The translations under genes were made by a program, and so were the position numbers. A DNA stretch of 64,000 bases from Streptomyces guryensis (GTDB lineage: Bacteria > Actinomycetota > Actinomycetes > Streptomycetales > Streptomycetaceae): NCBI RefSeq assembly GCF_021261325.1, contig NZ_JAJSBI010000002.1:496001-560000 (forward strand), read 5' to 3'. Each line of letters starts with the position of its first letter. Position 1 is the stretch's first letter. The notes under the pieces are model-generated. The model was given only the letters and a program-made list of their open reading frames with translations, was not told the origin of the DNA and did no database searches. Positions 1 through 64,000 of this stretch are shown here, in pieces.

Positions 1-905
1 GCACGCAGGTCCGCGAACGCGTCCGTGTCGGCACTCAGCACCAGCTCGGGCAGGTGGTCCTCGGTGTCGCGAATATCGGAGGAGAGGGAGCGCGCGCGTA
101 CGGCTCTCGCGTACGAGGCGGACGCACGAGTCCATGGCCGGGGCGGGCCGACCACGGCGGTGCGGTCGGTCAGCTGCCGCAAGAGATGTGATCGGTCGGC
201 ATCGGGGACGAGCAGCACACCGGTGGCGTCCGGCAGATCGTCGAGGACGAGGGTGCTCGGGTCGAGCGTGCGGTAGGCAGGCCGGGCCTGGGCGGCGGGC
301 AGCAGGACCGCGGTCAGCGAGACCGGAGGCTGCCACCCGGCACGTTGGGCAGAAGCCAGCAGTACGTCCGGGCTCGCGCCGGCGAGGAGGTCGCGGGCCA
401 GGTGTTCCAGGTGGCGCTCGTGGGCCCTGCCCCGGGCGGCCAGTTCGTCGGCGTGGCCCGCGGCGCTCGCGGCGGAGAGCTCGTCGATGTAGGCGAAGGT
501 CAGCTCGGCGAACTTGGCGACCTCGGCGGCGGGCAGACCTGCGGGTACGGCACCCGCTGCCAGACATCGCCAGGCCACGCGGGCGCCGACGCGGTAGGCG
601 CTGAGCAGGGCGTCCATCGAACGGCCGTCGCGCACCTCGCCCCGGCCCAGCTCGTAGGCTGCGTCACCGGCGTCGCCGCCGGTGGCCTTCCCGCTCGCGA
701 GGTCCAGGTAGTGCCCCAGGGCGGTCCGGACGGCTCGGCGGATGGTGCCGCCCATGTGGCCCGTAAGGGCGTTGGCGTACGAAGGGACCTCGTCGATGAT
801 CGCCTGGACGACCTCGTCGGCGGTGGTCTTCAGCGCGGCCCGAAGTGCGGTGACCGTCGTCTCATCCAGGGCCAGTCCGCTGGCCCTCCGGATTGCATGG
901 CTCAT
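1..905 (-). CDS. PucR/CdaR-type transcriptional regulator, C-terminus beyond the window
   Basis: Reading leftwards from an ATG at 905, with AGGGA eight bases before it, an open frame of 301 codons runs off the left edge, so the end of the protein is missing. The visible part begins MSHAIRRASGLALDETTV. It has a mostly helical N-terminal region (about residues 15-150) like the RsbR_N-type domain of PucR/CdaR regulators, then a stretch resembling the middle domain of that family. The family's C-terminal HTH_30 DNA-binding domain would lie outside the window. It is divergent from the reductase/desaturase pair with an 87 bp gap, so it probably controls that pair. Family assignment rests on overall pattern, since the HTH cannot be seen. 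Confidence 0.75.
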   Translation of the reverse strand, partial: MSHAIRRASGLALDETTVTALRAALKTTADEVVQAIIDEVPSYANALTGHMGGTIRRAVRTALGHYLDLASGKATGGDAGDAAYELGRGEVRDGRSMDALLSAYRVGARVAWRCLAAGAVPAGLPAAEVAKFAELTFAYIDELSAASAAGHADELAARGRAHERHLEHLARDLLAGASPDVLLASAQRAGWQPPVSLTAVLLPAAQARPAYRTLDPSTLVLDDLPDATGVLLVPDADRSHLLRQLTDRTAVVGPPRPWTRASASYARAVRARSLSSDIRDTEDHLPELVLSADTDAFADLR

Positions 906-992
906 GTTTTTGTTCCCTGCGAACAATTCCGCCGACCAGATTCACATCCTGCGGTCAGGACTTTACGCCTTGCGGCGCAGCAAGCTGGAGTC
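906..992. promoter_or_regulatory. divergent promoter region, PucR-type regulator / reductase-desaturase
   Basis: An 87 bp gap, less GC-rich than its surroundings, separates two divergent start codons (905 leftwards, 993 rightwards). It must hold both promoters, but I cannot assign -10/-35 boxes or a clear palindrome. Confidence 0.5.
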
Positions 993-2048
993 ATGACGAG
1001 TACAGCCCTTCGCAGCAGGGCGTGGAAACTGCTCGAGATGGTCACGACGCCGCTGCTGCCGTCGGACTACCTCGACCTGGTCAGCCCGCTGCGTGCGGGC
1101 GCCGACCTGCGTGGGCGCATCGAGGCCGTGCACCCCGAGACGGGTGACGCCGCGACCGTCGTGATCAGGCCGGGACGGGGCTGGCGCGGCCACACAGCCG
1201 GTCAGTACGTGCGGATCGGGGTCGACGTCGACGGGGTGCGCCTGTGGCGTGCCTACTCCCTCACCTCGCCGACGAACCGCCAGGACGGCCGCGTCACGAT
1301 CACCGTGAAGGCGATCCCGGACGGCAAGGTCAGCAACCACCTGGTCCGCAGGGCGAAACCGGGCACGCTGATCCAGCTCGACCAGCCGACCGGTGACTTC
1401 GTACTGCCGCAGGCCAAGCCCGCCAAGGTGCTCTACCTGACGGCCGGCAGCGGCATCACACCCGTGATGGGCATGCTGCGCGACACCGGGTTCGACGACG
1501 TCGTCATGGTCCACTGCGCGCCACAGCCGCACGACGTGATCTTCCGCAACGAACTGCACGACCTGGTCGCGGACAAGAAGCTGCGGCTCACCGAGGTGCA
1601 CACCGACACGGACGGCATGCTCGACATCGCCCGTCTGGACGAACTCGTGCCCGACTGGGCCGAGCGCGAGACCTGGGCCTGCGGGCCCGCGGGCCTGCTC
1701 GACGCCGCCGAGCAGCACTGGACCGAGCACGGCGTACAAGAGCGCCTGCACACCGAACGCTTCCGCCCCAGCATCGTCGTCACCGGCGACGGCGGCGAGG
1801 TCACGTTCAGCGCCACCGGCAAGACCGTCGACGCGGACGGCGCCACGCCGTTGCTGGACGTCGGCGAGGAGGCAGGCGTGCTCATGCCCTCCGGATGCCG
1901 CATGGGCATCTGCTTCGGCTGCGTCACGCCGCTCAAGGCAGGCGCCGTCCGCGACCTGCGCACCGGCGAGATCACCGAGGCCGAACCGGGCGTCCTCATC
2001 CAGACCTGCGTGTCCGCCGCGGCGGGCCCCTGCGACATCGAACGGTAG
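993..2048 (+). CDS. ferredoxin reductase with C-terminal 2Fe-2S domain
   Basis: A 351-residue electron-transfer protein of the phthalate-dioxygenase-reductase/Hmp type. It takes electrons from NAD(P)H through FAD to a plant-type 2Fe-2S centre. Visible motifs are the flavin-binding RAYSLTS (residues 86-92), a nucleotide-binding segment LTAGSGITPVMGML near residue 150, and the cluster cysteines C302, C307, C310 and C339 (SGCRMGICFGC ... QTC). The ATG at 993 has GGAG six bases upstream; the open frame extends to 345 but that extension antiparallels the neighbouring regulator and has no family homology. The desaturase follows after 7 bp, so this is very likely its dedicated electron donor, as with mycobacterial DesA3 and its oxidoreductase partner. 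Confidence 0.9.
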   Translation: MTSTALRSRAWKLLEMVTTPLLPSDYLDLVSPLRAGADLRGRIEAVHPETGDAATVVIRPGRGWRGHTAGQYVRIGVDVDGVRLWRAYSLTSPTNRQDGRVTITVKAIPDGKVSNHLVRRAKPGTLIQLDQPTGDFVLPQAKPAKVLYLTAGSGITPVMGMLRDTGFDDVVMVHCAPQPHDVIFRNELHDLVADKKLRLTEVHTDTDGMLDIARLDELVPDWAERETWACGPAGLLDAAEQHWTEHGVQERLHTERFRPSIVVTGDGGEVTFSATGKTVDADGATPLLDVGEEAGVLMPSGCRMGICFGCVTPLKAGAVRDLRTGEITEAEPGVLIQTCVSAAAGPCDIER

Positions 2049-2055
2049 GAGCACC

Positions 2056-3174
2056 TTGACCGCCATCGACCCCACCGCCCACCTGACCGCGGAGCAGATC
2101 GAGGAGCTCGGACGCGAGCTGGACGCGATCCGTGACGAGGTGATCGCCGGCCGCGGCGAGAAGGACGCGGCCTACATCCGCAAGGTCATCTCGGCGCAAC
2201 GCAGACTGGAGCTGGTCAGCCGGGGCGTGCTCCTGTTCTCGATCTTCCCGCCCGCGTGGCTGATCGGCACCGCCGGTCTGTCCGTGGCGAAGATCATGGA
2301 CAACATGGAGATCGGCCACAACATCCTGCACGGCCAGTGGGACTGGATGCGGGACCCGAAGATCCACTCCACCACCTGGGAGTGGGACCACGTCTCGCCG
2401 GCCGACCAGTGGAAGCACTCGCACAACGAGCTGCACCACACGTACACCAACGTGATCGGCAAGGACAACGACCTCGGCTACGGCATCATGCGCGTCGACG
2501 AGGACCAGAAGTGGCACCCGTTCCACCTCGGCCAGCCGCTGTGGAACTTCCTCAACGCCTGTTTCTTCGAGTACGGCATCGCGGCGTACGACCTGGAGCT
2601 CGGCAAGAACCTGAACAAGCGCCGCCGCAAGAACCCGGAGTTCCGCGCGCGGGCCAAAGCCGTGGGCCGCAAGATCCGCAAGCAGGTGCTCAAGGACTAC
2701 GTGATCCACCCGCTGCTGTCGGGCCCGTCGTTCCTCCCCACGCTCGCCGCCACGTTCACCGCGAACCTGGTCCGCAACATCTGGTCCCACTCGGTGATCA
2801 TGTGCGGGCACTTCCCCGAGGGCGTGCAGGTCTTCGAGCGCCGGTCGATCAAGGGCGAGACGCGCGGCCAGTGGTACCTGCGCCAGATGATGGGCTCGGC
2901 GAACATCAGCGGCAGCAAGGCCATGCACTTCATGACCGGCAACCTCTCCCACCAGATCGAGCACCACCTGTTCCCGGACCTGCCGAGCAACCGGTACGCC
3001 GAGGTCGCGGTGAAGGTGCGCGCACTGTTCGAGAAGTACCAGCTGGAGTACGTCACCGGGCCGCTGCCCCAGCAGGTGTTCTCCGCGTGGCACAAGGTCT
3101 TCCGGCTCTCGCTGCCGAACAAGAACCCCAAGGTCAAGACGCCGGACCGCGAGCGGGAGCTCGTCGCCGCCTGA
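2056..3174 (+). CDS. membrane fatty acid (acyl-CoA) desaturase
   Basis: A 372-residue di-iron membrane desaturase. Three histidine boxes are in place: GHNILHG near residue 88, HNELHH near 123 and HQIEHH near 299, the spacing seen in acyl-CoA/linoleoyl-type desaturases such as mycobacterial DesA3. Hydrophobic segments lie between the boxes. Start is TTG at 2056 with GTAGGAG upstream; it begins MTAIDPTAHLTAEQ when read with Met. It forms a two-gene operon with the ferredoxin reductase 7 bp upstream, which would supply electrons for introducing a double bond in membrane acyl chains. Substrate and position of the double bond cannot be read from sequence. Confidence 0.9.
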   Translation: MTAIDPTAHLTAEQIEELGRELDAIRDEVIAGRGEKDAAYIRKVISAQRRLELVSRGVLLFSIFPPAWLIGTAGLSVAKIMDNMEIGHNILHGQWDWMRDPKIHSTTWEWDHVSPADQWKHSHNELHHTYTNVIGKDNDLGYGIMRVDEDQKWHPFHLGQPLWNFLNACFFEYGIAAYDLELGKNLNKRRRKNPEFRARAKAVGRKIRKQVLKDYVIHPLLSGPSFLPTLAATFTANLVRNIWSHSVIMCGHFPEGVQVFERRSIKGETRGQWYLRQMMGSANISGSKAMHFMTGNLSHQIEHHLFPDLPSNRYAEVAVKVRALFEKYQLEYVTGPLPQQVFSAWHKVFRLSLPNKNPKVKTPDRERELVAA

Positions 3175-3960
3175 TTCCCGGTAATGGTTCAGCTCTCTCG
3201 TCCGCAGCGGCGGCACCGCCGGCTTCGGTGAGATCCGTGGCGGACGGTGGGCGACCGCGACATCAGACCGTACGGCACGGGATCCGGGCAGCTCAGGGCG
3301 CTGGCCTCGGTACCTGCGCCCAATCGACGGCTGCTCGGCCTGCCCGGTCAGTCACAGTCAACGGCCGGTTTCTGGAGACCGGTTGTCTCGAGCCGCGCGG
3401 CGGCCACCGAGCACCGAGCCTCCCGGGGTTTTCCATGGGCTCCTCCTTCGGATGAGCACTGACCTCATGGACCACGCCGGGCGACCGCGCCCGGGCGAAA
3501 CGTGATCGCGGTCACTGACCGTGCGTGCCTTACCCGACTGCCCGAATTCCGGCCTGCTCCTCCACAGGCTGGAACAGGTCCTCGCGGATACTCACGCCGC
3601 CGCCCCTGTCTCGGACCATGTGATCACGAGCGAAGCCGAGGCGGCGGCTTCGCAATGTACGGATCCCCGACCCCATCACCGCCGCCCGGGCCACGAGCGG
3701 GACTGCGGGTCGAGCCGCCCACTCTCACATGGGGGCGGTCCGGGCAGCGGAGACGGGCGCTCGTCCCGGCCTGAGCGGAAGTGACGCCGCCCCCGTACGA
3801 CTGTCTGAGCGGGTGGCCAGGTGACAGGCTTCGCTCGACACACCGGTGCTGATACTGGCGCGTTTTCGGTAGCGGCTGCCGCCGCGCCGTTATAGCGTTG
3901 TGACTAGCAGTCGTGGTTCCGAAGTTCTGTTCGCCCGTGATCGCCATCGCGGGCGTTCTT
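3175..3960. other. intergenic stretch without a recognisable gene
   Basis: About 800 bp between the desaturase and the cold-shock leader. Short open frames on both strands lack ribosome sites, conserved domains and natural protein composition. I see only weak hairpins. The right end, around 3885-3905 (GCCGTTATAGCGTTGTGAC), is relatively AT-rich and may carry the promoter of the cold-shock gene. Confidence 0.4.
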
Positions 3961-3988
3961 GCTGTTCAGCGCCTCTCCGGACCAGGGC

Positions 3989-4037
3989 GATCACCTCCTG
4001 GGCGCGCAAGGTGCGCGCCCGGTTTCCCTCGAAGGAG
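3989..4037 (+). promoter_or_regulatory. structured 5' leader of the cold-shock gene with an anti-Shine-Dalgarno element
   Basis: The leader contains GATCACCTCCT at 3989-3999, identical to the 3' tail of 16S rRNA. CTCCT (3995-3999) can pair with AGGAG of the gene's own ribosome site (4033-4037). Between them a hairpin GGGCGCGC-AAGGT-GCGCGCCC (4000-4020) would bring the two together. This suggests ribosome-site masking that could be temperature dependent. The pairing is read from sequence; the switch function is inference. Confidence 0.55.
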
Positions 4038-4043
4038 ACAGTC

Positions 4044-4247
4044 ATGGCCAAGGGCACTGTGAAGTGGTTCAACAGCGAGAAGGGCTTCGGCTTCATCGAG
4101 CAGGAGGGCGGCGGCCCCGACGTCTTCGCCCACTACTCCAACATCGCCAGCCAGGGGTTCCGCGAGCTCCAGGAGGGCCAGAAGGTCGAGTTCGACGTCA
4201 CCCAGGGCCAGAAGGGCCCGCAGGCGGAGAACATCCGCCCCGCCTGA
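4044..4247 (+). CDS. cold-shock domain protein (CspA family)
   Basis: A 67-residue single cold-shock domain, the usual length for the family. RNP1 (KGFGFIEQ) and RNP2 (VFAHYSNI) are both present, and the start [16 protein letters not shown] is standard. Such proteins bind single-stranded RNA/DNA and act as RNA chaperones. The ATG at 4044 has AAGGAG six bases upstream. It is a single-gene unit: a long structured leader precedes it and a strong hairpin follows 10 bases after the stop. Confidence 0.97.
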
Positions 4248-4257
4248 CGTCCGCCTC

Positions 4258-4299
4258 GGTCAGGCCCGGCATCCCGGCTTCGGGGCGCCGGGCCTGACC
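4258..4299 (+). terminator. hairpin terminator of the cold-shock gene
   Basis: Perfect 13 bp arms GGTCAGGCCCGGC (4258-4270) and GCCGGGCCTGACC (4287-4299) with a GC-rich loop, just after the stop codon. There is no T-run, as is common in Streptomyces. Confidence 0.85.
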
Positions 4300-4730
4300 G
4301 TCGGCCGGAGTGGCCGGCGGGTGGGATCCGATCAGTGTCCCGCCCGGCCCCGATGAGCCATCGCGCAGGAACAGCGCGCGGAACTGTCGGTACGTCGGCG
4401 CCGGGCAGGTGGCGGGGAGTGCCGGACGCCGGTGCCCTACGGAGGCACCGCTCAGCGTGGCGGCGACGATGCCGAGTTCTGGTCGCCTCCGAGAATCTTG
4501 AACATCGGTAGCGCCGGGCACGGAGGTCCCGAGGCCTCGTGGCGCGATGCCCGAGGCCGGTCTCCTCTGCCGTGCGGTGCCGGGGCGGACGCCCGCGCCC
4601 ACTGGCGTCGTGGTGCCGCAGCGTCGCCGCGCAGCTCCGCCTCACGACGGACGGGAGCAGCGGGGGCCCGCTCATTGCTGGAGTGCAACGAATTCGCCAA
4701 GCCTTCTCAAAATCGACCTACAGATACCTA
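4300..4730. other. intergenic stretch without a recognisable gene
   Basis: About 430 bp with no convincing gene on either strand. The last 50 bp become AT-rich and lead into the iron box and promoter of the ZIP transporter. Confidence 0.4.
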
Positions 4731-4749
4731 TTAGGTAAGGCTTGCCTCA
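4731..4749 (+). promoter_or_regulatory. iron box (DmdR/IdeR-type operator)
   Basis: TTAGGTAAGGCTTGCCTCA matches 15 of 19 positions of the DmdR1/IdeR consensus TTAGGTTAGGCTCACCTAA and is itself a near palindrome. It sits about 50 bp before the ZIP transporter start, in a locally AT-rich promoter. Iron-loaded repressor binding here would switch the transporter off when iron is plentiful. Confidence 0.75.
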
Positions 4750-4797
4750 TCTAGTTTCGGGGTGTACTTCTCCGCTCTTCTAACTGGAGTCCCCCTG

Positions 4798-5625
4798 ATG
4801 TCCGGTTCCCAGGTAGCCCTGCTCGGCGCCATCGCAGGGTTCACCATCTACCTCGGCCTGCCCCTCGGTCGACTGCGCAACCCGAACCCCCGGCTGCGCG
4901 CAGGTCTGAACGCCGTCGCCATCGGCATCCTGATCTTCCTGGTCTGGGACGTCCTGACACACGCCTGGGAGCCGGTCGACGAGGCGCTGGGCAAGCATGA
5001 CTGGGGCACCGTGGCCTCCGGGGGTCTCACCCTCGCCGCGGGCCTCGGAGCCGGTTTGATGAGCCTGGTGTACTATGACGGCTGGATCGCCCGCCGTGCG
5101 GCCTCGGCTGCGCGGCCCGTCGGTCCCGGTGCGGCGGCCTCCGCCGAGCTGGCCCCCAAAGTCCGCAGCCAGGCCGGCTCGCTCGCGCTGATGATCGCCA
5201 CCGGCATCGGCCTGCACAACTTCGCCGAGGGCCTGGCCATCGGCAACTCCGCCGCCCAGGGTGAACTCTCCCTCGCCGTACTCCTCATCGTCGGCTTCGG
5301 TCTGCACAACGCCACCGAAGGGTTCGGCATCGTCGCCCCGCTGGCCGCCGAGGGTGAACGCCCCTCATGGGCCACGCTGCTGCTGCTCGGTCTGATCGGC
5401 GGCGGTCCGACCTTCCTCGGCACCGTGGTCGGCCAGCACCTGGTCAATGACACCGTGTCGATCGCCTTCCTGGGGCTGGCCGCGGGGTCGATCCTCTATG
5501 TGGTCATCGAACTGCTGGCCGTTGCCCGCAGGGCCGCACTGAAGACCCTGACCACTTGGTGTGTCCTGCTGGGCCTCGTCCTCGGCTTTGCCACCGACGC
5601 CGTCGTCACGGCCGCCGGGGCCTGA
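4798..5625 (+). CDS. ZIP-family metal transporter, probably iron-regulated
   Basis: A 275-residue membrane protein with about eight hydrophobic segments. The two metal-site helices characteristic of ZIP proteins are clear: GLHNFAEGLAIG and GLHNATEGFGI, with the conserved His-Asn and Glu residues. ZIP carriers move Zn2+, Fe2+ or Mn2+ into the cytoplasm. I chose the ATG at 4798, which has GGAG eight bases upstream; a GTG at 4762 would add 12 residues without a ribosome site. The iron box upstream suggests iron as substrate or signal. It is monocistronic and convergent with corA. Confidence 0.88.
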   Translation: MSGSQVALLGAIAGFTIYLGLPLGRLRNPNPRLRAGLNAVAIGILIFLVWDVLTHAWEPVDEALGKHDWGTVASGGLTLAAGLGAGLMSLVYYDGWIARRAASAARPVGPGAAASAELAPKVRSQAGSLALMIATGIGLHNFAEGLAIGNSAAQGELSLAVLLIVGFGLHNATEGFGIVAPLAAEGERPSWATLLLLGLIGGGPTFLGTVVGQHLVNDTVSIAFLGLAAGSILYVVIELLAVARRAALKTLTTWCVLLGLVLGFATDAVVTAAGA

Positions 5626-5734
5626 AGCTCCCGCCCCATCTGCCTACAGCGGCCCGCGAGAAGAGACCGGTCGCCCGGCATGGCGATCCGGGCATCACTT
5701 CCTCCGCAGGAGAACCGGACTCGGCAGAAGAGGG

Positions 5735-6892
5735 TCAGAGCCAGTCCCGGCGCTTGAAAACCATGTACAAACTCACGCATACCACCGCCATCAGGCCGAT
5801 CGCGAAGGGGTATCCGAAGCTCCAGGTCAGCTCGGGCATGTGCGTGAAGTTCATGCCGTAGATGGTCCCCACGAGTGTGGGAGCGAAGAGGATCGCCGCC
5901 CACGAGGAGATCCGCTTGATCTCCTCGTTCTGCTCGAACCCTGCCTCCGCCAGCGCCCGCATCTCCGCGTTCTGCTGCTGCGTCACCAGCGTCGCGTTCA
6001 CCGTGAGGATGTCGGTGAGGGCCTGGCGGAAGCCGTCGACGCGTTCGCTGGTGTGGGTCACGTGGTCCGCGACGTCGCGCAGATGGCGCTGGAGTTCGTC
6101 GTCCGTGCCGTATTTGGAGAACCCGGCGATCAGGCCGTGCAGCATGCCGACCAGGGGGCGGGTGGCGCGCTGGAACTCGACCATTTCGCGGGAGAGTTCG
6201 TAGATGCGGCGGGAGACCTCCGGGTCGCCGCGGAAGACCTCGGTCTCGATCTCGTCGATGTCGTTCTGGACGCCCGCCACCACCGGGGCGTAACCGTCGA
6301 CGACCGCGTCGAGGATGGCGTACAGGACGGCCTCCGGGCCCAGCTTCAGCAGCTCCGGCGATTCCTCCATGCGGTGGCGGACCGCGGAGAGGTCGGGGGC
6401 GTCGCCGTGGCGGACCGTGATGACGAAGTCGGGTCCCACGAACACGTGCAGCTCGCCGAAGTCGACCTCCTCCGCGGCGTCGAGATACCGGGCCGCCCGC
6501 AGTACGACGAAGAGCGTGTCGCCGTAGCGTTCCAGTTTCGGGCGCTGGTGGGCCTCCATCGCGTCCTCGACCGACAGCGGGTGCAGGTCGAACTCGGCGG
6601 CCAGGGAGAGGAGTTCGCCCTCGGTGGGGCGGGCGAGGCCGATCCAGGCCATGCCGGACGGCTGCTCGCGCAGTTCACGGAAGGTCTCGGCGAGGGTGGC
6701 CGGGGCGGAGACGCGCACGCCGTCCCGGTACAGCGCCGCCTGGACGACGCTGGCCACCTCCGAGGGCTCCGGCGCCGGGTCGGCCTGGGGCGGTGCGGTG
6801 TCCGACGCCGGCGGCTGCGGTGGGGCCGGCGCGCGGCGCCAGACGGATTTCCTCGCGTCCTTGGAGGCCGGACGGGCGCGTCGCTCGGACAT
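5735..6892 (-). CDS. corA: CorA-type magnesium/cobalt channel
   Basis: A 385-residue protein with the CorA plan: a proline/alanine-rich N-terminal tail of about 60 residues, a large cytoplasmic funnel with a long helix, and two C-terminal membrane segments. The signature GMN sits in IYGMNFTHMPE just after the first membrane helix, and the protein ends KRRDWL. CorA forms a pentameric gated Mg2+ channel. The ATG at 6892 is preceded by GGGAGG with seven bases spacing; upstream in-frame codons lack a ribosome site. It ends 109 bp from the ZIP gene in convergent orientation. Confidence 0.93.
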   Translation of the reverse strand: MSERRARPASKDARKSVWRRAPAPPQPPASDTAPPQADPAPEPSEVASVVQAALYRDGVRVSAPATLAETFRELREQPSGMAWIGLARPTEGELLSLAAEFDLHPLSVEDAMEAHQRPKLERYGDTLFVVLRAARYLDAAEEVDFGELHVFVGPDFVITVRHGDAPDLSAVRHRMEESPELLKLGPEAVLYAILDAVVDGYAPVVAGVQNDIDEIETEVFRGDPEVSRRIYELSREMVEFQRATRPLVGMLHGLIAGFSKYGTDDELQRHLRDVADHVTHTSERVDGFRQALTDILTVNATLVTQQQNAEMRALAEAGFEQNEEIKRISSWAAILFAPTLVGTIYGMNFTHMPELTWSFGYPFAIGLMAVVCVSLYMVFKRRDWL

Positions 6893-7036
6893 GCGGCTGC
6901 CTCCCGGGTCGAACCTGTGGCTGCGTGATCCCGGGCAGGATATACGGGGCAAACGGCGCCGGGGTGGCCCGCACGGCCGGGATTCGGTGAGAGTTGAGGA
7001 CAGAAGGTGTCCGCAGGTCCGGCTAGCGTGCGGGGC

Positions 7037-8338
7037 ATGACGAAGTCGACAGCGACGGCTACCGTGCTCGGCGCCCGCGCGCTCAACCGTGCCACCCTCG
7101 AACGGCAGCTGCTCCTGCGCCGGTCCCCGCTCTCCGTCAAGAGCGCCGTCGGGCATCTCCTCGGACTCCAGGCGCAGAACGTCAAGCCGCCGTACTACGC
7201 GCTCGCCGCGCGCCTCGACGGCTTCACCCCCGAGGCGCTGTCACGGCTCATGGCGGACCGTGAGGTCGTCCGAATCGTCACCATGCGCTCGACCATCCAC
7301 ACCCACACCGCCGCCGACGCCCTCACTCTGCGCCCGCTCGTCCAGCCGGCCCGTGACCGCGAACTCACCAATTTCCGCAAGGGACTTGAGGGCGTGGACC
7401 TCGACCGGCTCGCCGCCCTCGCCCGCGATCTCGTCGAGGCCGAGCCGCGCACCATGAAGCAGCTGCGCGAGGCCCTGCAGACCGAGTGGCCCGACGCCGA
7501 CGCGCAGTCCCTCGGCATCGCCGCCCGCTGCAAGCTCCCACTCGTCCAGGTCACCCCGCGCGGACTGTGGGGGAGGAGCGGCCAGGTCGCCCTCACCACC
7601 GCGGAGCACTGGCTGGGCCGCGGCTCCGCCACCCGCTCGGCCCCACCGGCGGCGGCTGCGCCGGGTGCGGCCTCGCCGACTGCGACCGCACCAGGCACGG
7701 CTTCGGCCACCGCGCCTGCACAGGGCGCCGCTTCCTCCGCTGTGACGGTCTCGGCCGCGGATTCGTCGGCCGTCACTGCCCCGGCGTCGCCCGTCACTGC
7801 CCCGGCGTCGTACACGCCGCCCGTCGAAGCCGCTCCGTCCTCCGATGCCACCGTCCTGCGCTACCTGGCCGCCTTCGGTCCCGCTTCAGTCAAGGACATG
7901 CAGACCTGGGCCGGTCTGACCCGGCTGCGGGACGCCTTCGAGCGGCTGCGCCCGCAGCTCGTGACGTTCCGGGACGAGAACGGTGTCGAGCTCTTCGACC
8001 TGCCGGAGGCGCCGCGTCCCGACGCGGACACTCCGGCTCCGCCCCGTTTCCTCCCCGAGTTCGACAACCTGCTGCTCTCCCACGCCGACCGCACCCGGGT
8101 CGTACCGCCCGAGCACCGGGGACGCAGCTGGGTGGGCAATCAGGCCCACTGCACGGTCCTCGTCGACGGCTTTCTGGCAGGGGTGTGGAAGCTCGCGGAG
8201 GGCGCGCTCGTCATCGAACCGTTCGGCAGGCTTACCAAGGCCCGGCGCGCGGACGTCGTGGACGAAGGGATGCGGATGCTCGACACCATGCACCCGGGGT
8301 CGGCTTACGACATCCGTTTCGGGACCGTGATCCCGTAG
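7037..8338 (+). CDS. winged-helix HTH_42 protein, AlkZ-like DNA glycosylase family
   Basis: A 433-residue member of the HTH_42 superfamily (winged-helix DNA-binding domain proteins). The motif LQAQN with Q45 and Q47 fits the Q-x-Q active-site motif of the AlkZ-like subgroup, whose known member unhooks alkylated or cross-linked DNA bases. N-terminal (1-190) and C-terminal (about 270-433) portions match the family. They are split by an Ala/Pro/Ser/Thr-rich low-complexity insert at about residues 195-268 (7620-7845) that homologues of about 370 residues would lack. Start ATG 7037 is chosen because conserved sequence (LNRATLERQLLLRR) begins soon after. Glycosylase activity is inferred, not shown. 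Confidence 0.8.
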   Translation: MTKSTATATVLGARALNRATLERQLLLRRSPLSVKSAVGHLLGLQAQNVKPPYYALAARLDGFTPEALSRLMADREVVRIVTMRSTIHTHTAADALTLRPLVQPARDRELTNFRKGLEGVDLDRLAALARDLVEAEPRTMKQLREALQTEWPDADAQSLGIAARCKLPLVQVTPRGLWGRSGQVALTTAEHWLGRGSATRSAPPAAAAPGAASPTATAPGTASATAPAQGAASSAVTVSAADSSAVTAPASPVTAPASYTPPVEAAPSSDATVLRYLAAFGPASVKDMQTWAGLTRLRDAFERLRPQLVTFRDENGVELFDLPEAPRPDADTPAPPRFLPEFDNLLLSHADRTRVVPPEHRGRSWVGNQAHCTVLVDGFLAGVWKLAEGALVIEPFGRLTKARRADVVDEGMRMLDTMHPGSAYDIRFGTVIP

Positions 8339-8341
8339 CCC

Positions 8342-8989
8342 TCAGTCCGCCCGGCCCGTCACCGCCACCGTCAGGCCAAGCCCGATCACGGCGAAGCCAC
8401 CCGCGCCGCCGATCATCGACAGACGGCGGTCGGAGCGGGCGAACCAGGTGCGGGCGGCCGAGGCGGTCAGGCCCCACAGGGTGTCCGTGACCAGGCCGAT
8501 CGAGATCGGGATCAGCCCGAGCAGCAGCATCTGGAGCGGGACGCGGCCCGCCGCGTGGTCCACGAACTGGGGGAGCACCGCGGCGAAGAAGACCACGCCC
8601 TTGGGGTTGGTCACCCCGACGAGCACACCGTCCAGCACGGTACGCAGATCGCCGCGGGCCGGTCCCGTCGGCTGCGTCCCGATCGCCGACGCCTTCAGCT
8701 CCTTGCGGTGCCGGAACGCCTGGACGCCCAGGTACACCAGGTAGGCCGCGCCTGCCAGCTTCACCGCCAGGTAGACCGTCACCGAGCGCTCCACCAGCGA
8801 GCCGACACCGATCGCGACCGCCGCCACCAGCAGATACGAGCCGAAGACATTGCCGAGCGCCGTCGCCACCGCGGTACGGCGGCCATGGGCGAGCGCGCGG
8901 CCGATGACGAACAGAACGCTGGGGCCCGGAATCACGATCACCAGCAGGGACATCGCGGCGAAGGCGAGAAATCGGTCCGTCGACACCAT
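8342..8989 (-). CDS. LysE/RhtB-family amino acid exporter
   Basis: A 215-residue membrane protein with about six hydrophobic segments. The family N-terminus is clear (VIVIPGPSVLFVIGRALAHG), as is the mid-protein GVTNPKGVVFFAAVLPQFV motif. LysE/RhtB proteins export amino acids or related small molecules. It is divergent from a LysR regulator (76 bp between starts), a common pairing for substrate-induced exporters, and convergent with the preceding gene with 3 bp between stops. Substrate cannot be predicted. Confidence 0.9.
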   Translation of the reverse strand: MVSTDRFLAFAAMSLLVIVIPGPSVLFVIGRALAHGRRTAVATALGNVFGSYLLVAAVAIGVGSLVERSVTVYLAVKLAGAAYLVYLGVQAFRHRKELKASAIGTQPTGPARGDLRTVLDGVLVGVTNPKGVVFFAAVLPQFVDHAAGRVPLQMLLLGLIPISIGLVTDTLWGLTASAARTWFARSDRRLSMIGGAGGFAVIGLGLTVAVTGRAD

Positions 8990-9065
8990 GCGTATCGCTC
9001 CCCTCTGACAAGCCCCGGCCGCTCATTCAAACAGCCGCCCGCCGGGCCCCTCTACAGTCGAGTCC

Positions 9066-9932
9066 ATGGAACTGCGGCAGCTCACCTATTTCGTGACCGT
9101 CGCCGAGGAGCTGCACTTCGGGCGTGCGGCCGAGCGGCTGCACATCGTGCAGTCCGCGGTGAGCATGCAGATACAGCGACTGGAGCGGGAGCTGGGTGCC
9201 GAGCTGTTCGACCGGACGCCGCGCCGGGTGCGGCTCACGGCGGCGGGGGAGCGGCTGCTGCCCGAGGCGCGGGAGGTGCTGGCGGCGGCCGACCGGGCGC
9301 GTGCCGCCGTCGCCCCGCCACCCGGCCTGAGGATCGGCACCAGTACGGGACTGGGCACGCATCTCGACCGTGTGCTCGCCGAGTTCGCGCGCCGTGCGCC
9401 GGACGTGCCCGTCGAGCTGTTCTCGCTGCCGGTCGCCGAACGGCTGGCCCGGGTCGCGGGCGGCCGGTTGGACGCCGCTTTCGTACGGGCCGTGGAACCG
9501 GTGCCGGGCGTACGCGTGCTGCCCCTGTGGCCCGACCCGCTGGTGGCCGCGCTCCCGGCCGCGCATCCACTCGCGGGGCGCACGGAGATCGGCGTCGAGG
9601 AACTTGCCGAGGTGCCGCTCACCCTTACCGAGCGCCGCAACAACCCCGCCCTGGTCGATCTGGTCGTCGGTGCCTGTCACGAGGCCGGGTTCGAGCCGGT
9701 GCCGGGACCGGCGAGCGGTTCCTTGCAGGACACGCTCGCCACCATCGGCAGCCGCCCCCTGTGGACCGTCGTCTACGCGTCCCACGCACGCGTACTGCAC
9801 AGCTCCCGCGTCGCCTTCGTGCCGTTCCGCGCGCCGGGCCTCGCCCTGTCCACGGGCCTTGCCGTGCCTCTCGGCACCCCGCCCCCGCACCTGGACACCC
9901 TGCTGCTGGCCTGCGGCGATCACGAGAACTGA
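9066..9932 (+). CDS. LysR-family transcriptional regulator
   Basis: A 288-residue LysR protein. The N-terminal winged HTH is typical (MELRQLTYFVTVAEELHFGRAA then QSAVSMQIQRLERELGAELFDR), followed by a linker helix and an effector-binding domain from about residue 85. The start coincides with the family's conserved N-terminus. It is transcribed divergently from the LysE exporter and is probably its regulator. Signal molecule unknown. Confidence 0.92.
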   Translation: MELRQLTYFVTVAEELHFGRAAERLHIVQSAVSMQIQRLERELGAELFDRTPRRVRLTAAGERLLPEAREVLAAADRARAAVAPPPGLRIGTSTGLGTHLDRVLAEFARRAPDVPVELFSLPVAERLARVAGGRLDAAFVRAVEPVPGVRVLPLWPDPLVAALPAAHPLAGRTEIGVEELAEVPLTLTERRNNPALVDLVVGACHEAGFEPVPGPASGSLQDTLATIGSRPLWTVVYASHARVLHSSRVAFVPFRAPGLALSTGLAVPLGTPPPHLDTLLLACGDHEN

Positions 9933-10045
9933 TCGCTGCGGTCGCGGTCTGCCTCTTGGTCGCGGACGCCCGACGCGATGGACTGGACTCAGCGAAAGGG
10001 ACCGCAACGGGTCCCAACAGGCAACGCGTTCAAGGGAGTTCAGCC

Positions 10046-10228
10046 ATGCCGATCGTCACCATTCAGCAGGGTCCGCGCGACACCGAGCTCAAGCGGGACC
10101 TCGTCAAGCGCGTCACCGACGCCTTCGTCGACGCGTACAAGATCCCGGCCGAGACCGTTCAGGTGTGGATCCACGAGGTGCCGGCGGACAGCTGGGGCGC
10201 GGCGGGGAAGCTCATCGCCGACAAGTAG
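10046..10228 (+). CDS. 4-oxalocrotonate-tautomerase-like protein
   Basis: A 60-residue protein beginning MPIVTIQQGPRDTELKRDLV. After removal of Met the N-terminal proline (Pro1) would be the catalytic base of the tautomerase superfamily; an Arg near position 11 of the mature chain is also present. These proteins form hexamers and interconvert keto/enol acids, but promiscuous activities are common and the real substrate is unknown. ATG 10046 has AGGGAG upstream. It stands alone downstream of the LysR gene (113 bp gap) and ends 29 bp before a strong hairpin. Confidence 0.9.
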   Translation: MPIVTIQQGPRDTELKRDLVKRVTDAFVDAYKIPAETVQVWIHEVPADSWGAAGKLIADK

Positions 10229-10257
10229 CCCGGAGGTGGGGCCGGCGGAGCGCATGG

Positions 10258-10304
10258 AAAGGGGGCGCTGCGAGCTGCTCGTGGTAGCCCGCAACGCCCC
10301 CTTG
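10258..10304. terminator. bidirectional hairpin terminator
   Basis: Arms AAGGGGGCGCTGCG (from 10259) and CGCAACGCCCCCTT (to about 10303) pair with one wobble. The hairpin lies between the tautomerase gene and the convergent trypsin gene, so it can serve both. Confidence 0.75.
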
Positions 10305-10349
10305 TCTCTCACCTGAGGGGTACTCAGGAGATCTTCTGGGGTACCCGAC

Positions 10350-11141
10350 CTACGAGTTGACCTGCGCGGTCACCAGGCTGGAGAAGGTGGTCAGCCGGGA
10401 GTAGACACCCGGGTAACCGGCCTCCGCACAGCCGTTGCCCCATGAAGTGATCCCTGCCAGGACGCCCCCGATGAGCAGGGGACCGCCGCTGTCGCCCTGG
10501 CAGGTGTCTACGCCGCCGGATGTGTATCCGGCGCAAACCATGTCGGTCTGGACGAACTCAGACCCGTAGGAGCTCTGGCAACCGGAGTCGGCCACGATCG
10601 GCACGGTCGCGGTCCGCAGCTGGTTGGAGGAGCTGCCGTTCTCCGAGGTGGTGCCCCATCCGAGGATGCGGGCCGTGGTGCCGGCCGCGTACACCGAGGT
10701 GTCCGAGGAGGAGACGTACGAGGCCGTCGTGTACGGCATCGACGTCGACAGCGTGAGTACGGCCACGTCGTCGCCGTTGGTGGCGTCCGTGTAGTCCGGG
10801 TTGATCCAGATCTTGCTGACCTTGCTGACCGTGCCGTTGGTGCCGTTCAGGTAGGTCCGGCCGCCGACGACTCTGACGCTGCCGGTGGTCTCGCCGACCA
10901 TGCAGTGAGCGGCGGTGATCACCTTGGTGGCCGAGACGAGGGTGCCGCCGCAGAACTGGTTCTGCGAGGCGTCCGTGATCTGCATGACGAACGGGTAGGC
11001 CGTGGTCGTGGTCGTGGTGCCGCCCACGATGGGCTGGGGCGCGGCTGCCGCGGAAGGCGCACCGAGCAGTGCGGTCGCGGCCGCCGCAGCGGTCGCGGTG
11101 AGCACGGCCGCGGTCTTCCTGGCACGGTTTGACCCGAACAT
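10350..11141 (-). CDS. secreted trypsin-like serine protease (S1 family)
   Basis: A 263-residue preproprotein. A twin-Arg-free Sec signal (RARKTAAVLTATAAAAATALLGAPSAAAA region, residues 1-34) precedes the mature N-terminus IVGG at residue 38. The catalytic triad is visible: H79 in TAAHC, D125 in DDVAVL, S218 in GDSGGP. D212, six residues before the serine, predicts cleavage after Arg/Lys as in Streptomyces griseus trypsin. Three pairs of cysteines can form the usual disulfides. Upstream lie a 16 bp palindrome and the end of the LAL regulator gene, making protease control by that regulator plausible but unproven. Confidence 0.95.
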   Translation of the reverse strand: MFGSNRARKTAAVLTATAAAAATALLGAPSAAAAPQPIVGGTTTTTTAYPFVMQITDASQNQFCGGTLVSATKVITAAHCMVGETTGSVRVVGGRTYLNGTNGTVSKVSKIWINPDYTDATNGDDVAVLTLSTSMPYTTASYVSSSDTSVYAAGTTARILGWGTTSENGSSSNQLRTATVPIVADSGCQSSYGSEFVQTDMVCAGYTSGGVDTCQGDSGGPLLIGGVLAGITSWGNGCAEAGYPGVYSRLTTFSSLVTAQVNS

Positions 11142-11284
11142 GAGTCTCCTCAGTGGGGGTTGCCGGTGGGGGGTCGCGCGGGTGTGTGGGGTTGAGCACG
11201 GGGGTCGCGGGACCGACCCCCGTATGCCCGGGCGAGCGGCACGTCCTTAAGCTAGGACGCGGAACCCCCGGCTCCCAATGAGGG

Positions 11285-11300
11285 AACCCCCTAGGGGGTT
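11285..11300. promoter_or_regulatory. perfect 16 bp palindrome upstream of the trypsin gene
   Basis: AACCCCCTAGGGGGTT lies between the stop of the LAL regulator (11347) and the trypsin start (11141). A second inverted pair GAGGG-AAAA-CCCTC follows at about 11305-11318. They could be an operator for the trypsin gene or a terminator for the regulator gene; sequence alone does not decide. Confidence 0.5.
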
Positions 11301-11346
11301 GAGTGAGGGAAAACCCTCGGTCGGGTTCAGTTAACCTGGCGTGCCG

Positions 11347-14154
11347 TCACTTCGCTCGCCGTGCCGCCGCCAAACGGACGATATCCACGCGCGAGCGGAT
11401 CCCCAGCTTGCGGTAGACCCGGGTCAGTGTCGCCTCGACCGTCTTCACGCTGATGAACAGACGCGCGGCGATCTCCCGGTTGGTCGCGCCCTCCATGACG
11501 AGCGCGGCGACCTGGCGTTCCATCGCGGCGAGACCTTCCAGGCCCTCTGACGCGGCAGCAGGGGCGATCGGTTCCACCGGGCTCGCCACGGCTGCCGCCT
11601 CCACCTGACGCACCCACGGCAGCGCCCGGCAGCGGCGGAACAGCCGGGCCGCCTCGTCGTACGACGACGGACCCGGCCGGCGGGGGCGCAGCGACGCCAG
11701 CGCGAACGCGGCGCGTGCCTCCTCCAGGCCGTACCCCAGCTTGGCGAGCCGGTCCTGCGCCGACCTCAGCTGGGCGACCGCGGCCTCGTGCTCCCCGCGC
11801 GCGGCCCGCACCAGTGCCTCGGCCCGGTCCAGGACGGCCAGCACGCCCTCACGTCCCAGCCGCTGCGCGTGTTCGCGTGCCACGTCCAGGAGTTGCTGCG
11901 CCTCGTCGGTCTCGCCGATGCGCACGAGGGCCTCGGCGAGGTCGCCGTGCCAGCGGCCGCGGGCGGGGTCGGTGATGCCGAGCCCGTTCTCCAGGTCCCG
12001 CACCCGGCGCAGGGAGCGGACCGCCCCCTCGGCGTCCCCGGCGACCAGCTGGGCGTGCCCGACCGCGGTCAGCCCCCGGGAGATGTACATCTGGTCCCCG
12101 GCCCGCTCCGCCAGCTCCACCGCCTCCCGGCCCAGTGTCAGCGCCCGCTCCACGTCCCCGCCGGAGGCCTCCGTGAGGGAGGCGAGTACGGCGGAGGGCA
12201 CCTCGCCGATGCCCGAGTCGCGGGCCAGGCGCATGCTCTCCCGGGCCAGGTCGAGGGCCCGGCCGCAGTGCCCGGAGCGCAGTTCGGTCTCGGCGAGCAG
12301 GCGCACGAAGTGCACCTCGCTCTCGACCATGCCGCGCCGGCGCGCCTCGCGCAGCAGCGCGTTGACGGTGGAGCGGGCCTCGGGCAGCTGGTCGCTCATG
12401 ATCAGCCAGCGGTAGCGGGTCGCGCCCGCGCCGTTGTGGTGGCAGGCCACGTCGGGGAGCTGGGGCTCCTTCAGGGCGCGTTTGATGGTCGCGGGGGCGT
12501 CCGGATGGCCCATCAGGGTCTCGGTCGTCGCCTGGAAGGCGAGCGCGAGGAGTTCGGTGCGCCGGTCACCGGCCCGGGCCGCGAGCTCGGCGGCGTGCGC
12601 GGCCTCCTCCCGGCCGATGGCGAAGTCGCCCTCCACGACCAGTCCGCGCCAGGCCAGCTGGTAGTGGACCAGGGCGAGCAGCCCCGGGTCGTCGCCGGCG
12701 TCGGCGAGCGCCTGCGGGTAGACGGTGTCGACCTCGCCGAGGGCCTGCCCGGCGGCCTCGATGACCACCATCCAGGCCCGCACCCGGTCCGCGGGCTCGG
12801 CGGCCCGGGTCAGCACGTCGCGGGCGATGTCCCGGGCGAGGTCCACCTCGCCGGCGGTGATCGCGTCCTCGGCGGCCTCCAGCCGGCGCTCGTCCGGGCC
12901 CGGCTCGCCGTCGGCCGGGGTGTGCCGGGCGGCGAGCAGTCCGAGCGAGGCCGCGACCGAGGGTGCCCCGCGGTCCCGGGCCGTGGCGGCGGCCTCGGCG
13001 AGCCGGGCCGCGGCCTCCGGGTCGGTGCCGGTGGTCGCGAGGGCGAGGTGGCGGGCGCGCTCGATCGGGTCGGAGGCCGCCGTGGACAGCGCCGCGTGCG
13101 CGGCCCGCCGGTCCTGCGCGGGCGCCTCCGCGTACAGCGCGGCCGAGATCAGCGGATGGGCGAAGCGTACGGCGGGGCCCTCCGGCTCGGTCGCCAGCAG
13201 CCCGAGTTCGGCTGCCTGCGCGGTCTCGGCCTCGGCGTTCTCCCGGCCGGCCGCATGCAGCAGGGCCAGGGTGGGGCGGGCGCCGACGCTGGCCACCAGG
13301 AGGGTGCGGCGGGCCTCGACGGAGAGCATGTCGAGCCGGTTCAGGACCAGGGCGCGCAGCGAGGTGGGCACCGGCAGCGGCTCGCCGGGCCGCGGCGGGG
13401 TCGGGTTCTCGGCCAGGGCGCGGCCCAGTTCGAGCGCGAAGAACGGGTTGCCGCCGCTGGTGCGGTGGATGTCCCGGACGGTGGAGCGCGGCAGGCCGGT
13501 GTAGCCGCGGTGGTCGAGCAGCGACGACACCTGGGCGCGGGAGAGCGCGCCGAGCCGCACGGCCAGGGTGTCGGGCGGGGACGCGCTCAGGTGGCGGTCG
13601 TACTCCTGGCCCTCCGTGCGCACCGCGCACAGCAGTTGCACCGGAGTGTCGCCCAGGCGGCGGGCGGCGAAGCCGAGGAGCTCCGCGCTCGCCGGGTCCA
13701 GCCACTGCAGGTCGTCCGCCACGACGAGGACGGGGCCCTGGGCGGCGAGCGCGCGCAGCGCGGACAGGACCGCCAGGCGCAGGGCGAGGCCGTCGCGCTG
13801 GAGGGTGGACTCGCCGCGGCCGGTGAGGGCCGACTCCAGCGCCGTGCGCTGGGCGGCGGGCAGCTTGTCGTACACCTCGTCCACGACCAGGCCGAGCAGG
13901 TCGGCGAGGGCCAGGAACGGGAGGTGGGATTCGGACTCGGTGGCCGAGCAGCGCAACACGGTGCGGTCGGCTGTCCCGTATTCGGAGGCCAATGCCCGCA
14001 GAGCGGTCGACTTTCCTATTCCGGCGGGGCCGTGGAGCAGCACGCTGCCGCCCCGCGCGAGCTGCTCACGCGCCGCGCTGAGCAGCTCGTCCCGCCCGAT
14101 GACCAGGTCGGGGTGGCGTCTGGCAGGCTCCCTCAAGTCCCCTCGCACGGTCAC
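11347..14154 (-). CDS. LAL-type (large ATP-binding) LuxR regulator
   Basis: A 935-residue regulator. Near the N-terminus is an AAA-type ATPase with Walker A GPAGIGKST (about residue 45) and Walker B VLVVADDLQWLD. A long helical TPR-like middle follows, then a C-terminal LuxR HTH (ATNREIAARLFISVKTVEATL) in the last 65 residues. This architecture is the MalT/LAL class, which activates transcription when bound by ATP and an inducer. The GTG at 14154 has GGAGGGG about five bases upstream; the frame stays open to 14520 but that part overlaps the next gene's 3' end and reads as non-coding. Neighbouring secreted trypsin and lipid-activation genes are candidate targets. Confidence 0.9.
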   Translation of the reverse strand: MTVRGDLREPARRHPDLVIGRDELLSAAREQLARGGSVLLHGPAGIGKSTALRALASEYGTADRTVLRCSATESESHLPFLALADLLGLVVDEVYDKLPAAQRTALESALTGRGESTLQRDGLALRLAVLSALRALAAQGPVLVVADDLQWLDPASAELLGFAARRLGDTPVQLLCAVRTEGQEYDRHLSASPPDTLAVRLGALSRAQVSSLLDHRGYTGLPRSTVRDIHRTSGGNPFFALELGRALAENPTPPRPGEPLPVPTSLRALVLNRLDMLSVEARRTLLVASVGARPTLALLHAAGRENAEAETAQAAELGLLATEPEGPAVRFAHPLISAALYAEAPAQDRRAAHAALSTAASDPIERARHLALATTGTDPEAAARLAEAAATARDRGAPSVAASLGLLAARHTPADGEPGPDERRLEAAEDAITAGEVDLARDIARDVLTRAAEPADRVRAWMVVIEAAGQALGEVDTVYPQALADAGDDPGLLALVHYQLAWRGLVVEGDFAIGREEAAHAAELAARAGDRRTELLALAFQATTETLMGHPDAPATIKRALKEPQLPDVACHHNGAGATRYRWLIMSDQLPEARSTVNALLREARRRGMVESEVHFVRLLAETELRSGHCGRALDLARESMRLARDSGIGEVPSAVLASLTEASGGDVERALTLGREAVELAERAGDQMYISRGLTAVGHAQLVAGDAEGAVRSLRRVRDLENGLGITDPARGRWHGDLAEALVRIGETDEAQQLLDVAREHAQRLGREGVLAVLDRAEALVRAARGEHEAAVAQLRSAQDRLAKLGYGLEEARAAFALASLRPRRPGPSSYDEAARLFRRCRALPWVRQVEAAAVASPVEPIAPAAASEGLEGLAAMERQVAALVMEGATNREIAARLFISVKTVEATLTRVYRKLGIRSRVDIVRLAAARRAK

Positions 14155-14288
14155 CGCTCCCCTCCGTGTGTCGTGTTCGGGCCAAATTCTAGGCAATCTC
14201 CCTTTGAAATTCGGACGGACGACGTGGTGAGGGATATAACAACGGTCAGGCATGGAGAAATTCAGAGCCGCGGTGCACGAATAGAGTG

Positions 14289-15125
14289 CTACGGGAGCAG
14301 CCCCGCCCGGCGTGCCGCGGCCACCGCCTCGCCACGCGTGTGAGCACCCAGTTTCCGCATCGCCGACCGCAGGTACCCCTTGACCGTCTCGGTCCCCAGC
14401 CCGAGCCGCTCGGCGGCCACCGCGTTGGTGGCCCCCGCCGCCACGCAGGCCAGCACATCCAGCTCGCGGGGGGCCAGATCGACCCCGTGAGCCCACGTCT
14501 TCGGGGTCAGCAACCCGCACACGCCGAGCAGTTCCGCCCGCAGCGCGGGGTCCGCGATCCGCGGCGCCAGCGCCCGCAGGGCCGCGTGGGCCTCCCGCAC
14601 CTGCTCCCAGGCGGCACCCGCCCCCGGGTCCCGGTCCGGCTCGGCGCGGGCGGCCGCCGCCAGCAGTCCCCGCGCCTCGTCCCCGACCGCCAGCGCCTGC
14701 TCCACGTCCCGTGCGGCCTCCATCGCCGCGCCCAGCGTCCGGTCACCCAATGGCTGCGCCGTGCGCAGGGCGCCGTACAGCACACCCCGCACCCGGCGGC
14801 GTACGACCACCGGCACCGCGAGGATCGAACGCAGCCCCTCCGTGGCGACCGGGATGTCGTACTCGTGGCTGATCTGCGGGGAAGAGGAGTAGTCCGTCAC
14901 CGCGCACGCCCGGGCGAGCGCGACCGCCCGGCCGCCCAGGCCGTTGCCGGAGGTCACCGGGAGCCCGCTCAGCGCGGGTGTCTCGGTGCCGCTGAGTTCA
15001 CTGATCCGCATGTGCCGGCGCCCCGGCTCCACCAGGCCGCCGAAGGCGACCGGGAGCCCCGTCGTGCGCCGCAGCCGTACCAGCGCATGGCGTATCTCGA
15101 CCGTCCCCGCCGCGTCTGCTGTCAC
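14289..15125 (-). CDS. GAF-domain LuxR-family regulator
   Basis: A 278-residue protein with an N-terminal GAF-like sensor (about residues 20-150, including GLRSILAVPVVVRRRVRGVLYGA) and a C-terminal LuxR HTH (LAPRELDVLACVAAGATNAVAAERLGLGTETVKGYL region, last 65 residues). It lacks a phosphoacceptor receiver domain, so it probably senses a small ligand. It starts 119 bp from the divergent acyl-CoA synthetase operon, the arrangement expected for a local regulator of that operon. Confidence 0.88.
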   Translation of the reverse strand: MTADAAGTVEIRHALVRLRRTTGLPVAFGGLVEPGRRHMRISELSGTETPALSGLPVTSGNGLGGRAVALARACAVTDYSSSPQISHEYDIPVATEGLRSILAVPVVVRRRVRGVLYGALRTAQPLGDRTLGAAMEAARDVEQALAVGDEARGLLAAAARAEPDRDPGAGAAWEQVREAHAALRALAPRIADPALRAELLGVCGLLTPKTWAHGVDLAPRELDVLACVAAGATNAVAAERLGLGTETVKGYLRSAMRKLGAHTRGEAVAAARRAGLLP

Positions 15126-15244
15126 CTGCTTGCCCTTTCCGTGCAGCGCACACCCCCGTTCGGGGGTAGTGAGACCTGCATCACGGATTACACGATGGCA
15201 GAGAGCTGCCCGGCAATGGTCCGGTGATGAGGAGGAAAACGACG

Positions 15245-16915
15245 ATGACGACGGCGACGGAGCTCTTCCGCAGTGCGCGCGACTTCCTGCTGGAGCACCG
15301 CGAGGACTACGCGAAGGCGTACGAGGGTTTCAGCTGGCCCCGCCCTGACCGTTTCAACTGGGCGCTCGACTGGTTCGACGTCATCGCCGACGGCAACGAC
15401 CGGACCGCCCTGCACATCGTCGAGGAGGACGGGACCGAGGTCCGGGTCTCGTTCGCGGAGATGTCCGACCGTTCGGACCGGGTGGCGAACTGGCTGCGCG
15501 AACGCGGCGTCCGCGCCGAGGACCGGATCCTGGTCATGCTCGGCAACCAGGCCGAGCTGTGGGAGACGGCCCTGGCGGCGATGAAGCTGCGCGCGGTCGT
15601 CATCCCGGCCACCCCGCTGCTCGGCCCCGCCGACCTGCGCGACCGCGTCGACCGCGGCCGTGTCCGGCAGGTGCTCGTACGGGCCGAGGACACCGGCAAG
15701 TTCGACGAGGTGCCCGGCACATACACGCGTATCGCGGTCGGCGGGGCCGCCGAGGGCTGGCAGACGTACGAGGACGCGTACGCCGCCTCCGCCGACTTCA
15801 CGCCGTACGGCCCGACCCTCGCCGACGACCCGCTGATGCTGTACTTCACCTCGGGCACCACCGCCCGGCCCAAGCTGGTCGAGCACACCCACACCTCGTA
15901 CCCGATCGGTCACCTGGCGACGATGTACTGGGTCGGCCTCAAGCCCGGTGACGTGCACCTGAACATCTCCTCGCCCGGCTGGGCCAAGCACGCCTGGTCG
16001 AACCTGTTCGCCCCGTGGAACGCGGAGGCGACCGTCTTCATCCACAACTACACCCGCTTCGACGCCGCCCGGCTGATGTCCGAGATGGACCGGGCCGGGG
16101 TGACCACGTTCTGCGCCCCGCCCACCGTGTGGCGGATGCTCATCCAGGCCGACCTGACCCAGCTGCGCACCCCACCACGCGAGGTCGTGGCGGCGGGCGA
16201 GCCCCTGAACCCCGAGGTCATCGAGCAGGTCCGGCGCGCCTGGGGCGTCACCATCCGGGACGGCTTCGGACAGACCGAGACGGCCGTCCAGGTCGCCAAC
16301 AGTCCGGGCCAGGCGCTCAAGACCGGCTCGATGGGGCGGCCGAGCCCGGGCTACAAGGTCGAGCTGCTGGACCCGGTGTCGGGAGCGCCCGGCGCCGTCG
16401 AGGGCGAGATCGCCCTCGACCTGTCGGCGCGGCCCGTCGGCCTGATGACCGGCTACCACGGCGACCCGGACCGTACGGCGGAGGCGATGGCCGGCGGCTA
16501 CTACCGCACCGGCGACATCGGCTCCCGCGACGCCGACGGCTACATCACCTACGTCGGACGGGCCGACGACGTCTTCAAGGCATCCGACTACAAGATCAGC
16601 CCCTTCGAGCTGGAGAGCGCGCTGCTGGAGCACGAGGCGGTGGCCGAGGCGGCCGTCGTGCCCGCCCCGGACGAGCTGCGCCTCGCCGTCCCCAAGGCGT
16701 ACGTCGTCCTCGCCGAGGGCTGGCAGCCGGGCGCCGACACCGCGAAGGTGCTGTTCGAGCACTCCCGCGAGGTCCTCGCCCCGTACAAGCGCATCCGCCG
16801 TCTGGAGTTCGCGCCGCTGCCCAAGACCGTGTCCGGCAAGATCCGCCGGATCGAGCTGCGCGAGGCGACCGCCGCGGGCTCGGCCGACGAGTACCGCGAG
16901 GAGGACTTCCGGTGA
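15245..16915 (+). CDS. AMP-binding acyl-CoA synthetase (acetyl/medium-chain type)
   Basis: A 556-residue adenylate-forming enzyme activating a carboxylic acid to its CoA thioester through an acyl-AMP. The phosphate-binding motif is YFTSGTTARPKLVEHTH; the YRTGDIG...DGYITYVGR hinge motif and the catalytic-lysine motif PKTVSGKIRRIELR near the C-terminus are all present. Overall it resembles acetyl-CoA synthetase/medium-chain (ACSM) ligases. Start ATG 15245 has GGAGG ten bases upstream. It overlaps the next synthetase gene by four bases (GTGA), so the two are translationally coupled. Confidence 0.92.
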   Translation: MTTATELFRSARDFLLEHREDYAKAYEGFSWPRPDRFNWALDWFDVIADGNDRTALHIVEEDGTEVRVSFAEMSDRSDRVANWLRERGVRAEDRILVMLGNQAELWETALAAMKLRAVVIPATPLLGPADLRDRVDRGRVRQVLVRAEDTGKFDEVPGTYTRIAVGGAAEGWQTYEDAYAASADFTPYGPTLADDPLMLYFTSGTTARPKLVEHTHTSYPIGHLATMYWVGLKPGDVHLNISSPGWAKHAWSNLFAPWNAEATVFIHNYTRFDAARLMSEMDRAGVTTFCAPPTVWRMLIQADLTQLRTPPREVVAAGEPLNPEVIEQVRRAWGVTIRDGFGQTETAVQVANSPGQALKTGSMGRPSPGYKVELLDPVSGAPGAVEGEIALDLSARPVGLMTGYHGDPDRTAEAMAGGYYRTGDIGSRDADGYITYVGRADDVFKASDYKISPFELESALLEHEAVAEAAVVPAPDELRLAVPKAYVVLAEGWQPGADTAKVLFEHSREVLAPYKRIRRLEFAPLPKTVSGKIRRIELREATAAGSADEYREEDFR

Positions 16916-18504
16916 GTGCGGAATCGTCGTACACCCACGGCACGAGCGGCACGACCCTGCTCGGCGACACGATCGGCGCCAACCTCGACCGGGCCGTGGC
17001 GACCTGGCCGGACCGCGAGGCGCTGGTGGACGTGCCGTCGGGGCGGCGCTGGACGTACGCCCGGTTCGCCGCGGACGTCGAGGAGCTGGCGCAGGCACTG
17101 GTGGCGGCCGGGGTGGCCAAGGGTGACCGGGTGGGCATCTGGGCGGTCAACTGTCCCGAGTGGGTGCTGGTCCAGTACGCCACCGCCCGCATCGGCGCGA
17201 TCATGGTGAACATCAACCCGGCCTACCGCACCCACGAGGTCGAGTACGTCCTCAGGCAGGCCGGAATCTCGCTGCTCTTCGCCTCCCTCAGCCACAAGAC
17301 CAGCGACTACCGCGCGATGGTGGAGCAGGTGCGGGGCCGCTGCCCCGAGCTGCGCGAGGTCGTGTACATCGGCGACCCGAGCTGGCAGGCGCTGCTCGGC
17401 CGGGGGACCGCCGGGGCACCGTACGAGGAGCTGTCCTGCGACGACCCCATCAACATCCAGTACACCTCGGGCACGACGGGCTTCCCCAAGGGGGCCACCC
17501 TCTCCCACCACAACATCCTCAACAACGGTTATTTCGTCGGCGAGTTGATCGCCTACACCGAGCAGGACCGGATCTGCGTCCCCGTGCCCTTCTACCACTG
17601 CTTCGGCATGGTGATGGGCAACCTGGCAGCGACCTCGCACGGGGCGTGCATGGTGATCCCGGCGCCGTCCTTCGATCCGAAGGCGACGCTGGAGGCGGTC
17701 CAGCAGGAACGCTGCACGTCCCTGTACGGCGTCCCGACCATGTTCATCGCTGAGCTGAACCTCGCCGACTTCGCGAGCTACGACCTCTCCACCCTGCGCA
17801 CCGGCATCATGGCGGGCTCGCCCTGCCCGGTCGAGGTGATGAAGCGGGTGGTCGCCGAGATGCACATGGCGGAGGTCTCCATCTGCTACGGCATGACGGA
17901 GACGTCCCCGGTCTCCCTCCAGACCCGCAGGGACGACGACCTGGAACACCGCACCGCAACGGTGGGCCGGGTCCTGCCGCACATCGAGGTGAAGGTCGTC
18001 GATCCGGCGACCGGAGTGACCCAACCCCGCGGTGTCCCGGGCGAGTTGTGCACCCGCGGCTACAGCGTGATGCTCGGCTACTGGAACGAGCCCGAGAAGA
18101 CCGCCGAGTCCGTCGACCCCGGCCGCTGGATGCACACCGGGGATCTGGCGACGATGCGCGAGGACGGCTACGTCGAGATCGTCGGCCGCATCAAGGACAT
18201 GATCATCCGGGGCGGCGAGAACATCTACCCGCGCGAGATCGAGGAGTTTCTCTACGGCCACCCGAAGATCGCGGACGTCCAGGTCGTGGGGGTACCGCAC
18301 GAGCGCTACGGCGAGGAGGTCCTCGCCTGCGTCATCCCGCGCGACCCGGCCGACCCGCCGACCCTGGAGGACGTGCGCGCCTTCTGCGAGGGCCGGCTGG
18401 CCCACTACAAGGCGCCGAGCCGGCTGCAGATCCTGGAGGCCTTCCCGATGACGGTGTCCGGGAAGGTGCGGAAGGTCGAGCTGCGGGAGACGTACGCCGA
18501 GTAG
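16912..18504 (+). CDS. fatty acid-CoA ligase (FadD type)
   Basis: A 530-residue acyl-CoA ligase with the full motif set: YTSGTTGFPKGATLSHHN, the GYG-containing YGMTETSP motif, MHTGDLA, and the C-terminal MTVSGKVRKVELRE with the catalytic Lys. It resembles FadD3/FadD35-like medium- to long-chain ligases. It starts with GTG at 16912 inside the stop of the preceding gene. Two different acyl-activating enzymes in one operon beside a GAF-LuxR regulator suggests uptake of a particular acid mixture or of a branched or aromatic acid; the substrate is not evident. Confidence 0.92.
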   Translation: MSAESSYTHGTSGTTLLGDTIGANLDRAVATWPDREALVDVPSGRRWTYARFAADVEELAQALVAAGVAKGDRVGIWAVNCPEWVLVQYATARIGAIMVNINPAYRTHEVEYVLRQAGISLLFASLSHKTSDYRAMVEQVRGRCPELREVVYIGDPSWQALLGRGTAGAPYEELSCDDPINIQYTSGTTGFPKGATLSHHNILNNGYFVGELIAYTEQDRICVPVPFYHCFGMVMGNLAATSHGACMVIPAPSFDPKATLEAVQQERCTSLYGVPTMFIAELNLADFASYDLSTLRTGIMAGSPCPVEVMKRVVAEMHMAEVSICYGMTETSPVSLQTRRDDDLEHRTATVGRVLPHIEVKVVDPATGVTQPRGVPGELCTRGYSVMLGYWNEPEKTAESVDPGRWMHTGDLATMREDGYVEIVGRIKDMIIRGGENIYPREIEEFLYGHPKIADVQVVGVPHERYGEEVLACVIPRDPADPPTLEDVRAFCEGRLAHYKAPSRLQILEAFPMTVSGKVRKVELRETYAE

Positions 18505-18531
18505 TCGGGCGGCCGCAATCGCCGGCCGGAA

Positions 18532-19251
18532 TCAGGCGGCGGGCTGGAGCAGCACGCAGCAGCGCCCGTCCCGGGGGGCGAGACAGGCCTCGTAGCCCGA
18601 CTCGCCCCCCAGGCCGTGCAGCACTCCGCGCAGCAGATGGAGGTTCATCCCGCACACCGTCTCCGTGTGCTCACGGGCCAGTGCGTGGAAGGGGCAGTTG
18701 GCCAGGACGATCGTGTCGTCCTCGCGCCGCGGTTCGAAGCCGTGCCGCTCCAGCAGGTCGACGAGGCCCGTGGCGTCGTGCTGTCCGCCCAGGTGCGAGC
18801 CGAGTTCCTCCGCCTTGCGGTGCAGCACGTCCCGCACCGGCTCGCCCGTAGTGCCGGACTCCTCGACTGCCTGGGCCAGCAGCCGTCCGGCCAGTTCGTA
18901 GCGCCGGTCGGGCAGGCTGACGGCGACCTGCCGCGTGGAGCGCCGGTAGAGCTTGGCCGGTCTGCCCGCGCCCGGCCCGCTCCGTCCGCTGCGCCGCTCG
19001 TAGACCACGTCGAGCAGGGACTCCTCGGCGAGCCGGTCCAGGTGGAAGGCGGCGGTCTGCCGCGCCAGGCCCAGCGCCGCGGCCGCCTCGTCCCGGCCGA
19101 CCGGGCCCGGCTGGCGCACCACGTGCTCGTACAGCCTCCTGCGCGTCGGCTCGTCGAGCGCGGCGACGGCCGAGACGTCGGCGGCCTGTGCGCCGGCGTC
19201 GGGTACTTCCTTCGAGGCATCCACGAACACCAGTGTAAAACCCATGGCCAT
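18532..19251 (-). CDS. winged-helix regulator with C-terminal cysteine cluster (SufR-like)
   Basis: A 239-residue protein. Residues about 30-100 form an ArsR/SufR-like winged helix (ALDEPTRRRLYEHVV ... LGLARQTAAFHLDRLAEESLL). The C-terminal half ends with conserved cysteines in NCPFHALAREHTETVC, EACLAP and GRCC, reminiscent of the Fe-S-binding SufR group, so it may sense iron-sulfur status, oxidants or nitric oxide. The start is uncertain: ATGs at 19251 and 19245 both lack a clear ribosome site, and the mRNA may be leaderless. A perfect 30 bp inverted repeat separates it from the divergent doxX gene and is its likely binding site. Confidence 0.82.
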   Translation of the reverse strand: MAMGFTLVFVDASKEVPDAGAQAADVSAVAALDEPTRRRLYEHVVRQPGPVGRDEAAAALGLARQTAAFHLDRLAEESLLDVVYERRSGRSGPGAGRPAKLYRRSTRQVAVSLPDRRYELAGRLLAQAVEESGTTGEPVRDVLHRKAEELGSHLGGQHDATGLVDLLERHGFEPRREDDTIVLANCPFHALAREHTETVCGMNLHLLRGVLHGLGGESGYEACLAPRDGRCCVLLQPAA

Positions 19252-19273
19252 TGACTAAAGACAGAGTGCGCGT

Positions 19274-19303
19274 TTCTATAGACAATGAAAATTGTCTATA
19301 GAA
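19274..19303. promoter_or_regulatory. perfect palindromic operator between the SufR-like regulator and doxX
   Basis: Arms TTCTATAGACAAT (19274-19286) and ATTGTCTATAGAA (19291-19303) are perfectly complementary around a GAAA loop. The AT-rich palindrome overlaps possible promoter elements in both directions (TTGACT at 19251, TATAGA at 19277 on the plus strand) and ends at the doxX ribosome site. This is the strongest candidate operator in the window for a local repressor. Confidence 0.85.
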
Positions 19304-19312
19304 GGACTCGTG

Positions 19313-19750
19313 ATGGCTTCCTCCGCAACCACCAGCCCCGCGCCCGCCGCATCCCGGCACGCGACGCTCACCGACCCCGGCTACCAGGCCTTCCTGATCC
19401 TGCGCATCGGTTTCACGGTGGCGCCGGTTCTGTTCGGGCTGGACAAGTTCGCCAACCTGCTCGTCGACTGGCCCGGCTACCTCGCGCCGTGGATCGACCA
19501 CATCGTTCCGGGCAGCGCCCAGTCGGCCATGTACGCGGTGGGGGTGATCGAGATCCTGGCCGGCGTCGTCGTGGCCCTGGCCCCGCGGTTCGGCGGGTGG
19601 CTGGTGGCCGGCTGGCTGGCGGGCATCATCATCGATCTGCTCACCATCCCGGGCTACTACGACATCGCGCTGCGGGACTTCGGGCTGCTGCTCGGCGCGG
19701 TGGCGCTCGCGCGGCTCGCGGTGCGGTACCGCGCCGAGCGGGGGCAGTGA
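19313..19750 (+). CDS. DoxX-family membrane protein
   Basis: A 145-residue protein with four hydrophobic segments (for example ILRIGFTVAPVLFGLDKFANLL and YAVGVIEILAGVVVALA). This fits the DoxX/DUF417-like group of small membrane proteins linked to redox or quinone stress. ATG 19313 has AAGGA six bases upstream inside the end of the palindrome. Its only apparent control is the divergent SufR-like regulator. Confidence 0.85.
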   Translation: MASSATTSPAPAASRHATLTDPGYQAFLILRIGFTVAPVLFGLDKFANLLVDWPGYLAPWIDHIVPGSAQSAMYAVGVIEILAGVVVALAPRFGGWLVAGWLAGIIIDLLTIPGYYDIALRDFGLLLGAVALARLAVRYRAERGQ

Positions 19751-19831
19751 ACTCGCGGTTGCGCGAAGGCCTTTCGAGCGGGGGTGCCCATGGCGCCCCC
19801 GCTCTTTCCGTGCGGAACACCGCGTGGGGAA

Positions 19832-20527
19832 CTACCGGGCCCCCGTGGCGTCCAGCTCGTCGGCGAGGCCGTTGGCCGGCTGCGGTGTGCCCGTGAGGTC
19901 CAGGACGAACAGGGGGATGCCGAGGGCGTCCGCGCGGGTGCGGGCGTCGGTGGCGTAGCCGGCCAGGGAGAAGTAGGCGCAGGCCGCCGACTCGGTCATG
20001 GCGGTCAGCCACAGGCACTCCACGTCCCGCAGCGAGGCCGGGTGTACGGTCGGGTCGACCTGGGCCAGCAGGCCGCGGGCGGCGATGCCGATGCCGGACG
20101 GCGGCCGCTGGTCGGCCCGGCGGATGTCCCGGTAGCCGAGCCAGCGCAGATACACGGCGGCGGCCGTCACCGCGTCCCGGGCCGTGCGGATGGTGACGGG
20201 CTGGAAGGGCAGGCGGCGCTTCGCCGGGGCGGGGGCGGCCTCGGCGCTCACCTCCGCCGTGGCGGTCTGCCCGGCCACCGCGATCCGCAGCACCGTCCCG
20301 CAGGGACAGCCCAGCTCCGGGCGCGGCCACTGGTCCCGGCGGCCGCAGGCGCCGCACCGCAGGGTGACCCAGTCCTCCGCCCAGGCCCGATGGGTGACGG
20401 CCGTCGCCGTCCCGTGCCTGTCCAGCCGCGGGGCGACGGGTGCCCCGCAGGTGCACGGATACGACGGCGGCGCATAGAGGTGCTCGCGCCGGCAGGCCGG
20501 ACAGCGCACCGAGACGCTCTCTGACAT
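19832..20527 (-). CDS. zinc-ribbon protein with a degenerate Mrr-like restriction-endonuclease domain
   Basis: A 231-residue protein. The N-terminal 85 residues carry CxxC-type pairs (CPAC, CTCG, CGAC, CPCG) typical of zinc ribbons. Residues about 120-225 follow the Mrr_cat plan: an LGY start helix, a GIGIAARGLLAQVD strand pair and helices ending FVLDL. In active Mrr enzymes this region has an acidic residue and a Q-x-K motif; here the positions read I-G-I and Q-V-D, so cleavage activity is doubtful. Start could be ATG 20527 or 20536. It faces gcl across the composite operator region, but no functional link is evident. Confidence 0.65.
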   Translation of the reverse strand: MSESVSVRCPACRREHLYAPPSYPCTCGAPVAPRLDRHGTATAVTHRAWAEDWVTLRCGACGRRDQWPRPELGCPCGTVLRIAVAGQTATAEVSAEAAPAPAKRRLPFQPVTIRTARDAVTAAAVYLRWLGYRDIRRADQRPPSGIGIAARGLLAQVDPTVHPASLRDVECLWLTAMTESAACAYFSLAGYATDARTRADALGIPLFVLDLTGTPQPANGLADELDATGAR

Positions 20528-20599
20528 GGCCCACATCGTCCTCCAGCGGGCCCCCGCTTGTCCGTCTCTTGACGGCCTTCCCTCGCCCACTTACATTGC

Positions 20600-20635
20600 T
20601 TCCAGATAGTAGAAAATAGTTTCCACAATGTGGAA
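20600..20635. promoter_or_regulatory. composite tandem operator upstream of gcl
   Basis: Two 15 bp sites, TTCCAGATAGTAGAA (20600-20614) and the perfect palindrome TTCCACAATGTGGAA (20621-20635), lie with centres 21 bp apart and a 6 bp gap. The second is embedded in a 23 bp palindrome (20617-20639). The same arrangement recurs before katA and hyi. It resembles sites bound by IclR-family allantoin/glyoxylate repressors (AllR), which bind paired sites as tetramers. Confidence 0.8.
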
Positions 20636-20718
20636 ACTAGGCAGGAAGTCGAATACGGAAGAGCTCACCGCGGGGCGCGACGGGAGTGCTAGTCCGACAG
20701 CCGAAGCAGGAGTACTCG

Positions 20719-22503
<1,785 letters not shown>

Positions 22504-22518
22504 CCAGGCCGACAGCTG

Positions 22519-22552
22519 AGGGGCGGTCCGGCCTTTCGGTCGGACCGCCCCT
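22519..22552 (+). terminator. hairpin terminator of gcl
   Basis: Arms AGGGGCGGTCCG (22519-22530) and CGGACCGCCCCT (22541-22552) pair perfectly around a 10-base loop, followed by CTTT-rich sequence, 16 bases after the gcl stop. Confidence 0.88.
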
Positions 22553-22765
22553 TTCGCGTGCCCGGCTCCTGGGAGCCGTCCCCCGTGTCCCCCGTGCGAT
22601 CCCCCGTTGTTTCCCCCGTCATGAGGCCCGCCGCCCCCGTGCCGACGGGCCCCATGTGACGTGAATATGCCCTTGAGTGGGGGCGGCTGAAGCCTCTTGA
22701 ACCATGTTCAGAGCTGGATTTGAGGTTTGCGTAGACGTCCTACGTTCCCGGATGTAGGTACGTGT

Positions 22766-23005
22766 TCACGGCCCCTCGTGGTGTTCCGACAGTCCCGGCC
22801 AGTCGTCCGGGCCGCCGCCCTGCCACTCGATGAGGTCGCTCTCCTCGACGTCCGTGACGTACAGGTCGGCCAGGCGCAGGATCTCGCCGACGTCGTCGAC
22901 GTGGGTGGCGATCCCCAGCGTCTCGTCGCCCTCCGTGACCCGCCGGGAGCCGTCCAGGGCCGGCGAGTGCACCACGATGTGCGGATGCTCCGTTGGATGT
23001 GCCAT
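22766..23005 (-). CDS. small conserved-type hypothetical protein
   Basis: A 79-residue acidic protein (MAHPTEHPHIVVHSPALDG...) with no motif I recognise. It looks real because ATG 23005 has AGGAG nine bases upstream and the codon usage fits. Secondary-structure pattern suggests a small beta-alpha fold. It stands alone between gcl and katA; function unknown. Confidence 0.6.
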   Translation of the reverse strand: MAHPTEHPHIVVHSPALDGSRRVTEGDETLGIATHVDDVGEILRLADLYVTDVEESDLIEWQGGGPDDWPGLSEHHEGP

Positions 23006-23056
23006 GCCTTCAGGCTCCTGCGGGGCGGGTGGATCCGCACCCCGGAGACGCCGAAA

Positions 23057-23090
23057 GGCGCCGGATGCGGGACCGTCCGCATCCGGCGCC
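23057..23090. terminator. strong hairpin, possible terminator
   Basis: Perfect 14 bp arms GGCGCCGGATGCGG (23057-23070) and CCGCATCCGGCGCC (23077-23090) with a GACCGT loop. It lies just upstream of the small gene ending at 22766 and 370 bp downstream of katA, so it may block read-through from katA. Confidence 0.6.
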
Positions 23091-23299
23091 GCTCGGCCGG
23101 TGAGGTAGGGGGTTGTGGCCGTCCGGCGGTGCGAGGCTGGGCGCGACAGGACGTTCGCGCCGCCGGACGGAGTCTGTGAGTTGTGGCTGGGACCGCGGCG
23201 GATGCGACGGAACCGCGGCGCTGCTTCCCTCAGGTCGAAGAAGCGGTGCCCGGGACCTTCACCACCGCACTGGCTCGCACGCCGCCGCGGTCCTTGCCT

Positions 23300-23393
23300 T
23301 GGGGCCTGTCGTCAAATTCCCGCCTGCCGCGCGGCGCCTGGCACGCGCGGCCCGCCCTCCGGGCGGACGACGCGAATTTGACGACAGGCCCCA
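23300..23393. repeat. 94 bp element with 20 bp perfect terminal inverted repeats (MITE-like)
   Basis: TGGGGCCTGTCGTCAAATTC (23300-23319) is repeated exactly in inverse at 23374-23393. The interior is GC-rich and not self-complementary end to end. It has no coding capacity. The size and long termini suggest a miniature inverted-repeat element or an insertion-sequence relic, placed 65 bp beyond the katA stop. No clear target duplication is visible. The rest of 23091-23457 holds no recognisable gene. Confidence 0.65.
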
Positions 23394-23457
23394 GCCCGCC
23401 ACCGCCGGCCGGCCACCCCTCATCCGGGCCGTCCGGCGGTCGCGGGCCGCCTGTGGG

Positions 23458-24915
23458 TCAGTCCTCGCGCAGGGCGCGGACCGCCTCCTCCACGCGCCGG
23501 CCGTACTCCGGGTCGGCGGCGTGGAAGTGGGCCAGGTTCTTCTCGATCACGTCGTCGCGGGAGACCTGGGAGAGGCCGCCGGCGATGTTGGCGATCAGAC
23601 GGGACTTCTCGTCCGCGGACATCAGGCGGTACAGCTCGCCCGCCTGGAAGAAGTCGTCGTCCTTGGTGTGCAGCGGGGCCTCGTGGGTGCCGGTGTGGCC
23701 GGTCAGCGCCAGCGGCGCCGACAGGGGGCGGCCGGTCTCCGCCGGGCCGTCGTACGAGTTCGGCTCGTAGTTCTTCGCCGCACGGCCCTGGGAGTTGGCC
23801 GCCATGAAGCCGTCGCGGCCGTAGTTCCGCGCGGTCGTCGCCTTCGGGGAGTTCACCGCGAGGAGGGTGTGGTTGACGCCCAGGCGGTAGCGGTGGGCGT
23901 CCGCGTAGGCGAACAGGCGGCCCTGGAGCATCTTGTCCGGCGACGGGCCGATGCCCGGGACGAAGTTGTTCGGGGAGAACGCGGCCTGCTCGACCTCGGC
24001 GAAGACGTTGTCCGGGTTGCGGTCGAGGACCAGCCGGCCGACGCGCTGCAGCGGGAAGTCCTGGTGCGGCCACACCTTGGTGAGGTCGAAGGGGTTGAAG
24101 CGGTAGTCGGCGGCCTCGGCCGCCGGCATGACCTGGACGTAGAGGGTCCAGGACGGGTTCACGCCCCGCTCGATCGCCTGCAGCAGGTCCGTCTGGTGCG
24201 AGTTGGCGTCCTTGCCCGCGATCTCGGCGGCCTGCTCGGACGACAGGGACCGCACGCCCTGGTTGGTCTTGAAGTGGTACTTGACGAAGAAGGCCTCGCC
24301 GTCCGCGTTCGTCCACTGGTAGGTGTGCGAGCCGTAACCGTTCATGTGGCGGTACGACGCCGGGATGCCGCGGTCGCCCATCAGCCAGGTGATCTGGTGC
24401 GTGGCCTCGGGGGCGTGGGCCCAGAAGTCCCAGACGTTGTCCGGCTCCTGCCTGCCGGTGAACGGGTCGCGCTTCTGCGAGTGGATGAAGTCCGGGAACT
24501 TGATCGGGTCCTTGATGAAGAACACCGGGGTGTTGTTCCCGACGAGATCGTAATTGCCCTCTTCGGTATAGAACTTGACCGCGAAACCGCGCGGGTCGCG
24601 GACCGCGTCCGCACCGCCCAGCGAGTCGGCCACCGTCGAGAAGCGCAGGAAGACCTCGGTGCGCTTGCCGACCGTGCTCAGGAAGTCGGCGTACGTGAAC
24701 CCGGTGACGTCGTCCGTCACCTCGAAGTAGCCGTACGCGCCCGAGCCGCGGGCGTGCACCACGCGCTCCGGGATGCGCTCGCGGTTGAAGCGCGCCAGCT
24801 TCTCAAGGAGGTGCTGGTCCTGGAGCAGGAGCGGTCCGCCGATGCCGGCGGAGGCGGAATTCTGGTTGTCGGCGACCGGGGCGCCGGACTCGGTCGTGAG
24901 CACGCGCTTCGACAT
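23458..24915 (-). CDS. katA: monofunctional haem catalase (clade 3)
   Basis: A 485-residue small-subunit catalase that dismutates H2O2. Catalytic H54 ([14 protein letters not shown]), distal N127 (VGNNTPVFF) and the haem-ligating Tyr in [14 protein letters not shown] (about 337) are all present. ATG 24915 has GGAAGG seven bases upstream. It is encoded next to glxR and carries an operator of the same type as gcl and hyi. That suggests it is tuned to purine/glyoxylate breakdown, where urate oxidase makes H2O2, rather than only to general oxidative stress. Confidence 0.95.
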
Positions 24916-24930
24916 CGTGGACCTTCCGTG

Positions 24931-24966
24931 CGGGTGTCAGCGGAAACTTGTTTCCGCTTCGTGGAG
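24931..24966. promoter_or_regulatory. composite tandem operator upstream of katA
   Basis: The right site TTCCGCTTCGTGGAG (24952-24966) and the left half-conserved site ending GCGGAA (24931-24945) have centres 21 bp apart with a 6 bp gap, as at gcl and hyi. Their inner halves create the near-perfect palindrome AGCGGAAACTTGTTTCCGCT (24939-24958). The left site's outer half is degenerate. Confidence 0.7.
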
Positions 24967-25075
24967 CCTAAGAGTGGACAGGTTGGGCGTCAACAGTTTG
25001 TTGAAGTTGATTCCGGGCCGCGGCGTCGCCTGGGCGCGACAGGACAGATGTCAGCGGCGCCGCGACCCGGAAGTC

Positions 25076-25966
25076 TCAGAGCTGAGCGCCCGAGAGGCGC
25101 TCGACCGCCCGCAGCAGGGCCGAGTGGTCCAGGCCGCCGTCGCCCTGCGCGCGCAGGCTGGCGACCAGCTGGGCGACCACGGCGCCGACCGGCAGGGCGG
25201 CGCCGACGTTGCGGGCGGCATCGGTGACGATGCCCATGTCCTTGTGGTGCAGGTCGATGCGGAAGCCCGGCTTGAAGTCGCGGGCGAGGAAGTTGTCCTT
25301 CTTCCGCGTGAGCACGGTCGAGCCGGCCAGGCCGCCGTTGAGGACGTCCAGCGCCGCCTTGAGGTCCACGCCGGACTTCTCCAGGAAGACCACGGCCTCG
25401 GCGCACGCCTGGATGTTCACGGCGACGATCAGCTGGTTGGCGGCCTTCACGGTCTGGCCCGAGCCGTGCGGGCCGCACAGCACGATGGTCTTGCCGAGCG
25501 CGTCCAGGATCGGCTTCGCCAGGTCGAAGTCGGCCTGCTCGCCGCCGACCATGATCGACAGTACGGCCTCGACGGCGCCTGCCTCACCGCCGGACACCGG
25601 CGCGTCCAGCACCCGGACGCCCTTGCCCTCGCCGGCCTTCGCCAGGTCGACCGAGGTCTGCGGGGTGATCGAGGACATGTCGATCAGCAGCGCACCGGAG
25701 CGCGCGTTCTCCAGGATGCCGTCGGGGCCGTACGCGATGGCCTCGACCTGCGGCGACGCGGGCACCATCGTGATGATCACGTCGGCGTCCCGCACGGCCT
25801 CGGCGATGGAGCCGGCCGCGGTGCCGCCGGCGGCGGCCAGGCGGTCCAGCTTGTCCTGCTCCAGGGTGAAGCCGGTGACTGTGTAACCCGCCTTGATCAG
25901 GTTCTCGGACATGGGGGAGCCCATGATGCCGAGGCCGATCCAGGCGATCTTGGGGAGGGTGCTCAT
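25076..25966 (-). CDS. glxR: 2-hydroxy-3-oxopropionate (tartronate semialdehyde) reductase
   Basis: A 296-residue beta-hydroxyacid dehydrogenase reducing tartronate semialdehyde to D-glycerate with NAD(P)H. The Rossmann motif GLGIMGSPMSENLIKAGY opens the protein, PVSGGEAGA is the substrate-binding signature and the catalytic Lys lies in GSGQTVKAANQ near residue 172. ATG 25966. It follows hyi on the same strand after 192 bp filled by dispersed repeats, so it may share the hyi transcript or have its own promoter. It completes the glyoxylate to glycerate route with Gcl. Confidence 0.95.
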   Translation of the reverse strand: MSTLPKIAWIGLGIMGSPMSENLIKAGYTVTGFTLEQDKLDRLAAAGGTAAGSIAEAVRDADVIITMVPASPQVEAIAYGPDGILENARSGALLIDMSSITPQTSVDLAKAGEGKGVRVLDAPVSGGEAGAVEAVLSIMVGGEQADFDLAKPILDALGKTIVLCGPHGSGQTVKAANQLIVAVNIQACAEAVVFLEKSGVDLKAALDVLNGGLAGSTVLTRKKDNFLARDFKPGFRIDLHHKDMGIVTDAARNVGAALPVGAVVAQLVASLRAQGDGGLDHSALLRAVERLSGAQL

Positions 25967-26048
25967 GATGGGGGTACCTCTCTGAACTGCGGTGCTACGT
26001 CTGTGAATTGAGGCCGGGCGGTGCCTCTCGGCGCCGGTCGGCGATTTT

Positions 26049-26148
26049 CAGCCCGTTGGGGTCCCCCCACGCCCTTAAGGCAGTGGGGGAGTTTGAGGAC
26101 GAGGCCCTTCAGGCCGAAGCGGGGGCATGGGGGCGGCGACCCCCAGCC
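26049..26148. repeat. Streptomyces-type intergenic repeat with a nested mini-repeat
   Basis: The outer sequence (CAGCCCGT ... TTTGAGGACGAGGCCC ... GAAGCGGGGGC ... CCCCCAG) resembles a repeat commonly seen after Streptomyces genes. Splitting it at 26056-26091 is a palindrome-rich insert GGGGTCCCCCC ... GTGGGGGAG, which matches mini-repeats elsewhere in the window. It lies between hyi and glxR. Confidence 0.7.
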
Positions 26149-26158
26149 GACGGCCCTG

Positions 26159-26998
26159 TCAGCGAGCGGCGCGGTGCTCCACCGGCAGCCAGCCGAAGGC
26201 CTCCGCACTGGGGCGGTCGCCCGGCTTGTACTCGAGGCCGACCCATCCCTCGTAACCGGCCTTCCTCAGCTGGTCCAGCAGCTCCTCCAGCGGCAGCGTC
26301 CCGGTGCCGGGGGCCCCGCGGCCCGGGTTGTCCGCGATCTGCACATGACCCGTCCTGGCGGCGTACTGCTCGATCACCGAAGGCAGGTCCTCGCCGTTCA
26401 TGGACAGGTGGTACAGGTCCATGAGGAACTTCGCGTTGCCGAGCCCCGTCGCGGCGTTGACCTTGTCGACGATGCCGATGCCGGCCGGTGCGGACACCAG
26501 CGGGTACAGCGGCGACTCGGGCTGGTTGAGCGTCTCGATCAGCAGGATGGCGCCGATGCGGTCGGCGGCGCGGGCCGCGAGGACCAGGTTCTCCAGGGCG
26601 AGCGCGTCCTGCTCGGCCGGGTCGACGCCGTCGACGCGGTTGCCGTACAGCGCGTTGAGCGCCTTGGTGCCGAGCGACCGGGCGAAGTCCGCGGCCACCT
26701 CGATGTTGGCGCGGAACCTCTCCGACTCCTCGCCCGGGATCGACAGGGCGCCGCGGTCGGGGCCGGGGAGCTGCCCGGCGTAGAAGTTCAGGCCCGTCAG
26801 CTGGACGCCCGCGTCCTCGATCGCAGCCTTGAGGGCGTCGAGCTCGGACTGCTCGGGGGTGGGGGAGTCGACCCAGGGCCACCACAGCTCGACCGCGGTG
26901 AAGCCGGCCGCGGCGGCGGCCGCGGGCCGCTCCAGGAGCGGGAGTTCCGTGAAGAGGATCGACAGGTTGACGTTGAAGCGCTGCTCTGCAAATCCCAT
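26159..26998 (-). CDS. hyi: hydroxypyruvate isomerase
   Basis: A 279-residue TIM-barrel protein of the xylose-isomerase-like family that interconverts hydroxypyruvate and tartronate semialdehyde. Metal/catalytic positions include the Glu in LIETLNQPESPLYPL, MDLYHLSMNGEDL, GHVQIADNPGRGAPGTG and the C-terminal GLEYKPGD. The start MGFAEQRFNVNLSILFTE is standard. It is the first gene of the hyi-(repeat)-glxR pair and is preceded by the paired operator sites. Confidence 0.93.
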   Translation of the reverse strand: MGFAEQRFNVNLSILFTELPLLERPAAAAAAGFTAVELWWPWVDSPTPEQSELDALKAAIEDAGVQLTGLNFYAGQLPGPDRGALSIPGEESERFRANIEVAADFARSLGTKALNALYGNRVDGVDPAEQDALALENLVLAARAADRIGAILLIETLNQPESPLYPLVSAPAGIGIVDKVNAATGLGNAKFLMDLYHLSMNGEDLPSVIEQYAARTGHVQIADNPGRGAPGTGTLPLEELLDQLRKAGYEGWVGLEYKPGDRPSAEAFGWLPVEHRAAR

Positions 26999-27042
26999 GG
27001 GGGTCGGCGCTCCCTTCCGTGGTGACTGTGACTTCTTCGCTA

Positions 27043-27078
27043 TTCCGTATAGCGGAAGTTGATTTCTGCTTAATGGAA
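27043..27078. promoter_or_regulatory. composite tandem operator upstream of hyi
   Basis: Two 15 bp sites, TTCCGTATAGCGGAA (27043-27057) and TTCTGCTTAATGGAA (27064-27078), have centres 21 bp apart and a 6 bp gap, identical in geometry to the sites before gcl and katA. Confidence 0.8.
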
Positions 27079-27129
27079 GACTGCCTGTGGGCGGGGAGGG
27101 CTGTCAAGAGCGACCGCCGAAGCCCGGAC

Positions 27130-27164
27130 AAAAAAGTGCCCCCGCGCGGAATGCGCGGGGGCAC
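27130..27164 (-). terminator. intrinsic terminator of the mce operon
   Basis: On the minus strand, perfect 12 bp arms GTGCCCCCGCGC and GCGCGGGGGCAC around a 5-base loop are followed by TTTTTT. This is a textbook Rho-independent terminator, rarer in Streptomyces than bare hairpins, and it closes the whole minus-strand operon. Confidence 0.93.
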
Positions 27165-27178
27165 GGTGAAGCCGCTGA

Positions 27179-27862
27179 TCACAGGGCGTCGACGGCGCTC
27201 ACCTTCCAGCCCTCGGAGGTGCGGCTCATCGTCATCCGCACCCGGTTCAGGTCCAGCCGGGAGCCCGAGACCTGGGTGCTCTGTGTGACCTGGTTGACGA
27301 AGAGCAGGACCGTGACCTCGTCCGGGGAGGCCGAGGTGACGGATGCCGCGGGGACGGTCGCCTTCACCACCCCGTGGTACTTCTTCGCCGTCGGCCCGAC
27401 CACGGTCGTCGTGGTCTTCCCGTACTGCTCCCGGAAGTGCCCGGTCAGCAGTGCGCGGGCCCGGGCGAAGTCCCGGTCCAGATGCCGGTAGTCGTACGAC
27501 AGCACGACCGGCGCCGCCTTCTTCGCCGCTACGAGCGCCTGTGACCGTGCGCTCTCCGCCTGCCGTCCCTGCCCGTACTGCCATCCGAGCAGCGAGACGG
27601 CGACCAGAGCCGCGACCAGCAGGACGCCGAGGACGGCGGTGAGCAGCCTCCGGCCGGAACGGGGCGGGGGCGCGCTCCCCTCCGGCTCCGCCAAGGTGCC
27701 CGGGTCCTGCTCCAGCGGCTCCGGCGACGGCACCGGCGGGTCGTCCCAGCTGTCCGGGGCCGGCGGCTCGGGCCGGTTCAGGTACTCCACCCGCTTGGCG
27801 CGCTTGGCCGCCGCACGGGCGGCCGCGCTCATCGTGCGGCTCCGGGTGGTCGGGTTCGCCAT
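27179..27862 (-). CDS. Mce-associated membrane protein
   Basis: A 227-residue protein with a basic/proline-rich cytoplasmic N-terminus (about 1-75), one membrane helix (LLTAVLGVLLVAALVAVSLLG) and an extracytoplasmic domain. That domain shares the pattern SYDYRHLDRDFARARALLTGHFREQY with the preceding gene's product, typical of Mce-associated (Mas/VirB8-like) proteins. ATG 27862 has GAGGAG upstream. It is the last gene of the operon. Such proteins stabilise Mce transporters; a precise role here is inferred from family and position. Confidence 0.82.
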   Translation of the reverse strand: MANPTTRSRTMSAAARAAAKRAKRVEYLNRPEPPAPDSWDDPPVPSPEPLEQDPGTLAEPEGSAPPPRSGRRLLTAVLGVLLVAALVAVSLLGWQYGQGRQAESARSQALVAAKKAAPVVLSYDYRHLDRDFARARALLTGHFREQYGKTTTTVVGPTAKKYHGVVKATVPAASVTSASPDEVTVLLFVNQVTQSTQVSGSRLDLNRVRMTMSRTSEGWKVSAVDAL

Positions 27863-27890
27863 GGTCGTACTCCTCACTGGGGTGGTGCGG

Positions 27891-28391
27891 TCAGCCCACG
27901 AACTCGACGTCGGACGTCAGCCAGCGCCCGCCCCGGTACACCAGGTCGAGCTGGAGCCGGTAGGTGCGTGCCTCCCCCTGGGGCACGGCGGTGTTGGTGA
28001 CCTTGCTGTCGGCGACCACCAGGACACGGCCCGAGTGTGCGTCGGAGCGGACGATGCCGGCGTCCAGGACCTGCCCCTCGGACACGGACCTGTTCTCGGC
28101 GACGAGCTTGGTCAGCTGCGCGGTCTGCGCGGTGAACTGCTTCTTGAAGTCACCGGTGGCGCCCTTGAGGACGTCCGCGCTGTCCCGGTCGTAGTGCCGG
28201 TAGTCGAGCGAGGTGAAGTTCAGCGCGGACTGGCGGGCCGCGGCCAGGAGGTCCTGGCGCCGCTGCTCCGTCCCCTGCCGGTCGTGCAGGGCGAGGCCCA
28301 GCCAGCCGGCGACCGCGGCGGTGAGGACGGTCGCCGCGACCAGCCCCACCGTCAGGACCCTGTTCATGCCATCGGGCCGACGAGCAGCCAT
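27891..28391 (-). CDS. Mce-associated membrane protein
   Basis: A 166-residue protein with one N-terminal membrane helix (VLTVGLVAATVLTAAVAGWLGLAL) and an outer domain containing LDYRHYDRDSADVLKGATGDFKKQF, matching the next gene's YRHLDRDFARARALLTGHFREQ. ATG 28391 has AAGGAG eight bases upstream and overlaps the end of the last MCE gene by 28 bp. The pair of related small proteins at the 3' end mirrors the Mas genes of mycobacterial mce operons. Confidence 0.82.
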   Translation of the reverse strand: MAARRPDGMNRVLTVGLVAATVLTAAVAGWLGLALHDRQGTEQRRQDLLAAARQSALNFTSLDYRHYDRDSADVLKGATGDFKKQFTAQTAQLTKLVAENRSVSEGQVLDAGIVRSDAHSGRVLVVADSKVTNTAVPQGEARTYRLQLDLVYRGGRWLTSDVEFVG

Positions 28392-29635
28392 TGCCACGAC
28401 TCCTTTCCGAACACCGTCTGCTGGCCGCCCGTCGAGCCGATCTCGACGGGCCTTCCGTCCGGGCCGGTCGCGGTGCCGGTCTCCGGGTCGTACGGCGTGA
28501 TGTACGCCGCCTGGTTCGCGCCGCCGGACGTTGCGCCGGGGGCGTTCTGCGCGCCCCGCACCGACGTCTGGCCGCCTCGCGGGGCGGCGCAGTGCGCGTC
28601 GGTGTCGGCCGCACGGGGGCTGGTGTCCGAGGGGTCCCGCCACGTGGTGCCGTATCCCTTGGTGCACGGCGGCGGGTCATCGGCGTTCACCACCAGCCCG
28701 AAGTGGGTGGTGCCGTCGCCCGGGACCACCGTGTAGCTGCCCGCGACCGCCGCCGGGAAGGTGACGAGCGCCTGCTCCACGCCGGGCAGGTGCGCCAGCG
28801 TGACCCGGCCGCCGCTGATCAGGTTGGCCAGCAGGACCGACAGGCCGGGGCCGGTCGACTTCAGCAGCGAGTCGACCTGCTGCGCGGCCGGTGTCGCGTT
28901 GCCGATCACCTTGCGCAGGTCCCCGTCGCTCGCCTTCAACTGCGCGCTGAGCGCCGCCAGGTCGTGCGCGAACGACTTGATGGACGAGCCCTGGTCGGCC
29001 TGTGTCTTCAGGACCTTCCGCGAGTCCTCGATCAGGGAGATCGTCTGGGGCAGCGACGCGGACGCCGACTCCACGAGCGCGTTGCCCGAGTCCACCAGTC
29101 GGCTCAGGTCGGGGCCGGTGCCGTCGAAGGCCCTGCCCAGCTCGTCGACGGTGACCCGCAGGTCGTTCTTGCCGACCGAGTTCACCAGCCGGTCCAGGCT
29201 GAGGACCAGGTCCGTGGTCGGCAGCGGCACGCGTGTGCTGCCGCGCGGGATGGCGCTGCCGTCGAGGAGATACGGGCCGTGGGAGGTGCGCGGCTGCAGA
29301 TCGACGTACTGCTCGCCCACCGCCGAGCGGTCCGCCACCATGGCCAGGGTGTCCGCCGGGATGCGCGGCGCCCCGTCCTTGATGTCCAGGGCGACCGAGA
29401 CTCCGTCGGCGCCACTCAGCCGCAGCGCCCCGACCTTGCCCACGGGCACCCCGCGGTAGGTGACCTCCGCGCCGGGGAAGATGCCCCCGGAGTCGGCGAA
29501 GTCGGCCCGCACGGTGTAGCCGCGGCCCAGGACGTCGTCCACCAGGCCGGTGTACTCGGCGCCGACGTACGACACCCCGACCGCGGTGACGACGGCGAAG
29601 GCCAGCAGTTGGGCCTTGACCGTACGAGTGATCAC
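28364..29635 (-). CDS. MCE-family protein (MceF position)
   Basis: A 423-residue substrate-channel protein: one N-terminal helix (LLAFAVVTAVGVSYVGAEY), an MCE/MlaD beta-barrel domain (about 35-115, with GGIFPGAEVTYRGVPVGKVGAL) and a long helical region with amphipathic heptads. A variable C-terminal domain contains cysteines (CTKGYGTTW, DAHCAAPRGG). GTG start at 29635 overlaps the previous stop (GTGA). In hexameric Mce machines six such proteins form a tunnel for lipids across the cell envelope. An RGG-like turn in the tail is coincidental. Confidence 0.88.
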   Translation of the reverse strand: MITRTVKAQLLAFAVVTAVGVSYVGAEYTGLVDDVLGRGYTVRADFADSGGIFPGAEVTYRGVPVGKVGALRLSGADGVSVALDIKDGAPRIPADTLAMVADRSAVGEQYVDLQPRTSHGPYLLDGSAIPRGSTRVPLPTTDLVLSLDRLVNSVGKNDLRVTVDELGRAFDGTGPDLSRLVDSGNALVESASASLPQTISLIEDSRKVLKTQADQGSSIKSFAHDLAALSAQLKASDGDLRKVIGNATPAAQQVDSLLKSTGPGLSVLLANLISGGRVTLAHLPGVEQALVTFPAAVAGSYTVVPGDGTTHFGLVVNADDPPPCTKGYGTTWRDPSDTSPRAADTDAHCAAPRGGQTSVRGAQNAPGATSGGANQAAYITPYDPETGTATGPDGRPVEIGSTGGQQTVFGKESWQWLLVGPMA

Positions 29636-30903
29636 GGTTGGACCCCCTTCAGCATCAGCTCGGCCAGCGCGAGGTCGATGCCCTCGGGCGGCTTCGCTCC
29701 GGTGGTGTAGCTGCTCGTGCACACCGGCGGGCACAGCGGCCCGCCGCCGCCCGAGGGCGACGAGGGCACGGACGGCGACGACGGCAGGCTCGGTGTGCTC
29801 GGCAGCGGGGCCGGCGTCGGGACGCCCGGCACCTTCGGGAGGCCCGGTACGGCGGAGCTGCCGGGCGCCGGTGAACTGCCTTTGCCCTGGCTGGAGTTGC
29901 CGTCCGCGAGATTCCCGTAGAGGTCCGCCAGCTGGAGATCCGCGGTGATGTGCAGGTTGACGTAGTCGCCCTTGACGGCATCCGTGGCGTTGCGTGGGAA
30001 CGGGTAAGTTGTCAGCAGCTCGAGGGAGTTGGGCAGGTCGCTGCCCGACTTGTTCAGCTGTTGCAGGATCGGCCGCAGGTTCTTGAGGTTGGCGACCGTG
30101 TCGTCGTGCGAGGCCTCGACCACCTTGGTGCCCGCCTTGCCGAGCTTCGACAGGGCGGTGAGCATCTTCGTCAGGTTGCGCCGCTGGTCGGCCAGGACCT
30201 TCAGGGCGGGCGGCATCGTGTCGACGGCCTCGGCGATGGTCTTCTTCTCCTTGCCGAGCCGCCCCGCGAGCCGGTCGACGGCCTTGATCGCGCGGATGAT
30301 GTCCGCCTTCTGCCGGTCCAGTCCGCCGACGAACGTGTTCAGCTCCTTCAGTAGTGACCTGACCCGGTTCTCCCGGCCGTCCAGGGCCTTGTTCAGCTCC
30401 ACGGTGATCGTCTTGAGCTGGGCGACTCCACCGCCGTTGAGCAGGGCGGACAGGGCGGACAGCACCTCCTCGACCTCCGGGTTGCGGCCGCTGCGGGAGA
30501 GCGGGATGCGGTCGCCGTCGCGGAGCCGGCCCACGGGTGCCGTGCCGGTCGGGGCGGCCAGCGCCACGTACTTCTCGCCGAGCAGGCTGGTCTGCCGCAG
30601 CTCGGCGACCGCGTTCGCGGGCAGCCGCACCGAGTCGGCGACCCGCAGCCGTACCCGCGCGTGCCAGCCGTCCAGCTCCACCTTCTCCACCGCGCCGACG
30701 GTGACGTCGTTCACCTTCACCGCCGACTGCGGCACCAGGTCGAGGACGTCACGGAAGTCGACGGTGACGTGGTAGGCGTGCCCGTCGTCGGCGGCACCGC
30801 CGGGCAGCGGGACGTCGTACCAGCCGTTGAACTCACAGCCGGACAGCAGCAGCGACCCCACCGCCGCCCAGGCGAGCGTCCCGGCCTTGCGTCGTGTGCT
30901 CAT
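29632..30903 (-). CDS. MCE-family lipoprotein (MceE position)
   Basis: A 423-residue MCE protein with a lipoprotein signal (LAWAAVGSLLLSGC, lipid-modified Cys about residue 22), as in mycobacterial LprK/MceE. The MCE domain (about 40-120) is followed by a helical tunnel segment. The tail is rich in Pro/Ser (VPGVPTPAPLPSTPSLPSSP) and contains cysteines in PLCPPVC. ATG 30903 overlaps the previous stop (ATGA). The proline repeat resembles the outer tail of the sigma factor encoded at 38214-39233. Confidence 0.9.
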   Translation of the reverse strand: MSTRRKAGTLAWAAVGSLLLSGCEFNGWYDVPLPGGAADDGHAYHVTVDFRDVLDLVPQSAVKVNDVTVGAVEKVELDGWHARVRLRVADSVRLPANAVAELRQTSLLGEKYVALAAPTGTAPVGRLRDGDRIPLSRSGRNPEVEEVLSALSALLNGGGVAQLKTITVELNKALDGRENRVRSLLKELNTFVGGLDRQKADIIRAIKAVDRLAGRLGKEKKTIAEAVDTMPPALKVLADQRRNLTKMLTALSKLGKAGTKVVEASHDDTVANLKNLRPILQQLNKSGSDLPNSLELLTTYPFPRNATDAVKGDYVNLHITADLQLADLYGNLADGNSSQGKGSSPAPGSSAVPGLPKVPGVPTPAPLPSTPSLPSSPSVPSSPSGGGGPLCPPVCTSSYTTGAKPPEGIDLALAELMLKGVQP

Positions 30904-32027
30904 GCGCTCGCCCCCAGGATCCCGCCGAGCGTCCTGTCGATCGTGCCGGTCACCGCGGTGCCCTGCGTGGGAAGTTCGGGCAGTGAGTCGAAGAGTTTCT
31001 TCAGCTGCTCGCAGTCGGGGTTCTTGCCGCCCTCGTCGCCGGTCGTCCGCAGGATCGAGCACAGCAGCGAGGCCGGATCCTGCGCCTGCTGCGCGTTGTT
31101 GCGGGTGTCGAGGGTGCCGGAGGACGGGTTGTAGGCGTTGTTGAGGTTCGACAGGCCCGTGGGCGCGACCCGCAACAGCTCGTCCAGGGCGGCCCGTTGG
31201 GTGACGAGCACCTTGGTCACCTTGCTGAGGCCCTTCACGTTCGAGGTCAGCGAGTTCTTGTTCCTCTTCACGAACGCGGACACGTCGCCGAGCGCCGTCC
31301 CCAGGTTCCTGAGCGTGTCCGCGAGGTCCTGACGCTCGCCCGAGAGCTGCTGCGCCACATCGGCGAGACTGGTGTCGAAGGACCGCACGCTCTTGTCGTC
31401 GGCCGCCAGCGCCGCGGTGAACACCTGCAGGTTCCGCACCGTGCCGAACAGGTCCCTACGCCCGTCGGACAGGGTGGTGACCGCCTGCGACAGGTCCTGG
31501 ACGGTCCGGTTGAGGTTGGCGCCCTGCCCGTCGAGGTTGTCCGCGCTCACCCCGAGCAGCCGGGAGAGGGAGCCGTCCTTGTTGGCGCCCTTGGGGCCGA
31601 GCGCGTCGGCCGTGGTGTGCAGGCTGTCGAAGATCCGGTCCAGTTCCACGGGTACGGCGGTGCGGTTCTCGGGGATGACGGCACCGCTGCGCATGACCGG
31701 GCCCTTCCGGTACACCGGCAGCAGCTGTACGTAACGGTCGCTGACCACCGAGGAGTTGATGATCGCGGCCTGGGCGCCGGCGGGGACCTTGCGCCCCTCG
31801 TCGTACTCCAGCTCCACCCGCACCCGCTCGCCCTCGGGCGTGATCCTCCTGACCTCGCCGATCCGGACACCGAGGACGCGGACGTCCGAGCCGGGGTAGA
31901 TGCCGACGGTGCGCGGGAAGTACGCGGTGACGTGGACCGGCTCGGGCCGCGGCCACAGCGCATAGGTGAGGGCGGCGGCCAGGGCGAGTGCCGTGAGCAC
32001 CGCCAGGCGTCTCGTCAGGCGCTTCAC
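30900..32027 (-). CDS. MCE-family protein (MceD position)
   Basis: A 375-residue protein: basic N-terminus, membrane helix (LAVLTALALAAALTYALW), MCE domain (VHVTAYFPRTVGIYPGSDVRVLGVRIGEV), and a long helical segment. GTG 32027 has GGAGG six bases upstream and overlaps the preceding gene by 4 bp. Two C-terminal cysteines (LLCSI, PDCEQ) may form a disulfide outside the cell. Part of the six-subunit MCE tunnel. Confidence 0.9.
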   Translation of the reverse strand: MKRLTRRLAVLTALALAAALTYALWPRPEPVHVTAYFPRTVGIYPGSDVRVLGVRIGEVRRITPEGERVRVELEYDEGRKVPAGAQAAIINSSVVSDRYVQLLPVYRKGPVMRSGAVIPENRTAVPVELDRIFDSLHTTADALGPKGANKDGSLSRLLGVSADNLDGQGANLNRTVQDLSQAVTTLSDGRRDLFGTVRNLQVFTAALAADDKSVRSFDTSLADVAQQLSGERQDLADTLRNLGTALGDVSAFVKRNKNSLTSNVKGLSKVTKVLVTQRAALDELLRVAPTGLSNLNNAYNPSSGTLDTRNNAQQAQDPASLLCSILRTTGDEGGKNPDCEQLKKLFDSLPELPTQGTAVTGTIDRTLGGILGASA

Positions 32028-33184
32028 CGGGTGCCTCCCGTTCGCGGTGTCACCGGAGCGGCGACCAGGTTCTGGACGTAGGAGTCGAACCAACGGCCGT
32101 TGCCCAGGGCGTTGGTGAAGACCCGCACATACGGCGCGAGCAGCTGCACGCTGCGGTCGAGGCTTGCCTGGTTGCGTTCGAGCATCTGCACCACACGCTT
32201 CAGGCCCTGCAACGCGGGCCCGATCTCCCTGTCGTTGTCCTGGACCAGGCCGGAGAGCTCGATGCCGAGCGCGGCGGAGGTCTTCAGCAGCTTGTGGATC
32301 GCCTCGCGCCGCCTGCTGATCTCCTTGAACAGCTGGTCGCCGTCCTTGAGCAGGGCGGTGAAGTCCTTGGAGCGGTCGGCGAGTACGCCGGTCGTGCCGT
32401 TCGCGTGGTCCAGGAGTTCGCCCAGGGCCTGGTCGCGGGAGGCCACCGTGCGGGAGATCTCCGACAGGCCCTTGATGGACGCGCGCACCTCGGCGGGCGA
32501 GTCCTGGAAGGTGGCGGAGATGGTGTCCAGGGCCTTCGCGAGCCGCCCGGTGTCGACCTTCTCCGAGGTCGTGGTCAGGTCGCTGAACGCCTGCACGACG
32601 TCGTACGCCGGGACGGTGCGCCTGAGCGGGATCTCGCTGCCCGGCCGCAACTGGCCCGGCCCCCTGGGCTGCAGCGCGAGGTACTTCGCGCCGAGGATCG
32701 TCTTGACGCGGATCGAAGCGCCGGTGTCGGTGCCGAAGCCCGGACGGCCCTTGACCTCGAAGGTGACCTTGACGTGGTCGCCGACCAGGTCGACGCCCTC
32801 GACCTTGCCGACCTTCACCCCGGCGATCCGCACCTCGTCACCGGGCTTGAGTCCGCCCGCCTCCGAGAAGGCCGCACTGTAGGTGTCGCCGCCGCCGATG
32901 ATCGGCAGGCTGTCGGCGTTGAACGCGGCCACGGTCAGGAGCGCGAGGACGGTGAGACCGACGGCCCCGATGACGACGGGGTTGCGCTCGCGGAACGGAA
33001 CCAGGCGTGGCCGCCGGAGGCGTATCCGCGGCAGCCTGGGCGGCTCGATGCGCACCTTCATCAACGGTTCCGGCCTGCGCGGGCGGGGCGCGCGCCGGGG
33101 CAGCCGTGGCTTCGGCAGCTTCGGCGGGTCGATGCGGACCTTCACCAGCGGTGCCGGGCGGTTCCTGCGGGACGTGCGGGTCAT
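32024..33184 (-). CDS. MCE-family protein (MceC position) with duplicated basic N-terminal motif
   Basis: A 386-residue MCE protein. Before the membrane helix (VVIGAVGLTVLALLTVAAF, about 68-86) it has an unusual cytoplasmic extension in which a Pro/Arg motif occurs twice: PLVKVRIDPPKLPKPRL and PLMKVRIEPPRLPRIRL. The MCE domain (GGLKPGDEVRIAGVKVGKVEGV) and helical tunnel follow normally. ATG 33184 has GAGG upstream and a 4 bp overlap with the preceding gene. Confidence 0.9.
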   Translation of the reverse strand: MTRTSRRNRPAPLVKVRIDPPKLPKPRLPRRAPRPRRPEPLMKVRIEPPRLPRIRLRRPRLVPFRERNPVVIGAVGLTVLALLTVAAFNADSLPIIGGGDTYSAAFSEAGGLKPGDEVRIAGVKVGKVEGVDLVGDHVKVTFEVKGRPGFGTDTGASIRVKTILGAKYLALQPRGPGQLRPGSEIPLRRTVPAYDVVQAFSDLTTTSEKVDTGRLAKALDTISATFQDSPAEVRASIKGLSEISRTVASRDQALGELLDHANGTTGVLADRSKDFTALLKDGDQLFKEISRRREAIHKLLKTSAALGIELSGLVQDNDREIGPALQGLKRVVQMLERNQASLDRSVQLLAPYVRVFTNALGNGRWFDSYVQNLVAAPVTPRTGGTR

Positions 33185-34233
33185 GAGCCGCACCTCGCCC
33201 TCGCCACGTGCAGGTCCGGGGTGAGCGTCTGCTTCGTCTTCGGCAGCACGATCCGGCCGTCGAAGTCGCAGAGGTAGAAGTTGAACCAGGAGCCGTAGGA
33301 CGCGGTCCCCGTCAGTGCGTTGAGCTTGTTCGGCAGCCGCTGCAGGACGCCCTCCACGGTCTTCTCGTTGTCGTTCAGCGTCCCGGTGAGATCGGTCAGC
33401 CCCGCGATGTCGTCCTTCAGCGGCGGCCGTGCGTCCTTCAGCAGCCCCGAGGTGGCGTCCGTCAGATCGCCGATGTTCACCAGCGACTGCCCGATGGGCC
33501 CCCGGTCGGCGGACAGACCGGAGATCACCCGCCGCAGCTGCACCAGCAGCTCGGAGAAGCGGGTGCCGCGCTCGTCCAGCGTCTTCAGCACGGCGTTGAG
33601 GTTGTCGATCACCGAGCCGATCAGCCTGTCCCGCCCGGCCAGGGTCGTGGTGAGCGAAGCGGTGTGCGCCAGCAGGCTGTTGACCGTGCCGCCCTCGCCC
33701 TGCAGCGTCTTGATGATCTCCGTGGCGAGCTGGTTGACGTCCTGCGGGCTGAGCGCGGCGAACAGCGGCTTGAAGCCGTTCAGCAGGGCGTTCAGGTCCA
33801 GCGCGGGCTGCGTCCGCGTCAGCGGGATCGTGCCGCCGGGCTTCAGCCGGGTGCCGTCGCCCGCGCCCTCGGTGAGGGCGACGTACCGCTGCCCGACCAG
33901 GTTGCGGTAGCGGATGACGGCATGGGTGCTGGTGAGCAGCGGCCGGTCGGCGCCGACGGTGAAGGTGATCTCCGCCAGCGTACGGTCCTTGATCCGGATG
34001 CCCTGGACCTGGCCGACCCGCACTCCTGCGACCCGGATGTCGTCCCCCTTCTCCAGGCCGGTGACGTCGCTGAAGACGGCACGGTAGGTGCGGTCGGGTG
34101 TGAAGGAGAGGTTCACGATGGTGGCGGCGAGCAGGGCCGTAGCCGCGATCGTCACCAGCGCGAAGAGGCTGAACTTGATGAGGGGAGCGGCGGTCTGCCG
34201 CGCTGCCGAGGTCCTCGTACGACGCGGCCTCAT
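33181..34233 (-). CDS. MCE-family protein (MceB position)
   Basis: A 350-residue protein with a basic N-terminus, membrane helix (LIKFSLFALVTIAATALLAATIV), MCE domain (DVTGLEKGDDIRVAGVRVGQVQGI, NLVGQRYVAL) and a helical segment ending with cysteines in FYLCDFDG and ARCGS. It starts ATG 34233 with an ATGA overlap. Part of the lipid tunnel. Confidence 0.9.
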   Translation of the reverse strand: MRPRRTRTSAARQTAAPLIKFSLFALVTIAATALLAATIVNLSFTPDRTYRAVFSDVTGLEKGDDIRVAGVRVGQVQGIRIKDRTLAEITFTVGADRPLLTSTHAVIRYRNLVGQRYVALTEGAGDGTRLKPGGTIPLTRTQPALDLNALLNGFKPLFAALSPQDVNQLATEIIKTLQGEGGTVNSLLAHTASLTTTLAGRDRLIGSVIDNLNAVLKTLDERGTRFSELLVQLRRVISGLSADRGPIGQSLVNIGDLTDATSGLLKDARPPLKDDIAGLTDLTGTLNDNEKTVEGVLQRLPNKLNALTGTASYGSWFNFYLCDFDGRIVLPKTKQTLTPDLHVARARCGS

Positions 34234-35465
34234 ACGACACTCACCGCCGTCCCGCGCGCCATCGGACCGAACAGCAGCGTCGTGACCGGCGGCACCTCGT
34301 CGGCGGGCACCCCCAGCACGGGCGACACCAGCGAGCCGACGGCCCGCTGTTCGGCCCGGGTGGCGGAGACACCGAGCGGACCGGACGAACCGCCCGCTCT
34401 GGAACCGTCGTCGAGATGGACCCCGGGTGCGGGCACCGAAGGATGCGGAAGATCCCGGCAGTCGGGCCCGGACCGGTCGGCGTAACGCGGCTCCTCGCCG
34501 GGCCGGTACGCCCCCTGCTGCCGTACGACCTCCAGCGTGATGTGCATCTTGCCGCCCCGGAACGCCTGCTCGGAGGCCTGCTCCTCGTGGACGAGCCCGG
34601 CGAGGAGACAGGGGTACTCGGGGGAGTAGCGGGCGAAGAGTTCGAGTGTCGGGCGGGAGACCTGCCCCAGGGTGATCAACCGGTCGCCGTTCGCGTCGAG
34701 GAAGTCCTGAGCCGTGCCGGCGGCGCCGGCCGTCGTGGTGAGGGCCGAGGCGAGCCGGTCCCGCTCCGCGACCAGCGTGCGGCTGGTGGTCACGGTGTTG
34801 CGCAGGACCTCCATCAGGTCCGGCGCCGCGTCGCCGTACACCTGGGCGACGTCGGCCAGCCGGGCGAAGTCCTCGGTGAGGGAGGGCAGATGAGGATTGA
34901 GGCGGTGCAGATAGTCCTCCACGCGCGTGAGGTTGTCGCCGATCCGGTCGCCACGGCCTTCGAGGGCGGTGGCGAACGCGGAGAGCGTGGCGTTGAGCTT
35001 TCCGGGCTGCACGGTCCGCAGCAGCGGCAGCAGGTCGTTCATCACCTGCTGCAGCTCGATGCCGACGCGGGTGCGGTCCTGGGCGATCACGTCCCCGGCG
35101 CGGATGGGCCGGGCCGAGGAGCGCGCGGGAGCGACCAGGTCGACGTACTTCTCGCCGAACAGCGTCTTGGGCAGCAGCCGGGCCCGTACGTCGGACGGGA
35201 TGTCGGCGGCGTACTCCGGCTTGAGCGCGATGTCGAGCGTCGCCTTGTGCCCGTCGGCGTGCACCGAGCGCACCTCGCCGACCAGCAGGCCGCGCAGCTT
35301 GACGTCGGCGCGCGGGTCGAGCTGGTTGCCGAGGCTGTCGGCCTCCAGCCTGATCCGCACGGCCGGGGTGAACGCCTGCCGGTACACGGCGACGGACAAC
35401 GACAGCAGCAGGGCGAGCACGGCGAGGAACACCACGCCGTACAACCGCAGTCTCCACACCCTCAT
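34230..35465 (-). CDS. MCE-family protein (MceA position)
   Basis: A 411-residue MCE protein, first of the six. It has an N-terminal helix (YGVVFLAVLALLLSLSVAVY), MCE domain (LDPRADVKLRGLLVGEVRSV ... LPKTLFGEKYVDLV), helical segment and an extended polar C-terminal tail. I give ATG 35465; a GTG at 35474 would overlap the permease stop by 4 bp like all other joints in this operon and would add three residues. Confidence 0.88.
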   Translation of the reverse strand: MRVWRLRLYGVVFLAVLALLLSLSVAVYRQAFTPAVRIRLEADSLGNQLDPRADVKLRGLLVGEVRSVHADGHKATLDIALKPEYAADIPSDVRARLLPKTLFGEKYVDLVAPARSSARPIRAGDVIAQDRTRVGIELQQVMNDLLPLLRTVQPGKLNATLSAFATALEGRGDRIGDNLTRVEDYLHRLNPHLPSLTEDFARLADVAQVYGDAAPDLMEVLRNTVTTSRTLVAERDRLASALTTTAGAAGTAQDFLDANGDRLITLGQVSRPTLELFARYSPEYPCLLAGLVHEEQASEQAFRGGKMHITLEVVRQQGAYRPGEEPRYADRSGPDCRDLPHPSVPAPGVHLDDGSRAGGSSGPLGVSATRAEQRAVGSLVSPVLGVPADEVPPVTTLLFGPMARGTAVSVV

Positions 35466-35470
35466 ACGGT

Positions 35471-36274
35471 TCACCCCGCAATCCGCACGGTCGTGTTGGC
35501 GCCCCAGATGGCCAACGACAGGAAGAAGTCGAGGACGTTGATCGCGACGATCGAGGTCCGCACGGCACGGCCCACCGCGACGCCGACCCCTGCTGGGCCG
35601 CCGCTCGCGTAGTAGCCGTAGAAGCAGTGCACGAGGATGATCAGGACGGCGAAGACCAGCACCTTCCCGAAGGACCACAGCACGTCGACCGGCGGCAGAT
35701 ACTGCTGGAAGTAGTGGTCGTAGGTGCCGGCCGACTGCCCGTAGTAGCCGGTGGTGATCGTGCGGGCGGCGAAGTAGGAGGACAGCAGCCCGATCACGTA
35801 CAGCGGGATCACGGCCACGAACCCGGCGATCATCCGCGTGGTCACCAGGAACGGCAGCGAGGGGACGCCCATGACCTCCAGGGCGTCGGTCTCCTCGCTG
35901 ATCCGCATCGCGCCGAGCTGGGCGGTGAAGCCCGCCCCGACGGTCGCGGACAGCGCGAGTCCGGCGACCAGCGGGGCGATCTCCCGGGTGTTGAAGTACG
36001 CCGAGAGGAACGCCACGAAGTTGGAGGTGCCGAGCTGGTTGAGCGCCGCGTATCCCTGGAGCCCCACCTCGGTGCCGGTGAAGAAGGACAGGAAGGCGAT
36101 CACCCCGACCGTGCCGCCCACGACGGCGAGGGCGCCGCGGCCGAAGCTCACCTCGGCGAGCAGCCGCAGGATCTCCTTCTTGTACCGGCGCACGGTTCGG
36201 CCCGTCCAGGCCAACGACCTTCCATAGAAGGAGAGTTGACGGCCGAGCTCTTCCAGGCTTCTCAGGACTGCCAT
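35471..36274 (-). CDS. YrbE/MlaE-type permease subunit B of the Mce transporter
   Basis: A 267-residue inner-membrane permease with the MlaE plan: an N-terminal amphipathic helix, then about five membrane helices. It includes the conserved coupling segment ARITAQLGAMRISEETDALEVMG-like (here AGFTAQLGAMRISEETDALEVMG in residues about 120-142). It pairs with YrbEA and the ATPase to power lipid movement. It begins 9 bp after the YrbEA stop. Confidence 0.93.
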   Translation of the reverse strand: MAVLRSLEELGRQLSFYGRSLAWTGRTVRRYKKEILRLLAEVSFGRGALAVVGGTVGVIAFLSFFTGTEVGLQGYAALNQLGTSNFVAFLSAYFNTREIAPLVAGLALSATVGAGFTAQLGAMRISEETDALEVMGVPSLPFLVTTRMIAGFVAVIPLYVIGLLSSYFAARTITTGYYGQSAGTYDHYFQQYLPPVDVLWSFGKVLVFAVLIILVHCFYGYYASGGPAGVGVAVGRAVRTSIVAINVLDFFLSLAIWGANTTVRIAG

Positions 36275-36283
36275 GTCTGTGCC

Positions 36284-37054
36284 TCAGCCCCTCTGCGGGA
36301 CGACCTGGAAATACACCGCGGTCATCACGAAGTTCGTCACGAACAGCAACATGAAGGTGATCACCACCGACTGGTTCACGGCGTCACCCACACCCTTCGG
36401 ACCGCCCTTCGCGGTCAGTCCCTTGTACGAGGCGACGATCGCCGCGATCGCCCCGAAGACCAGCGCCTTGATCTCGGCCGCCCACAGGTCGGAGAGCTGG
36501 GCGAGGGTGGTGAAGGAGGCGAGGTAGGCACCCGGGGTGCCGTTCTGCAGGACGACGTTGAAGAAGTAGCCGCCGGCGACGCCGACCACCGACACCAGCC
36601 CGTTGAGCAGCACCGCCACCACCATGGACGCCAGCACCCGTGGCACGACCAGCCGGTGGATGGGATCGATGCCGAGGACCTGCATCGCGTCGATCTCCTC
36701 GCGGATCTTCCGGGCCCCGAGGTCCGCGCAGATGGCGGTGCCGCCGGCGCCCGCGATCAGCAGAGCGGTGACGATCGGCGAGGCCTCGCGCAGCACCGCC
36801 AGGACCGAGGCGGCTCCGGAGAAGGACTGGGCGCCGAGCTGCCTGGTGAGGCTGCCGATCTGCAGCGCGATGACGGCCCCGAAGGGGATGGACACGAGCG
36901 CGGTCGGCAGGATGGTGACACTGGCGACGAACCAGGCCTGCTGGATGAACTCCCTTGCCTGGAAGGGCCGTCGGGGCATCGTCCGGACCACGTCCAGCGC
37001 CATCGCGAACAGGTTCCCCGACTGCCGCAGCGCTCCGGTCGGCGACAGTCTCAT
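36284..37054 (-). CDS. YrbE/MlaE-type permease subunit A of the Mce transporter
   Basis: A 256-residue MlaE-family permease. The conserved ICADLGARKIREEIDAMQVLG loop contacts the ATPase, and several membrane helices follow. Its ATG at 37054 overlaps the ATPase gene stop by 4 bp, showing the ATPase and permease genes are translated together. Confidence 0.93.
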   Translation of the reverse strand: MRLSPTGALRQSGNLFAMALDVVRTMPRRPFQAREFIQQAWFVASVTILPTALVSIPFGAVIALQIGSLTRQLGAQSFSGAASVLAVLREASPIVTALLIAGAGGTAICADLGARKIREEIDAMQVLGIDPIHRLVVPRVLASMVVAVLLNGLVSVVGVAGGYFFNVVLQNGTPGAYLASFTTLAQLSDLWAAEIKALVFGAIAAIVASYKGLTAKGGPKGVGDAVNQSVVITFMLLFVTNFVMTAVYFQVVPQRG

Positions 37055-37998
37055 ACGTCCGCCACCGCCTTCCGGCGCCGCAGTTCGGCCTCCCGCCGGG
37101 CGATCGCCTCCCAGCGTGGTGGCCGGGTGATGCCCGGCCCCGGCAGCAGGCGGGGAGTCAGAGCCCGGCTGCCGGGTGCCTGTGCTGTCTCGCTGCCGCT
37201 GAGTGCGGCCAGCTCCTGCTCGACCTGGGCGGCGTCCTTCTCCTCCGCCATGCCGATCGGACCCTGCATCCGCCCGTTCAGGAACTGCCTGACGACCGGC
37301 TCGTCACTGGTCAGCAGCTCCTCCCGCGGCCCGAACATGACCAGCTCGCGGCGGAACAGCAGCCCGATGTTGTCCGGTACCTGGCGGGCGGAGGCGATGT
37401 CGTGGGTGACGATCAGGAAGGTCGCGTCGATCTGGGCGTTGAGGTCGACGATGAGCTGGTTGAGATAGGCGACGCGGACGGGATCGAGACCGGAGTCCGG
37501 CTCGTCGAAGAGAATGATCTCGGGATCGAGGACCAGCGCCCGGGCCAGCCCCGCCCGCTTGCGCATGCCGCCGGATATCTCCCCGGGCAGCTTCGCCTCC
37601 GAGCCGATGAGCCCGACCATCTCCATCTTCTCCAGCACGATGCGCCGGATCTCGCTCTCGGACTTACGGGTGTGCTCGCGCAGCGGGAACGCGATGTTGT
37701 CGTAGAGGTTCATGGAACCGAACAGCGCGCCGTCCTGGAACAGCACACCGAACAGCTTCCGCACCTCGTACAACTCGTGCTCGCGCAGCCGGGTGATGTC
37801 CCGCCCCGCGATCTTCACGCTGCCCCGGTCCGGCTTCAGCAGCCCGACGAGCGTCTTGAGGAACACCGACTTGCCGGTGCCGGAGGGGCCGAGCATGACG
37901 GACACCTCCCCGGCGGGCAGCGTCAGCGAGACGTCCTGCCAGATGACCTGGTGACCGAAGGACTTGGTCAGCCCTTCCACACAGATCTCGACACCCAT
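37051..37998 (-). CDS. mkl: Mce transporter ATPase (Mkl/MlaF family)
   Basis: A 315-residue ABC ATPase: Walker A GPSGTGKS, Q-loop LFQDGALFGSM, signature ISGGMRKRAGLARAL, Walker B IILFDEPDSGLDP and the H-loop VTHD. A C-terminal extension of about 60 residues follows, as in Mkl. ATG 37998 has GAGG eight bases upstream. It is the first gene of a ten-gene minus-strand operon whose products import lipid or sterol-like molecules. Linking ATPase and permeases in one operon is usual in Streptomyces, whereas mycobacteria encode Mkl elsewhere. Confidence 0.93.
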   Translation of the reverse strand: MGVEICVEGLTKSFGHQVIWQDVSLTLPAGEVSVMLGPSGTGKSVFLKTLVGLLKPDRGSVKIAGRDITRLREHELYEVRKLFGVLFQDGALFGSMNLYDNIAFPLREHTRKSESEIRRIVLEKMEMVGLIGSEAKLPGEISGGMRKRAGLARALVLDPEIILFDEPDSGLDPVRVAYLNQLIVDLNAQIDATFLIVTHDIASARQVPDNIGLLFRRELVMFGPREELLTSDEPVVRQFLNGRMQGPIGMAEEKDAAQVEQELAALSGSETAQAPGSRALTPRLLPGPGITRPPRWEAIARREAELRRRKAVADV

Positions 37999-38034
37999 CC
38001 GGTCCACCTCTCGGCCCGTGGAGCAGCTCCGACA

Positions 38035-38057
38035 TCTGCTCTACGGGGAGGGGACGG
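38035..38057 (-). promoter_or_regulatory. leader motif of the mce operon shared with the transglycosylase gene
   Basis: On the minus strand, CCGTCCCCTCCCCGTAGAGC with AGA following lies 37 bp before the mkl start. A close copy occurs 32 bp before the lytic transglycosylase start (40399-40420). It may be a promoter element or transcript start read by a common sigma factor. Confidence 0.45.
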
Positions 38058-38154
38058 GGGTCCGTCGCGGGGGAGGGGATTTTTTTCTCGTTGTTCGTCC
38101 GCGGCGCCGTGGTGGCTGGTCCCGCCGCGCGGCGGAGCCGCATATGGGCACACC

Positions 38155-38177
38155 CCCGCGCCCCTTCAGGGCGCGGG
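38155..38177. terminator. hairpin terminator after the sigma factor gene
   Basis: Arms CCCGCGCCC (38155-38163) and GGGCGCGGG (38169-38177) around a 5-base loop, 37 bp beyond the sigma gene stop. Confidence 0.7.
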
Positions 38178-38213
38178 CCGCACCGTAGCGGAATTCGTCC
38201 GGCCTGCTTGGTT

Positions 38214-39233
38214 CTACGGCAGGCCGGTCGGAGTCGGTGCCGGGAGCGAGACCGGTGCGGACGGCGTGGCGGGGGCGTCCGGGAGGCCGGGCAGCGTCGT
38301 AGCCGGCGTGGGGACGTCCGGCAGGGCGGAGAGGGCGGGAGTGCTCGGCAGGCTCGGGACGTCCGGGACCTCGGGGACGGCCGGGACCGGTGACAGTGAC
38401 GCCTTCGGGAGGGGCGGGACCGACAGGGGGAGCAGGGAGCCGGCGTGGGTGCCGGTCGACGGTGCCGACGCGGTCGACAGTCCGCGGGCCTTCGCGGTGG
38501 GCGTGTGGCCGGCGCTTTCGGGGCGTACGGTCTCGGCGGCCGTGCCGGGGGCGGGGGACGCGGCGGGCGGGGCAGTCGTGTCCGGGTGGCCGCCGTCCAG
38601 GGCGTACGGCAGGACGAATCCCGCCACCGCCAGCGTGGCCGCCGTCGACGCGGCCGCCACCGCCTGCGCCTTGCCGCCCGCCCGCAGCCGGCCCCGCCCG
38701 AACAGGAAGAGCGCGAACCCGAGCGTCCCTGCGAGCGAGGCCCGAAGCGTCCGCCGGGCGCGGGCCAGCAGCGACTCGACGGTCCGGTAGCTGAGCCCCA
38801 TCCGCACGGCGACCTGGCTCACGTCCAGATCCTCGGACTTCAGCCGCAGTGCCTCCGCCTGCCGCGCGGGCAGCTCACCGCTGCGCACGGCCAGCCACTT
38901 CGCCTCCGCCCGGTCGCACACGGCCTCCTCCACCGGCACCGGTCCGGGCGCGATCAGCGTCGGGCTGGTGCGGACCTCGGCCTCACGGTTGACCTGCCGG
39001 TACCGGTCGACGCACAACCGCATGGTCACCGTCGTGAGCCACGCGCCGAGCCGCTCGTCGTCCAGGTCCGGCCGCTCGGCCGCGCGCAGCATCGCCTCGT
39101 GCACCGCGTCCTCGGCGTCCTCCTGGCTCATCGACCTGCGCCGGGCCACCCTGAGCAACTGCTCACGGTGGCTCCACATGCGCTGCCAACGCTCGTCGGC
39201 GGCTCTTGCCTCCGCAGGCATCTCCGTCGCCAT
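38214..39233 (-). CDS. ECF sigma factor with membrane anchor and proline-rich outer tail
   Basis: A 339-residue protein. Residues about 20-85 are sigma region 2 (QEDAEDAVHEAMLRAAE, LTTVTMRLCVDRYRQ) and about 115-165 region 4 (LPARQAEALRLKSEDLDVSQVAVRMG with SYRTVESLLARARR). Most ECF factors end here. This one continues with a hydrophobic stretch (190-211) able to span the membrane, and an Ala/Pro/Ser/Thr tail of about 125 residues rich in VPxVP-type repeats. No separate anti-sigma gene is visible, so activity may be controlled by release from the membrane. ATG 39233. It sits between the mce operon and a cell-wall hydrolase gene, all on the minus strand. Confidence 0.87.
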   Translation of the reverse strand: MATEMPAEARAADERWQRMWSHREQLLRVARRRSMSQEDAEDAVHEAMLRAAERPDLDDERLGAWLTTVTMRLCVDRYRQVNREAEVRTSPTLIAPGPVPVEEAVCDRAEAKWLAVRSGELPARQAEALRLKSEDLDVSQVAVRMGLSYRTVESLLARARRTLRASLAGTLGFALFLFGRGRLRAGGKAQAVAAASTAATLAVAGFVLPYALDGGHPDTTAPPAASPAPGTAAETVRPESAGHTPTAKARGLSTASAPSTGTHAGSLLPLSVPPLPKASLSPVPAVPEVPDVPSLPSTPALSALPDVPTPATTLPGLPDAPATPSAPVSLPAPTPTGLP

Positions 39234-39350
39234 GAGGGCCCCTTTGCGCTCACCCGCCGGCCCGGTCCCGGCCCGGCGGATGGCGACATTACCGCTCGGT
39301 AGCCGCGGTTGTGGAGGGGGCAGCGGCCATCGAGTCCGCGCCGTTACTGG

Positions 39351-40367
39351 TCAGCCACCGGCCAGCGGCAAGCCGCTGGGCAGCACGTTGTCGGTCGGCA
39401 GGTCGATGGAGGGGGTGGGCATCGGGGCGATGGGTTGCGGCGAAGTGCCGGATGCCGGACGGGAGTTGGAGGGCGCCGGTGAGGCGGGGACGGACGGGGT
39501 GGTGCTCGGCCGAGGGGACGGCTTCGGTGTCGGTTTCGGGGCCGGTGCCGGTTTCGTGCGCGAGGGCCCGCGATGCGCCGAGGAACGCGGCGACGGCCCC
39601 GCCGGGCCGTCCGGCACCACCCTGTGCCCCTCCAGGAAGTACGCGTACCAGGCCCTCACCGTGCGCAGGTAGGCCTCCGAGTGGTTGTAGCCGAGGATGG
39701 CCCGGTCCAGCCCCGCCGGCTCGGACAGATCCCCTCCGGCCGCGCACAGATACCGTCCGGCGGCGAGCGCCGCGTCGTACACGTTGCCCGGGTCGGCCCG
39801 CCCGTCGCCGTTGCCGTCCGCTCCCCAGCGGGCCCAGGTGGACGGAATGAACTGCATCGGGCCCACCGCACGGTCGTACACCGCGTCCCCGTCGTACGCG
39901 CCGCCGTCCGTGTCCCGTACGACGGCGAAGGCACCCCCGTCCAGACGCGGACCCAGGATGGGCGTCACGGTCGTGCCGTCCGCGGTCACCCGGCCGCCGT
40001 CCGCCTGCCCCGACTCCACCTGCCCGATCGCGGCCAGCAGTTGCCAGCGCAGCCCGCAGCCGGGCGCCGTCCGCGCGAGCTCCGCCTCGGCACGGCGGTA
40101 GGCGGCGAAGACGGTCGATGGCACCGCGCCGCCCACGACCGCCGGTGCCCCGCCCCCGTGGCCCCCGTGCCTCCGCGCGAGCGGGGGAAGCTCCGTGCGG
40201 TACGGGGTGTCGCCGGACACGCTCGGCCCCTGCTCCGCGGGCCGCGCCACCGGCGCGTTTGCCCTCGCCGGGGACGCCCCCGGTGCCTGCGACGCGGTCA
40301 GCGCCGCCATCGCCGCCGCTGCCACCGCCGTACCCCTGACCCGTCCGACGACCCTGCGCCCTGTCAC
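39351..40367 (-). CDS. secreted lytic transglycosylase (SLT/MltB-like)
   Basis: A 338-residue exported protein with a signal peptide (about 1-36). A lysozyme-like domain follows (about 80-250) with the catalytic Glu in LLAAIGQVESG and the family's GPMQFIPSTWARWGADGNGDG motif. It cleaves peptidoglycan glycan strands. The C-terminal 90 residues form a Pro/Lys-rich tail (PAPAPKPTPKPSPRPS) ending LPSGLPLAGG. GTG 40367 has AGGGGA upstream. Divergent from polX; 117 bp upstream of the sigma gene on the same strand. Confidence 0.9.
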   Translation of the reverse strand: MTGRRVVGRVRGTAVAAAAMAALTASQAPGASPARANAPVARPAEQGPSVSGDTPYRTELPPLARRHGGHGGGAPAVVGGAVPSTVFAAYRRAEAELARTAPGCGLRWQLLAAIGQVESGQADGGRVTADGTTVTPILGPRLDGGAFAVVRDTDGGAYDGDAVYDRAVGPMQFIPSTWARWGADGNGDGRADPGNVYDAALAAGRYLCAAGGDLSEPAGLDRAILGYNHSEAYLRTVRAWYAYFLEGHRVVPDGPAGPSPRSSAHRGPSRTKPAPAPKPTPKPSPRPSTTPSVPASPAPSNSRPASGTSPQPIAPMPTPSIDLPTDNVLPSGLPLAGG

Positions 40368-40398
40368 CTTGCGGTCCCCTCCCTGCGAGCTGCTGTCG

Positions 40399-40420
40399 TC
40401 TGCTCTACGGGGGAGGACGG
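40399..40420 (-). promoter_or_regulatory. leader motif shared with the mce operon
   Basis: On the minus strand CCGTCCTCCCCCGTAGAGCA with GA following lies 32 bp before the transglycosylase start. The core TCCCC(C)GTAGAGCAGA is common to the copy before mkl. Confidence 0.45.
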
Positions 40421-40452
40421 CACGTCCGTCGCCGCGTGCCTACCCTGAAGGT

Positions 40453-42198
40453 GTGGCCCGGTCCAACGACGAGGTCGCCGCGCTGCTCCAGGAGTACGCG
40501 GACCTGATCTCGATCACCGGAGGAGACGCGTTCAAGGCGCGCGTCCACGAAAAGGCTGCCCGGTCGGTCGGCGGCCACCACGCCGACGTCTCCACGCTCG
40601 ACCTCAAGGGCCTCCAGCAGATCCCGAACGTCGGGAAGTCGATCGCCCGGAAGATCCTCGAATACTTCGACAACGGCAGCGTGTCCGCCGTTGAGGAACT
40701 GCGCGCGAAAATCCCGGCCGGGGTCCGCCGGCTGACCGCCATCCCCACGCTCGGCCCGAAGAAGGCACTGACGGTCTACGAGGAGCTGGGCATCTCCTCG
40801 GTCGAGGAACTGGCCGACGCCATCCACGAGGAGCGGCTGCGCGATCTGAAGGGCTTCGGTCCGAAGACGGAGGAGAACATCCTCCACGGCATCTCGCTCC
40901 TGCGGTCCTCCGGGGGACGCGTCCGGATCGATGTGGCCATGGGCCTCGCCGACGACATCGTCGCCGAGCTGTCCGCCCTGCCGGGCTGCCTGCGGTGCGC
41001 CTACGCGGGCTCACTGCGCCGGATGCGCGAGACGATCGGTGACATCGACATCCTCGTCGCGGCGAGGAAACCGGCACCGGTCATGCGGGCGTTCACCGAG
41101 CTGCCGTACGTCACCGAGGTGATCGGCACGGGCGATAAGAAGACGTCCGTGCGGACCGGCAAGGGCCTCAACGTCGACCTGCGCGTCGTACCGCCGGACT
41201 CCTGGGGTGCGGCCCTGCAGTACTTCACCGGCTCCAAGGCGCACAACATCCGCACCCGCGAACTGGCCGTGCACCAGAAGCTGAAGCTCTCCGAGTACGG
41301 GCTCTTCGACGTCGAGAGCGGCAAGAAGATCGTTTCCGAGACCGAGGAGGAGGTGTACGCCCGGCTGGGGCTGCCCTGGATCCCGCCGACGTTGCGCGAG
41401 GACCGGGGGGAGATCGAGGACGGGCTGCACGGCGAACTCCCCGACCTGGTGACGGAGACGGACCTGCGCGGCGATCTGCACTCCCACACCGACCTCACCG
41501 ACGGACTGGCCCCGCTGGAGGAGATGGCGCAGGCCGCCGCCGCACGGGGCTGGGCGTACTACGCGATCACGGACCACGGCCCGGACATGGCCATGCAGCG
41601 CATGACCGACGAGCGGATCCTGGCCCAGCGCGAGCGGCTGCGCGAACTCGACGGTACGTACGCCACCCGGGGCAGGCGCGGCGGTCTGCGGCTGCTGCAC
41701 GGCGTCGAGCTGAACATCGGGCCGGACGGCGAGGTGGACTGGCCCGAGGAGTTCCTGGCCGGCTTCGACCTCTGCGTGGCTTCTGTGCACTCGCACTTCA
41801 ACCAGGGGCGCGAGGCCCTGACCCGGCGGATCGTACGGGCATGCGAGAACCCGTACGTCAACATCATCGGCCACCCCACCACCCGCATCATCGGCAAGCG
41901 GCCCGGCATCGACGCCGACCTCGACGCGGTCTTCGCCGCCTGCGCCCGCACCGGCACGGCCCTGGAGATCAACGCCCACCCGGACCGACTCGACCTGCGC
42001 GACGAGGACATCCTGCGGGCCGGGCGGCACGGCGTGAGGTTCGCCGTCGACAGCGACGCGCACGCCGTCCCCCACCTGGCCAACATGCGTTACGGCATCG
42101 GCACCGCCCAGCGCGGCCGGCTCACCGGGGACGACGTGATCAACACCTGGCCTGAGCGCCGGCTGCGGAGCTTCCTGCGGAAGGGACAGCAGGCGTAG
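40453..42198 (+). CDS. polX: family-X DNA polymerase with PHP 3'-5' exonuclease domain
   Basis: A 581-residue repair polymerase. Helix-hairpin-helix elements lie at about 50-130 (LQQIPNVGKSIARKI, TLGPKKALTVYEELG). The nucleotidyltransferase site GSLRRMRETIGDIDILVA follows (about 190-210). The C-terminal PHP domain has its metal ligands in DLHSHTDLTDG, AITDHG, HGVELNIG, SVHSHF, GHPTTR and VDSDAH. Such enzymes fill short gaps in base-excision repair. I use GTG 40453; no ribosome site is convincing, and the longer open frame up to 40195 antiparallels the transglycosylase gene. Confidence 0.95.
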   Translation: MARSNDEVAALLQEYADLISITGGDAFKARVHEKAARSVGGHHADVSTLDLKGLQQIPNVGKSIARKILEYFDNGSVSAVEELRAKIPAGVRRLTAIPTLGPKKALTVYEELGISSVEELADAIHEERLRDLKGFGPKTEENILHGISLLRSSGGRVRIDVAMGLADDIVAELSALPGCLRCAYAGSLRRMRETIGDIDILVAARKPAPVMRAFTELPYVTEVIGTGDKKTSVRTGKGLNVDLRVVPPDSWGAALQYFTGSKAHNIRTRELAVHQKLKLSEYGLFDVESGKKIVSETEEEVYARLGLPWIPPTLREDRGEIEDGLHGELPDLVTETDLRGDLHSHTDLTDGLAPLEEMAQAAAARGWAYYAITDHGPDMAMQRMTDERILAQRERLRELDGTYATRGRRGGLRLLHGVELNIGPDGEVDWPEEFLAGFDLCVASVHSHFNQGREALTRRIVRACENPYVNIIGHPTTRIIGKRPGIDADLDAVFAACARTGTALEINAHPDRLDLRDEDILRAGRHGVRFAVDSDAHAVPHLANMRYGIGTAQRGRLTGDDVINTWPERRLRSFLRKGQQA

Positions 42199-42380
42199 CC
42201 GTGACCCGTGGCCTGTGACAACGCCTTCTCCGGACCGCTTGGCCGCCATCGCCTCTACGCGGTTTCCGGCCACTGGTGACAGGTTCTGGTCAAAGATTTG
42301 TCCAAATGCCGGACGCCTGTCGTGCCCGGTGGTCGGGTTCTCCCCAACGGCTGTACGACCACCCGCTTTGGGAGGACTTG

Positions 42381-45017
42381 GTGTCAGCACCAACCCGTAA
42401 GAGACGATGGCTCACGATCTGCGCCGTCACCGCATCCGCCGCACTCGTCGCGACACCCTCAGGCGCCGCGTCCGGCAAGTCGAAAAGCCCTTTCGGGGCG
42501 CGTGCTCTCGCCCAGCTCGCCGCCGAGCGCGAGAAGTCCGTGGGCGCCGTGAGCCCCCACCTGAAGGGGGAGGACGGGGACGGCGGCAACGAGGCGGACG
42601 AGATAGCCGAGGGCGCGGACCAGTACGCCGAGGCCCGCACCTCACCGGGCATCGTCGCCCCCGGTGCGTACGGCGCCGCCTGGACAAGCTTGACCAACCT
42701 GCGGAGCACCGGCGGCAGTTGGCGCAACGTCACCGACCTGCCGTACAACTCCGACGACTCCCGGTACCGGGACATCGACTCCAACTCCAGCGGCGGCTCG
42801 GGCAACGTCACCGGCCGGATGGCCGCGATCGCCGCCGACGACGACGGTTACGTCTACGCGGGCAGCGCCGGCGGCGGCGTATGGCGGTCCAAGCGGGGCG
42901 GCGGCCACTGGCAGCCGATCAGCGACAAGCTGTCGTCGCAGTCCACCGGTGCGCTGGCAACGGACGGCGGCGGGCGGCTGTGGCTGGGCACCGGCGAGGC
43001 GACCACCAACGCGGACGCCTACCTCGGCAGCGGCGTCTACGTCCTGTCCGACCCGCACCACGGCACCTTCTCCCGCCGCAGCCGTGTCGGCGGCGCCGAG
43101 CTGGAGTCCACCACCATCCACGAGCTGCGCTTCGGCGGCGGCAAGGTGTGGGCGGCGACCAGCGAAGGTGTGTGGAGCCACTCCACCAAGACCCTGAAGG
43201 GCGCCTGGAAGCTGGAGTTCGCCCCCAACCCCGACTATCTGCCGGGCGGTTCGAAGGCGACGGACGACTCGGCCGCGTACAAGAACATCGCCAACGACAT
43301 CGCGATCGACCCCAAGGACCCGTCCAGGGTGATCCTGGCGGTCGGCTGGCGCAGCGGTGACGACTACAACGGCTTCTACACCAAGGTGGGCGGCGCCTGG
43401 ACCAGGATCAGCAGCGGCTTCGGCGACCTGCCGACCGACGCGGACAACGTCGGCAACGTCACCTTCGCCCGCTCCGCCGACGGCTCGCGCTACTACGCCA
43501 TCGACCAGTCCCCGGAGCAGCTGAACACCAACCCGGACAGCGGACTCGAGGGCATCTACAGCGCCGCCTCCCCGTTCGGGCCCTGGACGAAGATCGCCGA
43601 CTACAAGGGCCTGGCCGCCGACGGCTCGGCGCTGACCACCAGCGGCTACATGCCCGGCGTGCAGGCCTGGTACAACCAGTTCCTGGCCGTGGACCCGAGC
43701 GACCCCAAGCACGTCTACGCCGGTCTTGAGGAGGTCTACGAGACCAAGGACGGCGGCTCCACCTGGTCCACCGTCGGCCCGTACTGGAACTTCACCTTCC
43801 CCTGCTGGAGCATCGACCCGGCCAAGCAGACCGGCGACTGCAACCAGACCACCCACTCCGACCAGCACGGCGTCGCGATCGGCAGCTACCACGGCAAGAG
43901 CTTCGTGTACGTCGGCAACGACGGCGGTGTCTACAAGCGCCCCGTGAACGGCTCCCAGGACGCCTCCGGCCACGCCACCGACTGGACCTCCCTCAACGAC
44001 GGCACCATCGACACCCTCCAGTACTACTCGGTGGGCGTCGGCAAGGACCTGACCTACGGCGGTGTCTCCGTCACCGGCGGCCTCCAGGACAACGGCCAGT
44101 CCGTGCTGCGCAGCAACGACAAGGTGATGGGCTCCAACTTCGGCGGCGACGGCGGCGACACCCTCACCGACCCCGCCAACGGCTGCAACATCGCCGAGGA
44201 GTACGTCTACCTCGCCATCCAGGTCACCCAGAACTGCGCTGTGAACGACGGCAGTTGGACCACCGACGCCACCAAGGCCACCTCGTACAACGTCGCCCCG
44301 GCGGACAACGCCACCAGCGAGGCACGCTTCATCGCCCCGCTCGCGACCGATGCGAAGGACAGCAACACCTGGATCGCGGGCGGCCGGCACGTGTGGGTGC
44401 AGACCCACGGCTACGCCATCCGCAGCGGCTCCGAGTGGAAGAGCGTGTACGACCTCGGCGCCGGACGCACCGCGACCGCCGTGGCGGCCTCGGGCGGCAA
44501 GGTGTACGCGGCCTGGTGCGGCCCCTGCAACAACCAGGGCTTCGCCCGCGGCATCTCGGTCGGCAACGCGGACGGCACCGGCTGGCACGACATCACCCTG
44601 CCCGCCGACGGCACCGTACCGAACCGCTACCTCAGCGGCTTCGCCGTCGACCCGAAGAACGCCGACCACGTCTTCCTCGCCGTCAACGGCTTCTCCCGGC
44701 ACTGGACCGAGGGCCCCGGCGCCGGCGTCGGCCATGTCTTCGAGTCCACCGACGGCGGCACCACCTGGAAGGACGTCTCGGCGAACCTGCCCGACGTGCC
44801 GACCAACTCCGCGGTCGTCACCCCGAACGGCGGCCTCGCCGTCGCCACCGACCTGGGCGTCGTCTACCGCGCCCCGGGCCACACCAAGTGGCAGCGCGTC
44901 GGCTCGCTCCCGGCCGTCGCCGTGCTCCAGCTGAAGATGAGCCCCGACGGCAGCACCCTGTACGCGGCCACCCACGGCCGCGGCATCTACACCATCAAGG
45001 TGCGCGACTGCGACTGA
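42381..45017 (+). CDS. large secreted BNR/sortilin-like beta-propeller protein
   Basis: An 878-residue exported protein. Signal peptide residues about 1-35 (KRRWLTICAVTASAALVATPSGAASG). The rest is built of propeller-type repeats with Asp-box/BNR motifs such as ETKDGGSTWSTV, ESTDGGTTWKDV and FAVDPKNADHVFLA, as in Vps10/sortilin-like and sialidase-type folds. Aspartate-rich turns suggest bound calcium. No sialidase catalytic residues stand out, so it may bind or cleave an unknown glycan or protein. GTG 42381 has GGGAGG eight bases upstream. Monocistronic, ended by a strong hairpin. Confidence 0.82.
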   Translation: MSAPTRKRRWLTICAVTASAALVATPSGAASGKSKSPFGARALAQLAAEREKSVGAVSPHLKGEDGDGGNEADEIAEGADQYAEARTSPGIVAPGAYGAAWTSLTNLRSTGGSWRNVTDLPYNSDDSRYRDIDSNSSGGSGNVTGRMAAIAADDDGYVYAGSAGGGVWRSKRGGGHWQPISDKLSSQSTGALATDGGGRLWLGTGEATTNADAYLGSGVYVLSDPHHGTFSRRSRVGGAELESTTIHELRFGGGKVWAATSEGVWSHSTKTLKGAWKLEFAPNPDYLPGGSKATDDSAAYKNIANDIAIDPKDPSRVILAVGWRSGDDYNGFYTKVGGAWTRISSGFGDLPTDADNVGNVTFARSADGSRYYAIDQSPEQLNTNPDSGLEGIYSAASPFGPWTKIADYKGLAADGSALTTSGYMPGVQAWYNQFLAVDPSDPKHVYAGLEEVYETKDGGSTWSTVGPYWNFTFPCWSIDPAKQTGDCNQTTHSDQHGVAIGSYHGKSFVYVGNDGGVYKRPVNGSQDASGHATDWTSLNDGTIDTLQYYSVGVGKDLTYGGVSVTGGLQDNGQSVLRSNDKVMGSNFGGDGGDTLTDPANGCNIAEEYVYLAIQVTQNCAVNDGSWTTDATKATSYNVAPADNATSEARFIAPLATDAKDSNTWIAGGRHVWVQTHGYAIRSGSEWKSVYDLGAGRTATAVAASGGKVYAAWCGPCNNQGFARGISVGNADGTGWHDITLPADGTVPNRYLSGFAVDPKNADHVFLAVNGFSRHWTEGPGAGVGHVFESTDGGTTWKDVSANLPDVPTNSAVVTPNGGLAVATDLGVVYRAPGHTKWQRVGSLPAVAVLQLKMSPDGSTLYAATHGRGIYTIKVRDCD

Positions 45018-45032
45018 CGCACACCGCATGGT

Positions 45033-45068
45033 GAGGGGGTGCCCCCGCTTCTCCGGGGGCACCCCCTC
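45033..45068 (+). terminator. hairpin terminator of the propeller-protein gene
   Basis: Perfect 15 bp arms GAGGGGGTGCCCCCG (45033-45047) and CGGGGGCACCCCCTC (45054-45068), 16 bases after the stop. Confidence 0.92.
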
Positions 45069-45364
45069 TCTCGCGCACGCCAGGTGTCGACCCCCGCCCA
45101 GCACCACCATCACCCTTCACCGCGCCCCCGGCACCGGCCTGGACGCCCGCATCCAGCTGCGCCCCGTCACCGCACCGCCGCGCAGCCGCCGCACGCCGGG
45201 TACGCAATCGGGCATCCCCGTGGGGCGGCTTGGCAACGTGCAGGGCGGAGGGATGCCCTGGTCGGTTAGGGTCGCCTCGTGGCGGACGCACCGGCTCCGT
45301 CGCAGTGGAACTGAACAGCCTGCGGCGATAAAAGAGCAGGTCAGAAGGGTGTTGTGGGGACACA
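45069..45364. other. intergenic stretch without a recognisable gene
   Basis: About 300 bp between the terminator and the DUF77-like gene. I see no convincing gene, tRNA or palindrome. The last 60 bp, including GGCGATAAAAGAGCAGGTCAG, are AT-richer and probably hold the promoter of the next operon. Confidence 0.4.
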
Positions 45365-45625
45365 ATGCGATTGCGAGTGGAGTTCACTACCGAGCCCTTC
45401 GATCTCGACGAGGCACCCGCGCACGCGGTGGTCGCCCGCCGGGTGATCGAGGCCGCCGAGCTGGACGCGGTGGACGTCGGCCCGTTCGGCAACACGGCGG
45501 AGGGTGCCGCCGACGCCGTACTGACCGCCGTGGACGCGCTGCTCCGTCAGACGCTTCAGGCCGGTGCCACCCGGGTCTCGCTGCAGGTCAACGTGGTCGG
45601 CGCGGGCGAGGGGGACGCGGAGTGA
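45365..45625 (+). CDS. DUF77/MTH1187-like small protein
   Basis: An 86-residue protein with a ferredoxin-like pattern: strand (MRLRVEFTTEPF), helix, VDVGPFGNTAEG, helix (ADAVLTAVDALLRQTLQ), strand GATRVSLQVNVV. The GPFGNTAEG and GATRVSLQ segments resemble the MTH1187/YkoF family, some members of which bind thiamine or other small ligands. It overlaps the HTH_22 regulator gene by 4 bp (GTGA). The two are thus co-translated, and it may sense the regulator's ligand. Family call is moderate. Confidence 0.6.
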   Translation: MRLRVEFTTEPFDLDEAPAHAVVARRVIEAAELDAVDVGPFGNTAEGAADAVLTAVDALLRQTLQAGATRVSLQVNVVGAGEGDAE

Positions 45626-45990
45626 CCGGCACCGGGGACGAGCCGTTCATCACGGCCGTGAAACCGCTGGTCGACGCCATGGGCGGCGAGCTGCTGCCGC
45701 CCGACGAGGCCGGCCCCGACGACGTCGTGCTCGCCTGGGAGGGCGCCGACGTGGTCGCCGTACGCCTGCCCCAGCTCGCCGACTCCCTCGACCACATCCT
45801 GGCCGCTATGGAGCGCAAGCAGGGCAAGCCCCTGGCCGACCTGGACCGCAAGGCCAAGCAGGAGGTCGTACGGATACTCGAGGCGCGTGGCGCCTTCTCC
45901 GTGCGGCACGGCGTGGAGACCGTCGCGGGCGCGCTCGGCGTCAGCCGGTTCACGGTCTACAACTATCTGAACCGTGAGAAGGAGGGCTGA
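45622..45990 (+). CDS. small HTH_22 (YheO/DauR-type) regulator, probably of the urate operon
   Basis: A 122-residue protein. The N-terminal half is a small alpha/beta sensor-like segment (TAVKPLVDAMGGELLPPDE); the C-terminal half is an HTH_22 domain (KAKQEVVRILEARGAFSVRHGVETVAGALGVSRFTVYNYLN region), as in YheO/DauR regulators. GTG 45622 sits in the previous stop. It lies immediately upstream of uraD, with a 15 bp palindrome in the intervening promoter, so it is the best candidate for the urate operon regulator. Confidence 0.72.
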   Translation: MTGTGDEPFITAVKPLVDAMGGELLPPDEAGPDDVVLAWEGADVVAVRLPQLADSLDHILAAMERKQGKPLADLDRKAKQEVVRILEARGAFSVRHGVETVAGALGVSRFTVYNYLNREKEG

Positions 45991-46038
45991 GGGGCCTCCA
46001 GTGGGTCACCGGCCCGCCGGGTTTGTTACCCCGAATTT

Positions 46039-46053
46039 TCAACAAAGTGTTGA
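46039..46053. promoter_or_regulatory. palindromic operator upstream of the urate operon
   Basis: TCAACA-AAG-TGTTGA (46039-46053) is a perfect 6+3+6 palindrome in an AT-rich patch about 80 bp before uraD. It overlaps a possible TTGACG -35 element (46050-46055). It differs from the TTCC...GGAA operators of the glyoxylate genes, so a different regulator, perhaps the upstream HTH_22 protein, is implied. Confidence 0.6.
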
Positions 46054-46130
46054 CGCGACGTTGTGCGGGGGCGTTAGCTAACGGCAGCCCGTTCAGCACG
46101 AAGGCCGTTCCCACGGCCACGGAGGCACCC

Positions 46131-46643
46131 GTGACGTCGACTTCCACGCCCCCGGGCCTGGCCCGGTTCAACGTACTGGAGGAGCACGCGGCCTTCGCCG
46201 CCCTCCACGAGGCGTGTGCCTCCACCACCTGGGCGCGACGGCTGCTCGCCGCCCGCCCGTACGCCACCGCCGAGGACCTCTTCGCCGCCAGTGACGCCGC
46301 CATGGCCGACCTGGGCGCCGAGGACCTGGCCGAGGCGATGGCCGGGCACCCGCCGATCGGCCGCCCCAAGCCGGGGGATCCCACCTCGGCCCGGGAACAG
46401 CGCGGCATGGCCGGCGCCTCCGAGGACCTCAAGTCGGAGATGCTCGAACTGAACCTGGCCTACCAGGACCGCTTCGGCCATGTCTTCCTCATCTGCGCCA
46501 CCGGCCGGACCGGTGAGCAGATGCGGGACGCGGTCAAGGAGCGGATCGGCAACTCGCCGGAGCAGGAGCGGGAGATCGTCCGCACCGAGCTGGGCAAGAT
46601 CAACCGCATCCGCCTGGCCCGGCTCGTCGAAGAGGAAGCCTGA
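46131..46643 (+). CDS. uraD: OHCU decarboxylase (urate pathway step 3)
   Basis: A 170-residue protein of the OHCU-decarboxylase family. It converts 2-oxo-4-hydroxy-4-carboxy-5-ureidoimidazoline to S-(+)-allantoin. The catalytic histidine motif HPPIG and the conserved TSAREQRGM and NLAYQDRFGHVFLICATGR segments are present. GTG 46131 has GGAGG six bases upstream; the open frame continues to 46023 but crosses the promoter palindrome. It is first in a tight operon with uraH (4 bp gap) and uricase. Confidence 0.95.
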   Translation: MTSTSTPPGLARFNVLEEHAAFAALHEACASTTWARRLLAARPYATAEDLFAASDAAMADLGAEDLAEAMAGHPPIGRPKPGDPTSAREQRGMAGASEDLKSEMLELNLAYQDRFGHVFLICATGRTGEQMRDAVKERIGNSPEQEREIVRTELGKINRIRLARLVEEEA

Positions 46644-46647
46644 CACC

Positions 46648-47037
46648 ATGAGCACCAGCACCACCGCCTCCGTGTCCACGCACATCCTGGACACCAGTAT
46701 CGGCCGCCCCGCCGAGGGCGTCGCCATCGAGCTCTCCGCCCGTGGTCGGCGGGACGCCTCGTGGCAGGCGCTCGGCGGCTCCGCGACCGATGCGGACGGA
46801 CGGTGCAAGGACCTGCCGGCGCTGCCGGAAGGGACGACCCACGTACGGCTCGACTTCGCAGTGGAGCCGTACTTCGAGAAGAAGCAAGCCGATGCGCAGC
46901 AGGACGCCCCCGCGAATCGGGACAGCGGTGCGTTTTTCCCAGAGGTAGCGATCACCTTCGCCGTCAAGCCCGGCGAGCACTACCACGTACCGCTGCTGCT
47001 CAACCCGTTCGGCTACTCCGTTTACCGAGGGAGCTAG
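46648..47037 (+). CDS. uraH: 5-hydroxyisourate hydrolase (transthyretin-like)
   Basis: A 129-residue transthyretin-related protein hydrolysing 5-hydroxyisourate, the first product of uricase. It has the N-terminal STHILDTSIGRPAEGV motif, the FPEVAITF strand, and the diagnostic C-terminus YSVYRGS. ATG 46648, 4 bp after uraD; the uricase gene follows after 6 bp. Confidence 0.96.
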   Translation: MSTSTTASVSTHILDTSIGRPAEGVAIELSARGRRDASWQALGGSATDADGRCKDLPALPEGTTHVRLDFAVEPYFEKKQADAQQDAPANRDSGAFFPEVAITFAVKPGEHYHVPLLLNPFGYSVYRGS

Positions 47038-47043
47038 CAGACA

Positions 47044-47967
47044 ATGCCCACGATCCTGGGACAGAACCAGTACGGCAAGGCCGAGAACCGAGTCGTAAAG
47101 ATCACGCGGGACGGCGCCACCCACCACATCAAGGACCTGAACGTGTCCGTCGCACTGAGCGGCGACATGGACGAGGTCCACTACTCCGGCTCCAACGCCA
47201 ACGTGCTGCCGACCGACACCACCAAGAACACGGTGTTCGCGTTCGCCAAGGAGCACGGCATCGAGTCGGCCGAGCAGTTCGGCATCCACCTGGCCAGGCA
47301 CTTCGTGACCAGCCAGGAGCCGATCCAGACGGCCCGGATCCGTATCGAGGAGTACTCCTGGGAGCGGATCGCGGCGTCCGACGCCAACTCCCAGTTCATC
47401 GGTGCGGACGAGGTCAAGCACTCCTTCGTCCGCAAGGGCCAGGAGACCCGGCTGACCCAGATCACCTACGACGGCTCGTCGTGGGAGGTCGTCTCCGGTC
47501 TCAAGGACCTGACGGTGATGAACTCGACCAACTCCGAGTTCTGGGGCTACGTCAAGGACAAGTACACGACGCTGCAGGAGGCGTACGACCGCATCCTGGC
47601 CACGTCGGTCTCGGCCCGCTGGCGGTTCAACTGGACCGACGACGAGCAGCGGATGCCCAACTGGGAGAAGTCCTACGAGCAGACCAGGAAGCACATGCTC
47701 CAGGCCTTCGCCGAGACGTACTCGCTCTCCCTGCAGCAGACCCTGTACCAGATGGGTTCGCGGATCATCAACAACCGCAGCGAGATCGACGAGGTCCGCT
47801 TCTCGCTGCCCAACAAGCACCACTTCCTCGTCGACCTGGAGCCCTTCGGGCTGAAGAACGACAACGAGGTGTACTTCGCCGCCGACCGCCCCTACGGCCT
47901 GATCGAGGCGACGATCCTGCGGGACGGCTGCGAGCCGAAGATCCCGGTGGACCTCACCAACCTCTGA
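47044..47967 (+). CDS. uox: urate oxidase (uricase)
   Basis: A 307-residue cofactor-free uricase oxidising urate to 5-hydroxyisourate and H2O2. The catalytic Lys (K12), T57-D58 in VLPTDTTKN, the Arg/Gln pocket (SARWRFNW, QQTLYQMG) and the histidine region NKHHFLVDLEPFG all fit the two-domain T-fold enzyme. Ordered uraD-uraH-uox, the operon covers all three steps from urate to allantoin. The H2O2 formed gives a reason for katA sharing control with the downstream glyoxylate genes. Confidence 0.97.
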   Translation: MPTILGQNQYGKAENRVVKITRDGATHHIKDLNVSVALSGDMDEVHYSGSNANVLPTDTTKNTVFAFAKEHGIESAEQFGIHLARHFVTSQEPIQTARIRIEEYSWERIAASDANSQFIGADEVKHSFVRKGQETRLTQITYDGSSWEVVSGLKDLTVMNSTNSEFWGYVKDKYTTLQEAYDRILATSVSARWRFNWTDDEQRMPNWEKSYEQTRKHMLQAFAETYSLSLQQTLYQMGSRIINNRSEIDEVRFSLPNKHHFLVDLEPFGLKNDNEVYFAADRPYGLIEATILRDGCEPKIPVDLTNL

Positions 47968-47997
47968 GCACCTTCCGGGCAGCTCGATATTCGGCAC

Positions 47998-48038
47998 CCG
48001 TGACCGGGGAACCCGCCTCCCCGCATCCCCGGTCACGG
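47998..48038 (+). terminator. hairpin between uox and the deaminase gene
   Basis: Perfect 12 bp arms CCGTGACCGGGG (47998-48009) and CCCCGGTCACGG (48027-48038), 30 bp after the uricase stop. It probably ends or attenuates the urate operon transcript. Confidence 0.82.
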
Positions 48039-48105
48039 CACTCAAAACTCCCAGGGTCCTGCCGTGCCCTCTCCGCAAAAGTCCAGTGAGCGAAAAGGAC
48101 GAATC

Positions 48106-49485
48106 ATGGCAGCAGCCCAGCGCATCGTCATCGAGAACTGTTCGATCGCAACCGTCGACGTCAACGACACCGAGTATGCGAACGGGTACGTCGTCATCGC
48201 CGGCAACCGCATCGAGGCGCTCGGCGCGGGCAAGGCCCCCGAGGGCCTGGAGAACGTCGTACGCCGTATCGACGCCTCCGGCCACCTGGTGACCCCCGGT
48301 CTGGTCAACACCCACCACCACTTCTACCAGTGGATCACCCGAGGCCTGGCCACCGACCACAACCTCTTCAACTGGCTCGTCGCGCTGTACCCGACGTGGG
48401 CGCGCATCGACGAGCAGATGTGCTACTCGGCGGCCCAGGGCTCCCTGGGCATGATGGCCCGCGGTGGCGTCACCACCGCCATGGACCACCACTACGTCTT
48501 CCCGAAGGACTCCGGCGACCTGTCCGGCGCCATCATCCGCGCCGCCCGCGAGATGGGCGTCCGCTTCACCCTTGCCCGCGGCTCCATGGACCGCAGCGAG
48601 AAGGACGGCGGTCTGCCCCCGGACTTCGCCGTCGAGACCCTCGAAGGCGCCCTCGCCGCCACCGAGGCGACCGTCAAGGAGCACCACGACGCCTCCTTCG
48701 ACGCGATGACCCAGGTGGCCGTCGCGCCCTGCTCGCCCTTCTCCGTCTCCACCGAACTCCTGCGGGAGGGCGCTCGGTTGGCCCGCCGTCTCGGCGTGCG
48801 TCTGCACACCCACGGCTCGGAGACCGTCGAGGAGGAGCAGTTCTGCAAGGAACTGTTCGGCATGGGCCCGACCGACTACTTCGAGTCCACCGGCTGGCTC
48901 GGCGAGGACGTGTGGATGGCGCACTGCGTCCACATGAACGACTCCGACATCGCCGCCTTCGGCCGTACCAAGACCGGTGTCGCCCACTGCCCGTCCTCCA
49001 ACGCCCGCCTCGCGGCCGGCATCGCGCGGGTCCCCGACATGCTGGCGGCCGGCGTCCCGGTCGGCCTCGGCGTCGACGGCACCGCCTCCAACGAGTCCGG
49101 CGAGCTGCACACCGAGCTGCGCAACGCCCTGCTCATCAACCGTCTCGGCGCCCACCGCGAGGCCGCGCTGAACGCCCGCCAGGCGCTGCGCCTCGGCACC
49201 TACGGCGGCGCCCAGGTCCTCGGCCGCAGCGCCGAGATCGGCTCCCTGGAGCCCGGCAAGCTGGCCGACCTCGTGCTGTGGAGGCTGGACACCCTCGCGC
49301 ACGCCTCCATCGCCGACCCGGTCACCGCGCTGGTCTTCGGCGCGGCCGCCCCGGTCACCGCCTCCTTCGTCAACGGCCGGCAGATCGTCGAGGCGGGCCG
49401 CCTGCTGCACGTCGACGAGGACGCCATCGCCCGCTCCACGCGGGCCGAGGCCCAGCGCCTGGCGCAGATCACCGCGCAGGCCTGA
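48106..49485 (+). CDS. 8-oxoguanine deaminase (amidohydrolase)
   Basis: A 459-residue amidohydrolase. Metal ligands are in NTHHHFYQW, LHTHGSE, WMAHCVHMN and GVDGTASNESGELH. The HHHFYQWITRG segment and overall length fit the 8-oxoguanine deaminase group (EC 3.5.4.32), whose product is urate, rather than ordinary guanine deaminase; hydroxydechloroatrazine-type deaminases are an alternative. ATG 48106 has AAGGACG upstream. Position directly after uricase and before a purine permease supports a role in salvaging oxidised guanine into the urate pathway. Confidence 0.85.
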   Translation: MAAAQRIVIENCSIATVDVNDTEYANGYVVIAGNRIEALGAGKAPEGLENVVRRIDASGHLVTPGLVNTHHHFYQWITRGLATDHNLFNWLVALYPTWARIDEQMCYSAAQGSLGMMARGGVTTAMDHHYVFPKDSGDLSGAIIRAAREMGVRFTLARGSMDRSEKDGGLPPDFAVETLEGALAATEATVKEHHDASFDAMTQVAVAPCSPFSVSTELLREGARLARRLGVRLHTHGSETVEEEQFCKELFGMGPTDYFESTGWLGEDVWMAHCVHMNDSDIAAFGRTKTGVAHCPSSNARLAAGIARVPDMLAAGVPVGLGVDGTASNESGELHTELRNALLINRLGAHREAALNARQALRLGTYGGAQVLGRSAEIGSLEPGKLADLVLWRLDTLAHASIADPVTALVFGAAAPVTASFVNGRQIVEAGRLLHVDEDAIARSTRAEAQRLAQITAQA

Positions 49486-49499
49486 GCGGTCGAAGATCT

Positions 49500-49527
49500 C
49501 CGGTCGAGGGGGACGGCCCTCGACCGG
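49500..49527 (+). terminator. hairpin after the deaminase gene
   Basis: Arms CCGGTCGAGGG and CCCTCGACCGG pair perfectly around GGACGG, 15 bases after the stop codon. Confidence 0.85.
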
Positions 49528-49562
49528 TAGCCGTGGACCCCAGTGGTTCCACGGCGGCCGTC

Positions 49563-49594
49563 TCCGGGGCGCGCATGGACATGCGCGCCCCGGA
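49563..49594. terminator. second long perfect hairpin after the deaminase gene
   Basis: Arms TCCGGGGCGCGCATG (49563-49577) and CATGCGCGCCCCGGA (49580-49594) pair perfectly with only a GA loop. Two strong hairpins in 100 bp insulate the permease from the deaminase transcript. Confidence 0.75.
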
Positions 49595-49631
49595 ACGGTC
49601 ACCGTCACTTCCTTACAGGCATCCCCGGTCC

Positions 49632-49671
49632 CTCCCCCACTCTCGAATTCGCTCGAGCGGGAGGTACCCCC
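49632..49671 (-). repeat. dispersed mini-repeat (copy in permease leader)
   Basis: CTCCCCCACTCTCGAATTCG ... CTCGAGCGGGAGG ... GGTACCCCC. On the minus strand it aligns almost base for base with the copy inside the exonuclease pseudogene at 51837-51882. Its GGGAGG forms the ribosome site for the leader ORF that follows. Confidence 0.75.
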
Positions 49672-49743
49672 ATGACCGCGCACCACCTCCAAGAAACCCA
49701 CGTCAGAGCCGACGTGTTAGCTGACCCGGAGGAACCGCCGTGA
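49672..49743 (+). CDS. 23-codon TTA-containing leader peptide upstream of the permease
   Basis: ATG 49672 has GGGAGG seven bases upstream (within the dispersed repeat) and encodes MTAHHLQETHVRADVLADP then EEPP. Its stop overlaps the permease start as GTGA, so translation is probably coupled. Codon 16 is TTA (49717-49719), the leucine codon read only by bldA tRNA in Streptomyces. CACGTCAGAGCCGACGTG at 49699-49716 can form a hairpin just before the TTA. It may time permease expression to development. No homology is claimed. Confidence 0.5.
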   Translation: MTAHHLQETHVRADVLADPEEPP

Positions 49744-51107
49744 CCGCCCACCCCGTCGACGAAAAACTCCCCGCACTAAAAATGGCCACCACCGGCCTGC
49801 AGCACGTGGCCGCCATGTACGCGGGGGTCGTCGCCCCGCCCCTGATCGTCGGCGCGGCCATCGGCCTGACCGGCAGCGAACTCACCTTCCTCACCGGCGC
49901 CTGCCTCTTCACCGCGGGCCTCGCCACCTTCCTGCAGACCCTCGGCATCTGGAAGATCGGCGCCCGGCTGCCCTTCGTCAACGGCGTCACCTTCGCCGGT
50001 GTCGCCCCCATGACCGCGGTCGTCGCCTCCACCAAGGACAAGTCCGACGCCCTGCCGATCATCTTCGGCGCGGTCATCGTCGCCGGACTGCTCGGCTTCG
50101 TCGCCGCCCCGTTCTTCAGCAAGGCGGTCCGCTTCTTCCCACCGGTCGTCACCGGCACGGTCATCACGCTCATAGGCGTGTCCCTGCTGCCGGTCGCCTT
50201 CGGCTGGGCACAGGGCCCCAATCCCACCGCCCACGACTACGGCTCCACGACCAACCTCGGCCTGGCCGCCGCAACGCTGCTGATCGTGCTGGTGCTGCGC
50301 CGCTTCACTCGCGGCTTCGTCAAACAGATCGCCGTGCTGCTCGGCCTGGTCGCCGGCACGCTGCTCGCGATCCCCCTCGGCGCGACGGACTTCGGGCCCG
50401 TCACGGACGCGGCCGTCATCGGCTTCCCCACCCCGTTCCACTTCGGGGCGCCCCGGTTCCAGCTCGCCGCGATCCTCTCCCTGTGCGTGGTGATGGTGGT
50501 CTCGATGACCGAGTCCACCGCGGACATGCTGGCGCTCGGCGAGATCGTCGAACGCCCGGCGGACGAGAGGACCATCGCCGCCGGCCTGCGCGCCGACACC
50601 CTCGGCTCGGCGCTGAGCCCCCTGTTCAACGGCTTCATGTGCAGCGCCTTCGCTCAGAACATCGGACTGGTCGCGATGACGAGGATCCGCAGCCGCTACG
50701 TCGTCGCCACCGGCGGCGGCTTCCTGGTCCTGATGGGTCTGTGCCCGATGGCAGCCTCACTCATCGCCGTCGTACCGCGCCCGGTGCTCGGCGGCGCGGG
50801 CGTGGTCCTGTTCGGCTCGGTCGCGGCCAGTGGCATCCAGACCCTCGTCAAGGCCGGCCTGGACAAGGACAACAACGTCCTGATCGTCGCCGTGTCGCTG
50901 GCAGTCGGCATGATCCCGATCACCGCGCCGGACTTCTACCACGCCTTCCCGCAGACCGCGAAGATCGTCCTGGACTCGGGCATCTCGACGGGCTGCGTGG
51001 CGGCGGTGCTGCTGAACCTGGTCTTCAACCACCTCGGCAGGAACCGTGACGACCAGGACGTAACCCACCCCATGGAGGCAGGCGAGCAGATCGCCGCCGC
51101 CCACTGA
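49740..51107 (+). CDS. NCS2-family urate/xanthine-type permease
   Basis: A 455-residue transporter with about 12-14 membrane segments. The nucleobase-ascorbate signature QNIGLVAMTR and the SMTESTADMLALGEIV segment identify the NCS2/NAT family, purine branch. GTG 49740 has CGGAGGA upstream and overlaps the leader ORF. Given its neighbours, urate or xanthine uptake is most likely. A perfect 18 bp hairpin follows. Confidence 0.92.
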   Translation: MTAHPVDEKLPALKMATTGLQHVAAMYAGVVAPPLIVGAAIGLTGSELTFLTGACLFTAGLATFLQTLGIWKIGARLPFVNGVTFAGVAPMTAVVASTKDKSDALPIIFGAVIVAGLLGFVAAPFFSKAVRFFPPVVTGTVITLIGVSLLPVAFGWAQGPNPTAHDYGSTTNLGLAAATLLIVLVLRRFTRGFVKQIAVLLGLVAGTLLAIPLGATDFGPVTDAAVIGFPTPFHFGAPRFQLAAILSLCVVMVVSMTESTADMLALGEIVERPADERTIAAGLRADTLGSALSPLFNGFMCSAFAQNIGLVAMTRIRSRYVVATGGGFLVLMGLCPMAASLIAVVPRPVLGGAGVVLFGSVAASGIQTLVKAGLDKDNNVLIVAVSLAVGMIPITAPDFYHAFPQTAKIVLDSGISTGCVAAVLLNLVFNHLGRNRDDQDVTHPMEAGEQIAAAH

Positions 51108-51109
51108 TC

Positions 51110-51151
51110 CGCCGGTGCGGGGCACGGTAATGGCCGTGCCCCGCACCGGCG
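51110..51151. terminator. hairpin terminator after the permease gene
   Basis: Perfect 18 bp arms CGCCGGTGCGGGGCACGG and CCGTGCCCCGCACCGGCG around TAATGG, immediately after the stop codon. Confidence 0.92.
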
Positions 51152-51170
51152 ATGGGGCAATCTGTCCCCC

Positions 51171-51791
51171 ATGAACGAGTCCGGCCGCGTCGAGGCCTTC
51201 AGCGACGGCGTGTTCGCCATCGCCATCACCCTGCTCATCCTGGAGATCAAGGTCCCCAAGGTCGGTGAACACGGCGGCCTGTGGCACGCGCTGGGCGCCC
51301 AGTGGCCCTCGTACGCCGCCTACGTCGTGAGCTTCCTGGTGATCGGCATCATGTGGATCAACCACCACCAGCTGTTCAGCTACGTCGCCCGCGTCGACCG
51401 CACGCTGATGTTCCTGAACCTGCTGGTGCTGATGGTGGTGGCCGCGGTGCCCTGGCCGACCGCGATGCTCGCGGAGTATCTGCGCGAGGACGCGGCCTCG
51501 CATGTGGCGGCGGCCGTCTACAGCCTGGTCATGGTCCTGATGGCACTCACCTTCCAGGTCCTGTGGTGGCATCTGACCCGCACCGGTCACCTCTTCGACT
51601 CCCGTGTCGACGTCCCGGCGGCCAGAGCGACCCGTGCCCGCTTCGCCCTGGGCTCCCTGGGATACCCGGTCACGGTGGGCCTCGCCTTCGTCTCGGCCCC
51701 GCTGACACTCGCGGCCCACGGCCTGCTCGCCCTGTACTACGGCTTCAACCAGGTACCGGTGCCGACGCGTCAGGACCCGCCCAGTTCATGA
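51171..51791 (+). CDS. TMEM175-family (DUF1211) potassium channel-like protein
   Basis: A 206-residue membrane protein with six hydrophobic segments. The family motif FSDGVFAIAITLLILEI in helix 1 lines the pore of bacterial TMEM175 K+ channels. ATG 51171 lies 63 bp after the permease stop. Its 3' end overlaps the remains of the convergent exonuclease pseudogene. Confidence 0.88.
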   Translation: MNESGRVEAFSDGVFAIAITLLILEIKVPKVGEHGGLWHALGAQWPSYAAYVVSFLVIGIMWINHHQLFSYVARVDRTLMFLNLLVLMVVAAVPWPTAMLAEYLREDAASHVAAAVYSLVMVLMALTFQVLWWHLTRTGHLFDSRVDVPAARATRARFALGSLGYPVTVGLAFVSAPLTLAAHGLLALYYGFNQVPVPTRQDPPSS

Positions 51792-52399
51792 GATTGGCGA
51801 GCAGCTCGGCCTGCTCGATCGCGTCGTCCAGCGCGATGGGGGTCCCCCCCGGGCTCGAGCGAAGTCGAGAGTTCGGGGGAGGGTGTGCCGCCGCCGGGAC
51901 AGCAGGTGGCCCGGCATGGTGCCCTTGGCCACTGCCCGCAGCGGCAGCCCCGCCTTCGTCGCGTACAGCGTCTTCATGTCCAGACAGCCCGAGTGGCCGA
52001 AGGGGCTCGCCCCGGTGAAGCGGATCAGGTACCAGTACAGGAACGTCCAGTCGTACGAGGCCGGGTAGCCGCACATGACGGGCTGCGCGCCCGCGCACAC
52101 CCGCGCACCCAGTCGCTGAACTCGCCCAGCGCGACGGCAGGTTCGGCGCCCTCGGTCTTCAGGCGCTCCCGGTCGAGCCCGCTCACCGCGAGCGCCTCCG
52201 GGACGAACTCCTCGCTGATCGGGCGCAGTTCGCGGTAGAAGGTCTCCCGTTCGGGGTCGGCGGCGGTGAATCCGCCGCCGTCCTGCGTCCCGGCGACCGC
52301 GGCGCCGAAGCTCAGCATCGAGTACGGGCCGGGGATGGGGCCGTCGGCCTCGATGTCGACGGAGATGTAGCGGCTGGGTTTTGTACGTCGTGCGGCCAT
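51745..52399 (-). pseudogene. 3'-5' exonuclease pseudogene, frameshifted and interrupted by a mini-repeat
   Basis: Reading left from ATG 52399, the start SRYISVDIEADGPIPGPYSM is a DnaQ-like exonuclease N-terminus. Around 52095-52105 the frame must change to continue as CGYPASYDWTFLYWYLIRFT ... MPGHLLSRR. Then 47 bp including a dispersed repeat (51837-51882) interrupt the sequence where homologues read on to an HN-A-L-D-D-A-I-E-Q-type motif; ALDDAIEQAELLANLMNW resumes in a third frame. Net insertion of +41 bp explains the last frame change exactly. Two lesions make loss of function likely, unless the first is a sequencing error. It overlaps the end of the TMEM175 gene. Confidence 0.85.
51837..51882 (+). 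repeat. dispersed mini-repeat inserted in the exonuclease gene
   Basis: A 46 bp palindrome-rich element starting ATGGGGGTCCCCCCCGGGCT and ending GTTCGGGGGAG, with an inner CTCGAGCGAAGTCGAG hairpin. It is closely related to the copy at 49632-49671. Confidence 0.8.
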
Positions 52400-52453
52400 G
52401 ATTGTGGAGCATCCCAGGTGGGCGGGGTCGTCCACACCCCGTTTCCACGCCGT

Positions 52454-53251
52454 TCAGCCCCGGCGGATCGCCTGGCAGGGCGTCGCGTCCGGCAGGCGGC
52501 CGGTGAAGTACGAGCGGGGCGGTACGCCCATCAGGGTGCGGAAGTCGGTGGTCATATGGGACTGGTCGTAGTAACCGATGGCGGCGGCCAGTTCGGCCCA
52601 CGGGCAGGCGGCGGCGAAGTCCAGTACCGTGCGCACGCGGTTGACACGGGCGTAGTGCTTGGGGGAGAGGCCGACGCCCTCGGCGAACAGGTTGCGCAAC
52701 TGCCGCTCGCTGACGGCGAGTTCGCGCGCCACGTCGACCACCTGGGCGGGAGTGCGGCCGGTGCGGACCGACATCGCCTCGACGCCCGCGCGCACCAGCT
52801 CGGTGCGGGAACGGTCCGCGGCGGCTGTGAGCCACTCGGGGAGCACCTCCGCGAGATGGGCCAGGGCCTCCTCGGGCTCCAACCGCCGTAAGGCGTCCGA
52901 GAGTCGGCGGGCCGACGGACCGGGAAGCTCGTCCAACCGCACGGCACGGCCGACGAGGTCCACTGCCGGGACGCCGAGCAGGGGACGGACGGTGCCCGGC
53001 GCGAGCCGCAGCTCCACGCAGGACACGCGACGCTTGCCCCGGTCGTAGGAGGCGCGGGCGCGCGGGCCGACGACCAGGGTGGTGCGGGTGCCGTGCTCCC
53101 CGGTGCGCACGACCACCCTGGTGGCGGCCTCCGGGAGGTGGACGAAGGGCTCCGTCGGCTCGTCGCCGACCGACACGGAACCGATGCCCGCGATCCACGG
53201 GCGCAGCACCTCGGGCGTGGGCAGGACCTCTCGGGACACGGTGTCGGGCAC
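52454..53251 (-). CDS. AraC-family regulator with a TTA codon
   Basis: A 265-residue AraC/XylS-type regulator: an N-terminal cupin-like part and C-terminal double HTH (VDVARELAVSERQLRNLFAEGVGLSPKHYAR ... GYYDQSHMTTDFRTLMGVPPRSY region). Leu in SDALRRLEPEE is encoded by TTA (52889-52891, minus strand), so full translation should need bldA tRNA. GTG 53251 has GGAGG almost touching it; GTG 53239 is an alternative. Divergent from an SDR/NmrA-type reductase gene 96 bp away, its likely target. Confidence 0.87.
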   Translation of the reverse strand: MPDTVSREVLPTPEVLRPWIAGIGSVSVGDEPTEPFVHLPEAATRVVVRTGEHGTRTTLVVGPRARASYDRGKRRVSCVELRLAPGTVRPLLGVPAVDLVGRAVRLDELPGPSARRLSDALRRLEPEEALAHLAEVLPEWLTAAADRSRTELVRAGVEAMSVRTGRTPAQVVDVARELAVSERQLRNLFAEGVGLSPKHYARVNRVRTVLDFAAACPWAELAAAIGYYDQSHMTTDFRTLMGVPPRSYFTGRLPDATPCQAIRRG

Positions 53252-53347
53252 CCCTCCACCGTAAGCGCGACCCACGGCCGCCGGGGCTGCGCAACCGTGC
53301 CGGAATCTCCAAGAGTTCCCGGCCCTCCCCGGCCCACAGTGGTGGAC

Positions 53348-54205
53348 ATGATCCTTGTGACGGGTGCCACGGGCACCATCGGCAGTGACGTCGTACGGCA
53401 ACTCGCGGCGCGCGGCGCGAAGGTCCGCGCCCTGAGCCGGGACCCGGCGAAGTCCCGGGTGCCGTCCTCGGTGCAGACCGTGCCGGGCCACCACCGCGAC
53501 CGGGCCTCGGTCGAGGCCGCGATGGCGGGCGCGGAGGCCGCCTTCCTGGTGGGCGTCCTCGGGCCGGACGACGCCGGGCACGACCGCGGTCTGGTGGAGG
53601 CGGCGCGGGCCGCGGGAGTACGGCGGATCGTGAAGCTCTCCGCCATCGGCACCGGTGAGACCCGGCTGGGCGCGTTCGCGACCTGGCATCTGCCCGGCGA
53701 GGAGGCCGTACGGGACAGCGGCCTGCAGTGGACGGTCCTGCGCCCCTCGTCCTTCGCCTCCAACACCCTGGCCTGGGCCGCGGCCGTCCGCGAGGGCACT
53801 CCCGCGCCGAACATGCTGGGCGACGGCAAGCAGGGTGTCGTGGACCCGCGGGACGTCGCCGAGATCGCCGCGGCCGCACTGCTCGACCCCGGGCACGCAG
53901 GGCGCACGTACACCCTGACCGGTCCCGAGACCCTCGGCGCCCACGAGCAGGCCGCCGTGCTCGGCGAGGTCATCGGCCGTCCGGTGCCGCTCCACGATTT
54001 CTCCCCGGAGGAACGTCGCGAGCAGTTCCTCGCGGCCGGCCTCGGCGAGACGTACGCGGACAGCCTCATGGCCGCCGCCCGGTTCATCCACGAGGGCGGC
54101 AACGACGTCGTGACCGAGGACCTGCCCAAGGTGCTGGGCCGGCCGGCGCGAACGTACCGGCAGTGGGCCGAGGACCACCGGCACGCCTTCGCACCGGCCG
54201 TCTGA
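53348..54205 (+). CDS. NmrA-like / atypical SDR NAD(P)-binding protein
   Basis: A 285-residue Rossmann protein with the atypical-SDR nucleotide motif VTGATGTIGSDVVRQLAARG at its N-terminus and the NmrA-like RPSSFASNTLAWA and DVAEIAAAALLD segments. The YxxxK active site is not obvious, so it may be a redox sensor or quinone reductase. Divergent from the AraC regulator. ATG 53348 has only a weak ribosome site. Confidence 0.88.
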   Translation: MILVTGATGTIGSDVVRQLAARGAKVRALSRDPAKSRVPSSVQTVPGHHRDRASVEAAMAGAEAAFLVGVLGPDDAGHDRGLVEAARAAGVRRIVKLSAIGTGETRLGAFATWHLPGEEAVRDSGLQWTVLRPSSFASNTLAWAAAVREGTPAPNMLGDGKQGVVDPRDVAEIAAAALLDPGHAGRTYTLTGPETLGAHEQAAVLGEVIGRPVPLHDFSPEERREQFLAAGLGETYADSLMAAARFIHEGGNDVVTEDLPKVLGRPARTYRQWAEDHRHAFAPAV

Positions 54206-54286
54206 GACCGGCGGCGGCCGTCAGTCCCGTACCGGCTGGAGTTGCACGAGACGCCGCAGCGGCTGACCGGCTGACCGCGCGGGTCG

Positions 54287-54709
54287 CTACAGCCCGAACA
54301 GCGTCGGGTCCGTGGACAGTTCCTTGAAGAACTCCCGGGGATCGGGCACCAGCCGTCGCTGCTTCAGGTCCATCAGGCCGACGACCGCGGTGACCTCCGC
54401 CGCCACCGTGCCGTCGGCCTTCCGTATCGTCTGCTCGATGTGGAACGTCTTGCCGCCGCCCCACTCGAAGGCGCAGGTCACCTCGACCTCGTCCCCGGCG
54501 ACCAGTTCACGCCGGAAGCGCAGGGTGGTCTCCAGGGCCGCCGGCCCCACACCCTTGGCCACGAGGGTCGCCTGGGTCAGCCCTGCCGCGTGCAGTAAGG
54601 ACCAGCGGGCGTGCTCCGCGTAGTTGAGATACACGGCCTGGTTGAGATGCCCCAGCACATCGGTCTCGTACCCGCGCACGGTCACCGGGACGGAAAACGG
54701 TTCGGTCAC
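54287..54709 (-). CDS. hotdog-fold acyl-CoA thioesterase, TTA-containing
   Basis: A 140-residue 4-hydroxybenzoyl-CoA/YbgC-type thioesterase. The active-site Asp is in YETDVLGHLNQAVYLNYAEHARW at the N-terminus. GTG 54709 has GAGGAG eight bases upstream. Leu in RWSLLH is encoded by TTA (54596-54598, minus strand), implying bldA dependence. Substrate unknown. Confidence 0.88.
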   Translation of the reverse strand: MTEPFSVPVTVRGYETDVLGHLNQAVYLNYAEHARWSLLHAAGLTQATLVAKGVGPAALETTLRFRRELVAGDEVEVTCAFEWGGGKTFHIEQTIRKADGTVAAEVTAVVGLMDLKQRRLVPDPREFFKELSTDPTLFGL

Positions 54710-54786
54710 TGCTTTCTCTCCTCGTACAGCTCGCAGTACAGCTCGCACTGATGGACGACGTGACCGACCGATCTTGACATGCCTGT

Positions 54787-55443
54787 CTATGCGCGGCGGG
54801 GCGACGCCAGCACATAACGCGCTCTGGAACGTGCGTCGTTGTGCTCGCCGACCTGCCATCCCGCCGCCTCCAGCGTGGCCGCGCAGGCCCGCAGCGCCCC
54901 CGGATCCGGCTCGTGCACGGCGACGGCCTCCGGCTGCGGGGTGGCGCGCACCCGGTACCCGACCAGGTCCGCACCGGCGGGGCGGTGACCGGCCGCCTCC
55001 AGGGCGAGCGCGGCGGCCTGCACCAGATGCGTACGTTCCCAGCCGCACGGCCGGTCCACGGCCCCGTCCGGGTTGGTCATCCGCCGCAGCTCCAGCAACC
55101 CCTGCCAGGCGCTCCGGACCTCGCGCGTGCGCGCGGACCCGGCATCCGTCCCCGCCTCCTCACCCCCGACGCGCGCGGCGAACACGCCGGCGGAGGCAGT
55201 GTTCCCGGCCTCGGCCCCAAGACCGGGATCAGGCCCGGACGCAGGCGTCCCCGCCTCCTCCGCCTCCCGTATCCGATGCCCGGCAGGCGTCAGAAAGCGA
55301 TCGTGCGGAGGCCGCGGATGCCGGAAGGCGAACCCCCACTTCACCAGCGCCGCCAGCTGCGCCTCCGTACCCCTCAGCCGCCCGGTCACCGGATCGGCGG
55401 CATCGATCACACCTCGCTGAGCGGCGGTCGGCGATCGTGTCAC
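54787..55443 (-). CDS. hypothetical protein
   Basis: A 218-residue protein (MTRSPTAAQRGVIDAADPVTG...) with no recognised domain. The middle (about 65-105) is low-complexity; the ends contain helix-rich, probably folded parts (LVKWGFAFRHPRPPHDRFLTPAGHR; LRACAATLEAAGWQVGEH), the former winged-helix-like. Codon use fits a real gene. It may be specific to actinomycetes. Confidence 0.6.
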   Translation of the reverse strand: MTRSPTAAQRGVIDAADPVTGRLRGTEAQLAALVKWGFAFRHPRPPHDRFLTPAGHRIREAEEAGTPASGPDPGLGAEAGNTASAGVFAARVGGEEAGTDAGSARTREVRSAWQGLLELRRMTNPDGAVDRPCGWERTHLVQAAALALEAAGHRPAGADLVGYRVRATPQPEAVAVHEPDPGALRACAATLEAAGWQVGEHNDARSRARYVLASPRRA

Positions 55444-55536
55444 GGCATGCTCCCTTCCGACCCCGGGCCCCTCTTCCCACCTCCTCCGAGGCTACGACGA
55501 GGGTCTGACAACGCAGGTACGCCCCGTGGCCGGCGC

Positions 55537-56136
55537 TCACGCCCCGGCCCGCACGTTCCACTCCGCGATCACCGGCCGCCCGTGCTCCGTCCCGAGCCGG
55601 CACACCGTCCCCGTGGCCAGCTGGAACAGGGCCCCGCCCGACGGCGGCAGCCCCAGCCGCCGGGCCGTGAGCACCCGTAGGAAGTGGCCGTGCGCCACCA
55701 GGACCACGCAGCCCTCGGTGTCGGCGAGTGCCGCGTCCACCTTGGCGAGCGTGCGGTCCGCGCGCTCGCCGACCTGCTCGGGGGTCTCCCCGGGGTGATC
55801 CGGCGGCCCGGGCCGCACCCCGTCCCGGAACAGGAACCAGTCCGGCCTGGTGCGCTGGATCTCGACGGTCGTGATCCCCTCGTAGCCGCCGTAGTCCCAC
55901 TCCCGCAGGTCCGGGTCGACCCGCACGTCCCGCAGCCCGATCAAGTCCGCTGTCTCCCGTGCCCGCTGCAACGGGCTGACGAACGCGGCCCCGACCCGGT
56001 GCGAGCGGATCAGCGGCACCAGCTGCCGGGCCTCCTCCCGGCCGCGCTCGGTCAGCGGCACGTCCGTCCAGCCGGTGTGCCGCCCGGACCGCGACCACCC
56101 GGTCTCACCGTGCCGCACGAGAAACACGTCGCCCAT
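55537..56136 (-). CDS. histidine phosphatase (phosphoglycerate mutase-like)
   Basis: A 199-residue enzyme with the RHG phosphatase motif FLVRHGETGWS (catalytic His), the SPLQRARETA segment, EWDYGGYEG acid region and second catalytic His in LVAHGHFLRVL. ATG 56136 has GAAGGG eight bases upstream. Substrate not evident; members act on sugars, nucleotides or proteins. Confidence 0.92.
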   Translation of the reverse strand: MGDVFLVRHGETGWSRSGRHTGWTDVPLTERGREEARQLVPLIRSHRVGAAFVSPLQRARETADLIGLRDVRVDPDLREWDYGGYEGITTVEIQRTRPDWFLFRDGVRPGPPDHPGETPEQVGERADRTLAKVDAALADTEGCVVLVAHGHFLRVLTARRLGLPPSGGALFQLATGTVCRLGTEHGRPVIAEWNVRAGA

Positions 56137-56198
56137 GCCGCGCACCCTTCCCGTTCGGACCCGCCGGACATGGCCGTGCAGGCCTTACCCCCACCGTG

Positions 56199-57356
56199 TC
56201 ACGAGGCCGAGGCCGCCCGCAGTACGGCATCGGCCAGACGGCCGTTCTCGGGCGACGCCCCGACGCCCGAGGGGAAGGCGAAGCGGCGCCGGGTGTAGGC
56301 GTAGGCCACCTGGCTCGCCGGGTCGGCGAAGGCCAGCGAGCCCGTCGCGCCGCTGTGCCCGAAGGAGTCCTCGCCGAGGAGCGGGTAGCGGCCGGCCAGG
56401 TACTCGAAGCCCACCGCGAAGTGGTCGTCGCCGCCGGTCACCAGGTCGGGGCCGGGCGTCCGCAGCCCGCCGAACAGGGCCGCCGTCTCGCGGGTGAGCA
56501 GGGGCGCCCTGCCGTCCACCGTGCTGATCGCGGCGGCGTACATGCCGGCCACCCCGCGCGCGTTGCCCACCCCGCCCGAGGATGTCGGACCGAGGGCCCG
56601 CGTCCGGCGGTCGTTCGCGAAGGCGAGCAGGTCGGTGGGCTCGGGGGCGTTCAGGTTGAAGGCGATGAACCGGATGCTGCCGGGGGCGGCCGCGCGTGCC
56701 GCAAGCGCGGCGGCCTCCTCGGGGGTGGGCAGGAGCGGCTGCACCTCCCGCCACCGCGGCTCCAGCGCCTCGGGCAGGCCGAGGTGGAAGTCGAGACCGT
56801 ACGGCGCGCGGACGCGCTCCTCGTACAGCTCCTGGATCGACTTCCCGGTGGCCCTGCGCACCACCTCGCCGGTGAGCGCGCCGATGACGAGCCCGTGGTA
56901 GCCGTACCCGCTCTGCGGGTCCCACAGCGGCTTCTGCCCGGCCAGGCGCGCCGCCATGAGCCGGTCGTCGGCCAACTCCCGTGCGCTGAAACCGCCGTCG
57001 GCGATGCCGACCAGCCCGGTCCGGTGCTCCAGCAGCTCGCGCAGCGTGAGTCGCTCCTTGCCCTCTACCCCGAACTCGGGCCAGTACGCGGCCACTTCAC
57101 GGTCCAGATCCAGCACGCCGTCCTGCACCAGCAGCGCGACGACGAGATGCGCCGCGCCCTTGGTGATGGAGAACAGGCTGGTCAGCGAGTCCCCGTCGGT
57201 CCCCTCACCGGCCCACAGGTCCACCACCCGCCGCCCGTGGTGGTAAGCCACCAGCTGCGCGCCGGGCTCGTGCCGCTCCCCGGCGAGGAAGGCGGCGAAC
57301 TCCTCGCGCACGCCCTCGAATCCCTCGGACACCGTTCCCTGTACGTCGTGCGACAT
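56199..57356 (-). CDS. beta-lactamase-fold serine hydrolase
   Basis: A 385-residue penicillin-binding-protein-like esterase (EstB/class C type). Motifs: SITK (catalytic Ser and Lys), the Tyr motif in YGYHGLVIG and GHSGATGS near the C-terminus. No signal peptide, so cytoplasmic. Likely an esterase or peptidase. Confidence 0.9.
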   Translation of the reverse strand: MSHDVQGTVSEGFEGVREEFAAFLAGERHEPGAQLVAYHHGRRVVDLWAGEGTDGDSLTSLFSITKGAAHLVVALLVQDGVLDLDREVAAYWPEFGVEGKERLTLRELLEHRTGLVGIADGGFSARELADDRLMAARLAGQKPLWDPQSGYGYHGLVIGALTGEVVRRATGKSIQELYEERVRAPYGLDFHLGLPEALEPRWREVQPLLPTPEEAAALAARAAAPGSIRFIAFNLNAPEPTDLLAFANDRRTRALGPTSSGGVGNARGVAGMYAAAISTVDGRAPLLTRETAALFGGLRTPGPDLVTGGDDHFAVGFEYLAGRYPLLGEDSFGHSGATGSLAFADPASQVAYAYTRRRFAFPSGVGASPENGRLADAVLRAASAS

Positions 57357-57422
57357 GCAAAGCCCCCTGTTCGGTGATCGATACGGAGACCACCAACAGG
57401 GGGCGACGCCACGGCATTCCCG

Positions 57423-58631
57423 CTACTGGCGGTATCCGCTCAGGAACCGCCCGATCCGCCCGATCGCCGCCTCCAGATCGTCCGCGTAGGGAAGCGTCAG
57501 GATCCGGAAGTGGTCCGGTGTCGGCCAGTTGAAGCCGGTGCCCTGCACCACCTGGATCTTCTCCCGCAGCAGCAGGTCCAGGACGAACTTCTCGTCGTCG
57601 TGGATCCTGTGCACCCTGGGGTCGATGCGCGGGAACGCGTACAGCGCGCCCTTCGGTTTCACGCAGGACACACCCGGGATCTCGTTCAGCTTCTCCCAGG
57701 CGACGTTGCGCTGTTCGTACAACCGCCCGCCGGGTGTGGTGAGTTCGCGGATCGACTGACGGCCGCCGAGCGCGGCCTGGATGGCGTACTGGGCGGGCGC
57801 GTTGGCGCACAGCCGCATGGAGGCCAGCATCGTCAGGCCCTCCAGGTAGTTCTTCGCATGCTGCTTCGGGCCGGTCACCACCAGCCAGCCCGAGCGGAAG
57901 CCGGCCACCCGGTACGTCTTCGACAGGCCGCAGAAGGTGAGGACCACCAGGTCGGGGGCGAGCGTGGCGGCCGAGTGGTGCACGGCGTCGTCGTAGAGGA
58001 TCTGGTCGTAGATCTCGTCGGCGAAGACCATCAGGCCGTGGCGGCGGGCGAGGTCGAGGATGCCCTCGATGATCTCCTTGGGGTAGACCGCGCCGGTGGG
58101 GTTGTTCGGGTTGATGATGACGACGGCCTTGGTGCGGTCGGTGATCTTCGAGGCCATGTCGTCCAGGTCCGGGTACCAGTCGGCCTGTTCGTCGCACAGG
58201 TAGTGGACGGCCTTGCCGCCGGCGAGGGTCGTCACCGCCGTCCACAGGGGGAAGTCCGGGGCGGGGATCAGAATCTCGTCGCCGTCCTCCACCAGCGCCT
58301 GTACGGCCATCGAGACCAGCTCGGAGACGCCGTTGCCCAGGAACACGTCGTCGACGCCGACCTCCAGGCCCCGTTCCTGGTAGCGCTGGGCGACCGCCCG
58401 GCGGGCGGAGAGGACGCCGCGGGAGTCCGTGTAGCCGTGCGCCTGCGGGAGCATCCGGATCATGTCCTGGAGGATCTCCTCCGGCGCCTCGAAGCCGAAC
58501 ACCGCGGGGTTGCCGGTGTTCAGGCGCAGCACGCTGTGGCCCGCCTCCTCCAGTGCGTTCGCGTGCTCGATCACCGGGCCGCGGATCTCGTAACAGACCT
58601 CGCTGAGCTTGTTCGACTGCCGGAACTCCAT
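57423..58631 (-). CDS. class I aminotransferase (alanine aminotransferase AlaA-like)
   Basis: A 402-residue pyridoxal-phosphate enzyme. The Schiff-base lysine is in FCGLSKTYRVAGFRSGW; PLP-phosphate and substrate Arg regions (NPNNPTGAVY, RILTLPYADD) match AlaA-type transaminases, which interconvert alanine/pyruvate with glutamate. Divergent from the HxlR regulator with two tandem operators between. Confidence 0.92.
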   Translation of the reverse strand: MEFRQSNKLSEVCYEIRGPVIEHANALEEAGHSVLRLNTGNPAVFGFEAPEEILQDMIRMLPQAHGYTDSRGVLSARRAVAQRYQERGLEVGVDDVFLGNGVSELVSMAVQALVEDGDEILIPAPDFPLWTAVTTLAGGKAVHYLCDEQADWYPDLDDMASKITDRTKAVVIINPNNPTGAVYPKEIIEGILDLARRHGLMVFADEIYDQILYDDAVHHSAATLAPDLVVLTFCGLSKTYRVAGFRSGWLVVTGPKQHAKNYLEGLTMLASMRLCANAPAQYAIQAALGGRQSIRELTTPGGRLYEQRNVAWEKLNEIPGVSCVKPKGALYAFPRIDPRVHRIHDDEKFVLDLLLREKIQVVQGTGFNWPTPDHFRILTLPYADDLEAAIGRIGRFLSGYRQ

Positions 58632-58661
58632 GCTCGCTCGCCCCTCCGCTTTCGTGTGTTG

Positions 58662-58696
58662 CTTGGTTTTACCAAGTTCGAGCTTGGAAAGTCCAA
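58662..58696. promoter_or_regulatory. two tandem palindromes between aminotransferase and HxlR genes
   Basis: CTTGGTTTTACCAAG (58662-58676) and TTGGAAAGTCCAA (58684-58696) have centres 21 bp apart, two helical turns. Both share TTGG...CCAA arms. Likely HxlR operators controlling both divergent genes. Confidence 0.8.
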
Positions 58697-58718
58697 CAAC
58701 TTGTCTAGACTGCGTCGC

Positions 58719-59345
58719 ATGTCACGACGCCGAAGCTACGACCAGTACTGTTCCGCCGCCCGCGCCCTCGATCTCGTCGGCGACCGCTGGACCCTGCTGA
58801 TCGTCCGCGAGCTGCTGGCCGGCCCCCGCCGCTACACGGACCTGCACGCGGACCTGCCCGGGGTGAGCACGGACGTACTCGCCTCACGGCTGAAGGACAT
58901 GGAGCGGGACGGACTCGGCACCCGCCGTCGGCTGCCGCCGCCCGGCGCGTCCTACGTCTACGAACTCACCCCGCGCGGACGGGAGTTGCTGCCCGTTCTG
59001 CAGGCGCTGAGCGTGTGGGGCCAGGGCGAGCTGGGCGAGCGGCGGCCCACGGACGCCCTGCGTGCCCACTGGTTCGCGCTGCCCCTGCTGCGCTCGCTGG
59101 AGGGGGAGGGGATCGTCGAAGTCCGGCTGGAGGAAGGGGACTTCCATCTGTGCGTCGGCGCCGAGGACGGGCCGCTGTACGGCGACGGGCCCGCACCGGG
59201 TGAGCCCGACGCGCGGCTGGTCCTGGACGCCGGGACGGGTGCGGCCCTCGCGTGCGGTGAGCTGAGCCTGGCCGACGCGGTGCGACAGGGGCGGGTCACC
59301 GTGACCGGCGAGGGCACCCTGGCGAAGGCGCTGCGCGAGGCGTGA
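58719..59345 (+). CDS. HxlR-family regulator with C-terminal SCP2-like domain
   Basis: A 208-residue protein. Residues 1-100 are an HxlR winged helix (YDQYCSAARALDLVGDRWTLLIVRELLAG, VSTDVLASRLKDMERDG). Residues about 115-205 form an SCP2-like sterol/lipid-binding-type fold that may sense a ligand. ATG 58719. Divergent from the aminotransferase gene. Confidence 0.88.
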   Translation: MSRRRSYDQYCSAARALDLVGDRWTLLIVRELLAGPRRYTDLHADLPGVSTDVLASRLKDMERDGLGTRRRLPPPGASYVYELTPRGRELLPVLQALSVWGQGELGERRPTDALRAHWFALPLLRSLEGEGIVEVRLEEGDFHLCVGAEDGPLYGDGPAPGEPDARLVLDAGTGAALACGELSLADAVRQGRVTVTGEGTLAKALREA

Positions 59346-59346
59346 T

Positions 59347-59383
59347 CCGATGGAAGGCCCGCCTGTGGCGGACCTTCCATCGG
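59347..59383 (+). terminator. hairpin terminator of the HxlR gene
   Basis: Arms CCGATGGAAGG (59347-59357) and CCTTCCATCGG (59373-59383) pair perfectly, starting two bases after the stop. Confidence 0.88.
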
Positions 59384-59530
59384 GGTGTCAGGCGCCCGGC
59401 GGGACCGGCGAAGGCCGACCCCCGTCTCAACCGGTGACGGAGGGCACTCCCGCGAAGGGCGAAACGACAGAAGGCCCGCCGGGCGCGAGCCTTCTGGGGG
59501 AGCGTCAGGCGCCCGGCGGCACCCGCGAGG
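59384..59530. repeat. duplicated terminator/gene-end segment
   Basis: GTCAGGCGCCCGGCGGGACC at about 59387-59406 closely matches the reverse-strand end of the next gene at about 59504-59523, and both copies are preceded by an AAGGCCCGCC-containing hairpin (59347-59383 and 59468-59496), spaced about 117 bp apart. This looks like a decayed duplication of the 3' end and terminator of the minus-strand gene. Confidence 0.6.
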
Positions 59531-60314
59531 GTCGTCCCGAACCGCGTGTCAGCGCATATCCGCCGACGCCCGCGAGCGCGGCCAGCACACCGCCGATCGC
59601 CGTCCACACCCACCGGTCCGACCACCAGCCGGACGCCCAGCCGTCCGTGGGCTCGATGCTCGACAGCACGGCGGCCTTCGACGAACCCCCGTCTCCCTCC
59701 TCGGACTTGGAGGCCACGGCGATCCCCGGCACCAGCGGCTTCGCCAGCGAGCCGTCCACCGCCGCCGAGCCGCCGATGTCCTTCGAGTCGGCCCGGACCG
59801 AGGCGTGGACCGGCTGGCCGAGGTCGGCCGTCGTCAGGTTCAGCACGGTCAGCCGTATGTAGTACGTCCCCGGCAGCGGGTCGTCGGCCCACGGTTCCGA
59901 CCAGGCGCGCACGGTCCGCAGGGTGCAGGCCAGGTCGACCGCGGCCGTGCCCTGGGCCGCGGTGCGCGTCTGCGCCCCGTACTGGCAGGCCTGGCGGCGC
60001 CGCAGTCCGTCGTACACGTCGATCTGCCAGGTCTGGCCGGCATGCGTGTCGGGCAGTTTCACCGTCGCTTTCACGGTGGGGCGCTGTCCGGCGTCCGCGG
60101 GGAACGACCAGTACAGGTAGTCGCCCGTGGAGCCGCTCGCCGTGGCCTGCTGCCCCTGCTCGATCTCGGTCGCCGTCCGGAACGACGTACCCGCCGAGGT
60201 CGGTGCCGAGCTGCCGTCGGAGGCGCTGGGCGACGGCGAGGAGTCGGCCGCCGCGGGAGCGGCCGCCGGCCCCAGTGCCAGCAGGACCGCGCTCAACACA
60301 GTTGTGATCCGCAT
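59505..60314 (-). CDS. exported membrane-anchored protein partnered with the VWA protein
   Basis: A 269-residue protein with signal peptide (about 1-24), an outer beta-rich domain (about 45-200; YLYWSFPADAGQRPTVKATV, TYYIRLTVLNLTTADLG) and one C-terminal membrane helix (WVWTAIGGVLAALAGVGGYAL) with a short Arg-rich tail. It begins in a TGATG overlap with the VWA gene, so the two are coupled. It probably forms a surface complex with that protein; exact function unknown. Confidence 0.75.
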   Translation of the reverse strand: MRITTVLSAVLLALGPAAAPAAADSSPSPSASDGSSAPTSAGTSFRTATEIEQGQQATASGSTGDYLYWSFPADAGQRPTVKATVKLPDTHAGQTWQIDVYDGLRRRQACQYGAQTRTAAQGTAAVDLACTLRTVRAWSEPWADDPLPGTYYIRLTVLNLTTADLGQPVHASVRADSKDIGGSAAVDGSLAKPLVPGIAVASKSEEGDGGSSKAAVLSSIEPTDGWASGWWSDRWVWTAIGGVLAALAGVGGYALTRGSGRPSRVPPGA

Positions 60315-61597
60315 CAGTTGGTCCTCCAGACCGCGACCCGCCAGCGCGACAGCCAGCCCCAGATCAGACCGGCGAGGAAGCCGACCAGTACCAGTACGCC
60401 GAGCAGCCACCAGCCGCGGCCGAGGCCGAAGGAGGCCACGTCGCCCGAGTGGGACGGGCTGCTGACGACGTCCACGGTCAGCTCCAGCGGGAGACCGGGC
60501 GTGGTCTTCACCCCGGAGGCCGCCGAGAAGGAGTTGGTGACCTGAAGGCACACCGTCTCGGCTGGGGGTACCCCCTCTGGGGGAGCGTCGTCCGAGTCGC
60601 TCTCCGCCTTCGGATAGCGCAGGCCAGTCGAGATCACGTCCGTACGGCCGTTGCCCGTCGCCTCGCCGCGTACGATCTCCCGGCCCTGCGTGGTCACCGC
60701 CCGGAGCAGCACGCCGTAGTCCGGGTTCACGGCCCGGTCGGCCGCCACGCTCACCGAGGACCGCAGCTCCTGGCCGGGCTTCACGTCCACGCGGTAGAAG
60801 CGCTGCTGCCCGGACTCCTCCCGGTCTGTGTAGAGACCGGACTTCAGGGCCGGCGCGTCCGTGCACTGCGCGGTGCCCTCGGTGGCGACCGGAGTCACCA
60901 CGGGGTCGGCGGCCCGGTCCACCAACTGGTTGACCTTGTCGGTGAGTTCACCGGTGTGCTCGACCGAGGTGTAGGTGCCGCCGGTCGCCTCGGCGATACA
61001 GCTGAGCTGCTTGTTCAGCTTGGTGTCGGGGACCAGGCCGAGGGTGTCGATCGTCATCCCGATGCCCCTGGCGGCGATCTCGCGGGCCACCTCGCACGGG
61101 TCGAGCGGGGCGCAGGTGTCCTCGCCGTCGGTGATCAGCACGATCCGCTTGGAGCCCTCGCCGCCCCGCAGGTCGCCGGCCGCCTTGAGGAGGGCCGGGC
61201 CGATCGGGGTCCAGCCGGTGGGCGAGAGGGTCGCCACCGCCGTCTTCGCCCCGGTGCGGTCCAGCGCGCTGACCGGGTAGAGCTGCGCGGTGTCCTTGCA
61301 GCCCGTCTGCCGGTCGTTGCCCGGATAGTTGGCGCCGAGCGTGCGGATGCCGAGCTGCACCTCTGCGGGGGTCGCGTCGAGGACCTCGTTGAACGCCTGC
61401 TTCGCCGCGGCCATCCGGGTCCCGCCGTCGATGTCCCGGGTCCGCATGGAACCACTGACGTCGAGGACGAGATCGACCTTCGCGGTGGCCTCGCCCGTGG
61501 GTTCGCCGGCGGTCGCCGCGGCCGGGAACGCGATCCCGGACGCCAGGGCGGCGAGCAGGGCGCACACCCCTGCCGCCAGCCGTTGTCTTCTGATCAT
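60314..61597 (-). CDS. VWA-domain exported membrane protein
   Basis: A 427-residue protein with signal peptide (about 1-30), a von Willebrand A domain whose metal site is DVSGSM (about residues 46-51) plus TPIGPALL and ITDGEDTC, a second beta-rich region (about 235-370), and a C-terminal membrane helix (LLGVLVLVGFLAGLIWGWL). Cysteines in the VWA domain suggest it folds outside. A dispersed mini-repeat is read in frame near residue 340 (APPEGVPPAE). Coupled to the following gene by TGATG. Confidence 0.87.
   Translation of the reverse strand: MIRRQRLAAGVCALLAALASGIAFPAAATAGEPTGEATAKVDLVLDVSGSMRTRDIDGGTRMAAAKQAFNEVLDATPAEVQLGIRTLGANYPGNDRQTGCKDTAQLYPVSALDRTGAKTAVATLSPTGWTPIGPALLKAAGDLRGGEGSKRIVLITDGEDTCAPLDPCEVAREIAARGIGMTIDTLGLVPDTKLNKQLSCIAEATGGTYTSVEHTGELTDKVNQLVDRAADPVVTPVATEGTAQCTDAPALKSGLYTDREESGQQRFYRVDVKPGQELRSSVSVAADRAVNPDYGVLLRAVTTQGREIVRGEATGNGRTDVISTGLRYPKAESDSDDAPPEGVPPAETVCLQVTNSFSAASGVKTTPGLPLELTVDVVSSPSHSGDVASFGLGRGWWLLGVLVLVGFLAGLIWGWLSRWRVAVWRTN
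60563..60585 (+). repeat. dispersed mini-repeat inside the VWA gene
   Basis: GGGGGTACCCCC followed by TCTGGGGGAG, related to the mini-repeats at 26056, 49632 and 51837. It lies in the coding region, keeps the frame and encodes a Pro-rich linker. Confidence 0.6.
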
Positions 61598-61641
61598 CGG
61601 CGGATCTTATTGATCAGAGGCGCCGCGCTCCAAAACGAGCG

Positions 61642-63153
61642 TCAGCGGGCCTCGTGGCGCAGGGGATTGGGCAGCTCGGCCCACTGGTCGCCGGGCGTTC
61701 CGGGCGACATCCGCATCAGTGTCAGCGCCTTCGCGGGCAGCGGTTCTTCGAGCAGGGCGAGCAGGTCGGGGGTGCGGGGCAGCTCCCGTACGGCCGTCTC
61801 CAGCGCCGCCCCGAGCGCCGGCGCCGAACCCGCCGTACCGGCGAGGGCGCCCGCCACCAGCGACCCGAACAGCTTGCGCCGCAGCGTCGTCACGTCGTCC
61901 GTGACGATCCGTCCGGACAGCTCCGGGACCGGGATGCCGTGCCGGGCCAGTCGCGCCGGGCCGACGCGGATGTCGGCGAGGTCGCGGTAGACCAGCCGCA
62001 GCGGGGCACCCGTCGGCGAGAGGACGACGAGGAGGTTCTGGCCGTGCGCCTCAAGAGCCACACCCAGCTCCAGCAGGCGCAGGCCCACGGTGAGGGTGAG
62101 GCGGGTGAAGTCGGCGAGCCAGGCAGGGGATTCGGGCAGCGCGGTGGTCGCGAGCGCCGCCACCGGCACGACCCGCTCGCCGCGGGCCGTGGAGGCGTAC
62201 GTCTGCGGCGACTCCCGCACCACGGCGGCGAGGTCCGGGGAGTCGGCCGTGGCCGCGCCCAATGTGCGCGTGACGTGCAGGAGACCGTCGGCGCGCGCCG
62301 CCAGGGACTCCGCGAAGGCCGACAACGTCGCCGACAGCGCGATCGAGTAGGCCGAGATGTCCCGCACCGAGGACGTCAGCCGGGCGCTCAGCGCGGTCTT
62401 GACGTGCGGTCCGGCGGGCACCGCGAGCGTGCGCAGGGACATCAGCGGGTGCGCGGTGAGCTTCTCCTCGCAGGTCCGCTTGAGCACATGCGCCGCCTGC
62501 CACGGGTGCACCGGCAGCAACAGCCGTTCCCCGTCCCGCATGTCGTCCGGCCACGCCCCCGTCACCAGGCACTCGTCGGTGCGGACCGGCAGCATCCCCA
62601 GCTCCACCCGCGGCCGGTGCTCGGGCCCGTAGGCGAGCTGCTCGGCCACCGAGAAACCCGGCCTGGAACGGCAGCCCGGGTGGTACGGATGCCCGTCCAC
62701 CACCCGCTGCTCCCACTCCCAGTCCCGCGCGGGCCACTCGTCCGTGTCACTCTCCTGACCGGCCCGCGACAGCGCCAACGAGGCCACGCTGTGCCCGAGT
62801 TCGGCCGCGAAGTCGACGCAGTGCGGCACCGCGAGGTCCGTCATCAGCCACGCCGGATGGTCGTATGCCACGCTGCCGAGTCGTACGGCGGTGACGTACG
62901 CGCCGGTGGCGTACGGATCCGCGACCGGCCCGTGCAGCCGCCGCCCGTCGCGAAGGCGCAGGGTGAGGCCGTCCCGTCCCGGGTCCCGGCCGGCGATCCA
63001 CGGCAGCGGCTCATGGGCGAGCGCCCGCCACAGCCGGGTCAGCACGGCCGCCCGGGCGCCCGGCAGCTCGTCCGCGTACCGTGACTCAAGCGCGGGGCGT
63101 ACGGCGGCCAGCTCGTCGGCGACCTCGGCCTCCGCGGGATGGGGACGCTGCAC
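61642..63153 (-). CDS. IucA/IucC-family NIS siderophore synthetase
   Basis: A 503-residue ATP-dependent siderophore synthetase joining a carboxylic acid to an amine or alcohol. Motifs include GHPYHPGCRSRPGFS (ATP-binding), LLPVHPWQAAHVL and the C-terminal EAHGQNLLV...YRDLADIRVGP catalytic segment. I use GTG 63153, preceded by GAGGAG seven bases upstream, rather than the ATG at 63204 that would add 17 unconserved residues. Divergent from a second synthetase, which suggests a two-step NIS pathway. Confidence 0.92.
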   Translation of the reverse strand: MQRPHPAEAEVADELAAVRPALESRYADELPGARAAVLTRLWRALAHEPLPWIAGRDPGRDGLTLRLRDGRRLHGPVADPYATGAYVTAVRLGSVAYDHPAWLMTDLAVPHCVDFAAELGHSVASLALSRAGQESDTDEWPARDWEWEQRVVDGHPYHPGCRSRPGFSVAEQLAYGPEHRPRVELGMLPVRTDECLVTGAWPDDMRDGERLLLPVHPWQAAHVLKRTCEEKLTAHPLMSLRTLAVPAGPHVKTALSARLTSSVRDISAYSIALSATLSAFAESLAARADGLLHVTRTLGAATADSPDLAAVVRESPQTYASTARGERVVPVAALATTALPESPAWLADFTRLTLTVGLRLLELGVALEAHGQNLLVVLSPTGAPLRLVYRDLADIRVGPARLARHGIPVPELSGRIVTDDVTTLRRKLFGSLVAGALAGTAGSAPALGAALETAVRELPRTPDLLALLEEPLPAKALTLMRMSPGTPGDQWAELPNPLRHEAR

Positions 63154-63245
63154 GGGCGGGCTCCTCGGGTACGAGTAGGGCGTCACGAACCGTGGTGACG
63201 GCATACATACTGATCGTCTCCGCCCGAACGGAACTCAGGGAACGA
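63154..63245. promoter_or_regulatory. divergent promoter region of the NIS synthetase pair
   Basis: About 92 bp holding both promoters. I see no good match to the iron box consensus, unlike the ZIP promoter, though a weak or degenerate site cannot be excluded. Confidence 0.4.
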
Positions 63246-64000
63246 GTGGATCGCGTGGATCTCATCACCCCGCACGCCGGTGAAGACCCCGCCGGCCGTG
63301 CCGACGCATACGCGGCCGCACCGCTCCTCAACTGTCTGCTGCGCGAGGTGGCGGAGCCGGTCGAGCGGGTCGACGGGCACCGCACCTACCGGCTGCCCGG
63401 CGTGGACCGGCTGCTGCGCGTCCGCGGCGAACGGCGGCCCGCCGAGCCCGAGGTGTTCGCGGGGGGCCACTGGCACCACATCGGCCACACCGAACTCGTC
63501 AAACTCGTCGCCGAGGAACTGCGCCGCCACACGGGCCTGTCCAACCACGAACTCCCCGCCGAGATGATCGACAGCCGCGACGCGGTGGCCGCGCTGCTCG
63601 CCGCCCGCGCGCGGGCGGCGCCACCCGAGGACCCGTACCAGCGCTCCGAGCAGTCCCTGATCACCGGCCACCCCTACCACCCGGCCCCCAAGGCACGCGG
63701 CGGCGGACCGGTCGCCTGCTGGCTGCCGTACGCCCCGGAGGCCCACGCCCGTTTCCCGCTGGTGCTGCTCGGCGTGCGCGAGGACCTGGTCGTCGAGGAG
63801 GGCGACACCTGCGCGTTGGACGCCCTGGGCGAGGCCCCGCCCGGCTACCGGCTGCTGCCCGCCCACCCGTGGCAGCTCGACCTCCTGGACCTCGCGCCCG
63901 CCTTCGCCGACGGCCGCCTGATCCGGCTGGGCACGACCGCCTTCGAGACCTGGCCCACGGCCGCAGTCCGCACCCTCTACGCCCCCGGGCACGACCTCTT
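63246..64000 (+). CDS. IucA/IucC-family NIS siderophore synthetase, C-terminus beyond the window
   Basis: The frame runs from GTG 63246 (or GTG 63255) off the right edge; about 251 residues are visible. It shows SEQSLITGHPYHPAPKARGG (ATP-binding) and RLLPAHPWQLDLLDL motifs of IucA/IucC synthetases, so this is the N-terminal half of a second enzyme. Divergent from the first. AGGGA lies just upstream of GTG 63246. Confidence 0.88.
   Translation, partial: MDRVDLITPHAGEDPAGRADAYAAAPLLNCLLREVAEPVERVDGHRTYRLPGVDRLLRVRGERRPAEPEVFAGGHWHHIGHTELVKLVAEELRRHTGLSNHELPAEMIDSRDAVAALLAARARAAPPEDPYQRSEQSLITGHPYHPAPKARGGGPVACWLPYAPEAHARFPLVLLGVREDLVVEEGDTCALDALGEAPPGYRLLPAHPWQLDLLDLAPAFADGRLIRLGTTAFETWPTAAVRTLYAPGHDL

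Follow-up and report, generated by a model that had tools for sequence, protein, structure and literature searches.

An ECF sigma factor with a membrane anchor of its own probably directs a very small, dedicated regulon through one promoter class, with a putative release from the membrane, and we hold this reading with good confidence. Its predicted promoters lie ahead of slt, which encodes a lytic-transglycosylase-like protein, and ahead of mkl, the first gene of an mce operon; both are located in the window, which is the whole 64-kb stretch of Streptomyces guryensis DNA that was analysed. Comparison of sequences established the anatomy of the sigma factor and the promoter element, together with how well that element is conserved and how it co-occurs with the sigma factor. 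Among the literature matches listed, titles and abstract openings contain no description of this sigma factor or of its promoter. The features are as follows.

38214..39233, minus strand: ECF sigma factor gene, 339 aa (Sigma70_r2 and Sigma70_r4_2); relatives at 80 further loci
38985..39173, minus strand: sigma region 2, residues 21-83 (PF04542 Sigma70_r2, E 5.1e-12); mean majority 0.96 in 80 proteins
38745..38876, minus strand: sigma region 4, residues 120-163 (PF08281 Sigma70_r4_2, E 1.6e-9); mean majority 0.96 over residues 120-165 in 80 proteins
38607..38663, minus strand: predicted transmembrane helix, residues ~191-209, AVAAASTAATLAVAGFVLP (Kyte-Doolittle, 80 proteins)
38217..38600, minus strand: proline-rich, predicted outer tail, residues 212-339 (proline 11-26%); mean majority 0.52 in 80 proteins
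39351..40367, minus strand: slt, lytic-transglycosylase-like protein (PF13406 SLT_2), upstream gene of a probable slt-sigma operon
37051..37998, minus strand: mkl (mceG-like) ATPase, first gene of the mce operon (ABC_tran; the closest NCBIfam, MlaF, is under its cut-off)
36284..37054, minus strand: yrbEA, MlaE permease (PF02405, E 8.4e-70)
35471..36274, minus strand: second YrbE permease gene, by position and weak similarity to yrbEA
27891..35568, minus strand: remaining mce operon, mce and mce-associated genes (ORF list, by position except MceE)
29632-31062, minus strand: MceE lipoprotein (Pfam MlaD and Mce4_CUP1)
38038..38067, minus strand: predicted mkl/mce promoter, CGACGGAC (38060-38067) N14 CGTAGAGC (38038-38045); exact at 81/81 mkl genes
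40402..40431, minus strand: predicted slt promoter, CGACGGAC (40424-40431) N14 CGTAGAGC (40402-40409); conserved at slt
38080..38086, minus strand: UP-element-like A-tract upstream of the mkl -35; AAAAAA conserved ~15-20 nt ahead of CGACGGAC at 81 mkl loci

A sigma factor with its own membrane helix

The domain content of the protein is that of an ECF sigma factor, with regions 2 and 4 above cut-off (PF04542 and PF08281) and no match to region 3 in the Pfam search; the sigma70-ECF profile TIGR02937 gives 63.4 bits against a cut-off of 42.9. The helix lies about 25 residues past region 4, in a 19-residue stretch (residues 191-209) with a Kyte-Doolittle mean of 1.75, and the proline-rich tail follows it. 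Among the relatives the best 19-residue mean is at least 1.6 in 79/80 proteins and 1.49 at its minimum; these 80-protein statistics leave out L246, whose deposited sigma frame stops after 33 residues. The Arg-rich GRGRLRAGGK ahead of the helix suggests an N-inside, C-outside topology, which would place regions 2 and 4 in the cytoplasm, one helix in the membrane and the tail outside. The AlphaFold model, made with 25 sequences, is poor (mean pLDDT 58.5). Beyond residue 167 the Pfam search returned nothing at E 0.01, including zinc-finger, carbohydrate-binding module and anti-sigma domains, and the only two cysteines, C74 and C106, are both within the sigma part. No anti-sigma gene adjoins the sigma gene, its neighbours in the window being slt and mkl, which have no anti-sigma domain in Pfam; in this it differs from the classical pair, where the cognate anti-sigma gene is adjacent. 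The preliminary description had proposed an ECF sigma with its own helix and proline-rich tail and no adjoining anti-sigma gene, and the Pfam, Kyte-Doolittle and neighbourhood results confirm it.

The tail, whose conservation in relatives had been put forward as a check, is variable outside an LPLSVPxLP-like patch near residues 268-276 (P276 is invariant in 25/25 sequences). The tail had also been likened to the proline repeat of the MceE lipoprotein. The two tails do have an xxP period in common, and their score exceeds that of all composition shuffles (0/1000), but 100/1000 shuffles reach it when the period of three is preserved. Homology was rejected on this ground, and what is left is a generic proline period that lends no support to a common module. 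The slt tail gave nothing in the same comparison (158/1000 shuffles).

The closest kin of the sigma factor are ECF52, ECF53, ECF48 and IutY, from which it is set apart, going by their descriptions, in having no zinc-finger domain. SCO4117 (ECF52, S. coelicolor) is described with a C-terminal transmembrane segment and a proline-rich region, and positive autoregulation has been proposed for it; it also has a zinc-finger domain, a carbohydrate-binding module and pleiotropic effects, and its proposed motif is CSGYN-17bp-SRHA at 29 promoters (PMC5826349). The sigma factor studied here resembles it in the transmembrane region and the proline-rich extension, and differs in that neither of the two domains was found by Pfam at E 0.01, in its distinct promoter and in a site-based regulon of two promoters. 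ECF48 and ECF53, compared here by their description, are ECF sigmas of Actinobacteria whose C-terminal extension is membrane-bound, with release by proteolysis expected (PMC8999054); the membrane helix is a common trait, but their extensions hold a zinc-finger (anti-sigma-like) domain, which was not found here. IutY (ECF243, P. putida) is described as a sigma/anti-sigma fusion whose C-terminal part is membrane-bound and whose truncated form is an active sigma (PMC8999054). It is likewise a single protein with a membrane-bound C-terminal part; however, IutY has an anti-sigma part and answers to a siderophore, whereas past its sigma regions the present protein has only a short linker, a single helix and a variable tail in which no domain was matched.

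The leading model is putative activation by cleavage of the anchored sigma factor: a change in the tail or the membrane segment, probably regulated proteolysis, would free it for RNA polymerase. Above all, it is this release step and its signal that we infer; neither a protease partner nor a cleavage site was identified for the sigma factor. It is also quite possible, though we regard it as the weaker proposition, that the sigma factor drives its promoters while anchor and tail serve just to position or stabilise it, its activity being set by synthesis and degradation with no release by cleavage. Conservation of the tail is low (0.52, compared with 0.96 in the sigma regions), the genes adjoining the sigma gene are slt and mkl rather than a protease or sensor gene, and co-transcription of slt and the sigma gene would permit control through feedback alone. 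On the other hand, conservation of the helix is strong, and activation by proteolysis is described or expected for relatives that have membrane extensions (PMC8999054). Such a minimal membrane sigma (short linker, one helix, tail) could serve as a model for how an ECF sigma is kept at the membrane without an anti-sigma domain.

One bipartite element ahead of slt and mkl

A 14-mer, CCCCGTAGAGCAGA, occurs at 38035-38048 and 40399-40412, both on the minus strand, 36 nt ahead of the mkl ATG and 31 nt ahead of the slt GTG. These are the only two exact copies in the whole 10.5-Mb genome. The mkl start is taken as the ATG at 37998, the listed ORF extending to a GTG at 38007. At both sites CGACGGAC sits exactly 14 nt ahead of CGTAGAGC, and the bipartite pattern CGACGGAC-N14-CGTAGAGCAG at 0-1 mismatch again has two genome copies only, those at slt and mkl. 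Between element and start codon lies a purine-rich, ribosome-binding-like sequence. The motif first noticed 32-37 bp ahead of mkl and slt is therefore in line with these distances and real at both units, but it makes up only the -10 part of a predicted two-block promoter, whose CGACGGAC half had been missed. Further sites in the same genome at 2-3 mismatches were rejected, as matches at up to 3 mismatches number 46 against 32 for the control.

The units downstream are those expected of an mce operon, a mkl-type ATPase, a YrbE permease and Mce/MlaD proteins in series, with ABC_tran, MlaE and MlaD/Mce4_CUP1 found in the three proteins scanned; in relatives yrbEA shows a ~30% match at the place equivalent to the second YrbE gene. 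The available part of the account of the Streptomyces mce6 operon (SCO2422/SAV5902 type) likewise has mkl upstream of the first yrbE gene, and differs in mentioning neither an adjacent sigma gene nor a common promoter (PMC1810536). On the other side, the end of slt and the start of the sigma gene are 117 nt apart in the window (the median gap is 63 nt over 56 loci), and no terminator-like site or sigma-70-type promoter was found within 37900-40600. Both units flank the sigma gene in the window, as had been noted; across relatives mkl is on the same strand as the sigma gene at 81/81 loci, and slt adjoins the sigma gene in 57/74 loci that have no contig-end cut-off. The 24 loci counted without adjacent slt include seven whose sigma gene is <900 nt from a contig end (L202, L204, L205, L211, L221, L238 and L253), where an slt would fall outside the visible sequence.

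Conservation of the element and its co-occurrence with the sigma factor

In 392 congeners the promoter element gave 146 matches in 79 genomes, against 3 for the reversed control. The mkl promoter has 0 mismatches at every one of the 81 loci, which represent 35 distinct 30-mers, and the slt promoter is within one base in 55/55 fully visible loci, a count that excludes L186 (cut before the slt promoter) and L203 (cut inside it). Conservation in relatives, proposed at the outset as a check on the motif, thus clearly goes against refutation of the proposal. The two halves of the mkl promoter carry 1.85 and 1.93 bits/column, against ~0.3 at 31-70 nt upstream; spacer (1.57 bits/column) and leader (1.49 bits/column) are likewise conserved. 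These mkl values are unselected, whereas those for slt are biased upward by the use of sites with at most one mismatch. The A-tract is present also at mkl sites of four other genera. As a regulon search, a loose-spacer pattern (N13-18) was rejected, its matches in 298/392 genomes being mostly background.

A close sigma relative, defined by E below 1e-80, occurs in 74/79 motif genomes (11/11 + 11/15 + 52/53) and in 0/51 motif-less genomes tested, and each of the five motif-bearing genomes from other genera has a sigma relative; three genomes have a weaker relative (44-48%) and no motif. In the remaining five motif genomes (G099, G251, G379, G272 and G370) no sigma match was obtained. In G099 both sites are at contig ends, so the sigma gene may fall in the gap, and G251 and G379 show deletion scars. 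Taken alone the co-occurrence is weak evidence, since sigma gene, mkl and site mostly pass down together as a single block, in species that are themselves related. The site is also kept where targets have moved: ahead of slt on another contig (G214), ahead of a second slt copy (G326) and, in another genus (G398), ahead of a mkl that lies ~3.6 kb from the sigma gene on the opposite strand. The other mce type, represented by 13 mkl genes of which one is from a sigma-bearing genome, lacks the site: within 300 nt even the best match differs from it at 5 or more positions. Considering promoter conservation, co-occurrence, the moved targets and this other mce type together, direct control of slt, probably of the sigma gene itself, and of mce is predicted as very likely from these comparisons.

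It is unlikely that the element serves another regulator (a different ECF sigma, MtrA or some other response regulator), with the present sigma a mere neighbour. There is room for such a regulator, considering that the 65 sigma factors of S. coelicolor include ECF sigmas (PMC5826349), that expression of the mce operon in this species is reported to be lower without MtrA (PMC5845573), and that five motif genomes lack a sigma match. Against this stands the distribution of the close sigma in motif and motif-less genomes and in the other genera, and a two-block element of fixed spacing suits a sigma factor better than an operator. Moreover, paralogous sigmas (the CGACGCAA/CGACACAA paralogs) each have a variant of this element ahead of their own neighbour gene. 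It is very improbable that the short motif acts in the leader RNA or in translation: its place 31-36 nt ahead of the start codons and the conserved mkl leader past it would suit one, but two blocks at fixed spacing and an A-tract upstream at mkl are expected of promoter DNA, and the ribosome-binding-like sequence separates motif from start. Chance or recent local duplication, which might be suspected because two window matches at up to 2 mismatches are reached by 18/100 shuffles of 64 kb, is already refuted by conservation of both sites across species and genera, the two real copies being exact and the only ones in the genome.

Predicted regulon and additional targets

The sigma factor would read the single promoter class GCGACGGAC-N14-CGTAGAGCAG, and its regulon here would consist of two promoters, that of mkl transcribing the mce lipid-import operon and that of slt probably transcribing the sigma gene as well, which would give positive feedback. 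This feedback would not be universal, since loci without adjacent slt show no site ahead of the sigma gene, L185 excepted. The link that had been drawn between a membrane sigma, lipid import and wall remodelling gains support from the one promoter conserved at both units. A tentative extension, which we consider plausible rather than probable, is a one-protein device in which a membrane-spanning sigma with no anti-sigma domain signals the condition of the wall or of surface lipids through its tail, and its release calls up lipid import, a wall-cutting enzyme, more sigma through slt-sigma co-transcription and, in some lineages, a secreted BNR protein. Control of slt and mce through the one promoter class would by itself provide Streptomyces and some related genera with a compact, testable envelope-response switch, and a regulon of two promoters keeps the tests short. 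What is predicted for a Streptomyces mce operon is thus an exact promoter together with its dedicated regulator.

The secreted BNR protein, found in 8 congeners, is the predicted third target and would be an addition to the regulon in some relatives, tying mce transport to a secreted protein as well as to a wall hydrolase. In G411, of another genus, the BNR gene adjoins the sigma gene. The mkl of this genome was rejected as an unlinked target, because the contig that carries it starts close to this gene and the sigma contig starts at the sigma 3' end, so that a contig break in the usual gene order is equally likely. G398 has a second exact site after the sigma gene, with no recognised gene. 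Among 75 genomes searched, the BNR gene is present in 6/50 with the motif and 0/25 without it, and all 6 carry the promoter site.

The locus and its bipartite element

According to the preliminary description, a shared motif lies upstream of both units that flank the gene of the membrane-anchored ECF sigma factor, and this is borne out: the 14-mer is present exactly at positions 38035-38048 and 40399-40412, with no other copy in the 10.5-Mb genome. The genes concerned are the following.

40453-42198, plus strand: DNA polymerase X (polX), divergent from slt
39351-40367, minus strand: lytic-transglycosylase-like gene slt (PF13406)
38214-39233, minus strand: ECF sigma gene (Sigma70_r2 and Sigma70_r4_2)
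ATG at 37998, minus strand: mce lipid-import operon, mkl (ABC ATPase) first, then yrbEA and further genes

When the upstream sequences of the window and of related loci were compared, a second block was detected at a constant distance upstream, giving the putative promoter CGACGGAC-N14-CGTAGAGC (most commonly GCGACGGAC...CGTAGAGCAG), the -10 half of which is contained in the 14-mer. The slt and mkl promoters are the sole matches for this element in the genome at zero or one mismatch; at up to three mismatches the search is near background, with 46 matches versus 32 for the control.

Across 81 mkl sites the -35 half holds 1.85 and the -10 half 1.93 bits per column, against about 0.3 in the diverged region 31-70 nt upstream of the -35. 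Conservation extends to the spacer (1.57 bits), the leader (1.49 bits) and an A-tract located about 15-20 nt ahead of the -35; the 81 sites comprise only 35 distinct 30-mers and therefore are not independent. An inverted repeat, GAGCAG...CTGCTC (38021-38041), overlaps the mkl -10 and the likely transcript start, and much of it is kept in relatives.

On the other side of the block, 21 nt separate the slt -35 from the polX start on the other strand (40431-40453), and TACCCT stands 6 nt 5' of the polX GTG; the polX transcript may therefore lack a leader, with the two promoters crowding each other. The block is flanked by uricase-side genes (45.6-48.0 kb) and by hydroxypyruvate-isomerase/semialdehyde-reductase-like genes (25.1-27.0 kb), named from their translations; its surroundings in this genome are a purine/glyoxylate gene cluster.

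Conservation across Streptomyces

The pattern CGACGGAM-N14-CGTAGAGC was searched in 392 congeners, and among the places listed there were 146 matches in 79 genomes, against 3 for the pattern read backwards. A close sigma relative (E below 1e-80) is present in 74 of these 79 genomes (11/11, 11/15 and 52/53) and in none of the 51 motif-less genomes searched (50 and G206). Three of the motif-less genomes hold a less similar relative, at 44-48% identity with E values of 1e-57 to 1e-60. A close mkl (89-100%) was found in the same 11 of 61 genomes as the sigma factor, each time with the exact site. A second mce type occurs in 13 of the 61, once alongside the first type, and is without the promoter: its 13 mkl genes (about 70% identical), among them the second mkl of the sigma-bearing genome G006, have no site better than five mismatches within 300 nt. 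The element is therefore tied to this mce type and not to mce operons generally.

Conservation of the motif in relatives, which the preliminary description had proposed to check, is evident in 81 loci, the window and the best 80 of 97 sigma relatives, all 80 named relatives being titled Streptomyces. The element is exact at mkl in 81/81 loci and within one base at all 55 fully visible slt genes. The slt gene adjoins the sigma gene in 57 of the 81 loci: its site is exact in 46, has one mismatch in seven, is exact and farther upstream in L251, and in L214 has both blocks 15 nt apart; in L203 the -10 half alone is visible at the contig end, and in L186 the contig is cut before the site. An adjacent slt was not found in 24 loci, seven of which are cut by contig ends. 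In L185 an exact site lies upstream of that of mkl, at a distance of 5.4 kb; the remaining loci were found to hold no site (up to two mismatches) besides that of mkl, so feedback on the sigma gene is not a general property. In L246 (Streptomyces ipomoeae) the deposited sigma frame stops after 33 residues, through either a sequencing error or pseudogene formation, with the slt and mkl sites intact.

No sigma match was found in five of the 79 motif genomes (G099, G251, G379, G272 and G370). The G099 draft comprises 1020 contigs, and its two sites are close to contig starts (551 and 93 bases away); its sigma gene may therefore fall in a gap. G251 and G379 look like deletion scars of the slt-sigma-mce block: both neighbour sets are present at the site (77-92% identical), no sigma, mkl or yrbEA match was found in the region, and G251 retains a 47-residue slt remnant, G379 none. 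The exact slt promoter persists in both (L277 7093, plus strand, in G251; L276 4604, minus strand, in G379). G370 has an exact site with a leader resembling that of mkl (L278 6728, minus strand); no mkl or sigma gene lies nearby, and the site may be a relic.

Displaced targets, paralogs and further genes

Simple hitch-hiking of the site with its neighbourhood is argued against by displaced targets that keep it. The G214 slt gene, recognised from its translation, is located 602 kb into a contig of 1.1 Mb, the sigma gene and mkl lie on another, and both slt and mkl carry the site; G326 has a second slt-like copy, also with the site; and in G398 mkl, with an exact site, is about 3.6 kb from the sigma gene on the opposite strand. 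G398 also has a second exact site right after the sigma gene, in the usual mkl position, with no gene recognised behind it (L286 6190, minus strand). The separate mkl and sigma contigs of G411 were not counted as an unlinked case, because a break between contigs within the normal gene order is equally likely. Nine of 121 genomes drawn have the motif, and five of them lie outside the genus, in four other genera (15 matches among those listed versus 4 for the control), and in all five the regions fetched hold a sigma relative (54-69%).

Two more distant membrane-anchored sigma factors (L043 in G030 and L044 in G009), 48% identical to the window protein, have CGACGCAA or CGACACAA-N14-CGTAGAGC immediately before the adjacent gene. 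These paralogs seem to repeat the arrangement with a changed -35 and to serve another target. The gene after them encodes a secreted-looking protein, in L044 with a PepSY domain.

In eight congeners the exact site also precedes the gene of a third target, a secreted protein with BNR repeats and a length of about 604 residues; two of these genomes have it about 11 kb beyond the mkl site, the rest elsewhere. When 75 genomes were searched at the protein level, it turned up in 6 of the 50 motif genomes, with the site at 6/6 genes, and in none of the 25 others; the window's own genome has no BNR gene at E 1e-60. The gene follows the mce operon in G464 and adjoins the sigma gene divergently in G411, of another genus (L289). 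The promoter is exact in all ten BNR loci seen (L129-L136, L289 and L291). In the sigma-bearing genome G089, a site of exact spacing (L142 3017, plus strand) precedes a gene for a 101-residue membrane protein, a possible further target.

Proposed regulation and the sigma protein

The simplest reading of the sequences is that the sigma factor recognises both promoters directly, and this is very probable given that the genes are adjacent, the two blocks are spaced as at ECF promoters, the element co-occurs with the sigma gene and has moved with the targets, and the paralogs have a matched variant. Where slt and the sigma gene are adjacent they are likely co-transcribed, considering the short gap (median 63 nt, range -106 to 537, 56 loci) and that no terminator-like site was found in 37900-40600 of the window. 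The idea that proteolysis releases the sigma factor comes from related systems and can be proposed only tentatively, at slightly less than even chance: according to PMC8999054, ECF48, ECF52 and ECF53 are expected to act in this way, with IutY as the characterised case.

Sigma factors with membrane extensions are already known, and no report of the window sigma or its promoter was found in the open-access literature searched. As described in the sources, ECF48, ECF52 and ECF53 have a zinc-finger domain and SCO4117 a carbohydrate module (PMC8999054, PMC5826349), whereas the window sigma group has neither and is set apart from all of them by its dedicated regulon. In S. coelicolor, control of the mce operon has been linked to MtrA (PMC5845573).

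The membrane helix and proline-rich tail attributed to the sigma factor are recovered in its relatives, with a Kyte-Doolittle value of at least 1.6 for the helix in 79 of 80 full-length proteins and tails of 117-230 residues containing 11-26% proline. Conservation beyond the sigma domains holds for the helix (mean majority identity 0.87) but not for the tail (0.52), compared with 0.96 for regions 2 and 4. An arginine-rich stretch before the helix suggests that the tail is outside the membrane; a hairpin through a shorter hydrophobic stretch at residues 167-180 is possible, against the positive-inside rule. In the structure model, which is too poor to weigh, residues 149-179 and 190-205 are helical and the tail is coil. 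Among solved structures, the sequence matches are to other ECF sigma factors, namely SigJ, SigE and SigL.
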